Of a stretch of DNA of 64,000 nucleotides, positions 1 to 64,000 are shown piece after piece. This stretch comes from Saururus chinensis (Eukaryota > Streptophyta > Magnoliopsida > Piperales > Saururaceae). Position 1 is the first letter of the stretch, and every line of letters begins with the position of its first letter. The stretch lies in the NCBI GenBank assembly GCA_035235625.1, contig CP141142.1, forward strand, positions 35,846,995-35,910,994. Direction: 5' to 3'. Below the pieces are notes generated by a model, which had not been told where the DNA came from, did not search any database, and saw only the letters and a program-made list of their open reading frames with translations. Made by a program: the position numbers and the translations under genes.

Positions 1-1
1 T

Positions 2-997
2 TTGGAGGAGGAGCTACACAGATCAAGGCTGAAACTTTGGTTGACGAATGCTATACACAATGAGGTTGGGGAAAGTTCTGTAAATATCTCAAGGGAGCTC
101 CACCAACTTACTTCTGAAACAGAACAGTTTAGAAGGATAACAGAAATTGCTAAGTCTGAAGTTTCTAAAGCAATGTTTGAGATTGAAAACACTAAGTTAA
201 GTATACAAACTGTAGAGATCAAGTGGCTTGCTGCGAAGAAGATGGAAGAAGCAGCTAAAGCAGCTGAGGCTGTAGCTCTTGCTGAAATGGAAGCTATAAC
301 AAAGGGCAAAAATGTAATTACACTGTCATATGAGGAGTATGCCTCTTTAGTCAGCAGAGCCCAGGAAGCTGAAACACTATCAAGGAAGAGAATTGATTTG
401 GCCATGGCTGAGGTAGATGAAGCAGAATTGTCTAAGAGGGCTATTCTGAAGAAAGTAGAAGAAGCATCAGAAGAAGTCAAAATCAGCACTAAAGCTTTGG
501 AGGAGGCTTTGAACAGGGTAGAGGCTGCCAATAAAGGAAAGCTGGTCGTCGAAGAAGCAATCAGAAAATGGAGATCAGAATATGGGAAGAAATGTCAGTC
601 TGTTAATGACTCTTTAAATACCAAAAATTCATGCCAGTCTCGACATAGAAAAAACTTCCGACAACTACATTGCAATTATACAAACAACAATTGTGATGGG
701 TGCAACAGAAATTTAAAGCCCACACGTTCAATGGGTGAAATACTGAGTAGAAAGCTTCTTCCTGAGGAGTTTGGGACAGAAGGATTGGAGATGAGCCCGG
801 GAAGGCAAAAGGTCTCTTTGGGTCAGATGCTTGACAAAGGAGGAACTTGCTCTCTACCATGCATGGAGGAGTTGGGTGACCACAAGCAGTCCACTGTAGA
901 GAGGAAGAAATATGCGTTCACCAGCGGTTTTGCACTTCTCTTGACACGGCAAGATCGAAAAAAGATTAATAAAAAGCAGAGGGTAGTTTCAATGTGA
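2..997 (+). CDS. WEB-family (DUF827) coiled-coil protein, 3' part
   Basis: This is the last 331 residues of an open frame that continues past the left edge, so the true start is not visible. Residues 1-195 are an Ala/Glu/Lys-rich heptad coiled coil. Residues 104-195 match the conserved block of the WEB1/PMI2 (DUF827) family: ITLSYEEYASL, then RAQEAE, and finally the E-A-I-RKWR-SEYG signature near 185-194. The tail (244-331) is basic and Ser/Gly-rich, with SLGQML and a final run of Lys/Arg. Known members such as WEB1 and PMI2 are cytoplasmic coiled-coil proteins that maintain the speed of light-driven chloroplast movement through actin filaments; other members are uncharacterised. Family assignment is firm, but the exact paralogue is not determined. 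The reading frame is intact to its TGA. Confidence 0.85.
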   Translation: MEEELHRSRLKLWLTNAIHNEVGESSVNISRELHQLTSETEQFRRITEIAKSEVSKAMFEIENTKLSIQTVEIKWLAAKKMEEAAKAAEAVALAEMEAITKGKNVITLSYEEYASLVSRAQEAETLSRKRIDLAMAEVDEAELSKRAILKKVEEASEEVKISTKALEEALNRVEAANKGKLVVEEAIRKWRSEYGKKCQSVNDSLNTKNSCQSRHRKNFRQLHCNYTNNNCDGCNRNLKPTRSMGEILSRKLLPEEFGTEGLEMSPGRQKVSLGQMLDKGGTCSLPCMEELGDHKQSTVERKKYAFTSGFALLLTRQDRKKINKKQRVVSM

Positions 998-1587
998 TGG
1001 AGGGTGCTGTGTGGCTGGATATGAATATTGGTTCATATTTGAGTTTGTTCAAATTCATGTTTGTTGTTGTGTTACTGTCATTGAGATTTCTTTTCCATTG
1101 TTCGTGTCATATTGTAATTAGATGGAACTTGGAAGTGTTGTTGCAGTATAACATGTTCGCATGCTGTTCATGTTGCCGTTTCTCTTTTTTGGTGTTGCAG
1201 ACCAAAATTAGGCCTACAAATCAATGATAAGCAGAACTGCCAGCGATGGCAATTGAAAAAGCAAGAGGGGGCCCGACTAGTAGTAATTTGCCTTAATTGC
1301 GATCTGCATACAAGTAAATCCATCATCTCCTTCAGTCAATAAACAACCTTGGAGGCATCTTATTATGGTTAAGTCAATTTCGCATGAGTTTTCAACCTTT
1401 TTTTATGACATGAGTTTTCAACATAAGATATTAAAGAAAGTAACCCACAAGGCATGTTACACCTTGTCGTGTAGCTTGCGTAAAATTTAGAACTACCGCA
1501 CGCTGAGGGTTTCTTTTGTATTCTTTTATGTAGAAAAGTATACAATGATCACAACCAAATAATAGGATATTACAATCAATTCCAATT
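998..1587 (+). other. 3' flank of the WEB-family gene
   Basis: No coding signal is seen. The stretch just after the stop is probably 3' UTR. An AATAAA at 1338-1343 is a reasonable polyadenylation signal. A 22-bp direct repeat (GGGTTAAGG...GTGGCC) occurs twice just to the right, at about 1633-1682. Nothing else is recognised. Confidence 0.4.
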
Positions 1588-2383
1588 GTAGTGATTGGGT
1601 GAGAAAATGGAAGTTACAAGTACTCCAATGATAGGGTTAAGGTTGTAGAGTGGCCGAGAGGGTTAAGGTTGTAGAGTGGCCAGCCAGCAGGGGAAGCTTG
1701 GTGAAGGAGGATGACGCACATAAAAAAAATAAAACTTTACGATAGATCTACACAATACATGCCATAAACTAATAACAATTAGTAATATCAACACGTATAT
1801 GATCAAATCAAGTAAATGACTATAAAATATTGGAAAGATACAAACTGACCAGGGCTTGATCCAGCCCTAGCACACCCTCCCAATCAATTCGTGTACTCCA
1901 AACACTAGATCTAGAGGAGGAGATTAAGGTTTACCTTTCGAATGTACAGATCCCTCAACACCGTGCTTGGATTGATGAAGAATCTCAACAAGATAGCCCT
2001 ATATATCAGCCTCTACGTCCAAGTCTAGGAAGAGAACCATTTTCCTCTTTCAGCCCACCAAACACACCTTGTAGGAGGGAAAAGGAGGGCGGCCAACAAC
2101 TTCTCTCAAAGAAGGAGCAGGCCGCACCAATGGAGGATGAAGGGAGAGAAAGAGAGGGGGGCATCCCAATTGGGAAGAAGATGATCTCAAAGGGTGGGGC
2201 GACCCAAGCATATATAGTATTGAAATCAAATCCACTTAACTCTCTTTTAATTTACTCCCTTAATTACCCTCTTTCCTTATTTAGGCAGTTCTTGAATTAG
2301 CTCTCTTAATGGGCTTTTGAGTGGGCTAAATCTAATGGGCCAACCTATTTCAATTCTTCTTGGTTTCACTAGAGTGTCTAACA
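1588..2383 (-). mobile_element. Probable Ty1/copia LTR (3' LTR, minus strand)
   Basis: Read on the minus strand, this segment lies directly downstream of the copia RNase H remnant. It could begin TGTTAGACAC at 2383 and end CTACA near 1588. A TATATA box lies at about 2210-2220, where an LTR promoter would be expected. The boundaries are guesses: I found neither a second LTR copy nor a target duplication in the window. The short open frames on both strands here look like chance frames. Confidence 0.4.
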
Positions 2384-2719
2384 CAATGGGAGCAGGCTCT
2401 ATCCCACAAAGCCCGCGGAGGCCTGGACCCCCTACACACGGCCAAGCCTGCGATAGGGTCGACCCCTCACTAATCACGCGGGTCCCACCCTCAACACCTA
2501 ATTTGAGCATCTGGGCCCCACAATGTGTAAATGCACACCTAGATGTATGTCTAGTGTATGTGTGTGACATGTATGGGTCCCACTCGAATTATGTATAACG
2601 AAAGTACATGTGGGGTCAGCGCGACCGCCCCCACCACCCTTGGACCCCGTGGCTCGTACCGGCTCACCCAGACCGCGACACCGTTGGACAAAACCGGGCC
2701 CGAGCCCATACCATGGTCC

Positions 2720-3200
2720 AACAAAGGTAAGTTGTAAGATCTCGTACTGTTGTCAAGAAAACCCTTTGGTAAAAATACCTGCCACTTGGTCAGCAGAAGA
2801 AACATTCGGATGAGAAGAGATTTATGGGCAACCCATTCACGGAGAAGTGGTAATCTATCTAAACATGCTTGTATGTGTATGGAAAATTGCATTTCTGCCA
2901 GATGCATGGCGGAGATATTGTCACACCAAATGAGAGGGGCACAAGAGAGTGGAGCACCTAACTCACGATGGAGGTTCTCTGAATATAGGCAAGCTTAGCG
3001 GCAGTGATGCTTAGACACCGATGCTCAAAGCCATCACTTAAGCAAGATATTATAGCTTGCTTGATGGCATTTTAGGAATAAGGCTGCCACCAAGGAAGAC
3101 GCTGCAGTAGGAGGTGGAACGCCTATCATTAGGATAGCGTGCCCAAAAGCAACAACAAAATGTTGGGGCATGTCAAATTAACATATTGAAGAGCTCCAAC
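2720..3200 (-). pseudogene. Decayed Ty1/copia reverse transcriptase/RNase H
   Basis: The minus strand reads, in broken frames, as the C-terminal part of a copia polyprotein. At about 3195 it gives VGALQYVNLTCPNI (family form: V-G-A-L-Q-Y-L-T-x-T-R-P-D-I). Near 2900 it gives WCDNISAMHLAEMQFSIH (family form: CDN-x-S-A-I-H-L-A-x-N-P-x-x-H). Near 2850 there is an I-D-Y-H-F relic, and near 2760 DQVAGIFTKGF (family form: DQ-x-ADIFTK-x-L). Several stops and frameshifts separate these blocks, so no product can be made. Gag, protease, integrase and most of the reverse transcriptase are absent, so this is a 3' fragment running into the LTR to its left. Confidence 0.8.
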
Positions 3201-3217
3201 TAGACTCTGGTATTGTG

Positions 3218-3440
3218 GGAAGAGTTTTTTATGCTATGCGCTCAACATAAGCCAAGTATAAGGAACGCTTGGGAGGCGTTTATTTTTAAAATTGACGGTG
3301 CACATGATAGCGCACGTTACTGCATGTAATACTTGCGCTAACATGTACCACCCTATGCAGCATCGATCTTGAAAATAAACGCCTCCCAGGCATTCCTTGC
3401 GCTTGGCTCACACTGAGCGCAGAGCATAAAAAATGCTTCC
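3218..3440. mobile_element. Mutator-like MITE, 223 bp, copy 1
   Basis: This is a long imperfect foldback that starts GGAAGAGTTTTTTATGC and ends GCATAAAAAATGCTTCC. It is exactly the same length (223 bp) as the element at 52456-52678 and shares its internal arms: the TAAGGAACGCT block, the GGTGCACAT block and the TTGCGCTAAC block. The 9-bp flanks are GGTATTGTG and AATACTGTG, 6 of 9 identical and differing only by transitions, as expected of an old 9-bp Mutator-type duplication. It has no coding capacity. Confidence 0.8.
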
Positions 3441-4006
3441 AATACTGTGTTAGATCCATGATCGGATCTTCTGTGTGATTCTAATCAGTCGTACAAGGTG
3501 TGTAGATGGGCTTGGCTATGAACGTGTCGGCCCTAGAGCATCAACAATATACTTAGTTTCTTTGTTATAAATTACTCATAAAAGAACTATTCTTTAGCCT
3601 TATATGCCTCTAAAAAATTATAAGTACATGGTAAAAGAGAAACATTCTATAAGCTAAGGATGGTCCACATGTAATGCTTCAACTTTTGAAAGAATATTAT
3701 AATAATTCTTTTGTAAACTAAGGTTAGTCCCTTTAGTGTCATGTTTCTTTTATATGATTTTTTAGGTATATTAATGTGATATCATGTTGACCCTCCATCA
3801 TATATTAATAGCTCCATTTGGTTTTTCAATTGAACAAATTTTAGTTCATCTTGAAAAACCAGATGAGGCTATTAATTTGGGACAAAAAGAATATATTAGT
3901 GTTTGTGTCTCTAATATTTTTATTTTTAAAAAATATATATCATACATAGAAATTATACATCCATCACAATTTAATAAGGACATATATCATAGAAAATTTT
4001 TATATG
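3441..4006. other. Intergenic DNA with a decayed Stowaway-like MITE
   Basis: The interval at 3790-3893 is an inverted repeat built around TTAATAGCTCCATTTGG and its near complement. It ends in a GGGACAAAAAGAATA-type Stowaway terminus, and the left terminus is degraded. The rest is AT-rich and shows no gene. Confidence 0.5.
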
Positions 4007-4011
4007 AGTTT
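4007..4011. repeat. Target site duplication AGTTT of element A (left copy)
   Basis: AGTTT directly precedes the TGTAAGATCC start of element A. It recurs exactly at 11289-11293, directly after the terminal GTGTGACA. This perfect 5-bp duplication fixes both ends of the element. Confidence 0.85.
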
Positions 4012-4403
4012 TGTAAGATCCCTGAACTTGAACCGGTTTTAATCCATTTGGTTTAATTGCTTTCGTGTGGTTTAATGTCAATTCTAATCGGTTCTAGACT
4101 ATTTTTAAAATTTAAGTATTTTTCAAAGGTTTTTACCAAAACTAGCTTTACATTTATGGGTTTTAAGTGAATTTGAGTTGATTATGAATATCTCAAAAAA
4201 TTAGGGTTTAGCGGGACCCCTTGTGGGCCCTATGGTCAAATTTGGGGTTTTTAGTCTAAAACATCCCAGAAATCAAAGGAAGTCATTACAAAAAATTTTA
4301 AAAGTTTTTTAGCCCTAATTAGAGTTTAAATAGCCAAAACACCTATTTTAGTTAAAAACTCTATTCTCACCCCAAGTTTTAATTAAGTATACTTATTCCT
4401 TTC

Positions 4404-4410
4404 TATAAAA
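4404..4410 (+). promoter_or_regulatory. TATA box of element A
   Basis: TATAAAA lies in an otherwise mixed context 392 bp from the element start. The homologous spot in element B (6261) also has TATAAAA. This implies a short U3 and a very long R-U5, if these are LTRs. Confidence 0.55.
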
Positions 4411-5084
4411 TGAAAGAGGCTGACCTTTTCCCATTTGGGAAAGAGCTGAGCCAATAAGTCTAAAGCCTAATCCTCAATTAAGCCCAAAGAGGAAGTGATT
4501 AGAAGTAAGATTTCTTTAATCTTTGCTTAATCTTTAGGGTTTTCTTAAACTTATTTTAATCTCATCTTCCTCCATTGATTCAATCCGTTTTTAAAGCATT
4601 AAATCATTGTTTTACTCCTCTACTTCGAACCCTAACCTTCACAAATTCGATTTTATGCCTCCTAAGCTCTAGATCTAAGATTTGTTTTATGATTTTCAAG
4701 TCTAAATCGAGTTTAGGTGTGTTTTAACATAAAAATCTTACTTTGGGAAGGTTTTGGAGGTGATTGAAGTATAAATTCGACTCAAATCAAATAGAGAGAT
4801 AATGGGTTTTCATCTCAGCTATAATATATGTATGCAAATCTCAATTTTTATGTGTTTTGATTGAATGAGTTTCATATTTAGAGCTTTAATGGTGATTTAC
4901 AAAAAGTTAATCTTTTAACTTGATTACTTAGGGTTTTGATTTGAAATGAGTTGATTTAATGTTCTTAAATATTTAATTTAATTTTGATGGTGTATGAGGC
5001 TTGGAATGAAGATTTTAAGCTCCATTAATAGTGCTTCAGTTTTGAATTTTGAAAGGAAGAAGAAGATCTTGATCTACCTTGTTG

Positions 5085-5215
5085 GCGATCGATTGGGACT
5101 AGTGGCCGATCGATTGGGCCGATCGAACGGCCTACCATGCTGATCGATCGGCCACACAACAAATGTGGCCGATTTTAAGGCTAGCCGATTGAATCCAGGC
5201 TGATCGACCGGCTAC
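5085..5215. repeat. Cluster of CGATCGATCGG-type palindromes in element A
   Basis: GATCGATTGG, CCGATCGATTGG, CCGATCGAACGG, GATCGATCGGCC and GATCGACCGG occur within about 130 bp of otherwise AT-rich sequence. The same place in element B holds a matching cluster in which most palindromes have become GTTCGAACGG. Confidence 0.7.
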
Positions 5216-6260
5216 ACAGCAGAATGCTCATTTTGGTGTTTTTGTTCTCAAGTGATGTTTCTAATATTTATGTAGAGTGTTTTAAGCTAGAGTAAGCTAC
5301 TAGAAGGGTATGCTACTTAAGTTGGTATTTATGAAACATGATTAAGTAATTTGTGGAATTACATGTGGATGGTTAGACATGTTAACATTGATTATTTTGA
5401 ACTTATGGGTGATAAAATTCTTATGTTCTGATTATGTTCCCAGCAATGTTATTGTATGACAATGAAATGATATGTTATATTATAATATGAAAGAATTGTG
5501 GGTGAATGGTGATATTATGTTCTTGCTTGATGTATAGATTAATTATGTTTATAAGAGTCAAGCTTTTGATTTCATATAAATGGAATGATGGTTTATGTTA
5601 GATTTCACCCATGATTTTAGTTGTTAATTATGATTATATTTTTATCAAAGCATGTGTGGATTGCCTTATGAGCTATTATCAAAGCATGGCCATGTGCTTA
5701 GAAATGTATGAACACACACATGTGGGGGTATTTGCTATGAAATCGTGGTTGTTTATGATTTGAATATGATACATGTGAGGACTGATGTGAGTACATTCCA
5801 TGTGTGGGAATTCACTTAGAACTTGCTCATGTATATATTGTAAGGACCCTCATCTCTAAACCGATTTTGGTTTTCTTTAATTGTTGGTTATCGTGAGATT
5901 AACGTGTTTTCTAATCTTATTCGGTGATTTCATAATATAAATAGTGTTTGTGATGGTTTTAATCAAAATCAACTTTAATATTAGTGGTTTTAAGTGATTT
6001 TAAACCAAATGTGAATTTTTGAGATTTTTTGGAATTTTTACTATTTTTTCAAAAATTAGGTTTTGGCGGGACCCCTATGGGCCCCACCATCGAAAATTTT
6101 ATTTTTGGGTAAAATGAACCTAAACATCTACCTAAGGTTATACAAAAATTTTCAAAATTTTCCTAGTCTTAATTAGTGCTTAAATTTACAAAATATCCAT
6201 TTTTAGCTTACTTTTCATATTTACACCCCAAAACTTACCCATGCATACCCCAACCCTTAC

Positions 6261-6267
6261 TATAAAA
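6261..6267 (+). promoter_or_regulatory. TATA box of element B
   Basis: TATAAAAGGG lies 422 bp from the element start, at the position homologous to the TATA box of element A. Confidence 0.55.
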
Positions 6268-6934
6268 GGGCAGACCTGAGCCATTTCTATTTTTGGGAAT
6301 AGGCTAAGGAGGGAGGGCTGGCCTAATCTCCACTTAGGCCCGAATTAGAAGCCAATTAAGGTAAGCTTACTCTAATTAAGCACTAATCCATGACTTTCTT
6401 CTTAATCTCTTCTAAATCTACCCTTTTCCCCCTTGATTTAATTCATTTTTGGGCATCAAAAGCTACTGATTTATGTTTTACTACAAACCCTAACATTCAA
6501 AATTCGATTTTTACTACCAACAAGCCCTAGATCCAAGATTTAATTAGAGATTTCTTGGGTAAATCGATTTATATTAGAGTTTAATTCAAACTCATTGTGT
6601 TTTCAAGGATTTCAAGAAGGGTGACTCTTCAATCCGAGCTTAATCAAGTGCTGAGGTAATGGGTCTTCAAAAATCTCTGTTTATCCATGGTAAAATTCTC
6701 CATTTTTGGCTTATTTCGAAATGGAGTTGCTTAGTTTGGTGTGTTAATGGTAAAATTAGAAAATAGAATTATTTAATCCCGATTTCTTAGGGTTTTGCAT
6801 TATTATGGTATGGTTTGATGTTCTGGAAGTCAAGAAGGACTTTTGATGATGATTAGGGTGTTAGATGTAGATTTGAAGTGTTATCAATGGTGTTTCGGTT
6901 TGAATTTGCAAAAGGAAGAAGATGAATTGTTCTG

Positions 6935-7115
6935 CCTTGTTGGCGTTCGAATGGCCCTTTTGGGCGTTCGAACGGCAACACTGTCGGAACGGCACTTTTC
7001 CAGTTCAGCCGATCAAACGGCCTATTGGGCGTTCGAACGGCCAAACTGTGAATTTTAAAATTTTGCGTGTAACCGATCGAACGGCCTGAAGGGCGTTCAA
7101 ACGGCTACACAACAG
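6935..7115. repeat. Cluster of GTTCGAACGG-type palindromes in element B
   Basis: GTTCGAATGG, GTTCGAACGG (several copies), CCGATCAAACGG and CCGATCGAACGG lie at irregular spacings. The cluster corresponds to the CGATCG cluster of element A at 5085-5215. Confidence 0.7.
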
Positions 7116-8334
7116 ATTGATTTTCTAATGCATGATGTTTATTTTGATGATTCCACTTTAGCTTGCCAATTTCATATGAATGTGGTGTGTTTCGAGCCAT
7201 ATTATGCTACTGAAAATGCATGCTATTGAGGTTATGAAGTTGGAAGATATGCTTAGAGATTTATAGAATGACTTATGTTTTATGACATGATGTTGGAATT
7301 GTCATCTTCAAATTATGAATGGTTGACTTCCTATGGTTGAGCATATTTTCAATAGCACTACAACCTATTATTGGATTGATTTGTCATGATAGAGTGTGGT
7401 TAGTTGGTGTGTAGATGTTGGTGAATGCCATGACTCAATGATAAAATGGGTGATTTATATGTGTTTAGCCCTTGTGGTTGAGATTTGAATTGGGATACAA
7501 TTTCAATGATTCTTTTCTATGATTTCCGCAGGAATTCATGTTTAGATGAAAAATTCACATGTGTAGTTTGGTAGTGAGTTTAATTTCAAGCATGTTGACA
7601 TGCATTATATGAAATGCTTCTACTAGTTACACACACATGTGGGGGTTAAATGATGATGTTGAAGCTTGATATGGTGATTATGAATGATGCATTAGGGGCT
7701 GATGAGAGCACTTATCATGGATTAGGATTCATGTATGCCTTACCCATGTATGTACCATGCTGCATGCATCATGAAAATGGATTTTCAATTGAGGCTACAT
7801 CGTGGTTAATCGAATTTGACCGATTGGATGCAATGTGATAAAATTGTGTGCCGGATTGATCGGTCGTGGATTAATCACAAGTTGATTGGTCCGAAAGGAC
7901 ATATTTTGATTTGAGTTCCTGTGTGGAACGAGTGTACTCCCCAGGTTGAGTCTTGTTAAATGGAATGATGTGGGGACGAGTTGTGTACTTGTCTTGTAGA
8001 TTGTGAGAATGTTATTATGAGTGTCATCTGGACCCTGAGAATCCAGTGTGGTATGCCGTGTGCACCCCGCTACCACGTGTTCTAGGGTTCTCTGTGTGAG
8101 AACTCGGGCTCTTCCCTCCGCAAGAGATGTCCCTGGGTGAACACCCCTGCTCTAGATTCTCTGTGTGAGAATGGGACATCCTTGTCCAAGATCTTCTAGG
8201 GCGAGCAGCATTAGGGATTGACAACCCCGATCTTTCTTTAATTCTTGTGTAGAATTTTGGACCATTATACTCCTTCGTGGCCTTGTCTACGCTCCTGTCT
8301 GTGTGACATTAATGTGTGATTACTCCTTGATGGA

Positions 8335-8725
8335 GGTTGTGATGATATAATGCATGTGAGAATATGTATGTTAGAAATACATTTATGCAGGTTGTGATGA
8401 TATAATGCATGTGAGAATATGTATGTTAGAAATACATTTATGCAGGTTGTGATGATATAATGCATGTGAGAATATGTATGTTAGAAATACATCCATGCAG
8501 GTTGTGATGATATAATGCATGTGGGAATATGTATGTTAGAAATACATCCATGCAGGTTATGATGATATAATGCATGTGGGAATATGTATGTTAGAGATAC
8601 ATCCATGCAGGTTGATTATGATATAATGCATGTGGGAATATGTATATTAGAGATACATCCATGCAATTTGATTTGATACAATGCATGTGGGAATATGTAT
8701 GTTAGAAATACATCTATGCAGGTTG
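8335..8725 (+). repeat. 55-bp tandem array with one hairpin per unit (element B)
   Basis: Seven units start at 8335, 8390, 8445, 8500, 8555, 8610 and 8665, each beginning GGTTGTGATGATATAATGC or a close variant. Each unit contains TGCAT, then ATGTAT, a 7-nt loop of the GTTAGAA type, ATACAT, and ATGCA. This gives an inner 6-bp stem and an outer 5-bp stem. Substitutions between units fall mostly in the loop and outside the stems. No reading frame is conserved across the units. Confidence 0.9.
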
Positions 8726-9663
8726 ATTATGCACCATGATGCAGTGTTAGGTGATATGTATGTGTGATCAGAAAATGATGCATCATGTAAATCTTTGATC
8801 TGAATGATCTTATTACTATGCTATCGTATTTTCGATGTTGACAATAATATTAAAACCATTGTTGAGTTTGTGAAACTCACCCCTCTTTCTTATGTTTTGA
8901 TTTGGGGCTACGTGGTGCAACACGCAGACAGACAGAATCTCCTCTTTGAGGAAAGGTCGGAGATAGCTTAGGTGTGATGATGGAGATCGTTGTGTGGCTT
9001 ATCTTCTTTGGTTTTATGTTTTATGATTTGAACCTTTGTGTAGGGTTCTTTGTTTTGGATTTATGTTACATTTTACAGTTGTGATGCTTATGACTTATTT
9101 TGAGCCGGTGTGGGCTGCAGTTAACTAAGCTTGTGGGTTTGAGAATTGTTGTTTACTTTGTGATAAGCAATACTCTTTATTCCTTTTTATTTATTCTTGC
9201 TCAAAGGATTGTGCGCACTCCGTATTTCTGTTAATCGCCCGTGGTTAGGCTTAAGTCTTCTGCTAGATCGTTTCTCAATTTTCACCTCGTCGCCCCCGTG
9301 CGTTTGACCGGCCCCTGGACCGGGTTCGGCTAGGGTCGGGCATCGCCGGGGCGTGACATGTATCATGAAATAGACTTCATGAATGAGTATTTATCAATGA
9401 TTAGTTGTGATTAATCGATTGTATGCAATAATGTGAGATTGTGTGCCGAATTAATTGATCGTTGGCTTAATCGGAATTTGGTTGGTCTGAAAGGACATGA
9501 TTTCAATTTAAGTTCCTAATTAGAACATAGATCCTCCTGGGGTTGAGAAGAGTGGAAATGCTATAAGGAGACCAACATATTGAGAGTATATGGACCCTGA
9601 GAATCCAGTTAATATGTTTGAGTGCACCAGCTTACCATATGTGTTGCTTGGGATTGCAGTCTT

Positions 9664-9826
9664 GACAAGCAGGGCTGCTCAAGGGCGTCGACTATGATGG
9701 GCAGGGGTTGCCCGAGAGTTTAGGTTTGAAGGGTAGGGGTTGTTTGAGGGCTTTAGCCTTGATGGGCAAGTGCTGCTCAAGGGCTTCGGCCTTGAAGAGT
9801 AGGTTTATCTGACAAGGGGTTGCTCG
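9664..9826 (+). repeat. 33-bp tandem repeat (element A)
   Basis: About five diverged units of 31-33 bp start near 9664, 9695, 9728, 9761 and 9794, with the pattern GATGGGCAGGGGTTGCCCGA or similar. Some units can form small stems, such as GGGCA/TGCCC and AGCA/TGCT. Confidence 0.7.
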
Positions 9827-9911
9827 ATAGCTTCGGTCTAGAGGAGCATACTTGTGTCATCTATTTGTGGATATGCATATTAGATTAGTGTGATTGAGAC
9901 ACTATTATGGA

Positions 9912-10490
9912 GGTTTATGTGATATGAATGTATGATCTAAATAGTGTGATTGAAACACTATTATGCAGGTTTATGTTATATGAATGCATGATCTAAATAG
10001 TGTGATTAAGATACTATTATGCAGGTTTATGTGATGTGAATGTTTGATCTAAATAGTGTGATTGAGACACTATTATGCAGGTTTATGTGATGTGAATGCA
10101 TGATCTAAATAGTGTGATTGAGACACTATTATGCAGGCTTATGTGATGTGAATGCATGATCTAAATAGTGTGATTGAGACACTATTATGCAGGCTTATGT
10201 GATGTGAATGCATGATCTAAATTGTGTGATTGAGACACTATTATGCAGGTTTATGAGATATAAATGTATGATCTAAATAGTGTGATTGAGATACTATTAT
10301 GCAAGTTTATGTGATATAAATACATAATTTAAATAGTGTGATTGAAACACTATTATGCAGGTTTATGTGATATGAATGCATAATCTAAATAGTGTGATTG
10401 AGACACTATTATGCAAGTTTATGTGATGTGAATGCATGATCTGAATTGTGTGATTGAGACATTATTATGTAGGATTATGTGATATGGTCG
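9912..10490 (+). repeat. 56-bp tandem array with one hairpin per unit (element A)
   Basis: Units recur at an exact 56-bp step from 9912 (9968, 10024, 10080, 10136, 10192, 10248, 10304, 10360, 10416, 10472), giving about 10.5 copies that begin GGTTTATGTGATATGAATGC. Each holds TGCAT, then AATAGTGT, the 7-nt loop GATTGAG, ACACTATT, and ATGCA. The 8-bp inner stem is perfect in most units. The array occupies the position of the 55-bp array in element B but has a different stem sequence. Confidence 0.9.
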
Positions 10491-11288
10491 CATGATTAGA
10501 AAGCGTGTGGAAGACACTTTTCATGCAGTTTATGTGTAAAATTATGCTTGAATTAATTAGATGAACTATTACCTATGCCCAATGGATGCTAGGTTATAAC
10601 TTGATCATTTGTGCGTTGACTTTGATAGGTGTGTTATATGCATTTTAGCTTTTATATTTATAGATAAATAGGGGTTTAGCAAGGGAATGATTAGAAAATG
10701 GTATACCATGTCAATTATGAATTTTAATTGCTATATTGTCATGTCTTAATGGTTTTCTAATTATTATCGTCGTATTCAAACCTTGCTAAGTTTTACTCAC
10801 CTCATTTTCTGTGTTTATATTTTAGGGCTACATAGTGCAGCATGCAGTCAAGCAGGACTCTCGATTTGAGGAACGATCGGGGAGAGCATGAGATTAGGTG
10901 TGGATGCATTTAGACTTTGTTATGTTTTTCTTATTTACTCTATTATGATAATAGAACATCATGTATGGTGGTTATTATTTTTAGACTCATGTATATCTTA
11001 TGTTTTTAGATTTATTTGAGACCTTGATTTGAGCCATGTGTATTAGCTCAGTATTCTATGTATGTGGGTATAAGACTTGCGGACTAGTTTTAAGTTAAAG
11101 TCCTTTTTTGTTCTACTTATTGCTCTTGTTCAAAGGATGTGAGATATGTAACTCCGCTAATTAAACTGCCCATATGAGGGGCTAAATCTTCTGTTATCCG
11201 TTAATCTCTTTCAATTTCGTCACCTCCGTGTACTTGACCTGCCCTTGGACTGGGTTCGGCTTGGGTAGGGCAATGCCGGGGTGTGACA

Positions 11289-11293
11289 AGTTT
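11289..11293. repeat. Target site duplication AGTTT of element A (right copy)
   Basis: This is an exact match to 4007-4011 and directly follows the terminal GTGTGACA of element A. Confidence 0.85.
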
Positions 11294-13379
11294 AGGCTCA
11301 CGTATGTCAACATAAGCCAAAACATCATGAGCCATTAGATCGAGATTCGATGGAGGGGGCAAAAATCAACCTCCCTTATGAATTATGTGTGTTATTAGAT
11401 CGAAATAAGAAGGTGCATGATGTAGGGGCTCAGGCAGATGTGAGTGAGCCTTGGCTCATATAAATATAGTTTATATATCATATATGATATATTATATTGG
11501 TACAAATATGTAAATATATGTCTTTTTATATACTCCTTCCATCCCTAGATTATTAACTCCATTTGATTTTTCAAAATGAAATAATCAAATGGAGCTATTA
11601 ATCTAGGATGGAAGGAGTATGTCATAAACATATATTTAAATTAATGATTGTATTTATAATATATATTATTTATATATAATTTTAAAATTATTTTCGGGTT
11701 TGGGTTTAAGTTCGTGTTCGAGCTGAGTTGAGTCAAGATGGAATACGCTCAAACTCGGCTTGAGTCTATTCGAGCTTGAATCAAGTTTGAGCCGAGCCCT
11801 ATTCGAGCCGAGCCTAATTCGAATTGACCCGAGCTAAGTTGGCCTTGTTCACTTGATAAATTGGCTCGGCTCATTAATAACCCTATATTATTAAGTTTTA
11901 AATTTCAATGGGTATAATAGATAAGAAAATTTTAAAATAGGGATACGCCACATATAAAAAAATATCTTAAAAATAATAAAAATAAAAATTTTAAAATTAG
12001 TTCCATAGCACCACCCTGGCCAAATCAACCCCAGTTCCCTTCTCTGTTTCCAGCTTTGGAAAAGGCTCCCGCCTTGCTATTATGCTAAAAAACTAGCCTT
12101 CACACATTTTAACTACTTTTTATATGTTCATTTAAATATTGCAGGAGACTCTCACGGGCTTATGCTTCACATTTTTTAGTGTAAACTCTTACTCCTAGCA
12201 TTGTCTCAATATTCTCCGAAATTTGTGTAAATCTTCACATTTCAACTCAAACAAATAATCAGAAAAATGTTCGTCTAATTCTCTAAAGTTATGCATTTTA
12301 TTTAAATGTGTGACAATTTCTTGCATATGCGCCAGAATAATAAGAAACCGCCAAAGTTTGTGGCCTAGTTCCATGAGGCCCATGCGGTTGTCTGTCCTAT
12401 TGGAGACCTCTCGCCGCATGACATTTGAGTGAAGCTTGATTGTTTTTCCATGTAGCCAAAATTTATTTAGAAGTTTTTATTGGAAAAAGCTAGGTTGACC
12501 ATCAGATAATGGTCTCACCGAGCCAGAGCTAAACATTCTCTTTTTCATTTTTCCCTCTGTCCTAATTTAATAATTTTATTTTAAAAAAAATTTATTTTAT
12601 ATTTATAGCTTCATTTTATTCAATTTAGGTAATTAAAAACTTATAAAAAAATATTATAAATTTATTTTTTTCTGTTAAATATGAGTTAAATAAAAATTAT
12701 TATTTTTTAAAATATAACTATTAATATAAAATAGAAAAAATATATCTAAATTGTTCTAAGCCCAGTCAAATCACTTATGAACAAATTACATTTTAATTTT
12801 ATGTCAATACATTTATGTATGAACTTCCGAACAAATTAAATTTTGATTTTATGACAATGCATTCATGTATGAACTTTGTGGGTTAGATTGAAGATGAAGA
12901 ATTTTCCAGAAGAGAAAAAAATATTTTTTTTGATGATTTGATATGGTATTTGTAGGATGCAATTTTGTGTATTATATTATTTTATAATATAAAACAAATT
13001 GATAAATTATTAAATTTTAAATTTTTGACTATTTAACTATGCTTTATACCATTAACCCCTAACTGACCCATCTTATTCCCCTATTATAATCTTCATTTTT
13101 TAGGTTATATTAATTGTATCTTTTTTAATATTATATATTATATTACACTCCCAAATTTAGATTCGTGCATTTTTAATATCTCATTAGAAAGCTTTTGACG
13201 AGCTCTATTATATGATATCTTTTATGATTATATTTTTAAATTTTTATTATTTTAAATTTTAAAATAATATATTATAACTATAACATGTAAGTGAGATTTT
13301 TATTTAATATATATTTTATTTTATCTATTTAATATTTACACGCATATATTTTTATTAATAATTTTTTTAAAAAATATTT
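11294..13379. other. AT-rich intergenic DNA
   Basis: Apart from the Stowaway element at 11533-11617, no gene or clear repeat is seen. The stretch from 12540 to 13380 is strongly AT-rich and has no usable open frame. The 74-residue minus-strand frame near 12195-12419 has no recognisable homology. Confidence 0.5.
11533..11617. mobile_element. Stowaway-like MITE, 85 bp
   Basis: A nearly perfect foldback begins CTCCTTCCATCCCTAGATTA and ends TAATCTAGGATGGAAGGAG. It is flanked by TA on both sides (11531-11532 and 11618-11619), the Tc1/mariner-type target. The arms carry ATTTGATT and AATCAAAT around a short loop. Confidence 0.9.
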
Positions 13380-13527
13380 TTTTGACTTGAAGATTTTTAC
13401 CTTAAAACACTACTTCATCCCTCCCACACCATTGATGAGTAGAGCCTATATTTTTAATAAGTTGTAGGCTCTTAATGATATGGGATAGATGAAGTAGCGT
13501 TTTGACGCGAAAACCTTCGCGTCAAAA
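13380..13527. mobile_element. Foldback MITE upstream of the transporter gene
   Basis: The left arm starts TTTTGACTTGAAG and runs through ACTACTTCATC. The right arm, read in reverse complement, starts TTTTGACGCGAAGG and runs through GCTACTTCATC. Inner arms pair AGAGCCTA with TAGGCTCT. The arms match over roughly 65 bases, making an almost complete hairpin. The right terminus is itself a short palindrome (TTTTGACGCGAA, AACC, TTCGCGTCAAAA), whereas the left arm has lost its CpG pairs. It ends about 240 bp before the start codon of the transporter gene, so it lies in or near that promoter. Confidence 0.7.
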
Positions 13528-13770
13528 TAGCACTACTCAATTTTTAATTAAAAAAAGAGTAGCAAGAGAAAAGAAAAATTGAAAAAAGGGTCCAGTTATT
13601 TTTTAATTGGATGGTTCATTTGCTTTCAAACACTGAACCGGCTCTGGCTGCTGACGATTTCTTCAACGACCAATCCGAAACGGAAACCGATACCAATACG
13701 AAGCCCGACAAATACCTTGTGCCACCCGGACATTGCGCAGCTGATCCATGCCGGGCTGAGGACGGCGACG

Positions 13771-16700
13771 ATGGCATCCCGGATCCGCCTGGAGGGCATC
13801 GTCTCGTCGATGGTCTCTGTTCGCCCGCACGAGGTTTCTGCCCTGGTTCATTCGTCTTCCTGCTTCTTCTTCGTGAGTTGATCGAAACTCATGTTTCATT
13901 TCGTCGTTGGAAATTCTTAGTTTTTGTTTAATTTTGTTTTGTTGGAAATGGCAGGACGATTTCAGAACTGGGTTTGTCGCGTTCGAATTTTTCTTAGGCT
14001 GTAATGTTTGACTTTGTTCTTTCATTTCGTGTTTGTCATCAATCGTTTGAAGGATAAGTTTTGTTCTATGACAGACTGTGCTGCATTTGTTTTTTTCTTT
14101 GTTTCTCCTGACAATGTGACGAATTGGAATTGGTGAATTGTTTAAATGGAGATCTTGACATGAGTAGAGTTCCGGAACTCCTGATGGTTTGCATTTATGC
14201 GTCAATTATAATCACATTTTAGGGAAAAACCGAGGATTTATGATGATCACAGGTTGTGATATGATGTCTACCTGCGAAACAATTTGAAACCCACATTTTG
14301 TATTTGTTACTATTCATGACTCCTTTATGGATTTATTGTAGTTGATTAAGAACTATATCGAAATTTGCAGGCTCCACTGTCTTGAATGCTAATTTATTTT
14401 GTTCTGCTCTTTGTGAAGTTCAATTTTAAAAAGAAGATTTTCTGATTTTTTAATTTTTTCTTCATTTTTTTTGTATAGCTGACCAATCATGAGTTGTTTG
14501 AATAGGAATATGTAGCTTAGACTATGTTTTTCTATTTGCAGGGATGATTGTGCGTAAGTGGTCTGAATTAGGAAATGTAGCTTCCACTTTGATTTTGTAA
14601 CAAAGATGGTCAAAAGGCCAAATAGATTAACTGGGCCAAGGGGGAAGAAGATATTGTTAGCACAACTTTTATTGTTATTGTGGAATATGTTTGTAAGTTT
14701 GTCTTGCCTAATTATGGGAAAAAATTTAAACCTTCCTTTTGCTGCTTGTTATCTGCAGATTTTAAGTTCTTATTTTGTTGTTCTTCCCTTGCGTGATGAA
14801 GGAGCAATATCATTAGGCCTGGACAATCTTCCAGGCCTCTTTGTTGGATCTTTAGTACTTACATTAGTTGCTGCTCCTATTACAAGTGTCATTTTCTCAC
14901 TCCCCAATGTTTCCAAAGGCAAGGTACAAGAATATTGGTTTTCTTTTTAACTTTGAAATTTATCTGCTGAATACCACTATCTAAGTGAGGCTTGGTGTGA
15001 CTAGGGAGTAGAATATTAAACTTGTACATGTACAAGCTTTATCCATTAGTCAACTTGCCCTTTATGTTATGCTTTACAATCAACTGATGTTATTTTGTGA
15101 AGAACTTTAACAATAATAAAATGGTTTTCTCATTTTCAGAACACCCAAATTTTGCATGTTGATTTGTTATTGTAGACTTTTTGAGTTGGAGTTTTGATAT
15201 ATGCTTTTACGTAGAACATGACAGGTGCTTCTTCATATTTCAGGCTTTGTTATTGATACACAGATTTTTTAGTGTATCATTAGCTATATTCTTTATTGCG
15301 TGGTATGCTTCTTCAGCAGGATCTTTGCCTTCCAGTTCCAAAGTAGGAAATTACTGGCTGCTATATTACCTACATATTCAACATTCAATAATTGGCATTA
15401 AATGGTTCTATCTTCTCTTCGAAAGAGGTGTCTGTTTCTCATTAGTTGATGTCTCAGGACAAAGTGGTTGATGTTAATCAAGGCTCTCCTGCCCAGTCTT
15501 CAAGGTGGGGTCAACATGGGTGGTTTTTTGTGTCAGTTAGAATTGCCTTGTTCCTCTGGGTATGACCACGAAGCTTGTTGATTGTGTCGATTGTCAGTAA
15601 TGTTCATTTAGTTGTCATTTTATTCTAATTCTGATCATGTTGTGATTAGAACTATTTACTATTTTCTCTAGGTTGCCTTGCTTAATCTGATAACCATTTC
15701 TTCGACATGGGCTCGAGTTATTGATGTGATGGACAATGAGGTTTGTATCATCCAATAGGTTTTTTATGTGATAGTTTACTAGAGGAAAATGTTAATTTGT
15801 TTTTTTTCAGGCAGGTTCGAGATTGTTTGGTTTTGTTGGTGCGGGTGCTACTCTTGGTCAACTTCTTGGCTCGTTGTTTGCGGCAGGATTTGCTTGGCTT
15901 GGGCCTTGTATGATTTTTTTTCAGTATTTTTTAATTAAAAAAATATCATTGTGCAATCTTGATGTTTTGCAATATTTGAACCTTCTTTGGCTTCTTGTTT
16001 CTATACAGTTTTACTTTTGATTTCTGCCCTTCTGATGGAGTTTGCTGCACAGTCATCAAAGGGGATAAGCCATGACACTCACCGTGAATATGAAGAATTG
16101 TCTCTTATAAGGTAATTGAAGTGTGTCTTTTATCTATGCTGCTAAATCTTTAAAAGAGGTGTTAACTAGTAATATTTTTTTCCTTGTTAAAATTCTAGTG
16201 AAATCATGTTTGATATATTAATAGAGGATGATGCATTTCTAAACTTTTTAAAAAAATTTACATAACAATTACATCAATTTGACTGCAGTGAGCTACAAAA
16301 AGTACCTCAAGATATCTTATCGTAATGTATGCATTTATTCTTCCATTTGTGTCACTCTTTGGCATGTCTATCAATGGGACTTAGAAGGTTCTTATTCCAC
16401 TAGTATGGAAAGGATCCTATATTTGGGGTCTTTTTGGATACAGAGAAAGGGAAGGAGAAAAGGAATGTGAATGAAATTTTAGGAAAGGGCTTTGAGGGAA
16501 GGAGCAAGACTTACTCCTCTCAAAATCCCTACCTTTGGGTGGGGAAATTTTGGGGCTCTTTTTTCCTATTACTAGATCTCTCAGCCAAAGGAATGTTGCA
16601 TCAATTGATATTTTATTTTGGTTTTCAGACACTCTTTAATTTCGATATTTATCTTTTGTTGGAAGGAAATATATTGAAAAATATTAGATAGCTTATGTAG

Positions 16701-19700
16701 ACGACATGGTTGGAACAAGTGAGAAGATGTGGAAATGGCTTATGATAGGGCCACATGTTGGAGAAGAATTTTGTTGTTCTTTCTTCTTGTGCCCTGCCAC
16801 TATCCTTATTATTCTATCTCAGTAGGTCTTAAAGGCATGTAGGTCTCTCATTATTACAACTGTAGGCTTTTCGGATGTAATCGGGGCATTGGATTGATTG
16901 TAATCAGATATTAAATGTGTATGGGGTGAGATTAGGGGCCCACTGATGGCGGGCCAGCCCACCCTAGGGCCACGTGCCAGGCTCTTGGAGCCTTTATTTA
17001 TTAGTGGCATGAAGGCCTTCTCCTTCATCTTGAAATTGAACTATCTTTTCCTTCTCTCTACTTCTTCTTCGTCCCTTCCTTTCTCCTTTACTTGCCAAGG
17101 TACTGTTGTGTTCCACGTTGGAAGACATCACTACGGCATACAAATGGGATGAGGTGTCGACGTTGATGACATATAAAGGCCACCACACTTTCTAATTTAA
17201 GGTTGTTTGTATTAAGACTACATACAATCCTTCACAAAGAATGTCTTTTATAGAAAATAACTATTGTACTTTAAAACTGATCTGGTTATTTTGATTTCTA
17301 ACTAAGAAATTGAAAATGTTTTTCCCAGTCAGAACAAACAGAGGTGGGTTGTATAAATTCTGACCTAAGTTGGACATGAATGTGGAAAAGATTTGTCCAA
17401 CATTAGTTTATCTTACTGGCAGCCCTGCCCAAGATGACAGACTGATTTGTGAATTATATTTTGACATAATAAGTAGAGCTGGTTGGTCAATCTGTCTCAG
17501 TCAGGAACATGCGAGTTAACTGAATGACTTAATTGGATGCCCATGTGGGTAATGGATAGTGTTCGAAGATGCTTCATAATTTTAATGATATAAATATTCT
17601 GTAAAAACAAGGAAAATGTGAACTTACCTGTTTATTAGATTATTCTTTTTTAATCCCTAAAAAATATAGGAGATAACAGCTATTTTTTGCCAAACAATTC
17701 TATTAGAGTGAGCGGAACCAAATTGTGCAAATTTTTAGTTCATTGTCCAGGTCTGCTGAGTAAGTGATTATTCCCAACGAAAGGACCAAATACACCATAT
17801 ATATGAGAAGACCGAAAAGGGTTTTAAATATCAAGAATTCATTTTGTATTTTCTGAAAGACCTTGTACAAGCTGTGTAGCAATAATCATTCTCTCAAATT
17901 TCTAATCTGCTGATTTTTTATTATTTAATAGGATCTTTGTTGTATTTTGCATTGTAAATATGGATATCCTAATTATCATTCGAAAATAGGACATGTTTTG
18001 GACACTTTTCTGTCTTGCCCTGTACCCTAGTATGCGGGCCACATTAGTTAGAGGAAATGTAGGAAATAATATGGTAAACCTCCATTGCAGGAAGAATCAA
18101 ATGTTTTGACATCCAGCTGAAAACATTAGATGTTTGATGGTTATATTGCTTTGAATCTCTTTCTTTGGTTTATGTTTGGGAAGAAAAAAGTGGGTAATAA
18201 TTTTACAAACATTGGTTGTGGGCATTATAATCTGAGTATTTAGGTGAAAAGATAAAACACTAGATGTTTGCTTTGAATCTCTCAACTAGATTTTTGTTTG
18301 GGGTCCTAGGTAATCTACACTTTATATTTGGAACATGACTGTGACTTTAGCTCATATTTCTTCAAGTGCGTTGCAAACAATCAAGATCATCTTCTTTGTC
18401 ATTGTGTTCGTTGTTGTTATCATGATCATTATTACCAATGTCAACAGCAACAGCACCACCACCACAACTACATCCTAATTAACTGGTCAGCTACATGGAT
18501 TGTATTCCTATCTCACTGGATCATGGACCATATAGTGTTCAAACACTACTTAAGAAAATCATTTTTATTGTATCCATCATTATCATCTATGCCTTATTCT
18601 GACCAATCTGGGGCTGGTGACAAGAATTATGTATATCACCATTTGACTCATGCTATAACGAAAATGATTAATTAAATTCCACGTAAGAACATAGTGGCTA
18701 TCTTTTATGCAGCATGCCCTTCCTGACACAATGTGTCATTTGTGACTTAATGCTTATGTCAGTGATAATTTACTCTATGTACAGGTTCTTTTCATAGAAA
18801 TCAAAGCAATGCGTTTAACTGTGTCTACCCTGTTGTAGAGAAGTGGTTCAAGATCAGCAGGTAGAAGCTGATAATAAAACAGGCTCAACACCAACAGGAT
18901 CTTGTTCCGAGTCATCTGCACATTCTACAAAGCCTGGATTGTGCATTTTGCTGGAGGGGCTGCTGCTTATACTGTCATCAACATACCTTCTATGTGTGTC
19001 TTTATTTCTGTGGCTGAGCGCAGTTGTTTCATCCTTCTTTTACTTTCAGGTAGGTACAATTAAATGCTGTCCAAAACTCTCAAGACATTTTCTCTAACTC
19101 TTTCTTATGTCATACTCCCTCTGTCCCAAAATAAGTGTCCTATTTGGTTTTTCAAAAGGAACTAAATTTAGTTCAAATAGGACACTTATTTTGGGATGGA
19201 AGGAGTACTATTTTCTGTTAGATACTTATGTGACTGTCTTGCATGCATGCATATTTAAAACATGATTTTACGTGGTCTGTGAGGATGTGAATTATCTTGC
19301 CTAATTTTGGCAAGTGATTGATGCTTTATATTGTTGATAATCCAATCCATCATATGATTTTAATAAAATACTTGGAAGGCTTGGAAAGTTGATGACAAGG
19401 CTCCTGTCATATTTTTGCTTATCTATTAAAGTAGTTTCTAGCATAAGAGAAACATCCTTCATTTTTCATGCATATCATCATCGTTCCCATCATTTATCTT
19501 CATTAGTGGCTTCCATTTATTATGAGCGAATTTTATCTGAGACATTTAAGCTTGGCTTTCTTTTGATGAATGCATTCTGTTTGGCAGAAAGTAACTGTAA
19601 TAGCCATGACTGTTGCGAGTCCACTTGAAAGAAGAAGGATGTTTGCAGAGATCAATAGCTTGATAGCTGTCTTCATTCTTATTGGGCAATTAACTTTGAC

Positions 19701-20916
19701 GGTATGCTGTTAATGTGCTGTCCTTGTATACCAATTTTTGATGTTCTTTGTCAATTTAATCATTCAGATTTATTTCAAAAGATTAGCTTTGATTTTTTCG
19801 CTTGAGCATATTTGTATTAGTTTTACTAGCCTCACATTTATGAGAATTTATTTTTGACTTGTTCTAATGTGCTCTTGCTATATATTATAATCTATTTTAG
19901 GGTCGGATTCTCACCATAGCTGGGGTTACTACCGCAATCTGTTCAGCTCCAGTTGTTGCATTCTCTATAATGATTCTTCTGTCTGCATGGCCCAATTGGA
20001 TGATGGTAGCCATCTCTGAGACCCTCAGAAAGGTCTGTTTGTCATTTTGGAAGTAACCCCTCAAGATTGGTGCAACTTAATTTGGAGTAGTTTGATTTTT
20101 AGTCTAAGGTTAAATGTTGGAATTAGTTGTTACTTAAACTAAACATCACATTATTGGAACGTTACTGCTTCACAGGTTGTCACATATGTCGTAACACGTC
20201 CAGGAAGGGAACTTCTTTTCACTGTTGTTTCACAGGATGAGAAATACAAGGCAAAGGTATAACTGATGTTTTGTTCATCATCATGATAAATAGATTGAAA
20301 TTTTTATTGGAGTTGTCACAAAAAGCTGAAATAATAAGAACACTATTTTACCTTATTGTGGCATTTACTGGCTCCATCTATCATTTAAACTTCTGATGGA
20401 ATACTTTTTTAACAATTTCTCTCAATTTTTCTAATTACAAGAGTGACATATAGTTCTTGGGGCAATAATTTTGCATATAAACAGAAATTATTGTAACTGA
20501 TAACTGAGTGTAATATGTAAACTTTCTTCTGTGCACAACCGAGCCAATCCACTTACAGCAAAGCATCAAAGTGCTGTAACCTCTTTAAGAGCAAATTAAT
20601 GGTGCAGATATGCATAGATGTTGTTGTTCAAAGACTTGGAGATGCAACTGCAGCAGGACTTTACAAGTTACTTTTCAGCACCCTTGACAAGAAAGCTTCA
20701 GCTGCTTGTCTTTATGCATTGCCTGTATGTATCTGTATTTGAACTTATTGTGAGTATTGAGCACTAAGTAGCTTTATAAGAAGTTGTACTGCAGATTATC
20801 TTGTGTTACTGAACCAATCTCTCCTTCAGGTGTGTGTTCTCTGGTTAGCCACAGCATTCCACTTAGGCCAGCGCCACCAGCAACTTGCCAAATTTCAAAG
20901 CATTTCAACATCATAG
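13771..20916 (+). CDS. ATP/ADP-translocase-like (TLC/Npt-type) multipass membrane transporter, 14 exons
   Basis: Exons by eye: 13771-13872, 14759-14923, 15244-15342, 15458-15559, 15672-15740, 15811-15907, 16009-16111, 16289-16321, 18839-19049, 19588-19701, 19901-20032, 20176-20256, 20608-20724, 20830-20916. All introns are GT..AG and all junctions keep frame, giving 503 residues from ATG to TAG. Landmarks are YFVVLPLRDEGAISLG (helix 1), LFGFVGAGATLGQLLGSLFA, a Ser/Thr-rich central loop, ASPLERRRMFAEINSL, and RPGRELLFTVVSQDEKYKAK before QRLGDATAAG. These follow the pattern of bacterial and plastid nucleotide-exchange transporters and their plant paralogues. About 10-12 hydrophobic segments are visible. 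The start is supported by the GTGAGT donor after a short MASRIRLEG leader. Substrate and membrane are unknown; no clear plastid transit peptide is seen. Confidence 0.8.
16322..18838 (+). other. Large intron 8 of the transporter gene
   Basis: At 2.5 kb this is the largest intron. A GGGTCTTTTTGGATACAGAG segment at about 16425-16640 resembles hAT-type MITE ends. The part from about 16680 to 17200 looks like unrelated inserted DNA. No coding frame inside it has recognisable homology. The His/Gln-rich frame at 18328-18675 comes from a CAACAGCAACAGCACCACC low-complexity run. Confidence 0.5.
19115..19205. mobile_element. Stowaway-like MITE, 91 bp, in transporter intron 9
   Basis: It begins CTCCCTCTGTCCCAAAATAA and ends TTATTTTGGGATGGAAGGAG, with TA on both sides (19113-19114 and 19206-19207). 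The arms are nearly perfect complements. It sits inside an intron and does not touch the splice sites. Confidence 0.9.
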
Positions 20917-23900
20917 TTTTTGTGAGGTTTAAATTCGTGAGTTGTATTCTTTATTGTATATTTGATTAAATCAGGATAAGCAGTTGAAAACTCTTGCAGA
21001 CAGGCTCGAGTTCCCTGCTTTATTAATCATACTCTCGTAAAAGTTAGCTGAAAGGGTAAGGGAAAGAAAAGGTTATACTTACTGTAGCAAATTCTGCTAC
21101 AAACTTAGTTTCATAAGCCTCTACCGTTCTTAACAGTTTGTGCCAGCTATGTAAAACCTCTGTATTATGGTAACAAAAGATCTCTAGTCCGAATGTACCA
21201 ATTTTGTATATATACTTTTAAAAGAGAAGTTCGATAAAAGTCTTCAACTTTTTGCATATAAAGTATAGCCGCATAAAAAGTTTGATGTTTATGGCGGGAA
21301 ACTGCAATAGTGTATCTACGGATAAGATGGGTTTAGTTTGGACTTTGGAGCCTATTAAATTGACATTACATATTCTAGCTTCCACGTCCGTAATAGGGGT
21401 GAGAATGGATCTGAGATTAGCTGATATGCACCACTGCCTGATAAGTAATGCTCAGAAAAGTCCAAGAAACACGTTCGTTTTAAAAGACATGATAAAATAT
21501 CATGATTATAGAAGAGTTTTTCATGCTCTTTTTTTACAATGAACCTATTATAAGTTACGTATGGGATTATAGGAACTATTGATATTTAAGATCAAGTTAC
21601 GTATGGGATTATAGGAACTATTTATTGATATTTAAGATCAAGGGTGCATATATTAATATATGTTAAAGCTAAGTAGTATTAATACTAACATGGGCTGGTA
21701 TGTATGCCTCATGGATGAACAGCTCCCATGTGTAACTTATATTAGGCTTATTGTCAGTGTGTAGGGAAAAAAACTCCTAAAAATAACTTTGGACATTCTC
21801 AATTGTGTACCTCTTTGTGGTACACATATTTTGTATGTAAACGTCATAAGGTGATTAAAGATGTTGGCCAATCACTGATCCGAAAAAAGATGTTGATAAT
21901 CCTATTGATGGTTTGCGATCTCAGATATCGGAGATACATTAGTAATGTAAATATAAGGGAAAATGATATCAGTGACCAAAAAGGATTTTTAAAATGTATC
22001 TTAACAATCTAAGCATAAGTTTACATGTAAAAGGCCTAATATTACCCAATTGATAGACTCTTCTTGAATAGTGAAGCAGAATGAACGTAATAAGGACTTT
22101 CAGCTAGATGTATCTTTAAACACACCAAAAATTACTTCAGAAAGATTATACCACTCTTAAAAATTGTTCAAAGAAACTCAGATGAACTTACATAATTCAG
22201 TTTAGTTGCTGCCTGCCTGCCCAACAGTAGTGATCAATCGCTGTGAGAAGAAAAGGAAAGGGCTTATCAGAAGATGCCAGCATCGCCAGATAACACTGTT
22301 GGTGCCATCAGAGTTAGCGAACGAAGAGGGATGCGTCTATAAGTGGATATATATTGGAGATACATCATTGCATGATCCTATTTTGTTTGTTTTACTCCCT
22401 CTATCCCATAAACTGTTTGGATTTAGAAAAAAACGTCTCATGAAAAGTGTCTAACTCGCCCACTCTGTATGATGAATTGTTCATAAAGAACAGGCTTTAG
22501 GAAGTAAAGATTGTATTTTTGTCATGTTTTAGTTGTGGGCCCAACGCTTGTACAAACGTGTAGGAGAATAGTCGTTAGCCTTTTTAATAGGATATTGATA
22601 CTCCCATAACAAAAGTACCTACAAAAACTCATGGGTTCTACAGTAAAGTCACATGAGCTTACTCATCTTTGACCAATCAAACGTCATGTGTGAGTTTTTA
22701 TTATGTACTTTTTATGTAAAAATATTATTTTTTTATAATATCTATTTCTTAAAAAGAAATTATTTTTCTTAATGTCTTCTTATTCAATAAGACCAACTGG
22801 CTTGATATATTCTTTGAACCCCACGGACCGGTGGGTTCAAGTTGCTTAGAACAAGTTGAGTCTTAAGAGTATAGGTATGACTGACAAAAAGATGTGCGAT
22901 TAATTAAAGCCGCATTAAGCGGATTTGGATTCATGTTCAAACCACCACACTTAAAAGGGAGAAAAAAGGTTTCGAAACTACACAGAGGGAGAGGGTGATT
23001 TCCTTACTTTCGATAGACATTCCGTCATAAATTCCCTTCTATTTCTTTCTTTTTACCTTCTCAATCCTATAGAACACCTTTTTAACCGTGACACTTTTTC
23101 CCCATGCATATGACTATTTGATGGTATGACTTCCATTAAGAGTTGAATTTGGTTATGAAATTTTAATATTTTGTAGATATTGGAAAGACGATTTGAAGGC
23201 ATTAAAGTTGAACACTATTATTTCCCCCCAACATATGCGTAGTAGCCCCAAAATGAAAAAAATTATGGTATTTTTTTATTGCTCAGCTCCCCCAATGGTC
23301 CCCCATTATTTTGCTGTTAGCTTCCCCAACACCCCGTGTCTTCCCTACCCCTTCTTATTCAGTGCCAACGACTCGCTTCCATTTGCTTGCTCTGGCTGCT
23401 CTTTTTTTTTTTTAATCTTTACCTGCAGCCAAAACCCAGCTGACCACAACGTTCATTAAAGTTTGCAAACAGACAAACTTAGAAAATTGATGATGTTTCT
23501 AACCAAGTTTGTTCAAATACTCCTTCCGTTGCGTAAAGAATGCCTCGATTTGGAAAAAATCCCATAAAGAGTGTCTGTTTTGCCCACTTTATTCTTAATA
23601 AGGAATTACAAAATGGACCTAGGGTTAAAACTTATGTTCAAAATAGGTCAGTGCCTGATTTGTAAATAATCCAAAAGGGGTAACATGTGATGAAATGACC
23701 TTGCGACCATTGCCACCTTGCTCCTTATTCGTGCCAAGTAGCATCTTCTTCCTCTTCTCCATTCATTGGCTCCATTCTTTTCCCTGATTTGCCCACTTCA
23801 TCTCCTTCCCATTAGTCCTCTCCTCTTCTCCATTCTCTCCTTCATATTTGTAATCTTATCCTTTCTCTCCTTCACATTCATCCATTGGTCATCATTTGTG

Positions 23901-25202
23901 TGTTTTCTCCGTCTCCTTCCTGTCACAGCTAAAGGAGCTCGCTACTCTCTCATTCGGGAAAGGAAGTGAAAGCTTGCCCAGAAGCTTGACAATAGAACCT
24001 CGAATCATGCAAGTACAACTTTGAGATTTACTCTTTATTATTGGATATAAATGTAATCTACCAGTCCTAGGTTGATAGGAGAAGACCAACGGGGTTAATT
24101 GCTGGGAGAAAGAAGTTCAAAGTATGATAGTACAAATAGGTTAGAGAAGGCCACTAGATAAAACTACGATGGTTTAGGAAATGTAATATAATTTTTTAGG
24201 AAAGTTTGTGCAAGGTCATTGTTATGAAAGAGCATTGAAATAGAAATGATAATGTTGTGGGTGATTAGGTGTGATGATTTGACAAAATGTGATAGTAAAA
24301 ATAGGGTTGTGATGGATTAAAGAAAAGGTCGCGATTGAATTGCGAAACTGTTGTGATCTTTTATGTCATGTTGGGATGAAAAGTAGTTGTGACTTAATTG
24401 CTATTTAAGCTTATCGCAAGTGGAATGGCCAGCTATAACTGCAATTGCAAGTGGTTCGTAAATGCCTTCATAATATAAAATATTGAAGCACAATTGCCTT
24501 CACAACAATAATATCTTGCATTGCAACACCCATCACAACATATTGTATTGAATCACAAATCACTTCATAGAATAGGGCATGTAGCATCATAAATATATTC
24601 ACAATATAGGGGAATGCAAAACAAGTTATTTTGTTAGTTGATTTGAAAGAAATTTGTATTCCTCATAGTAATTAACATTATTGTATCCACATGCACAACC
24701 CACAATTAAATATTAGAGTACTAATGTGCCATAGGGGGACTATTAAATGCAACCCTAATAGAATAGAAGATAGTAGGAGGTATCAATCATTTACATTATG
24801 TAGAAAAAAAAAGATAGCATTAGTTCATTTATGCAACCGTTAGCATAATTTGTAAACTTTTCGATAATAATATCAATTCGGAATACATATACCCTATTTA
24901 TTCATGGCCATAGTCCTCTATGTGGTAAGGAACATTCCATATATACAAAGCCCAAGCAGGACTAGTGGGTGGTGGAACATCACTTTACATGGGCTTCATT
25001 TTCTTTTCCATTATTTTAATGGTGACACATGGGCTTCATATGCCAATTATTACGAAATGTGTGATATTTTGTTTTTTTTTGGAAAAAAAAGCCAAAAAGC
25101 TCTAATTTTTTGTTCAAAAAATAGCAAGCCTATTATAAAATATAATTGCACAAAATTATTTTGAACAACATAAATATATGATAAGAAATAAGGCCCATTA
25201 TT
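20917..25202. other. Intergenic DNA downstream of the transporter gene
   Basis: The first few hundred bases are probably 3' UTR. Further along are a 42-bp direct repeat (21553-21640), fragments with Stowaway-like ends (near 22395 and 23519), a degraded Mutator-like MITE (about 21508-21775) and pyrimidine-rich stretches (23280-23900). No open frame has a recognisable product, and no exon chain could be assembled. Confidence 0.45.
21553..21640 (+). repeat. 42-bp direct duplication
   Basis: AGTTACGTATGGGATTATAG begins at 21553 and again at 21595. The second unit carries a 4-bp insertion (TTTA or equivalent) before GATATTTAAGATCAAG. It looks like a recent replication-slippage duplication. Confidence 0.85.
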
Positions 25203-27243
25203 TGTGACATCTTGTATTTTTTAAGAAAAATATAATCTTTTGTTTGATTTTTTTCACCACTAAGCCACCAATACGTCGATGCTCGCATTAATGAACAGTG
25301 TTTTCAACTAAACAATAGGCATCATCTGTCAGTGAAACCGTTTGTTGAGGTTATATTTGAAATTGTGGGAAGTTTTACAGTTTTGGACTCTTTGGATGGT
25401 TATGCCCTATTTAAATGAAGGAAATCACGGGATTTCAGGTTCGGAAGAAATTTATGTGTAGTCTAAATGTGAGTGGGCATTTGGGAGAGGAGCAACTGAG
25501 GACGTTCACCAAGAAGAAAATTTTGTATGGATTCAAGGTCAGATTGCACCTTTCTTCCATTGTTTAATCGTTTGTTTTACATGAATTGTATTCCTCCTTG
25601 AGTTTCTAATTAGTTGAACGTATACATGGGAATTTATGTGAAGATTTTATTGTACGTAGTGCAATCATGGTGATTTTATTTTATGATGGTTTCATGGTAT
25701 ATTTACAATCATAAACTACATAGAGCTTATTGGTTGAGAAAGTTTTACTCTGTTTTGTTGAAAAAAATTATTTAGACAACTAGTATGGTCTCTGTTTGTT
25801 TTTATCCCGATCATCAATATGTCGATAAATGGAGGAAGATAAACAATACCAACACTAGTACATTAGGTCGTGTTGGTGTTAACTGGTCACCGGTAGTTAG
25901 ATTGACACATTGGCATGGAGTCAATTAGGTGGGATTCACACCCAACCCACTATTAGTAAAGGTTCAACAAATCGACGGTGTCAATCAGGTGGGATTCACA
26001 CCCAACCCGCTATTAGTAAAGGTTCAACAAATAGATGGGAGGTCAATGGTCATCAACGCCCTAGCCAACACATTAGTTGGGTTACTAATGGTACATCAAT
26101 GCATGAGAATTTAAGCATGATTTTTGTTAATGTTAATGTCATTTATAAGTAATATATTAACATGATTTTCCTTGCATTTAATATGTTTGAATGATGTTAA
26201 GTATATATTATATAAGGGTAAGTAAGCCCTGTAAGTGTGAATCCATGTGATGGATAGTCACCCTTGACCATTGCATTTTGACATTTTAGGACAAAGAATC
26301 TTAGTGTTTGATTGGCTCAAAAAGTGAGTTGTGGGTATGGTGTAAAAAGTGATCATAGTCTTTTCGTTCTCCAAAAGTAGGAGTTATATGTAGAGACACT
26401 CCTCTTGCTTAGGAGTTTGGTTCTAATGGATCAGAGTATAAAAAGATAATTAATCTAGCACAACACAATACATAAGGTTTTGACAATTATATAAGTTGAG
26501 ATCTTTACTACTTCGATCTATAAGCCTTTTTGGGCCTTAGTTTCATAGTGTGGATGGGAGAAGCATAGCTTCTCTGAAGTTGCATTTGTGGCAGTCTAAT
26601 ATCTAGTGTGAGTTATTGAACTGTTAGATGAGGCTATCATGTCTAGATAACCTTTTAATGTTTGGTTTGTTTTCTTCTAAGTCTTATTATAACTCTGAAA
26701 GGTATATGTGATTTGGCTTAATCTTTATTGGATTTCTTTCTTGGTTTGATTTCACATTGGAATACTTTGTTGGATCCTTGTTTTGGTTTTGCAATCCCAC
26801 TCAGTATACCTATATTGTCAACATCTTTTGTAGTGCAAGACTTTTAGTATGATGAATTTATTTTAAGTGTTTTCGAGAAGGCCGTAGTAAAGAGTCTTCT
26901 CTTATCAAGTGTAGATTTGATTTTTTTTCTCTAGGTTTATTTCTAGGCACGTAAGAGTGTCATTTATTATTAATATTAATCATAGTATTATGTGACAAAT
27001 AAGTACCCAACAGTAGATCATATATGTATTTTAAAGTAACATAGTAATTTTAGTAATATATTTATGCTATTTATCATATATTCAAATTTATGAAAAAGTG
27101 TGGCATGATCCTAAGGTGATTTGTGATTATTTCTACAATTCATGACAAAATATTATTCCATTGCAGCCTATTTAAAGGTTTTATGACATATTTTTTGAAA
27201 AGAAAGATATAGAAAAAACATGTATAAAAATTAGGGTATGACA
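25203..27243 (+). mobile_element. Element C: solo-LTR-like insertion, 2041 bp
   Basis: It begins TGTGACATCTTG, ends GGGTATGACA, and is flanked by a perfect 5-bp duplication TTATT (25198-25202 and 27244-27248). No gag-pol frame, primer-binding site or second LTR is seen, so a solo LTR is the simplest reading. A TATTTAAAT about 205 bp from the start may be its TATA box. It contains a 60-bp tandem duplication at about 25928-26047. Relationship to A and B is limited to the TG...GACA ends. Confidence 0.7.
25928..26047 (+). repeat. 60-bp tandem duplication in element C
   Basis: GGTGGGATTCACACCCAACC begins at 25928 and 25988, and the two units differ by only a few substitutions. Overlapping short frames here reflect the duplication rather than a gene. 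Confidence 0.85.
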
Positions 27244-27411
27244 TTATTATAAGCCTGGGCTTACATGCGACCACATGAGTTGAGACATCTCAGGCAATAA
27301 ATGGAAATCCGATGGAGTAGTTACGCAAGGAGTAGGCAACCCTTTAATAATGTGCACCATTAGATTTTGATTCAACAACTCATTATACACTGGCCCCGAC
27401 TCATGTAAACG

Positions 27412-27415
<4 letters not shown>

Positions 27416-27491
<76 letters not shown>
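27416..27491. repeat. (AT)n microsatellite, about 75 bp
   Basis: An uninterrupted TA/AT dinucleotide run of roughly 37 repeats. It is likely to be length-variable. Confidence 0.95.
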
Positions 27492-27496
<5 letters not shown>

Positions 27497-30350
27497 AGTA
27501 AATTTGTACTATATTATTTGTGTTTTTTTTATGTTAGCAAAAATTGTGGGCTTATTGATAATTGCCCGTTATTATACATGATGTGATATGCCCACAAGCA
27601 GTTTCTATTTATGATGTTAATGGTTGGTCTTTGTGTATAAAATATGTTAAGAGAAAGCTAATTAAAGGGCCAACAGGCAGATCTTAATGTTGTTACTCTA
27701 AACTTAGGCTTATTAGTTTGTTAAATCTGATTCTGATTCATATGAGTTATTATAAAATATTCTCTCCATTTCATATTAAGTGTCATATTTAATTTTTTAA
27801 ATTAATATAATATAATATAATATAATTTAAATAATTAAATAAAACTCTTAATATGAGACGAATGGATTATCTAAATAAGTAATGCATAAAATTGGGATCT
27901 CATCTATTTACATTTTTCATATAAATTATTTAATTGTATCAATCGTTTTACTTGCAGTTTGTACACTTAAGGTCAATTTGGATATTTGGAAATTGGGAGA
28001 ATGAGAAAGAGAAAGTAAATCTAAGTAAAAAAAAATAAGGGGAATCTTAAAAGATTTTTATTATTTTGTTATATTAATAATATTATAGAAAATTGAAACT
28101 TGAATCCACCGTAACCACAAAAAAATAGTGTCATATAAACTTTTAATAATAAAACTACTTCTCCTATGTTACTGCCACAACTATCACCTTGGGACCACTT
28201 TTAGTTGTGGTGGAGATAATGGTAATAGTGACAGATGATGGCGGTGACTTCGGAGGTAGTGGCAACAGCAAGGACAAATATTTGGTAAAATATAAGCAGT
28301 GGATATAGATGTTATAGAACATACCTAATTGTCAAACAAAAGAGTTGATGACCTTGACTGGGGCTATTAATGTGAGACAAAAAGAGTATATAAGAGGTAT
28401 CTGCACATAAAAATTTAAACCCCCTTTAAGTACTATATTTGGAGCCCTATCTGAATTGGTTAGGAGGTATTAGTCATAAAGCCCTCTTATGTACAATATT
28501 TGGAGCTCTATATAAGTTGGTCACGGACCTCCGATCACAGAGCCCACTTATGCACTATACTTCGAGCCCTAAGTAAATTGGTAAACGGGCTATGGTCCGG
28601 AAGCCCGGTTAGGCTAAACTCGTTCATCGCCAAGTTGTCATTTTGCTTGTGTCAAGTAATCTCTTATCAAGATCTAACTTGTGATATGTCATGGTGCCAC
28701 TCGGTACATACAAATTGGCTGGAGATAACTCGACATATATACGGTTTGACAGCCTTGTCGCTTTCTCCGCATGCAAATTGCCGTGAAGCTTCCTACTTGA
28801 TGGTGACGAATCATCTGATGGAATGGGACGACCTGCGTGGCCGTAATCTCTCAATGTACTAGCCTAGATCTAGTGGCCCCTGTATCATGAACTTCATGAT
28901 TTACCAAATCTATTGACAATCTAACAATAATATTTAACTTAAGCCACCGTCGGCAGGTGGGACCCAGATCAACTGCGGCACTTTTTGTACTTATATGGGT
29001 CTTTGCGGAAATCACCAACTCTTTCGAAAACAGACGTGGAGTACTACATATAACAAGCCATTAATTAGCTTGGTTCTTGTGGTTCTCGGCTGGAGACTAT
29101 TCAGAAAGTCCCTTTCAACAATTCGTCTGCAATCACAAGGTCCCCACCTCATGTCTTGACCCTTCCATTGCTCTCGATCACGGACAGAATCAAGATCTCA
29201 TTCCCTTGGGGAGCTAATAGGCATTGGGCACTGGATAATCTAAAATAGGATCATGGTCCCTTGATTCACAATTTAAGAAGCGTTGTTCATGCTCTTAATG
29301 TTAGGCATGAATCACATTGAAGAGTGGTTAGAGGTTTGTATGATAAAGATAATTTTCATAAAGAAAGGCGAAATGAAATTGCCTATGTAGAAGTTTAGAT
29401 GAATGTAAAAGAAGAGTATGGAAAGACCACACGATGCACGTGAAGATGTCGTTGTCGACAGGATTGTTTTTAGGTAACACGTTGAAAGACAGTTTTAGAT
29501 GAATATGGATTGTAATGTGGAAGCCTTTTTTGTGCTCATGTTTATAATGAGCCTTGCTTGGTAGCACTCATTAGAGCACGTTAGTATATATAGTATATTA
29601 GTATATACTATGAATGATAGTTTTTGATATTATGCTATGTGGAACCTCCCTCTAGATTAGTATATACACGTTAGCATAGTATATACTATGTGGAACCTCC
29701 CTCTAGATATACAGTAAGTGAAAAACGACACTTTCATAATTCTATTAATCATGCATATGTAACATGATTCTCATACAACGAGACTTTGGAATATTTTTAT
29801 GCGAATAAAACTATTTTCTAAATTTTTTATGGGTACGAAACTATGTACATAATGCATAGAACGTATTGTCTTTGTATACTTAAAACAACAAATGGTTGGG
29901 CTACAGCTCACATCTCGAGTGAAACACACTGTGATTCAGATCTCCGGGATAGCATATGATATCAGCAATGTCGACTGGATAAGGCGATTGGTGTAAGGGT
30001 CGTCATTTTCTCATATTCTTGGTTTTATTTGGACGGTGGTCATTTTTATTATTTTTAGAAATTAATATTCATAATCTATTTTTTAACACAAGAAGCTTTA
30101 CGTTACCTTTGATTAGATATAGAAAGTTGGTCTTACCTGACAATATAGGATTTACTTTTCTCTATCAATAATAAGTGATGCAAGGCCTATAATGTAGAAA
30201 AAGTAAAATATAAATATTAACTTCTTTTTTTTATCACTTCACTACTAAATCATGTGAAATGGATTATTCGGATAAGAAAGTGAATGTCTTGCCATATCTC
30301 CAAGATACATGACCCAAAAGTTTCATAGTCACTCGAGGTTTTTGGGGGGA
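27492..30350. other. Intergenic DNA with small repeats
   Basis: An inverted repeat at about 27764-27866 (CTCCATTTCATATTAAGTG against TCTTAATATGAGACGAATGG) is a degraded Stowaway-like MITE. A 60-bp tandem repeat lies at 28427-28610. A CTATGTGGAACCTCCCTCTA unit occurs twice near 29634-29711. No gene could be supported; the 120-residue frame at 28500-28862 overlaps the tandem repeat and has no known homology. Confidence 0.45.
28427..28610 (+). repeat. 60-bp degenerate tandem repeat, three units
   Basis: ACTATATTTGGAGCCCTA recurs with changes at steps of about 60 bp (near 28434, 28494 and 28554), followed each time by a GAATTGGT- or AAGTTGGTC-like block and an AGCCC-ACTTATG-like block. Identity between units is moderate. 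Confidence 0.7.
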
Positions 30351-31447
30351 TACTATAAGAAAAAGGACTATTAGCGATGCTTTAAAAACATCGCTAATAG
30401 TCTAAAAAGCATCACTAATGACTTTAAACTTTGCCAAAATTGTCGACAATAGTCTCATTGCAACTGCTTATTAGCAATGTATATATAAAAGCGTCACTAA
30501 TCGTATTGATATTAGTGATGCTCTATTTTCTATTGCTAAAATTAATTTTTTTTCTACACATTAAAAAGCATCACTAATAATAAATTATTAGCGATGTTTG
30601 TTACAAAGCGTTGCTAATATTATAGTATTAGGGATGCCTTTTAAAGTGTTTCTAATATGATAACATATTTTTAAAAATAAAAAATATTGTTAGCTATGTT
30701 CTTTATATGTCGCTAAAAGTATTTTTAGTGGCGTATAAAAAATGTCACTAATAAAATAAAAATCCCGAAGTTTTAAACAAGTGTTGCTAATATTGTATCA
30801 CTAATATAGAATTTTTTTAAAAAATATTAACAATGCTTTGTTTACATTGCTAAAAATAAAAACATTTAAAAAAAAAACATTCCCAACTCCCCCCTTGTCT
30901 CCTCCTCCTTCGACAGTTGGGAAGGGTGGGGGAGGCCGGGGATGGATCCGATGTCGCTCCCCTCTTCTCCTCCTCTTTCGGTAGTCGGGGGTAGGTAGAG
31001 GGGAAGGGGAGGGGCAGCAATGGAAGAGGGGGAGGGGCGGGGGTGGCCGGTAATGGAACCAGGGCGGCATAAGAACTAGGGCAGCGGTGGAGTCAACTGA
31101 CAGGCAGGGGAGCTAGAGAGGGGAAGGAGTGAAAGGGGGGGAGCTAGAGAGGGGGAGGGGAACAGGGGAGGGGGGCATAGGAAAGGGGGGAGATAGATGG
31201 GGTGGCACCGGATTCCGATGGTAGAGCCGAATCCAGTGCTACCCCCACTTCTCCTCCTTTGGCTGAGGGGGGTGGCACCGGAATCTAAGGGCAGAGCCAA
31301 ATCCGACACCACCCCAGCTTCTCCTCCTCTTCCCACATCGTGGGCAGAGGATGATGGGGCGAAGGGGATTAAATAGCGTGGGCAACATTTTGATCGCGCT
31401 CCTTTTTTGTGACGCTTCAAATAATTTGAAGCGTCGCAAAAAAAAAT
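30351..31447 (+). mobile_element. CACTA-type transposon end, non-autonomous or truncated
   Basis: The left edge reads TACTATAAGAAAAAGG (CACTA consensus CACTACAAGAAA, first base changed). It is followed to about 30830 by many subterminal motifs of the TTAGCGATGC / GCATCGCTAAT type in both orientations. The interior (30880-31380) is GC-rich, purine-biased low-complexity DNA. At 31405-31445 there is a hairpin, TTTTTGTGACGCTTCAAA against TTTGAAGCGTCGCAAAAA. No TTCTTGTAGTG-like right end was found, so the right boundary is tentative. No transposase sequence is present. Confidence 0.6.
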
Positions 31448-34400
31448 AGGTATGAAAAAAAAATAAAGAATAAAATAAAATAATAATATTACAAAAAAAT
31501 ACATCGAATTTGTGTAGAGAATTGCCCCTTGATTCTTGAAGACTTGAGTATGGATAATCGGATTCGGATAAGAGAGCTTGAAGAATTTGAAGAGTTGAAG
31601 TCTTGAAGAATGGAAGAGAGAACTTGAACTTGAAGGAATTGGAGATTGGAGTGAGAGATTGCTTGAGCCTTGAACCTTTAGTTACTTGATCAATTTGAAA
31701 CTTGAGAGATTAAGTAGGAATGAGGAGTAAAAAATACCCTCACTCCCTCCAATTTATAAGGGACCTTTCTTCCTTTGTTCTATGACAGAAAAAAAACCTC
31801 AACTAACAAAAAAAGGCTCTATTAAGGGGTTGGGGTTAATTTTAATCATTTTTCCTACGGGACAATCGATTGGCCATCCAATAACTCTTAAAAGTGCTAT
31901 TGGTAGCACCATGCCATCAAATTGGCAGGCACAGGCCACTGTGGTCAATTGATCAGCCTCTATGGCTGAACAATCGGCCATCGAATGGCTATAAAAGGAG
32001 ATGTTGGTGCAAGCAAGGTGTAGTGGGGCCCACACCATGCCATGTGTGAGGCCTGGGCCTCTACGGGGCTAGGCCGATTTTGGCCCAGGGGTCAAAAATG
32101 TCAACATGACCATTTAATGGGGCTAGGCCAAGCTTAAGTCCAACCCTTTTCCACCTCTAGTCTTACTTACCTAAAGAAAAAGTAATTGTTGTTTGAATGA
32201 GATTATGAAAGGATACATATTGCCCAATCGGGTTCCATGCTAGGGTTGCAATAAGGTCGGGTTAAGGTGGGCTAGAGCTAGGTTCTGGTTTGGCCCTAAC
32301 CCTAGCTGGGTTTCAAAAGCTTTGCCATAAGCAGGTTTGGACCAGGCCATAATCGTATATTTGTTTAAAAAATAATTTTAATAAAAAAACTTATGACCTA
32401 TAAGTGGTTTTCCAACAAGTTTATCCCATCAGATACATGATGATTGGCCTTTAGCTTTTGTAGGATCTTTCATAGCTAGGAGTGATGACTTGTAAGCTTA
32501 GAATCTTTTAAACTTTCTTAAAATACACAAGATCTCTTCCTCCCACCTTTCTAACCCATTTGGACTATCCAAATAAGGGGAAATAATTTTTTTTTATTGA
32601 GGGTCAGCCAAATGGGCGTATGGGCTAGTGTTTTAAAAAGCAATCCAATCTGACCTATTATGCCCGATTCCACCATAGCCGATCAACTTTTCGGGGAGAG
32701 ATATTTCATGGTTAAACCTGTGTGTCACACAATTGAACCCAATTTATGCCCAGTTAAACACAAAAAACAAACTTGACCACCAATCCGGGTTGGTGGCTGA
32801 GTCAAATTTAAAAACACCGCTATGGGCTTGTTACCCTCTTGCCCTATCTTGAACCTATTTAAAATAGGCCAAAAAATTTTAAGCTCTAACCCACATTTTT
32901 ATGAGTCAAGCCAGGCCAACCGGTAAAAGCTTCACCCCTATTCATGACCATGGGTCCTAGCATAGTACATAGAAGCCTAATGTGGTACATAGGTACCTAG
33001 CATGGTCACTGGAAGCTATGTATCATCTTAAGAGTACTACTAGAATCCATATGTATCATTGTCAAGAAACTCAGTCCAAAAATTCAATATAAAACCCCCA
33101 CTTAAGAACCAGAATATGATTGAGTTTTGATTTAATTTTGATTTTTATAAAATATTAAAAATTATAAATTTAATCATAAATTGTTGCAGAACTTAGTATT
33201 TTGGTAAAGTTAATTGATTACTTTGTCCAGGACTCCAGAAATTATTATTTACCAATCTATAAGCTTCTTAATTTATTTTATGAGAGTAGTTTTGTAGGCC
33301 ATGAACCAGACGAGTACGGTGAACCAGTTTTATATAACGTTAATTAAACCAAATAAAGTTCAGGTTTGTTTTAGTCCATAAATGAACTAGTTTTATTTAA
33401 CGTTAATTAAACCATATAACGTTCAGGTTTGTTTAGTCCATAACCTTCTCCAGAACGATGACTATGTTCATGCAGGCAGGTGGTAATCGGACAGGTTGTT
33501 CACTTATCTATCAATCCAAACGTTCAATTGTTTGCCTGAGTTCGATAATTCGAATCCGATTGCCTGTTCAATTGTTTGCCTAAGTCCGATAGTTCGAATG
33601 TCCCATTGCCCAATTGTATCCGACAAACAGATAATCCATAATAACCAACTGACCAAACATAACCTTCTATGAAAGTTATGTTTTTCTCCAAAATTCATCA
33701 TATAGAACATTGTTATTACTATAATGTGAAAGTTTTCATGTTAATAAGAAAAAAGAGGAAGATTAGATGTGTTAGAGTAAGGAGGGGAGATAGGGTTTTT
33801 ATATTATCTTTCTTGGGGTATGAGGTTAAGTTGAGAAAAGTTTAGTGGGTAAAAAAACTTATCCTTAACATAAACATTGTCTAATTAGCTCGTGCAGAAG
33901 TGCGTCACTCCAAGTGTTTAGAACAAGAATGCTCATACATACATGCACCATATACTCAATGACTCATTGTTGTTTATGCACGGTGACTCATAGTGAGTGG
34001 ACTCAGGCCTGTAGTGCATTAGAATCCTCTTTGCGTGATAGAAGCTCAAGAATTATTAATCTCTAGAGCAGTGAGTCATTGCATTTTGCTTAAAGTTACT
34101 TATTCTTATTAACCTTTTGCCACCTCCAAGTTTTCTTGCCCCACTTCATCACCTTACCACGTGAAGTATATTCAAACCTAAGAATGGAAGGTGAGCTACG
34201 GCGTAGAAGACATGACCGGTAGCTTTCCAGCCCACCAGTCTGTTCCCCTAGAACAACAGAATATTCTAGAATGAAATTACTCATAAGGCTCAGCTTTTCA
34301 AGAATGAATTTGAAGTTTACTCTTATTCTTCTTCCAGGTCACATTTAAGATATTAGCTGTATGAATTTTTTTTGGAGATGGAAATGCAATGGTTAATTCT

Positions 34401-34665
34401 TTCTAATCTCTCTTGCATCTATGAGTTTGTATTCTCTCAAATGAGCTTAATGTATCTATTTATCCAAAAAAAATCCATACTAACTCAAGGTACATCCCTC
34501 TGAACCTAGGAAAACACATTAAAGGGCAAGTTATATACAATAGAATGCTGCTAATGGGACCCAAAAATGTCTCCTTCCCTTAAAAATACAAAATTTACTA
34601 TATTATCTTTGTTACTTTACACCCCATCAATCCCCGAAGAATTCTCTCACCAATTACAAAAAAAA
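31448..34665. other. Intergenic repeat-rich DNA
   Basis: No gene was recognised. A segment at 31860-31985 has CGATTGGCC/CCATCGAATGG motifs like the palindrome clusters of elements A and B, which suggests another decayed LTR. Direct duplications occur at 33327-33443 (GTTTTATATAACGTTAATTA, step about 63) and 33522-33600 (GTTCAATTGTTTGCC, step 44). Confidence 0.4.
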
Positions 34666-34813
34666 ATGAGTCTGTCACCCCCTACTTTATCTAGCCCACC
34701 CCTTAAACATAGTTAGTAGATAACCATCGCTGTATATATCGAGCCGGTAGATATCTATTGATTATATAAAAGTGGGGTGGGTTAGATAAAGTAAGGGGTA
34801 GCAAATTTCTCAT
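34666..34813. mobile_element. Foldback MITE, about 148 bp
   Basis: The left arm ATGAG...CCCCCTACTTTATCTAGCCC matches the reverse complement of the right arm (ATGAG...CCCCTTACTTTATCTAACCC), with G-rich GTGGGGTGGGTTAGATAAAG visible on the plus strand at about 34771-34790. The superfamily is not assigned and the target duplication is unclear. Confidence 0.65.
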
Positions 34814-35238
34814 CCTTAGACAAACTTCCCATTCATTCTTTCTCTTTCTCATCCTCTAGCAGTTGAGTACTATTGCCACCGGCTATGCCTCTTTCCCGGT
34901 CTGACCCATCCTCCGTATCTCCTCATCCTCTTTCCTCTTTTTCTTCTCCCCTCTTCAGCTGCAAATGAGTCAGGGCAATGTGAATTGGCTACAACCATGG
35001 CTATGGGAAAAGCCTATCCTTTTTGGTTGCCCTAGCTATAGTTAGGCCAAATATAGCCAAGAACACATTTATTTCCTCCCAACTAATACTTAGAACCCTC
35101 CAAGAAGAAAAAAATGGTATTTGTTTTACCCATGACCACCCATTATATTACTATTGTCCACCCCAACACTCATAACTTATCTTCCTATCTTTTCCGAAGC
35201 CAACAGCCAAAAGTTGAAGACTTTTTTTCCCTTTTTTT

Positions 35239-36170
35239 TGTCACGACCTGGAATAAAAGCCTTTTTAAAACACATAAATGGTAAATCACAAGAAATTTTT
35301 TTTCTTAAGTGCAAAACAAACTATTCAATTAAATATCTAAGCTACGATAAATGAGGTTTACAAATATGAAATCAAATCATATGATATTTTTACATGTCTC
35401 AAAAATTCAAAAGAATAACTTATCCATCTAAGTACAAGTTTGTCATCAGCTTAAAAATAAATAACTAAGTTGACTCTCATGCCAAAGATACACTTACTTA
35501 ATTTACATAAATGAAGAACTACATCCCATGCTCGCCTGTCTTAGTCTTCCTAGTCCCTGCTTGAAGAACTTGCAACCAACCAAAACAATAACAAAACCTC
35601 TCCACCCAAGAGAAGAGTTTCCAAAATAATAAAAAGATTTATTAATAATTTTTGGATAGGGCCAACATCACCAATGTTAGTTGCCTACGTACTCATTAAA
35701 CGACATCTCTAATGTTATTCGAACAAAATCAGATTCATACGTAGTTTTGCCTAAAAACTTCAGTATCTCAAAAAATATAACATCAAACATGAAATGCTTA
35801 AATATTTTCAATCAACATACATTTTATGCAAGTCCTTTAATTGTCCTACTTGTGATAATTAACATGCAATAACAATCAATGTCATTAATTATCTCACAAC
35901 CCTTGTTCAATAATTAATACCTCTGTCTAATCGCCTATACAAATAAACACATCATATCTCAACTAAAATGACACATGATTCTAACTACCCTTCATTATTT
36001 TGACCCAACTCTAAGTTTAACATAATATAACTCATAATAAAGGTTAATACACTACAATCGCAGTGTAAGGAAATAAGAACATAATATAAATATGTGTTTA
36101 CCTAGAGATAACTTGACTCTAAAAAAAAAACCCAATTACTTAACTCTAACATTGCAGTAGACTGCCTAAT
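35239..36170 (-). mobile_element. Element E: LTR fragment, minus strand, related to D
   Basis: On the minus strand this segment ends CCAGGTCGTGACA at 35239, a Ty3-type LTR 3' end. At about 35650-35730 its reverse complement matches element D around 38940-39010: GTACGTAGGCAAC, then an AACRTTRGTGATGTTGGCCC-like block, then ATCC. The D-like 5' end (TGTAACGACC) was not found, so the right boundary is approximate. No coding frame is present. Confidence 0.5.
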
Positions 36171-37079
36171 AGAAGATTGACCCAAATCCCCAGGGCTTTT
36201 AATAACCTGCCACGAATACGGAGAAGTGGATTCGAACTGTGCTTATGGACAGAGATTGACAAAAAATACAAGTCTTCCATGATGCTTATGTCACTCCGCT
36301 TTTTATATGTACTATATAGTCATGTGAAGTCCTGCAGAAAAACCATGATAAAGACCTCGTTGGCCAATACAAAAACTGTTGTGGAAGTGAAGAAAGTGTA
36401 CAAGTAACACAATCTCCACCATTCCAACTTTAGGAAAAATATCTTCAAAGATATAACTAATGTAACTCATAAAAACCTAAGGTCTTTATGATCATTGACT
36501 CCCTCAAATATTCAAAACTTAGACTCGATTATTTTTATCTAGTCAAGTATTTATCTAACCAATTGGGTCCTCTTCACATTGTGAATCAGTGCAATAAATA
36601 GCTCATCTAATGGGCTATGACTTAGAGAACATCTCAAACCCTAATAGTCCCCATGAGACTAGGGCAAAGTCCCATAACTATAGCCTCAGTTCATTAACCA
36701 AGGTAAGTTTCCATGTTAGGGCCCTTGTTCACTCCATGAACCATTCTCAGACCCCATTTAAGGCATTTTAGTCTTTATCTTGATTAGGTGTTCTTTCCCC
36801 AATCTAACGTCAACCAATATCTTTTGATCAATCTTCATTAATCTTAAGTTACCATTATAAATTAACTCATCGATAATAAAAGCATATATCAGAGTAAGGA
36901 ACATAAATAACATGAAGTCACACATGTCCATTAATAATAAATAAAGACCCTTTGAACTCATTTGCAGGGCTAGGGCTAGATGAGTAACGTATAAATTAAG
37001 GCAAGTGTAAAAGGAGCATGAAGACCTTAGAATGACACTGATACACAAAAATGTCTGCATCTTGGAGCAACAAAATATA

Positions 37080-37224
37080 CTCCCTCTATCTTATATTAAT
37101 AGCTATATTTAAAAAAATAATAATTGTTATTAAATAGTGAAACCCACATTTATGAGAAGGAAAAATAAACTTATGATACTCTTTTTTAAGTACCCAATAA
37201 TAAATTAAATAAAAGGGAGCTATT
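37080..37224. mobile_element. Stowaway-like MITE, cut by element D
   Basis: It begins CTCCCTCTATCTTATATTAA after TA. It is colinear with the complete element at 47763-47922 through AAACCCACAT, GGAAAAATAA and TTATGATA blocks. The sequence stops matching at GGGAGCTATT, precisely where element D begins (TGTAACGACC). The missing right end was not found beyond D. Confidence 0.65.
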
Positions 37225-37810
37225 TGTAACGACCCGTCTTCCAATTATGCTTAACCCGGGGGGGTTAAGGGTAATTTGATATCAGGATTATGGGGTTTCA
37301 TTAGGTGAAATCCCTGTATCTGGGTAGAGCTCGAAGTAACGAACACAACGCACCCAAGAACACTCAAAACGGAGGTCGGGAACGAAAGTTACGACCTCGG
37401 GAAGCGTGTCATATGGGCGGGACCCACTTTCAAAGTTCGAGATAAGATACCCATGTGGGGTCTAGTTTTGAAGGGATCATCGATACGAGTCCATCAGTAC
37501 CAAGATCGTGCAATTCCGACTTCGGGATAAAAAGTTATCGCATTTTGAAGTTGGAATTGTATTTTAAAGAAATAATAATAAAATATTTAGAAAAAGACAA
37601 AAAAGATGACGTCATCCAGCCGAGTCGAGCCGAGCCGGAGCTGAGCCGCGTCAGAGCCGAGCCACGGAGCCGCGGGTCGCGCGGCGCGGCAGCGCTCGCC
37701 GCGCGCGTCACGCGCGTGGACCTCTTTTTTGGTCCAGTCTTTGAGTGACATGTGGCACGCATCTATGCACACGTATTCTATTTCTTCCGTCCGCTCGCAT
37801 GCCAATCTCT

Positions 37811-37819
37811 TATAAATAG
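37811..37819 (+). promoter_or_regulatory. TATA box of element D
   Basis: TATAAATAG matches the plant TATA consensus and sits 586 bp into the LTR-like element, comparable to the TATA boxes of A and B. Confidence 0.5.
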
Positions 37820-38203
37820 TTCATTCCGATCAGTTTTCAGGGGGAGTTTCTGAAGTCATTCTACGTCCGTTTTCTTCCGTTCAAAATGCGTTCCTAACTA
37901 AATCGAGGGTGCTCTACGCAATGGAAGTGTCAATTCTTCGAGTTAGCAACCCTGTATAGGAGAAACATCCTGGGCTAAATGGAGTTTACGTCCGCCGCCT
38001 ACGGGTGCAAAAAGGATAAAATATCTCCGGGTAAGGGGAAATTCTCCCACGTTTTCTCATCTTCCGTTCTTCGTTTCTTACTTATTTCAAGTCCGATTAG
38101 AGTCATTCAAGAGGCTTTCCTAGCTAATTTGAGGGTGAGCAACGCAATGGAAGCATCTACTCCTCGAATTATCAATGTTATGTGAGGGAAATATCCCAAG
38201 GGT

Positions 38204-38450
38204 AAGGGGAGGTTCTGCCCGTTGCCTATGGGGACAGGAAGAGAAAAGTGTTTTCGGACAAGGGGAGGTTCTGTCCGCTGCCTACGGGCATTGTGAGGGT
38301 AAAGTGTCTCCGGGTAAGGGGAGGTTCTGCCCGTTGCCTACGGGCACGGGAAGGGAAAAATGTCTTCGGACAAGGGGAGGTTTTGTCCGCTGCCTACGGG
38401 CACTGTGAAGGTAAAGTATTCCAAAGTTACAGAAGGTTCTGGCCGCAGTC
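38204..38450 (+). repeat. 56-bp tandem array with GC-rich hairpins (element D)
   Basis: AAGGGGAGGTTCTG or a variant starts at 38204, 38260, 38316 and 38372, and a decayed unit at about 38428. The step is exactly 56 bp. Units alternate between two types, GCCCGT-TGCCT-ACGGGC and GTCCGC-TGCCT-ACGGGC, so the higher-order unit is 112 bp. The first type forms a perfect 6-bp stem. The second keeps four or five pairs, including a wobble. Confidence 0.85.
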
Positions 38451-39179
38451 TCCGGATTAGAAAGAGCAGACGCTCTAAGGAAATGAGCAACTCCGAATAT
38501 CGCCACTTCCAGAATTGGAGGGGAGTATACTTTCTTGACCTTCTAATTTAATATGCTTTATATGACTGCACATCTTGATTTATTCTATTGTGATCTAAAA
38601 TGCTCTCTGCTATGACGTGACATACTCTGATATGATATGACCAGTATGGTCGGATAAAATATGATATGATCTGATATGATCCAACAGGTTTTGTAGTGTG
38701 TTCTGCTCTGCTCTATGATAGAGTGGGATGTGTGTTTTGTTAGTATTCTTCTCATCTATGTGAGATGTGTGTTTTCTGATTTATTGGCTTTCATTTAACT
38801 CTGATGAGTAATAAGATTTCCGTTGGATTTCGAATGAATCATTCAGATATAACGTATACGTATTTTATCGTATATAATTTTCTGATGTTTGGTAAATGTA
38901 TTAGCCATTAGGCAGAACTACGTTCGGATCCGATTATATTGGAATAACGTCAGAGATAGTATCCAATATGTACGTAGGCAACCAACGATAAGATAACGTT
39001 GGCCCGATCCAAATTAGTTATAAAATTAGGTTTGTTCTGATTTGCGCACAATTGAACGTTAATGCTTCGCAGTGCGCAGATGAACGTTATGACTCTCGCA
39101 CTCAGAGTCTGCAGCTCCTGGTCAGTCGGTTTTAATTTTTCCGCTTATTTTCTCCATTCCGATTGTGTTTTCCGCTCAA

Positions 39180-40261
39180 GCTAAATAAATCTCAATTTTT
39201 TTAGCTCAAGCTCGATTTGATTAGCAATCTCGATGCTCAATTTAAACTCGAGCTCAAAAATCCTATGTAAAAGACACTTGCAACTAGGTTCAAGAAGGCT
39301 AGAATCTAGGCAATTAATTTTTTTATAATGATCTAGCTTAATAAATATAGATTATGTATAATAATTTGTAAATGATATTCGAGCTCAATCTTCATTAGCC
39401 TTATTCCATGTGAGTTTGCATCTACTCGAGGCGTGCAATTCGAGCCAAGTTAAGATTGAACTCTACTCAAGCTAATTCAAGCACGAGTCGAACTCAAGTG
39501 CGCTTCAAATTAGGGGTTTTGACCAAGAGACCCAAATATATGTTGGAAGTGGAAAACCTAGCCAACAGTTCCTCTCTTTTATGTACCATGATAGAATTAA
39601 ATACCAAAAATAACCCTTATACCCTTTCAAATTTTCAAACACATGTCACTCCCTACTAGAGGTGGTAGTATTAGCCAGTGGCCGCGGCCTGGATTAGCTT
39701 GGCCAAGCTAGCCACGACCAAACTATAACCATTTGTTTTTTTTAATTTTTAATCTAAACCTAAATGGGACAGGTAAACCTTAGGAGTAGACTGAGATTTT
39801 TTAAATTTCAATAGCATATTTGTAAATAGGAGAGATATTATTGGAGAGTGTCATTTGGGAAAAAAAGTAATTTGGTGGAAAAAACTTTTGTCAAGTTTGA
39901 GTCTTTTTAATTTGAGTAGAATTCCTCAACAACTTTGTGCACAGTAAAGAGTTTTTACTATTCTCCATTTACTATGAGCCAGTTTCATGAATGCATGAGG
40001 GCCATTCATACATAAAATGGATACAAGACAATTTTAACCTAAAAAGATGCCCTGCCTGTGGAAGCAGGTAAACGTGTGCAGCGGTCTTAGCTGTCAATAG
40101 TCAGGAAGGCAGGGAGACGGAAAGCAGTGAAGAGACCGAATACGGCCTCTTGAGAACTTGAAACTTCCAGCCAATGAAAAGCCTCCACACTCACGCGGAC
40201 ACACTTTTCCCGCAAGAATAGCTGGCGACACTGGATTGGTTGCCCCGAAAACTCACTGACC
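39180..40261. other. Upstream region of the CIPK gene
   Basis: There is no gene. The distal half is AT-rich, with GCTCAAGCTCGA-like purine/pyrimidine alternations near 39170-39500. Closer to the gene, a CCAAT at about 40170 and an inverted ATTGG near 40235 may be promoter elements. Confidence 0.4.
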
Positions 40262-40268
40262 TATAAAA
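40262..40268 (+). promoter_or_regulatory. TATA box of the CIPK gene
   Basis: TATAAAA lies in GACCTATAAAACG, 254 bp upstream of the start codon. This gives a predicted transcription start near 40290-40300 and a GC-rich leader of about 225 bases. I see no ATG in that leader. Confidence 0.65.
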
Positions 40269-40386
40269 CGTCTCCGGACCCCTTCCCCGTAACTTTGCTA
40301 AAAATAAATTCCGTTTTCAGCGAAAGAGGCGGCGAGCGCCTGAATCCCAACAACCCTTTTCCCCGATTTCGCCGCCCAAGGCCACC

Positions 40387-40406
40387 CGTCCGATCCTGAT
40401 CGGACG
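40387..40406. promoter_or_regulatory. Perfect 9-bp inverted repeat in the CIPK 5' leader
   Basis: CGTCCGATC, then CT, then GATCGGACG: a 20-base near-palindrome. In RNA the minimal loop is too tight for full pairing, but a slightly opened hairpin is possible. It could also be a dimeric protein site in DNA. Confidence 0.5.
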
Positions 40407-40521
40407 ATCAACAAGTACAGTTATATCTCCGCCACCGCCGAGAGCCTCCGCTCTCCAGAGGGAGAGTCAGACGGAGCGTTCGTTGAAGCACAAACCTATC
40501 CCTGCTCTCTCTCCACCGGCC

Positions 40522-41841
40522 ATGCCCGGCTCCGGCGCCGCCCCGCCGGAATCCGGCGAAGAAACCGGCGGCAAGGCCGTCCTCCTGGGGCGCTATGAGA
40601 TCGGCCGGCTCCTCGGCTGCGGCGCGTTTGCCAAGGTCTACCACTCACGGGACCTCCGCACCGGGCAGAGCGTGGCCGTCAAGTCGATCAGCAAGGCCCG
40701 GGTGGCCAAGTCCGGGCTTGCCGGCCACGTGAAGCGGGAGATTGAAGTGATGCGCCGCCTCCGCCACACTCACATCGTCCGCCTCCACGAGGTGCTCGCC
40801 TCCCGCTCCAAGATCCACTTCGTCATGGAGTATGCCAAGGGCGGTGAGCTCTTCTCTCGAGTCGCCCGCGCCGGCCGCCTCCCCGAGGACCTCTGCCGCC
40901 GCTACTTCCAGCAGCTCATCTCGGCCGTCGGATACTGCCACTCCCGCGGCGTCTTCCACCGCGACCTCAAGCCCGAGAACCTGCTCCTCGACGAGCACGG
41001 CGACCTCAAGGTCTCCGACTTCGGCCTGTCCGCCATAGTTGCCGCCCCGTCCGATGACTCCCCGCCGTCCTCGCCGTCTGTGCTCCACACGCTCTGCGGG
41101 ACCCCCGCGTACGTCGCGCCGGAGATCCTCGCGAAGAAAGGATACGACGGGACCAAGGTCGACATCTGGTCGTGCGGGGTGATACTCTTCGTCCTGGGCG
41201 CCGGATATCTGCCATTCAACGATCCCAATCTGATGACCATGTATCGGAAAATCTACAGGGGGGAGTTCAGGTGCCCGCGGTGGATGTCGGCCGACATGAA
41301 GCGGATGATCTTCCGGCTCCTGGACACCAACCCGGAGACGAGGATCACAGTGGAGGAGATCATTCAAGATCCATGGTTCGCAAAAGGGTTCAAGGAAGTG
41401 AAGTTCAAATTCCACGAGGAGGAGCCCAAGGAGGAAGAGGCCGACCGGAGCTTGAATGCTTTTGACATTATCTCCTTCTCGTCCGGGTTCGACCTCTCGC
41501 CGCTCTTCGACGGGGGAGCGGAGGACAAGGGGGCGGCTACACCGGGGGCTGGGTGGGAGAGGTTCGTGTCGGAAGAGGCGGCGGGGAGAGTATTGGAGAG
41601 GGTGGAGGAGGTGGCGAGGGAGGTGGGGGTGGAGGTGCGGAGGAAGGCCGGGAAGGGGTGGCGAGTGGAGATGGAGGGGCAGAACGGTAATTTCAGCGCG
41701 GCGGTGAGCGTCCGCCCCCTGTGGGAGGGGCTGGTGGTTGTGGAAGTAAAGAAGCGAGCCGGCGAGTGGTTTTGGCGGGGGAGAATCCGTCCCAAGCTCG
41801 ACGGCCTCGTTTACCGGTTGCCGGGGCCCGAGCGGCTTTGA
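40522..41841 (+). CDS. CIPK: CBL-interacting protein kinase (CIPK/SnRK3), intronless
   Basis: It encodes 439 residues in one exon, the usual CIPK length. I chose the ATG at 40522; the frame is open further 5' but has no other ATG. The kinase domain runs from about 25 to 286: glycine loop GCGAFAKV (32-39), VAVK with Lys54, HRDLKPEN (146-153), DFG (166-168), a long activation loop, and APE (199-201). The regulatory part holds the NAF/FISL motif ([20 protein letters not shown], 310-329), which binds calcineurin B-like calcium sensors and holds the kinase off, then a PPI-type phosphatase-interaction region (about 345-370). Absence of introns and overall form fit the intronless clade that includes CIPK4, CIPK7 and CIPK14. 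Very high GC and GC3 contrast with the flanks. Expected role: Ca2+/CBL-dependent phosphorylation of transporters in stress or nutrient signalling. Confidence 0.95.
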
Positions 41842-42590
41842 CCGGTCCGTTTGGGATTCCGGCCAAACTTATGACTGTTTCCTATGAAGAAAACAAAATA
41901 CGTTTCGTTTTTGGCCCGGCGATTTGTGCATTAAACTGTAATAACCGAGGACTTGATTTTTACCGGTTGCTATTTTTTTGGTACCGGGATTTTTTATTAT
42001 CTATATCTATTATCCCTGTAAATATCAACTAATAAATATATAAATATGTTTAATGCAACAATCATGACCTTGAGTTGATGCTTACGGCTTACCATTATAT
42101 TGAAGAGGTCAGATTTCTTTTAATTTAAGTTAGTATATAATTTATACTTATACTATTATTAAAATAAAAAAGGTGGATAAATATTTTTGTCAAACATCTT
42201 AAACTATTTGCCCTTGTGTTTATAGAGTTTACTTTGTGTTTGAAGTTTTTTTTTTTTAAATTATTACTATGGCTATGAATCTCTGGGTTTTATATGCAAA
42301 TAAAAGTCTTAAATAATTTAATTTGCCTCGTTCAAGATTTTTTTATTATAGAAACTTAGTTAACAGTCCTAAATATGTTTTAAATTTTATACGAGAACCT
42401 AACTAAAAGAGTTAAATTAGATTCTTAAGATTCCTAAATTATTATGGTTGCACTTATCGAAGCTTTCTATGAAAATTTAATTAAAAGTTTTTAACTTACT
42501 ATAATTGTATGTTTCCTAAGTTTTATATGTAAATTTAATTAATTTAAATTGAATTTAAAGTCCTAATATATTATGAGAGATCCTTTTTTA
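41842..42590 (+). other. 3' flank of the CIPK gene
   Basis: AATAAA at 42031-42036 is a candidate polyadenylation signal. The DNA becomes strongly AT-rich immediately after the coding region. Nothing else is recognised. Confidence 0.45.
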
Positions 42591-43530
42591 AGAGAGACCA
42601 TATTGGTTTCTAGACAATTTATGTGAAAAAGTAAGTAATTCAAAAAATTTAATTAATTAATTAAGATAGATGCTACATATTGATTTTGTCAATAGTATTG
42701 GAGATTAAAAATAATATTAAGAGCTTTTATATTTGTGTTGTTAAAGAATGAATCCTAATTGTTACTCAAGATGACACTTATATTTAAAAAAATTGTCTGG
42801 TAGCTCATAATTATTATATATATTTTTACAATTACTAAAAATATTATTTTCATTGTGCATATTGCTAATATTGATTTTTTATCACATAAAAAACTATTGT
42901 ATTAAGCACATGCATTTGTTACACACTTTGACTATATTAAAAATATAAATGTGGGGTCATATTAGTTTTTGTTCCCCTCTGCCGTCTATCTCACGCCTTA
43001 CAGCATGAGCTCACAGGTTTATACAATCTTTTTCAATATAAAATTATAAGAAGATCCGCACATAAACAAGGGGCACATAAGATTTTTCCAATGTGCCTAC
43101 CCTGTACTTGCCCCTTAAGAATATCAACTCATCCTTCCTTGTTATATTAATAATTTTATTTAATTTATTTTAAGAAGAGATGTAGGAAATAATTTTTAAT
43201 TATATTTTTCTCTTAATAATCTGTCTCAGACGGTGCAGGAGTTGGGGGATGCGCCGACGCCTGATTGCATGATTAAGCGGCATGACTCAGTTTTCAGAAG
43301 CGATGTCACAGTTGGCCGACCACATTATTCAATTGGGTGAAGTGCTTAAAAAATGAATTTTAGAGATGGTTCCGTCTTCTAGTGCTATAATTAGCAAGTC
43401 TCTACTTTTAATCAATGGGCAACAGCAAAAACCCAAAACCTGATCATTTTGCTGTAAATTTTACGCTACAGTTACCATGCCTTGTCTCCGCAGATTGCAA
43501 GCTCCAAGACAAAATATTCCAAATGACTAT

Positions 43531-43711
43531 AAAGTGTTCATCTTATATTAATATAATGAACTTTTGGACTGATTAACACTATTTGCTTGACAAGAAAGTG
43601 TTCATCTTATATTAATATAATGAATTTTTGGACTTATTAACACTATTTGCTTGACAACAAAGCGTTCATCTTATATTAATTTAATGCACTTTTGGGCTGA
43701 TTAACATTGTT
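43531..43711 (+). repeat. 64-bp tandem repeat, 2.8 units
   Basis: AAAGTGTTCATCTTATATTA starts at 43531 and 43595, and with changes at 43659. Copy 2 of the segmental duplication has only one unit (about 50210), so the expansion followed the duplication. Confidence 0.85.
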
Positions 43712-43734
43712 TGAAAGCATACTTCGGGGCTGTT

Positions 43735-44060
43735 TAGCTAATGATTTAAAGTAGAAAGAAAATAATTTTGTAAGAGAATTAATTTTTTATATAAAAAAAA
43801 ATACAAGATGCTTGGTTAGAGTTTTATTGGATGATTTCAAAAAGAAATCAGATTTTAGTTTATTTTTAATTTTTATGTAAAAATGGCAAAAATATCCTCT
43901 AATATAATGGGTAAAACGTCTTTTCTAAATGGGTAAAACGTTTTTTTATGTCTATTTTAGTTTTAAATGAGCCTTTCAAACAGTTTTCACATTAGAAATC
44001 ACTTTCCACTCTAAACAAATCACTTTCCACTCATAAAATCTACTTCCCAAACGGGCCCTT
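43735..44060. mobile_element. hAT-like MITE present only in duplication copy 1
   Basis: The left end GGGGCTGTTTAGCTAATGA and the right end CTTCCCAAACGGGCCC are typical hAT-type MITE termini. Copy 2 has the uninterrupted sequence CATACTTCAGCCATAACTTC (about 50270), so this is an insertion. A diverged 8-bp duplication (CTTCGGGG and CTTTAGGC) is possible but weak. Confidence 0.65.
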
Positions 44061-46730
44061 TAGGCATAACTTGCAAAATTAAAAGTTTATATGCTTTGTT
44101 AAAACTTACACACAAGGGCTGTTTTTGTGTTTTCAGCTACAAGAAGGTTGACTAGAAATTGCCTAAACAGGTTGGGTATCATGCAAGAGGAAGAGTTTTT
44201 CATGCTCTTTTCTATCGTGCACCTTGCGATTGTGTTAGTATTGATATCAACTCCCATACGTACCTTAAACTTGATAATCATATCAATTGCTGTTAGAAGT
44301 GGGCATTACACTTAATGAGTTAAGCTCATATAATTAAGATGGGCATAATATTTATGTCGGTCACGCCCATGTTACTAAAGTGGGTCAAGCCCATATGATA
44401 GAGAACCTAAGCCCTCTTTGTGTTGAATGAGAATAACACATGCAAATTAGTTGAAGAAATAAATAATCTTATATCGCCTAGTAGAAGGTGATGATGTTGG
44501 TATATAAGACATTAATTTGGTCTTTCAAGTTAAGCGCTTGGGCCAACCCACTTTTGTGGGGGAGAAAGAGGTTGGAACAATACACCTAGGGGCAAATTCA
44601 TTTAGTTTGATTTTCTATTAACAAAAATGGGTTCAGTCTGTTTTCACTAAAAAATGTGTCTATTAATGGATGCGTCAAGAATGTATCCTTTAATGGATAG
44701 ACACATCCATTTGAACTGGAAAGGGTGTCTTAAATAGGATTTCCTATAAAATTATAAAAAATAATTTTGCTACTAATCCAATTTGGGATTTTCGCCTATT
44801 TCTTTTTCTGTGAGAGCATATATACTATAGTTCGTTGCATGTCCAATGTTGGAAGTACTTTTACAGTACGTAGTTAATCGTCTTATCCAAGGAAGCAGAT
44901 GCCAAAGAGTCTTAAGCACTGTTAAGGAGGGTAAATTTTATCTTAAGGACAGAGCAACTTGCTTAATTCGATCATAATTTTTTCAATAAAATTTTTCATT
45001 ACCATATTTACAAAGGTATAAAAATAATTACTCCTATGTGTGATTGAATTTTACAAGAAAACATGAAAAACACTTCTTAAGAAATTTAATTATAAATAAT
45101 TTATTTTCTTTTTACAAGATTGGAGTCTTTATTTGGATATTACATCTTCCTATTTTACTATCTGAATGAAAAAGGAAGAAGCAAGACCCAAGTGGGGATG
45201 AAAGACTTCTCATTAATGATACTATCAATAAATGGACGAAGGCAGAAGTTAAGGGAGAAATTATTAGGCGTACATGAAAACCGTGTTTAACACCAAACTT
45301 GTTAGACAGGGCTTGTGCGTGTATTACACAAATTGGTGGTGAGCACGATTTTCCTGTATGTATGAGCATACCTAATAATTTTTCAAATTAGGGACAATGT
45401 CAACAACTCGGTAATCTTCCAATGCCAAGGACTGCGTTTCTTTCATTGATTGTGCCCAGCAGTATCAAACGTCACTTTGATATTGCTTAATATCCTCATT
45501 ACTGTGCAATTAACCTTCAGTGTAAAGTAACGTTTTACTATAAAAAAGGGTAGCTCCCATGTCCACCTAACTTGAAAGAGAAGGACAAAACCCCATCTTC
45601 ATTTTCACCATTTAACCACTCCAAATGACTGCTGCCCAGTTTTCATATTGAGGAGATGGCAGATAACTTGAACGTGAAACATGCATGTCCCTCAGAAATT
45701 CACTTGCTAATGCCTTCAGGCTATCGTCAGCACAATGTTTACTTCCTACTATGCTGTGTGCAAAATCTAGGATTATTTTTAAATCGTCACCTCCTTACGT
45801 AAAATTAATTCCTTTGAAAGCGATTTGATTGCTAGAATTAAAATCCTTAATTTGTTTTACTAATTGAGAAGTGTCCTTCGAAAACAACAAAATACGATTA
45901 ATAAAAATACCTATAAAAACTCACATAAAAGTTTTCATTGAACTTCATAGTGCACCCAACACAAAGTTCTCAACTCGCTTATTTGGACTATTTATATCTG
46001 GACCAATCAAAATTCTGAGTTTTTTTATATAAAATTAATATTTACTTCTATAATAAAAAAATATATTATATGTTATGCTGTATGTTGAAAAATATGCACA
46101 ACGTGAATCGTGATATTATGACTTGCATGAGATACAGGGCAGACCAGTTATTCAAACTTATTTTCCCTCGAAGTAACATCGACCACATAATTGAAATCGC
46201 ACAGCTCAAAAGCTTCTCGCCACATACAAATGAGACTCTTACACAATAGTCTCTTATAGAATTCCACGAAACTTTTTGTACTACTTTTTGGATGCAACCA
46301 TCTCGCAATCTCCTAAATCAAATTGAATCCTCGTCTTCTTATGACGTTTACCCTACCAATAACTTCAAAAGCATTTAAGTAAACACCTGTTATTGCATCT
46401 GTCATTGATTTGGTCCGCAGCCTGTAGAAACCAAGCTTCCACCCTCCGCCGCACATGCAACGCCTCCGTGTTAAACCTTCAAGCCACATATAATTGCAAA
46501 TGACAAAGATACTGGCATTCACAGTCAAGTCCCCGGTGCTGCATGCTTTACCTGTACAACGACCTTTGCTTATACGACAATGGGGAAAGTAATGGACATG
46601 GTTGTTCGGCCTCCTCCTAATTTGACGTCACAGATGGATACTGTATCCTGATGGGCACAATTATGAATTATTCATACTTTGAATCATTGACAAGGCAGCT
46701 TGCTTTGTTCAGCTAGCAATTCAAGCTTCT

Positions 46731-48454
46731 AAGTTTGCACAACAGACTTTTGGAGGGATGAGAATGATTGAGTTTGCACATGGATTTGTTGTCATCAAAA
46801 GCAAAAGGAAGATTTTCTTCCATTAATGACAAGCAATAGGGAAAGATATAGTGGGGGAGGGGATTGGATGTCCCAGATGTGCTTGCTATATTTGTCTAAA
46901 GAAATTCATAGCTGAAGAATGTGGCCTCAAATATTGACAAATAGAATGAACATCACTTCCTATTGTAGAGGAGATTTGGAGCAAGCTTTGGCCATGACAC
47001 ATGGTTGTGTATCCCACTAACTGGAGCATGGGACAAAGATACATGGAAGTCATAAAGAATATGATTCCCTGCGCAGTTAGCTGGCCTTGAATGGAATACA
47101 AACAGAAAATTTTTATTTCAACGTTATGATTTGAAGCACAATATCTGCTTCCTGTGTAAAAAAACTCAAATAGTTTTTGTACATTGGATGAGTTGCATAT
47201 AGATTATATTTAATTAATTTCAAACCTTGAACTATTTTCCTTGAATTGAGCATATGTGCAAATCCACTAATAGATCAACTGGAACATGTTAATGTTAGCT
47301 CAATTTTACAATTGTTCTATTCAGTAAGCTATCACCGGTTGCTGATTGCTCCGTTTCAACTTGTGGGAGACAATGTTTTTGAAACCAGGCCACTTTCAAA
47401 GGAAAAAGTTGTTTGGTTTAACAATTGAACTGACGGCTAGAAGGGATATCAATGTGCTGTTATAATTCTACAAAAGAAAATGATAATCCTACTCCATTTT
47501 CTCTAAACAAAAAATCTAGTCCAATCTCTAATTGGATGGAAAAAAACAAATCTCTCTGTTGCAATGCCAGGCGTAACTCACTTTTTCTATTGAATTGAAG
47601 GTTGGAGTAAACTTTTGATGTAGAGAAAGCGGAGTAGGAGTATCAACTTCATTTCCTTGAAGCACTGAAATGTAAAATTCTGGCCATGGTTCACAAATTC
47701 ACAGCTAAAAGTGGTATCAGTCCATGTATTTACTATTATATACATCAAAACCCTAAATGATATTCCTTCCATCTTATATTAATATCTACATTTAAAAAAT
47801 AGTGATTTTTATTGAGGGGTAAAACCCACATCTAAAAAAGGAAAAATAAGTTTATGATATATTTAATAAAGTTCTCAATCACTAAATTCAAAATAGAACT
47901 ATAAATTTAAGAGAGAAGGGAGTATTTAGATATATAGTTGTGCATCTCAAATAACGAGGACTTGTCCTGTATTGTTTTCATGCAAGGTGTACAAAATTCA
48001 AAATTTAGCTTGGAAACGTAAATTGTGCATAAGGTACATGGAGCCTAAACCAAAGCATCTAAAACTTCATAGTCTCACTAATGAAAGCCCAACAAAAAAA
48101 GCAATTATATTTTCAATGACACTAAATAAAAATCTAGAATATTGCAACTTTTCAAAATGAACTCATGAATAATAGGAAGATAATCTCTAACTAAATCTAT
48201 AAGAATGAGTCTATATGCACCACAATAATCCCTTTAGTGCCCAATAACCCTAGAAACCCCTCATAAATTTATGAGTAAAATGGGTACTAATGGGATTATC
48301 GGGGTGCATATAGATGCGTACAATATATAAATTTATGCAGTAACTAATAGTATATAGCATTGGTAGCTGACACTATTAGTAACAAAATTATAACAATCAA
48401 CAATGAAAAATATTTAGTTATTTATATAGAAACTCACATATCCTCTTATAATAG
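46731..48454. other. Spacer between the duplicated segments
   Basis: No gene is recognised; short open frames are not supported. A complete Stowaway-like element lies at 47763-47922. Confidence 0.4.
47763..47922. mobile_element. Stowaway-like MITE, 160 bp
   Basis: It begins TTCCTTCCATCTTATATTAA and ends TTTAAGAGAGAAGGGAG, between TA dinucleotides (47761-47762 and 47923-47924). It belongs to the same family as the truncated copy at 37080-37224. Confidence 0.75.
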
Positions 48455-48872
48455 TAAGCTCCCTTGTGAAAATAAGCCCAACATAAGGAATACATAAAAC
48501 TCTTCATGCATGAATCAACGACGTACATGATAGTGCACATTAACATCATCGATACTGGCAAGGGCAGAGCCACATATCATGTTAGGGGGGCAATCCCCCC
48601 CAGAAACTTTTTGTAATTATGTGTTTATTAACAGTCATGCCTAAAATAATTGCATTTTCCCCTTTCAACTTTTCTCTTTATGCAATATATTATACTTCCT
48701 ATATATGTCTTTTATTCATGTTTGCCCATCCTCACCCGAAGTCTCGGATCCACCCTTGGTACTAGCTCTAATGTCTGCTAGTGTGTACGCCGTCGATCTC
48801 AAATATAAGGGCTCCCATGTGTTTTTTTCTCTAGGCTCATTGTCAAAGTGGAGCATAAAAAATTATTCCCAA
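48455..48872. mobile_element. Mutator-like MITE split by a hAT-like MITE
   Basis: The outer parts match the 223-bp family at 3218 and 52456. They are AAGCCCAACATAAGGAATAC and a GTGCACATTAAC block on the left, and GTCGATCTCAAATATAAGG and AGTGGAGCATAAAAAATTAT on the right. They are separated by the insertion at 48559-48757. The outer boundaries are approximate. Confidence 0.6.
48559..48757. mobile_element. hAT-like MITE, 199 bp, nested
   Basis: It begins CAAGGGCAGAGCCACAT and ends GGATCCACCCTT, with terminal inverted repeats of the CAGGGGCGGAGCC type common to plant hAT MITEs. The 8-bp flanks are GATACTGG (48551-48558) and GGTACTAG (48758-48765), 6 of 8 identical with only transitions. A GGGGGGCAATCCCCCCC palindrome lies inside. 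Confidence 0.7.
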
Positions 48873-51800
48873 TATAAGATGGTCTATCATTCATCAACAG
48901 AACAACTATAAAAATTAAATCATGGGTCACTTTTTATAAATAACTTAAAAAAAAGGTAAGTAATTTAGAAGTCCTAATTAATTAAGAAAGAAATTATATA
49001 TTAATTTTATCAATTATATTAGAGATTAAAAATAATTTTCTTCTATACTTACGTTGTTGGACAGTGACTCCTAATTGTTAATTAAGATGACACTCATATT
49101 GAAGTTTTTTTATTGATAGCTCATATTCATTATATATATTTTTTTACAATTACTAGAATTGTTGTTTTGTTATGCATATTGTCAATATTTATTTCTTATC
49201 ATATAAAAACTATTGTGTTTAGCATGTGCAATTTGACTAATAAAAAGATAAAATATGGGGTCATATTAGTTTATGCCTCCTTGCTCCATCTCCATCTATC
49301 TCACGCCTTATACATGTCAGTGTGAGCTCATATTCATACAAACTTTTTTTATATAAAATTATAAGAGCAACTCCAATAGGAGATGTCAAATTGTCTTATT
49401 AGAGATGCTCAAGTGGCATCCATATGCTTACGTGACAATTTAACTTTTTTTAAATTCTAATCATAAATATTATTTAAAAAGAAATATATAAAAAAATAAA
49501 AAACAGTAAAAAAAAGGTAAAAAAACAGAAGAAAAAGTGTCATAAATATCCCCCTAGTTAGAAATGGATGAGATGCCATTACTTTTGGCTTTTCTTACCA
49601 TGGGGACGCCATTTGAAAACCATGTCCCATCCTAAAGATGCACTAAAAAGATCGATTTCACCTTTGCCCAGTCATCCATGCGCTAAAACCAAGCGAGGCC
49701 ACACTAAAATAAGGGGCAAATAAGATTTTTTTAATGCTTCCACATTGTATTAGAAATTGCCCCTCAATAGTATTAACTAATCTTAATATATTTTAATAAG
49801 AAATGTAGGAAATATTTCCTAATTATAATTTTTTTAAAATCTTAATGTGTTAATTGTAAAGTTTTTTAGCTTTTGTTTTCTCTTAATAATTTGTCTCAGA
49901 CGGTGCAGGAGTTGGGGGATGGGCTGATGCCTGATTGGACGATAGTGGCGGTATAGAAGTGATGTTACAGTTGGCCGACCTCATTATTCAATTGGGAAAG
50001 TACTTAAACAATTATTTTTCCATATGGTTCAGTCTTCTAGTTCTTTAATTAGCAAGTCTGTACTTTTAATCAATGGGGAACAGCAAACACCCAAAACCTT
50101 ATCATTTTGCTGTAAATTTTACGCAATAGTTACCATGCCTTGCCTCCGCAGTTTTCAAGTTCATGACCAAATATTCCTAATGATTATAAATATTCCTAAT
50201 GATTATAAGTGTTCATCTTATATTAATCTAATGAAGTTTTGGACTGGTTCAAACTAATTGCTTGATCACATACTTCAGCCATAACTTCCAAAATGAAAAT
50301 TCCGTGTGCTCTGTCACAACTTACAAACAAGGGCTCACTATGTCACCAGTTATATACGCGCCTATCAATCTCATGATGAATGACCGTCGTGCATTCTTTA
50401 TATTGGGCTTATAGTGAGTGGGGATATTAAAACTCTTCTTATACAAGCAGGGGCTATTTTGGTATTTTTTTAGCTACAAGAAGGTTGGCAAGAAATTGTC
50501 TACACAGGTCAAGTATGTATCATGTGAGATGCTTGAGTATAAATGTTATTTTATTTTTTATTTTCACATGATTGGAGTTGAAATTTATATTTTCCTATTT
50601 TGCATTTAAAATGAACAAGGAAGAAGTGAGACCTAAGCGGGTATAAGACTTTTTATTAGAATGTTACTATTTGAACCCCTATTTTATCTATGTATGTCCC
50701 GTTACTTATCCACCTTGAATGTAAAACGTAAAACTACTAACTTAAACCCCAATGCAACAAAATATACAAAATGGCATTGTTTGAAATTTTTATTACTGTG
50801 TATACCCCGCCCTTCCTCCCTCTAGGCTTCACCCTTGTCAAAAAGTTCTTTAGCTTCAACTCCGATCTCCCTTAGCATCACTTGGCTAACAACTCTACCT
50901 GATCCCTCTTTGTTTCCACCAGAACCAAATTTCTCCGTTAGCGCCTCTAGCTCAAGCTTTCTCTATTTCACCTCCACCGGAACTCTAATATTTTTTTGCG
51001 CCACTACCAGTGCCTCGAGCTCCAGATCTCCCATTCTAGCACCTCTACCAGTGCCTTTAGCTTCAGATCTCTCGCTCTAGCACCTCCACTAGCGACTCCA
51101 GATCCAGCATTTGCCCTTGTCATTAAAAAAGTTATTTTTTTATTTTCCCACTATTTTGTGATTGAGATGCGATGCGTAGGTTTTTTTTGGCTGTGTGGTG
51201 ATTTCATGTTTGTCATCCGTCTTTGGTGTATGATTGACATTATATTTCTTTTATTTTTAGGTTCGTTTCTTCTAATTCTTCTTTTTGTTTGTTCTTTTAT
51301 GTTGATTTTGACTGCGTAGTGTCTTCACATTCATGGAAAAGCTATTTAGTAGTCTGGTTTTTTTATTTTGAGATGTATGAATCTTGTTTTGTTGCTGCAA
51401 TTTTTACTCGCATGCTTCAATCTTTGATGTCTAAATTACATTTCTTAGGTTGTTTTATTTTTCAATTAATTGGAGCATGCTTTAATTGATCGTGTCTTTA
51501 TTCCTGAAACTAGAATCAGAGAGGATGAGAATGTGGGAAACAACATATTGTTCCCATGTCAATTTGCTTGTTGTAAGCTCTATTTTTTTTCTTTTCCCAT
51601 CAATAGCTAAGAAGTATTTTTAATGCTCCACTAAAACAATGCTTCTAGAGTCATGGTAATCCTTCAGCCAGTGGTATTAGCATTCCTTATATTAACCATG
51701 TACCGTCGATCTTAAATATCAAGGTTCCCATGTATGCTGGGCTCATTGTCATAGTGAAATATAAAAAACTCTTCCTTATCATTAAACAACGGAAGGCATA

Positions 51801-52455
51801 AGTAAGGGGAAAAATTATTAGAGATATCATAAAATCATGTTCAACACAAATACTTGTTAGGCAATGCAATAATTTGTGATCTCATATAAAAATAACATGC
51901 TTGTGAAACACAAATTGGTGGTGAGCACAATTTCCCGTTATTTATGAGCATACCTAATAATTGCTCAAATTAGGTACAATGTCGACAGCTCGGTAATCTT
52001 CCAATGCTAAAAATAGCGTTTCTTTCATTGAGTGTGCCCAACGGTATCAATCGTCATTGTGCAGCCAACTTTGATATTGCTTAATATCCTACTTATTGTG
52101 AAATTAACCCTAAGTGTGAAGTACCGTTTTATTATTAAAAAGGGGTAGCTCCCCGGACCCATGTACCCACGTAACTTGAAAGAGAAGGGCAAAACCAATC
52201 TTCATTTTCAACATTTACGTCTAAGTAACCACTCCTAATGACAGAAATACCTGCTGCCCAATTTTCTTTTTGAGATGACAGATGACTTGAATGTGAAATA
52301 CGCATGTCCCCTAGAAATCCACTTGCTAATGGCTCCTGGATATTTTCAGCACAATTTTTACTTCCTACTATGCTATGTTTAGTCAAAATTTAGGTTTATT
52401 TTTAAATCCTCACCTCTTTGTGTAAAATTCATTTGATGTGAAAGCGCTTTGATTG

Positions 52456-52678
52456 GGAAGTATTTTTTATGCTCCACTCAGAGCATGAGCCGAGCGTAAG
52501 GAACGCTAAAAAACCGTCAGATCTTAAAATCGGTGGTGCACATACTAGCGCACATTAGCGTAAGTCATACTTACGCTAACGTGCGCTAGCATGTGCACAA
52601 CCGATCTTGAGATCTGACAATTCCCCAGCATTCCTTATGTTCGGCTTATACTAAAGAGGGAGCATAAAAAATGCTTCC
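52456..52678. mobile_element. Mutator-like MITE, 223 bp, copy 2, with perfect 9-bp duplication
   Basis: It begins GGAAGTATTTTTTATGC and ends GCATAAAAAATGCTTCC, and most of its length forms a foldback. It is flanked by exact CTTTGATTG at 52447-52455 and 52679-52687. The homologous place in duplication copy 1 (about 45820) reads GCGATTTGATTGCTAGAATT with no insertion. This gives both a target duplication and an empty site, so the boundaries are firm. Confidence 0.93.
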
Positions 52679-52894
52679 CTTTGATTGCTAAAATTAAAAT
52701 CCTTAATTTGTTTTACTAACAAGAAAACAGCAAACGCGACCAACCTCGCTGCAATCAGAGCCATTTACAGCTAGCTACACATCCCAATGTATTTTGTTTG
52801 TACTAGGAAAAAATTAATATATGCACGAGGTTGCATATTGAAAAATACGTGCCCTACACAACGAAGATAAGAAGCTGTTGGAGGAGGAAGACGT

Positions 52895-53130
52895 TCTGGG
52901 CATGCACTTCCCATAGCCAGCGAGGGGCCATGGCCAGCACAAAGCTTGGTCATGGCCAGAGCCTGGCGACCATGGCCAGCGAGCAACCATGGCCACACAT
53001 AGCAGCCATGGCCAGAGCCAACGACCATGGTCCATGTGGGCCGAACTGGCAATGGCCATGGCCAGCGGCCAGACCATCTCTGCCCATGGCTGGCAGCGGT
53101 GGCGATGACTAGCTCTGGCCGTATCCGCCG
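52895..53130. repeat. GC-rich cluster of CCATGGCC palindromes
   Basis: CCATGG or GGCCATGGCC cores recur about seven times in 180 bases, with linkers such as AGCGAGCAA and AGAGCCAACGA. Open frames exist on both strands (93 residues plus, up to 129 minus) because stops are rare in such DNA; none has family features. A short related stretch recurs at 53795-53880. Confidence 0.75.
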
Positions 53131-53345
53131 CCGCGTATCCGGCCATGTCTGCGATGACATGAAACATACTGTTTACTCGAATGTCAAGTTTCAACCGTAA
53201 CGTCGGCTGGCAAGAAGTACGGAGTACGGCCCGAAGTATGACCGTTCCAAGGACTGCCGGGTCGCTGGATTATCTCGTGATAGACTAGGAGAATTCACTT
53301 CTCGATGCCTATTGGTTCCTACTGCTTCATTCTCTTCGTACGACC

Positions 53346-53790
53346 GTGGGGTTCAAATGCCATTGTCTGAGTCCTAGAATACTTGATCTGATTACAAAGG
53401 AGTCTCTGGAACTCATAATTTCAGCAGCAAAGGTTGATAACAAACATATTTGTCAAAAATATTTACTCCAAATATGTTCGAACTTTGGAAGCCATGGGCT
53501 AATCGACAAGCTCACAAGCTTACTGGAAACATCTGAAAATCCGCTTATTCAAACAACGATATCCACTAAGATGGCAGAAAATGGAAGCAACGAAACAGTG
53601 TATGAAGTCCTTCCACGAATACCTATTAGCCAGTTGGCAGATTTGCTTGGACCAGATTCAGAAGAGTTTCATGAGAGTGTGTTTACCACTCTATGTCATT
53701 GGCCATGCATGGCTGGAATGTCGAATGCTGTGAAGAGAGTGTTAGAGTCGGCCCAGTCGGGTGTTGACAGGAAGCTCATTAGAAGCCATG
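53346..53790 (+). pseudogene. Captured gene fragment, possibly ARM-repeat type
   Basis: An open frame of about 150 residues has normal coding composition and an alpha-helical, Leu-rich pattern: ESLELIISAAK, then CQKYLLQICSNFGSHGLIDKL, then SLLETSENPLIQTTIS, then LADLLGPDSEEFHESV. Helical repeats with a G-L-I-x-x-L-x-x-L-L core suggest an armadillo-like protein, but I cannot name the family. After about 53790 the frame runs into the CCATGGCC-type repeat, so its true C-terminus is missing. The segment is absent from duplication copy 1, which supports insertion or capture. Whether it is transcribed is unknown. Confidence 0.45.
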
Positions 53791-54769
53791 CAGGATCAGG
53801 CTGGCCAGGCCAGCGAGCTGCTCTGGCCATGGCCACCATCGCCGGTCTGTCCAGAGGCGAGGGGGAGGAGGGGAACTAAAAATCAAGGAGGGGCGTTTTA
53901 GGCATTAAAAAAATCTTAAATGAGGCGTTGGTAAACTTGGAATATTTTTGTCCTTTTAAAAAAAATTTAAATACAGATTAAAATTAATATATATATATAT
54001 ATATATAACAAATGGATTAAAGTAAAATTTAAACCAAAACAAAGACCTATTCGTAAATTTGTCTTTTTTATTAGACCTATTAGACGTAACCATCACGCAG
54101 TGTCCTAAATCAAATTGAAATCGTCTTCTTCCCATGGCGTTTCCCCACCAATGAATTGACTTGGCTCACAGTGCGTAGAAACTTCAAAAGCTTCAAGATG
54201 CTTCCCCGCCGCACATCCGTGTTAAACAGTGTAGCCACATAAAATTGCAAATAACAAGATATTCGCATTAACTGTCGGCGATATGTAATAAGGAGACGGT
54301 GTGATAAGTCATGCATAGGACATGACAGAGGATGGCCTCGCAAGAGAACGGAAACTTCAGTCTTATATTGTCCATTATTTGGATTTGACATGTAAACCTC
54401 GAGTCCCCGGTGCTGCATGTTTTGGAACGTCCTCTGCTTATACAGGAAGGAGGAAGGTAACGGACACGGTTGTCAATTTGGACCCTTTCTAACTTGACGT
54501 GAAAGATGAATACTGTACCCTGACAGGCACCATTATCGATTATTTATGCATTACTCAACTAGTTCCTCAGATGAGGGGTGAGTTTTTCAACGAGTCCCGC
54601 AAAAGTTACCCATTTTAGCCTTTCAGACTTCTATTTTTTTCCTAGTATCCCCCAAAATAAAAAAAAATATTTTTTTTAATTTTCTCCTCCTGCCTTCCCC
54701 CATCTTTTCTTATTTATATTTTTTTCATCCCACCTTTTTTTCCTTTCTCTTCAACGTCAACTCTGACAG

Positions 54770-55400
54770 CTACTGAGATGAACTCCAACAACTACTAGCC
54801 AGATCTGGCCAACAGCGACAGCAGTGACATGCAGAGGTCGCGGCCAACACGCTAGCCGACAACGGCGGCAGCAACCCGTAGAGGCCATGGCCAACGCGCT
54901 AGCCAGCAGCGACCCGCAAAGGCCGCGGCCAGCATGCTAGCCTGCAATTGCGGCCGTGACCTGCAGAGGCCGCGGCCAGCGCACTGGCCAGCCGCAGCAG
55001 CCGCAACCAGCGCACTGGCCAACCGCAGTAGCCGCAACCAGTGTGAGGTCGCCGCACGCTGGCTGGATCTGGCGGGCTACATGGCCAGCCTCTGCTGGCT
55101 GCGTGGCTAGCCTCTGCTGGCGGCGTGGTTGGCCGCGGCGGCCGTGACCCGCAGAGGCCGTGGCCAGCGCACTGGCCAGCCGAAGCAGCCGCAACCAGTG
55201 TGAGGTCGCCGCACGTTGGCTGGATCTGGCAGGCTACATGGCCAGCCTCTGCTGGCTGCGTGGCTGGCTTCTGCTGGTGGCGCGGCCAATTGTTGCTGGC
55301 TGCGCGGCTGGCTTCTGCTGGCGGCGAGACTGGTCGTTGCTGGAGGTGCGGCCGGCCTCTGTTGGCTACGTGGCTAGTCGCCGCCGTTGATGCCAATCCG
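54770..55400. repeat. GC-rich GGCCAGC/CTGGCC repeat with a 157-bp internal duplication
   Basis: GTGTGAGGTCGCCGCACG occurs at 55041 and 55198, each followed by TTGGCTGGATCTGGC-like sequence and the ACATGGCCAGCCTCTGCTGG block. The whole stretch is built from GGCCAGC, GCGGCC and TGCTGGC motifs. Ala/Arg-rich open frames on both strands (up to 165 residues on the minus strand) are by-products of this composition. It resembles the CCATGGCC cluster at 52.9 kb. Confidence 0.75.
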
Positions 55401-55585
55401 CCAGTGCCGGAGAAGGAGTGGGGGAAATGAAAGTGGGAAGATGAGAAGTGGGATAAATATGGGGGATATGAGATATTTCAAAAAAAATAGGGTGGGGTAA
55501 GAAAATAACGGGGGACATAGGAAAAAAGAGGGGTATAAATAGCCATCTTCTAAATATTAATGACTCCTCGAATGGGCTCATTACC

Positions 55586-55832
55586 GGTGAAGTATTTTTT
55601 ATGTCTCTCGGGCAATGAGCCATGTTCTATTTTGACAATGAGTCAAGCTTAAGAAATACAAGTAAAATATTTATTTTTAAGATCAACTATGCTTATGCAA
55701 GTGCATGTTAACATAAATATTATTAATATTATATATGCACTAATAGGTAAGCCGTTATTTTGAAAATAGATGTCACATACATTTCTTTTGCTCAGCTCAA
55801 AGTGAAGAAGGAACATAAAAAATTCTTTTTAT
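55586..55832. mobile_element. Mutator-like MITE, decayed copy
   Basis: The left GTGAAGTATTTTTTATGTC and right GGAACATAAAAAATTCTT ends match the 223-bp family, and GGCAATGAGCC and TTGCTCAGCTC pair internally. No convincing 9-bp duplication remains. Boundaries are approximate. Confidence 0.55.
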
Positions 55833-55879
55833 TATTAAAGAGTAATATGAAAAACTCTTCCTAATATAAAAAGGGGCTT

Positions 55880-56310
55880 CTACAATAAATGTGTTTGTCT
55901 TAGAAGGTTCATCTTTTGTCGCAAAAAAGTTTTTGCAACGAAAAAAAATTTGTGCAGTTTTATTGCAAGGCATCACAAAAAGTCATTATGACAAATTTTT
56001 ATTTATCATAAATAATATACTCTTTTACGATAAATTTATTTGTTGCAAAAAAGTAATTATTATGTCTCAAAAACTATAATTGTTTGAGATAAATTCATCG
56101 CAAATGATATTAAAGTATTTGCGACAAATGATATATGTCGCAAAAAGATTAACATGTGTATATTTTTACAATATTAGTGACAACCCGAATTAGTCACAAA
56201 TGATTGTAATATATTTGCAACAAAATAAATTTCATTTGCGACAAGAGAAGTTTGTTGCAAAAGATCTTTAATGACAAATTTAATTTGTCGCTAATTGCAA
56301 AGACTATACC
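55880..56310. repeat. CACTA subterminal repeats (TTTGCGACAAA type)
   Basis: Short motifs TTTGTCGCAAA, TTTGCAACAAA, ATTTGCGACAAA and ATGTCGCAAAAA alternate in both orientations. In En/Spm such motifs are the binding sites for TNPA. An 11-base G run follows at 56336-56346. Confidence 0.75.
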
Positions 56311-56819
56311 CAATTATTTGGGTGGGCGTGCAAGTGGGGGGGGGGGATATTTAAAAATATACAAATTAAAGAGAGTTGTATATATTTATAATGCAAAAGA
56401 TAAACTTAATGCCTTAATATTAAACTAAATATCATCCATTGTTTTACAAATCATAAATCTAATATATTTGACGAACTAAAAAGTACCAAATAAGTAGAAT
56501 GAAACCATAACTGTATCACAAAAGAATTCACAAGAGATGCATCATTTTCTTTCTTCGCAAATTTTGATGATTGTTTTGAACTCCCCTATTCACTTGTAAA
56601 TGTATAAGAATATAAAGTTCGTATGATGTAGTGAAGAATTATGGTTTAATTAATTTAGATTTATATAGCTATACATAAAATTAAGACTATAAATAAGCCT
56701 TATACATAAAGAAGCTTTGTACCTAAATTGATAAATCTAATTGTATTGGTCGTTGCTCTATTAGTCTTAGAACCATCGACTCTAGTTCAACTTGCTTTGA
56801 TCTAAAAGTCTACAAATCC

Positions 56820-58142
56820 ATTTCCAAAGATTTTGCATATTCTTTAGCCACCTCAGCCCTCATATTAGCATTCTTAGTAGCATCGATATCATTTTGAGAA
56901 GGGTTGTTTGATGAAACAGGCATAACATTATGCCCAAGCCCATTAATATATCCTGATTTTGCACCAAGAATTTCATGAAATATATCATTTTTCTTAGATT
57001 TTGTAATAGGTCCTCTTGCCTAGATGCAACCACCTTATGATTTATTTGTGCCTACATAAAAATATACATAAAGTAAATTCCAAGATTATTTTAGAATATT
57101 AATAACTAAACAACAAGTATAATACATAAATTTAATATTCATTATATGTAGAAGTTTACAATGCAGTTTCACCCAACTTCTAGTTTTTTGGAAGTGTGTA
57201 CGTAACTTTATAAAAGTTCATAAGGTCAGGCTCCTCATGTAGCTCTTTTTCTTGCCGATTAATTCAATGCATCAAAGAACAATAGAAAATTAGTATATTA
57301 TACAAAGTAAAAAAATTTAATTGTTGAATATACTTTATTATATGAAATTTATGTAAAATGTACCATCTCTGCGAGAACACTAACAAATGACTTTGAACCG
57401 GCAGTGTGGTTCACATATAACTTTGCATGATTATCCTTGTTTGTTTAGCTTCTTAACTGTATAAAATAAATTATAAATTATATTTCATACACTAAGTCAT
57501 TTAAAGAAAAAATTTTGAATTGTAAATGACATTATACCTTGTATTTGTCATCCTCAAAATTTTTGCAAATTTCTATCCATTCATTGAGAGAAATCCCAAC
57601 ATAAGGTGTTGAGGGCTCTGTTCTTGTGGGACCGAAATCGAGTAGCTAAGAATTTGTTCACTGCCTTCTTAACTTGGTTATCCTCCATGTTAATCCAAAT
57701 TTGGACTAAAAAAATCAATTTATTTATGAAATGTTAACACCTATAATTTAATTAAAAAAATAATAATGACTTAAAATCATAGCATATATTACAGTAATTA
57801 GGGCCTTTATATGGGTTTTGTCAACTTCAAGTACTTTGGACATCTTTTATAAATAAGTTTTGCACAAGTGCAACACAACCTTGCAACCTCGCTTATAAAC
57901 TCTTGGGCCCATAGTCCAATAGGTGTCAACATACCTGGTTGGAAAGTAATGGTTGGAAGTTGACCAGGCTTATTATGCAAATGTTTTGATAATTTTTTGC
58001 AAATTGCTCTACTACGCTTTTTCTTTGATGTTGAGTTAGTGGTAGACATAAGTGGAGCCACGAACATCGACTCCTCCACTAGAGACTCCGATGGCCCTAT
58101 GTCTGCTTGAAATGATGGAATGGCCCGCTTACTTGGTGCCAT
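56820..58142 (-). pseudogene. TNPA-like CACTA protein (Ptta/En/Spm transposase family), broken
   Basis: The minus strand reads in pieces. 58142-57807 is a basic N-terminal exon that starts MAPSKRAIPSF and contains SKKKRSRAICKKLSKHL. At about 57720-57560 is VNKFLATRFRSHKNRA, then after a frameshift YVGISLNEWIEICKNFEDD. About 57440-57365 gives NHAKLYVNHTAGSKSFVSVL. About 57260-57170 gives EKELHEEPDLMNFYKVTYTL, followed by an in-frame stop. About 56990-56820 gives GAKSGYINGLGHNVMP and ends AKEYAKSLEMDL. The order and motifs match plant En/Spm second proteins, which bind the subterminal repeats. Some gaps may be introns, but the stop and frameshift show decay. Confidence 0.75.
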
Positions 58143-58653
58143 AATATAATACTACAACAAAAACATAAATATAGATGAAAAAGAGATGATTAACTTTATA
58201 TTAATAAAAAGTAATCCAAGCAGGATAAATTAATTAAATAAAGAATAAAGCTGAGTTCTAAATAAAAAAAATAGCCTAAATGTAAGCAATGAACTTTTGT
58301 TCGATTAAAAATTTCATGCAAGATGCCGATCCCACACTAGCTGCATTGGGTGGTGATCTCCCAATTGAGTGAGTGGTCTATGGGGGGGGTCAAGTCTCAG
58401 TGGCAAATAGTGAAGGTTATATAGTCTTATGAATCAGGAAAAAAAAGCATCATGCACGTGAAGGATGTGTCCATATATCAGAAGTACTAGCAGGTAAGTG
58501 TGTACATATGGACTCAAATAAACATATAACACAATAACATGTGATACTGTTAGGTTATAAATTTAACATCTAATTTTGCTGAGGCTTAGCAAATTTTAAA
58601 AAACTTAAGAAAAAGGATGAGAAAAACGCTGCAAAAGACAGATTAGATAATCA

Positions 58654-59467
58654 TTACCTTATAGATGAAATTTGAATAAGGTGATTAATTAAATTATATG
58701 TGCCAATCTTGGCAAGAGGTGCAATAATACAATTCTTGAAGATGACACATAACACAATTTCCATTCTAATGGCATTCATAAAAAAAAAATACCAGAAGAA
58801 AGGATTCAAGAGAGAAGGGGAACCCTCTAATGAAGCAAATTGATATATAAATAATTGTGCATTAACAATTTCAATCAACTTCCTAAGATGCAATGCCAAC
58901 ATAACTCAATTGCTTGAGAGGCAAAAAGTATCATATTGACTACAAGTAGATGTGTACACATGTAAACAAGTTTGTAAGAAAATTTACTTGCAAGGTTGCA
59001 ATCATTATTCAAAAAGCCAACTGCTTTAGCGATCTAGTGCAATCCCATGCATAATATTCATCTCTGTCAAGTAAATAGCCATTCAATTATTCCAGATTTT
59101 AATCTGTTTGCATTGAGATAGGCCAGTCATCAATAAATTAAACAACCCCTAAGAGAATTTTCCAAATATACACTACATTTCCAATATATCACAGTTTTAA
59201 TTTAAAATCAAACTCAAAAGTTTCAATTTTCCTTTATTTTTTTACTACAAAGTACCATAGGCATTGCATAATCAGCAAGATCACCAAAGTGAAGAGGACA
59301 CTGGGATTGGGGGGAATTGAAGGCTCAAAGTCTGCCTCATCTCCCAAGACCAATGCCAGTTGGGATATGCTCAAAGGTTTTTTCAAATTGGTTGAGAAGT
59401 TTCCAAGATCAACATTATTGTGACCAATTTTTGGATGATCAAGGAGAAATACCCACGTAAGCAACAA
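58654..59467 (-). other. CACTA internal region with unassigned short frames
   Basis: Two minus-strand frames (59234-59467 and 58654-58902) have normal composition. The first ends in a hydrophobic segment (SVLFTLVILLIMQCLWYFVV) that could be a membrane anchor. I recognise neither. They may be further captured exon pieces or chance frames. Confidence 0.3.
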
Positions 59468-59562
59468 CTACACTGAACTCTTAGATAAGAATGACACTAA
59501 GATCACTTAATACATAATATGGCTACTTCATTTTATTCTAGTTTGTTGGGCACTTCTTCATT

Positions 59563-59862
59563 TTAGTGTTGCTTATTTGAGTAGATACTACAACTTAATG
59601 CCAAAAGCAATTTATATTGGGTATGAGGATATCCGGAAGTTTTTTGAGCTCCAAAAACTTGACAAGATAAAATGTATGTGAATTTCATGTCCACTAAAGC
59701 ATCCAGTTGTGCAAATGATAATTGTTGCCTACTTTGACCATGATGTTCCACTCCATCGACAATATATCCCCCAGGAATTTTTGTAGGAGAAAGAAGATCA
59801 AGTGGGTTTTCATAAATTAAAACATCAAGAAATCTTTTGGAGAGGTTTCTCTTCTTTTTCAA
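59563..59862 (-). pseudogene. Captured callose-synthase (glucan synthase-like) exon fragment
   Basis: A 99-codon minus-strand frame contains, at residues 49-80 (59718-59623), AQLDALVDMKFTYILSCQVF followed by GAQKTSGYPH. Plant callose synthases have a highly conserved block of this form: A-x-A-x-(A/D)-M-K-F-T-Y-V-V-S-C-Q-x-(Y/F)-G-x-Q-K-x-S-G-D. The match is long and ordered, but the rest of the frame (MKKKRNLSKRFLDVLIYENP at the start, SIYSNKQH at the end) does not resemble the enzyme. It lies between the two transposase genes, where CACTA elements often carry host gene pieces. The glucan synthase catalytic regions and membrane helices are absent. Confidence 0.6.
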
Positions 59863-60752
59863 AGTAGACTTGAACTGGATTGATCAATGAGAATATATAT
59901 CTAAATAGTTAAGAAGAAATTGTACAAGACTAAAAAATCTTTGGAAATCACAAAAATGTTCAGGTATTTTGTTGAATTCAATATGTTTCATTGAATACAT
60001 GAGAAGAAACCTGAAAAGCAAAATGTTCATGTATTTTGTTTCATCATTTTCTAATTTACTGAATTCTAAATCAATTGATTACCCCCATCCTCAGCCATGT
60101 CTAAGAAAGCTTGCAACACGGTTTGAACCACCACTGATCAGAAACCTGAGAAGCAAAATCAAAAAGAGAAAATTTTGGATTATGGGCAAGGTATCAATAG
60201 AGAAATAAGAAAATGAAAGAAAGAGAACGAAAAAGAAAAAATAGAAAATAGTACATTCAGTCAAAATGAGTATCTAGCCAACTCTCTATCATAAGAATGA
60301 GCCACAATTTACTGTAGCCAGAGACATGTATCAACATATCTAAGGTATAAAATGATAGAATGAGCCACACAATTTTTTAAGGACATAATGTAAGAGTATT
60401 ACACTCAAATATGTGGACTAAAGGAAACTGCAAATAATTTTTAAACTTATAGTTTTAGGAGTACTCCAATGTCCGTGCTCAACACCTTGAAGTAACTTCC
60501 ATGACCACTGCTGCAAAAACAATGAACTTTATATGTGAAGCAAGACCGGCTTTCAAGTTGAACCTCATCTCATACATGAAATAATAGAAAGAGAATAGTT
60601 GGAGTAGTGCAAAAGGAAAATAAGCTAAGGGTCAAAATTGATTAATGCTTTAAAGAATATATAGCTCATTTTTTGTATTTTCAAGCTTCTCCTCTTCAGA
60701 ATCACTAACCTTAGTACTCGTCTTTAATGGCTACCCCATGATTTATAAGATA

Positions 60753-63700
60753 TTAAAAGTTATTTTGTATGTCATCTTTAGAGTACATATGTTCTCCTTC
60801 TTCTTCTTGTTCTTCTTCTTCATCTTCATTTGGCACAACATCAGCTTCTTCATCACAATACTCTAGCGAAGTCTCATCTTCAATATCACTTTTTGTTATA
60901 TCATCTAAAAATGTACCATCTCCTTGATCCAGTTTAGAAATATTTGAAGCATCAATAAAATTTAGGCCCATATCATCCCTACTAAGGGGTGAAAATCATG
61001 TTCTTCATCTTTGACGTTCCTATCAACCATGTTTGCCTCGTAATCAACATGCTCATCTGTCTCCTCATCCCTTTCCACCTTAGAGGAAGAGACATGTGGA
61101 ACATGATATATGTTTCGTGGTGGTACTTTCTAAACTACATGCCAATTGCCTTTCAACTTAGGGTCCTTAAGGTAAAAAACTTGCTCCACTTGAGATGCCA
61201 ATATGAATGGATCATCTTTGTACCAAGTGTGGGAGAATTAATACTTGTGAAATGCTCATCTCTCTGCATACCTTTCTTGTTGCTAAGATCCCACCAATTA
61301 CATTTGAAAATGTAGACACACCTACCTCCATAATAGTTCAAAGCAATAACATCTCTCAAAACACCAAAAAATTCAATATCATGACCTTCGTACTCTCCTT
61401 TGACAACTACCCCAGAATTTTGAGTTTTAGGATAGTCATCACAGTCGGTAATATGGAACCCAATACCTTGGACAATACAACTAGCATATCGTATGACTAG
61501 TGAATCAAGACCACATGCTAATGAATACAAATCATCATAAGCTTGCGGCGATTTTTGAGCATGAAATTGTTTCGTCTATTAACAACAATAGTAAAAAAAA
61601 TAAGCACATGCACTTTCCAATTTATGTTTGAGTAACAAAAGTCTTAAACACTTACAAGTTGTGCAAACCATTCTCGAAAAGTTTTCTCACGCCTCTCTTG
61701 GAAGTTAGTAGCTCCTTGACTAGCAATATATTGTTTGTGTTCCCTATATGAAATATATCAAATAAAGAGATATAAAAGGAAATAAGAACTATTAATTATA
61801 AATAATATAGCTTACTTACTGTAAATAGTAATAAATCTCAGAACAATTATTCAGAACATACATCCGAGCCTTGTGAAGATCATTTAAATCCATATTAATG
61901 GATTTGCCACTCCTAAAGTGCGTACATTTGGTGTAAAAACAGAAAGACCTTTTTATTGTTGTCCTGGAAGATTGTTATAATTTCTCTCTTGTCGATTGAA
62001 TTTTGTTTCAACATCTTCAAAGTACATGAAACAAAAGTTCATACCTTCATTATCAATGTATGTTTCTGCAATGGAACGCATGCTTTATTTCAAACATATT
62101 TCTTCAAAGTATGCAAGAACATTTCTATTGGATACATCCATCGAAATTGCACAAGTCTAGCATTAATCGCTTCACTTGGATGGTCGATTGCTAAATGTAC
62201 CATCACATCAAAGAATGCATGTGGAAATATTTTCTCAAGCTTGCATAATATAACAACGATGTCCTTTTTCATTTGTTCCAACTTTTCCAAGTTCAAAGTT
62301 CTAGAACATAATTCCTTGAAAAATAAGCCTAACTCAATTAATGCATTACCAACGTCCTTCCGCAATTGCCCACATATTGCCTCGGGAAGCAACCTTTGTA
62401 AAAAAATGTGACAATCGTGACTTTTTATACCTACTAACTTACAATCATTGTTGTGTATACATCGGGAGATGTTTGAAGCAAAACCATCTGGAAGTCTCAC
62501 CAACTGTAACCAAGAACAAAATCTCTTCTTCTCATCAACGGACATTGTGTAGCAAGCTTGTGGCACCACATATTTATCACCATTTGGAACGAGATGCAAC
62601 CGATCCTTTTTGATACCCATTTCTTGCATATCTAGTCTAGCCTTTACGTTGTCTTTTGTTTTCCCCTCTATATTCATCAATGTTCCCAATACATTGTCAC
62701 ATATGTTTTTCTCAATGTGCATCACATCTATATTGTGCCTCAATTTAAGTAATCTCTAATATGGCAATTTCCAAAATATGTTTTTTTTCCTCCAATTCAA
62801 CTCATTTGGAACATACTTCCTCTTCTTTATATTAAGACCATTACCAAGTTCCAGATCTGTCACTGTATGTAATTGCATGAGCAAATCATCCCCGAATAGT
62901 TATTTAAGTGCCAACTTTCTCTCTTGAGTACCATCAAATTCCTTCCTTTTTCTTCGCCAACAGTGATTAATTGGGAGAAAACGATGATGACCGATGTAGC
63001 TTATCTTTCTTCCATGCTTCAGGTACCATGAATATGTCTCTTTGTTGCAATTAGGACATGCTATTTTTCCTTTTGTAGACCAACTAGATAAATTTCTATA
63101 CACAGGAAAATCATTAATGGTCCACAATAACGCTACATGCATTTGAAATTTCTCCTTCTTCGATGCATCATAAGTTTCTATTCCGTCTTCCCATAACTCT
63201 TTCAATTCATCGATCAATGGTTGCAAGTAGACATCAATGATATTACCAAGAGCCTTTGGACGAGGAATAAGTAATGACATCATAAAAAAATATTTTTTCA
63301 TGCACTTCCAAAGAGGCAAGTTGTATGACATAAGTATCACTGGCCACATACTGTATGCTTCCCAAAAGGATTGAAACCGTCACTCGCTAGTCCAAGTCAA
63401 ACATTTCGAGGTTCATTTGTAAACCAACCATACTTCTCATCAAATTCATGTCATGCTTGAGAATCTACTGGATGCCTTAATACATTCTCATTTAAATCAT
63501 TAATATTTTTCTCTTTATGTCATCTCATGTACGAAGTTGTCTTCCTGCACATGAATAATCTTTACAATCTCGGTTTTAGGGGAAAATAACGCAAGACTTT
63601 TTGCAGAATCTTCTTCTCCTTGGGATTATCATATTTGTATCTCGGTTGCTTACACTTTGGGCATATTTCTTCCTTTTCAAACTCCTTCCAAAAGAGAACA

Positions 63701-64000
63701 CATTTATTTATGCATGCATGTATGGACACATATCCAAGGCCTAGGTCTTGCAAGACCTTCTTTGCTTCATAATGCGACTTTGGCAATGTCTGTCCTTTGG
63801 GAAGTGTATCTTTAAATAAGTCAAGTATGACATTGAATGATTTATTACTCCAACCATTAATTAGCTTCACATGTAGTAGCATTATTAAGAAAGAGAACTT
63901 TTAATACTTATGGAAGTGAGGATATAGTTCACGTTCAAGATCCCTCAACAAATGGGTGAACTTGTCTATCTCCCCATCATAACCGCTAGAATGTTTGTTC
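60753..64000 (-). pseudogene. TNP2-like CACTA transposase (Transposase_21, DUF4218, DUF4216), broken
   Basis: Minus-strand blocks follow the family order. 64000-63562 is the N-terminal part, with DKFTHLLRDLERELYPHFHK, then an in-frame stop at 63901-63903, then LINGWSNKSF and CPKCKQPRYKY. After a frameshift, 63349-62900 is the Transposase_21 core with CMKKYFFMMSLLIPRPKALG, DVYLQPLIDELKELW and CPNCNKETYSWYLKHGRK. After stops at 62900-62902 and 62756-62758, 62743-62090 is DUF4218, with RHNIDVMHIEKNICDNVLGT and GIKSHDCHIFLQRLLPEAI. 62050-61800 is a linking region. 61530-61080 is DUF4216, with QNSGVVVKGEYEGHDIEFFG, YIFKCNWWDL and (frameshifted) EQVFYLKDPKLKGNWHVV. 60971-60753 is an acidic Glu-rich tail. 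At least three stops and two frameshifts make it non-functional. Confidence 0.9.

Follow-up and report, generated by a model that had tools for sequence, protein, structure and literature searches.

Two related long terminal repeats (LTRs) each carry a tandem array in which the units hold an inverted repeat. The reading that we prefer, at a probability of about 0.45, is that the LTR leader held an old inverted-repeat site, that this site was multiplied in tandem and that its B type has been kept by sequence, selection on the fold being poorly supported. The ancestral LTR would have carried one or a few units of about 57 nt with an inverted repeat, mostly some 0.6-0.8 kb before the LTR end, and each subfamily would then have multiplied one unit variant by tandem duplication, presumably through unequal exchange or strand slippage. 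Because single unit variants would have been amplified, each main stem type would have arisen once and then been copied, and therefore the paired difference between the A and B types would mainly represent one old split of unit types and not ongoing compensatory evolution. In the abundant B type both arms would be kept by their sequence, with loop and spacer free to vary, and the putative constraint would be the sequence-specific recognition of a candidate inverted-repeat DNA site in the LTR.

Should the B-type core prove to be a genuine site acting in cis, sequence constraint on a plant LTR leader would become directly measurable, with thousands of LTRs of several units each serving as natural replicates. 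Furthermore, paired changes between two tandem families can mimic RNA covariation though they are traceable mainly to one split.

Nested solo LTRs in the window

The window, which is the whole stretch of 64,000 nucleotides that was analysed, corresponds to C3:35846995-35910994 of the Saururus chinensis nuclear genome (516 Mb, 11 contigs). The two related LTR-like elements of the original prediction were confirmed: both are solo LTRs, they can be aligned with each other, and element B is nested inside element A (Table 1). They are alignable over most of their length, with an identity of 58-60% in three MAFFT segments and of 75-78% in a looser pairwise alignment. The target site duplication (TSD) of A is perfect, and the flanks of the B insertion, TATAT and TGTAT, match at four of five positions around TG...CA ends. 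The distance from the array to the LTR end is about 0.64 kb in B and 0.76 kb in A. Since a TATA-like TATAAAA lies about 0.4 kb from the start of both LTRs, the arrays are probably within the transcribed leader.

Table 1. Coordinates in the window of the nested LTRs, their arrays and associated sites
Feature	Position	Strand	Remarks
Element A solo LTR, 5' part (TG start)	4012..5838	+	TGTAAG start; aligns with B 5839-7768
Element A solo LTR, 3' part (CA end)	9359..11288	+	Sequence ends and LTR alignment
Element B, 3520-bp solo LTR within LTR A	5839..9358	+	TGTAAGG...GTGACA
TSD of element A, left copy AGTTT	4007..4011	.	Identical AGTTT straight after the TGACA end at 11288
TSD of element A, right copy AGTTT	11289..11293	.	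5-bp duplication perfect
TATA-like TATAAAA, LTR A	4404..4410	+	392 bp from LTR start; aligned with B copy
TATA-like TATAAAA, LTR B	6261..6267	+	Read from sequence; about 0.4 kb from LTR start
B tandem array, 7 units of 55-56 bp, TGCAT...ATGTAT-7nt-ATACAT..ATGCA	8335..8720	+	TRF and unit alignment
A tandem array, 12 units of 56 bp, most AATAGTGT-7nt-ACACTATT	9856..10527	+	TRF and unit alignment; first and last decayed
Last A unit, third stem variant AAGCGT-7nt-ACACTT	10472..10527	+	One C.A mismatch in 7-nt-loop register
12-bp palindrome ATGATGCATCAT	8775..8786	.	3' of B array; scan of aligned LTR columns
12-bp palindrome ATGGTATACCAT	10698..10709	.	Aligned with 8775-8786 of B

Retrotransposon family and genome copies

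The A and B group is a Ty3/Gypsy chromovirus, because one B relative, on C1, has reverse transcriptase, RNase H, integrase and chromodomain (RVT_1, RT_RNaseH, Integrase_H2C2 and Chromo, above the curated cut-offs in pieces of the internal region between its two LTRs). This relative measures about 3.4 kb in the LTR and about 3.7 kb in the internal region. A PBS-like TGGTATCGGAGC, which we take to resemble the initiator tRNA site, stands just after the LTR, and a PPT-like tract is followed by a B-like LTR start; together with the TG...CA ends and the TSDs, these are LTR hallmarks of chromoviruses. Within the window we found only solo LTRs of this group. The long LTRs and the chromodomain presumably point to the Tekay/Del lineage. 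With plant Ty3/Gypsy chromoviruses of the Tekay/Del-like kind the group has in common the chromodomain, the RT-RNaseH-integrase order, the PBS-like site after the LTR, the TG...CA ends and a 5-bp TSD. However, the LTR is very long here (3.4-3.8 kb in the three measured), nearly all sampled copies bear the hairpin-bearing array of 54-59 bp, and the internal region is short in the one copy examined.

A 35-base pattern of the LTR end with at most 3 mismatches had 2249 forward and 2282 reverse matches in the host genome, whereas the reversed control had 0. We fetched 40 LTRs, picked by eye for variety from about 100 listed places on one chromosome, and 37 of them had a 54-59-bp array, the other three being L079, L080 and L088. 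The array ended about 0.6-0.65 kb before the LTR end in most of them (exceptions L078 and L098), and the unit number differed from copy to copy. The DNA searches scored the best 40 of 2201, 2397, 1833, 1204 and 1655 candidates, and therefore the sampled copies lean to close relatives. The stretch C1:20670194-20713179 contains seven LTR ends on one strand with a spacing of 7152-7169 bp, resembling a tandem of LTR plus internal region, and it was from one of its internal regions that pieces were examined for protein domains.

Regarding the arrays themselves, their place in a dispersed element and their variable copy number are those of LTR subrepeats. Tandem arrays inside plant LTR retrotransposons are well known and seed satellites, according to PMC7004042 and PMC11963269, and the arrays described there share with ours the family-specific short repeats, the dispersed element and the variable copy number. 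According to PMC6317226, LTRs of very large size and tandem repeats are also found among non-chromoviruses. In Retand elements the array is located between pol and the 3' LTR, whereas here the LTR itself contains it, in most cases at 0.6-0.8 kb from the LTR end, with an inverted repeat per unit. We found no description of hairpin-bearing LTR subrepeats in chromoviruses in the literature searched, from whose coverage most subscription papers fall out. The A and B arrays belong to a known class of LTR subrepeats, and this particular array is apparently undescribed in that literature.

Tandem units and their hairpins

TRF reported a 55-bp period with 7.2 copies at 8330-8725 and a 56-bp period with 11.6 copies at 9886-10536. 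For B, the seven 55-bp units originally described are indeed seven in register, one of them being of 56 bp, and the inner stem is perfect in 7/7. For A, about ten units had been described, all with perfect inner stems; the period of 56 bp holds, but the count is 12 with the outermost two decayed, and among the 10 middle units, counted by eye, the stem is perfect in 6, has one G.U in 2 and mismatches in 2. The outer stem TGCAT/ATGCA is unchanged between A and B and the loop has 7 nt in both, as had been noticed. The third stem variant in the last A unit is also there, although not fully paired (Table 1). A loose pattern of this variant found 17 places in 14 of 31 loci, a few of which are chance or other units; the 7-nt-loop register was fully paired in 2/17, and one G.A mismatch was common to five.

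Upstream of the hairpin array, at 9660-9830 of the window, there is a GAGCAGGAGTTGCTC-like repeat of about 33 bp, which forms an inverted repeat as well and was also seen in L078, L079 and L089.

Paired differences between A and B

A structure-blind MAFFT alignment places the A and B stems in the same columns. Between the majority units, both sides differ at three of the six shared inner pairs (columns 32/50, 33/49 and 36/46), with no pair broken, so the original prediction was right about homologous units with paired differences in both arms in LTR-derived DNA. At least three double changes with none broken would have a probability of 3e-5 to 2e-4 under neutral drift from a perfect-hairpin ancestor at 25-50% divergence, and this improbability (around 1e-4) counts against our preferred explanation. 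These three pairs favour another reading, namely that the units are selected RNA hairpins of the retrotransposon leader, acting in packaging, dimerisation or translation control, whose pairing was kept as the stem sequence changed. The 7-nt loop length, kept in both types, points the same way. Taking into account the conservation, covariation and folding given below, we regard such hairpins as rather unlikely.

The hairpin alone is weak evidence, because perfect stems of at least 6 bp anywhere in the unit are common among shuffled units (17% for A and 27% for B; at least 8 bp for A, 1.5%). These figures would suit ordinary neutral subrepeats, in which 6-bp hairpins occur by chance and the match between A and B is a post-hoc coincidence, and so would the A stems, which are as variable as the rest of the unit, and a third array of the window (array C, also of 56 bp), which has a hairpin of its own. 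Nevertheless, only 1 in 200000 column shuffles reached the observed paired difference between A and B, and the B stems are strongly conserved; we therefore consider neutral subrepeats very improbable.

The terminal A unit shows the B state at pair 32/50 and the A state at the remaining two changed pairs, which means that the paired changes were not all simultaneous. This counts against our preferred explanation; it also suggests more than one step and is a point against template switching, during replication or reverse transcription, which would have recopied one arm from the other and produced paired changes without selection. The mechanism is described in PMC8794818, and the hairpins there resemble ours in that the stems are perfect and that paired changes span several bases with no stepwise compensation, the likeness being one of stem pattern. 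One split accounts for the main paired changes, as a switch would leave them, and the A stem of the window is a perfect 8 bp whereas many A-type relatives have wobbles or mismatches in a variable left arm, opposite a nearly fixed right arm ACACTATT; a frequent form of that left arm, AAGTGTGT, breaks two pairs. However, the mechanism by itself leaves the lower variation of the B arms relative to loop and spacer unexplained, and we judge it unlikely.

Outside the arrays, 2859 aligned LTR columns were scanned, and the sole other shared helix of at least 5 pairs with double changes (about 0.1 expected) was the pair of 12-bp palindromes of Table 1, which show paired differences between A and B. By eye, the palindrome is perfect in the relatives L006, L007 and L041. 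It was rejected as a second covarying structure, being lost, also by eye, in L004, L008, L030-L032, L069, L079, L080 and L088.

Conservation of the stems

The conservation set comprised 440 B units from 64 loci and 278 A units from 35 loci, i.e. 795 units minus 13 overlaps, 50 gapped units and 14 ties. Units were typed by their loop and internal-loop letters, and the 13 rows dropped were those doubled by the overlap of L001 and L029 (the first conservation count had 194/242 unit rows). In B, the mean frequency of minor letters was 1.0% in the inner stem, 0.6% in the outer stem and 0.8% in all the stem, versus 2.9% in the loop, 4.5% in the internal loop and 18% in the spacer. The parsimony events per column were 3.2, 2.0, 5.7, 9.0 and 8.0 for inner stem, outer stem, loop, internal loop and spacer respectively. 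The B stems were less variable than the other core columns (permutation p 5e-5), and a shared variant was present in 9 of 22 stem columns versus 22 of the 27 remaining ones, spacer included (Fisher p 0.007). The conserved B stems are expected both from selected RNA hairpins and from recognition of the DNA site.

In A, the corresponding minor-letter frequencies were 11.7% (inner stem), 4.1% (outer stem), 9.6% (loop), 14.9% (internal loop) and 5.1% (spacer), with 10.5, 6.6, 13.6, 14.8 and 8.0 events per column. The A stems were not more conserved than the rest of the unit (8.2% vs 7.6%; p 0.33 on core columns), which argues against RNA hairpins. At the A pair 15/31 the commonest state is G.T, which a folded RNA would tolerate (93 of 231 distinct cores), but T.T follows with 76 of 231, and the pair 14/32 is G.A in 53 of 229 cores.

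Regarding the departures from pairing in the inner stem, B had 24 G.U of the + strand, 8 of the - strand, 18 other mismatches and 1 double change, all of them non-independent unit cells, and A had 56, 33, 196 and 17 respectively. In the outer stem, the G.U cells of the + and - strand were 10 vs 11 in B and 36 vs 42 in A. Counted as events, they were 11 vs 5 (B inner), 7 vs 10 (B outer), 28 vs 25 (A inner) and 13 vs 28 (A outer), in a typing of units that relied in part on arm letters and is thereby biased towards conserved stems and against double changes. The G.U changes thus lean to the + strand in the inner stems only. The lean of the B inner stem (24 vs 8 cells) favours RNA hairpins and counts against our preferred explanation.

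Covariation and predicted fold

We used 744 of the 795 units as usable (at most 3 gaps, the overlap of L001 and L029 still being within the 744); 387 were distinct, and clustering left 145 representatives. L004, which overlaps L003, was excluded from the unit counts. The test for covariation proposed with the original prediction was run in a tree-aware form by a custom script, not by R-scape: on a FastTree tree, parsimony substitutions were redealt over the columns in 60 simulations, and pairs were scored by a G-test with average-product correction. Among 630 column pairs of the 145 units no stem pair was significant, at a low power due to few deep splits, and the best one, columns 14/32, ranked 18 of 630 with an E of about 38. 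This result speaks against RNA hairpins.

Double changes were also compared with shuffled arms, relatedness being ignored. The single one in 440 B units compares with 0.15 after shuffling, and 70 of 500 shuffles reached 1. The A units showed 17 double-change cells in 234 distinct cores versus 5.8 when the arms were shuffled among cores, and 0 of 500 shuffles reached this number, which would favour RNA hairpins; however, 9 of the 17 cells belong to three units whose stems are B-like (L008, L069 and L088). At the A pair 16/30, three G-C to A-T double changes in three loci, versus 1.4 after shuffling, count against our preferred explanation. The remaining A double cells are single cases, in decayed or terminal units.

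The units were also folded. In the A array, the six units with perfect arms had predicted mean stem pair probabilities of 0.56-0.85 on the sense strand and 0.62-0.81 on the other strand, so the expected hairpin is predicted there. In the B array, on the contrary, the values were 0.00-0.27 on the + strand, which is the LTR sense strand and favours other helices in the predicted fold, and 0.44-0.68 on the other strand. The search in Rfam gave 0 matches to known RNA families. Both results count against RNA hairpins. In retroviral LTRs with long R regions conservation has been linked to stem-loops, according to PMC3601003. Residual conservation of both stem arms in a long part of the LTR is common to both cases, but ours has many tandem copies and a sense-strand fold that the prediction does not support in B. 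Judged from sequence, the conservation of the B arms would fit recognition of a DNA site best and a folded sense RNA less well.

Actually, selection on the folded shape, which the original prediction had proposed, is only partly supported. The B stems are conserved, as it would require, but the A/B changes fall on one split, tree-aware covariation is not significant, the A stems are variable, double changes are few and the hairpin is not predicted in the B sense RNA. A single origin of each stem followed by amplification, the outcome set against selection at the outset, is largely what we found (one split; B double changes 1/440).

Single units and the origin of the hairpin

In L079 and 9/9 fetched relatives, a stretch of 271 bp contains a single B-like unit directly preceded by an A-like one; relatives were fetched if their match was single and full-length or nearly so, the other matches of the search being tandem. 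In L105 the sequence continues into A-like units, in L088 one B-like unit has A-like surroundings, L080 and 20 fetched relatives carry units with other stems, and L042 has A-like and B-like units in one array. Because single units are found in related LTRs, the hairpin is probably older than the amplification and the hairpin-bearing units older than the arrays. The alternative is that single units are contracted arrays, and this possibility, as well as the selection of the single-match relatives of L079, weakens the older-hairpin reading. Two distinct old units may have given rise to the A array and the B array.

It might also be that the leader array of inverted-repeat sites is a cis-acting element, that arm sequences were exchanged between subfamilies together with the factor reading them, and that the same place was re-amplified in each subfamily, although from the present sequences we consider this quite unlikely.

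A separate observation is that L008, L069 and L088 have units that combine a B-like stem with loop or internal-loop letters of the A-like kind, as would result from a swap of stems between unit types.

Other features of the window

An LTR-like start TGTAACGACCC occurs at 37225-~39100 and has its own 56-bp array, array C, at 38204-38445. Its units are TGYCCG-7nt-CGGGCA, and an upstream arm CGGACA or CGGGTA pairs with TGTCCG or TGCCCG, the units alternating. Array C had 69 matches in the host genome, with the best 40 of 1655 candidates scored.

At 3791-3876, 11523-11627 and 37073-37214 there are small elements with inverted repeats, whose ends are CTCCCTC/CTCCTTCC-like and which we take to resemble Stowaway-type MITEs. 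LTR C seems to be beside or within one of them.

Finally, by eye, we observed a GC-rich CIPK-like kinase ORF at 40267-41841 (+), reading-frame pieces like a CACTA-type transposase at 61153-63379 (-), and an array of 64 bp x 3 with long inverted repeats in the unit at 43524-43713.
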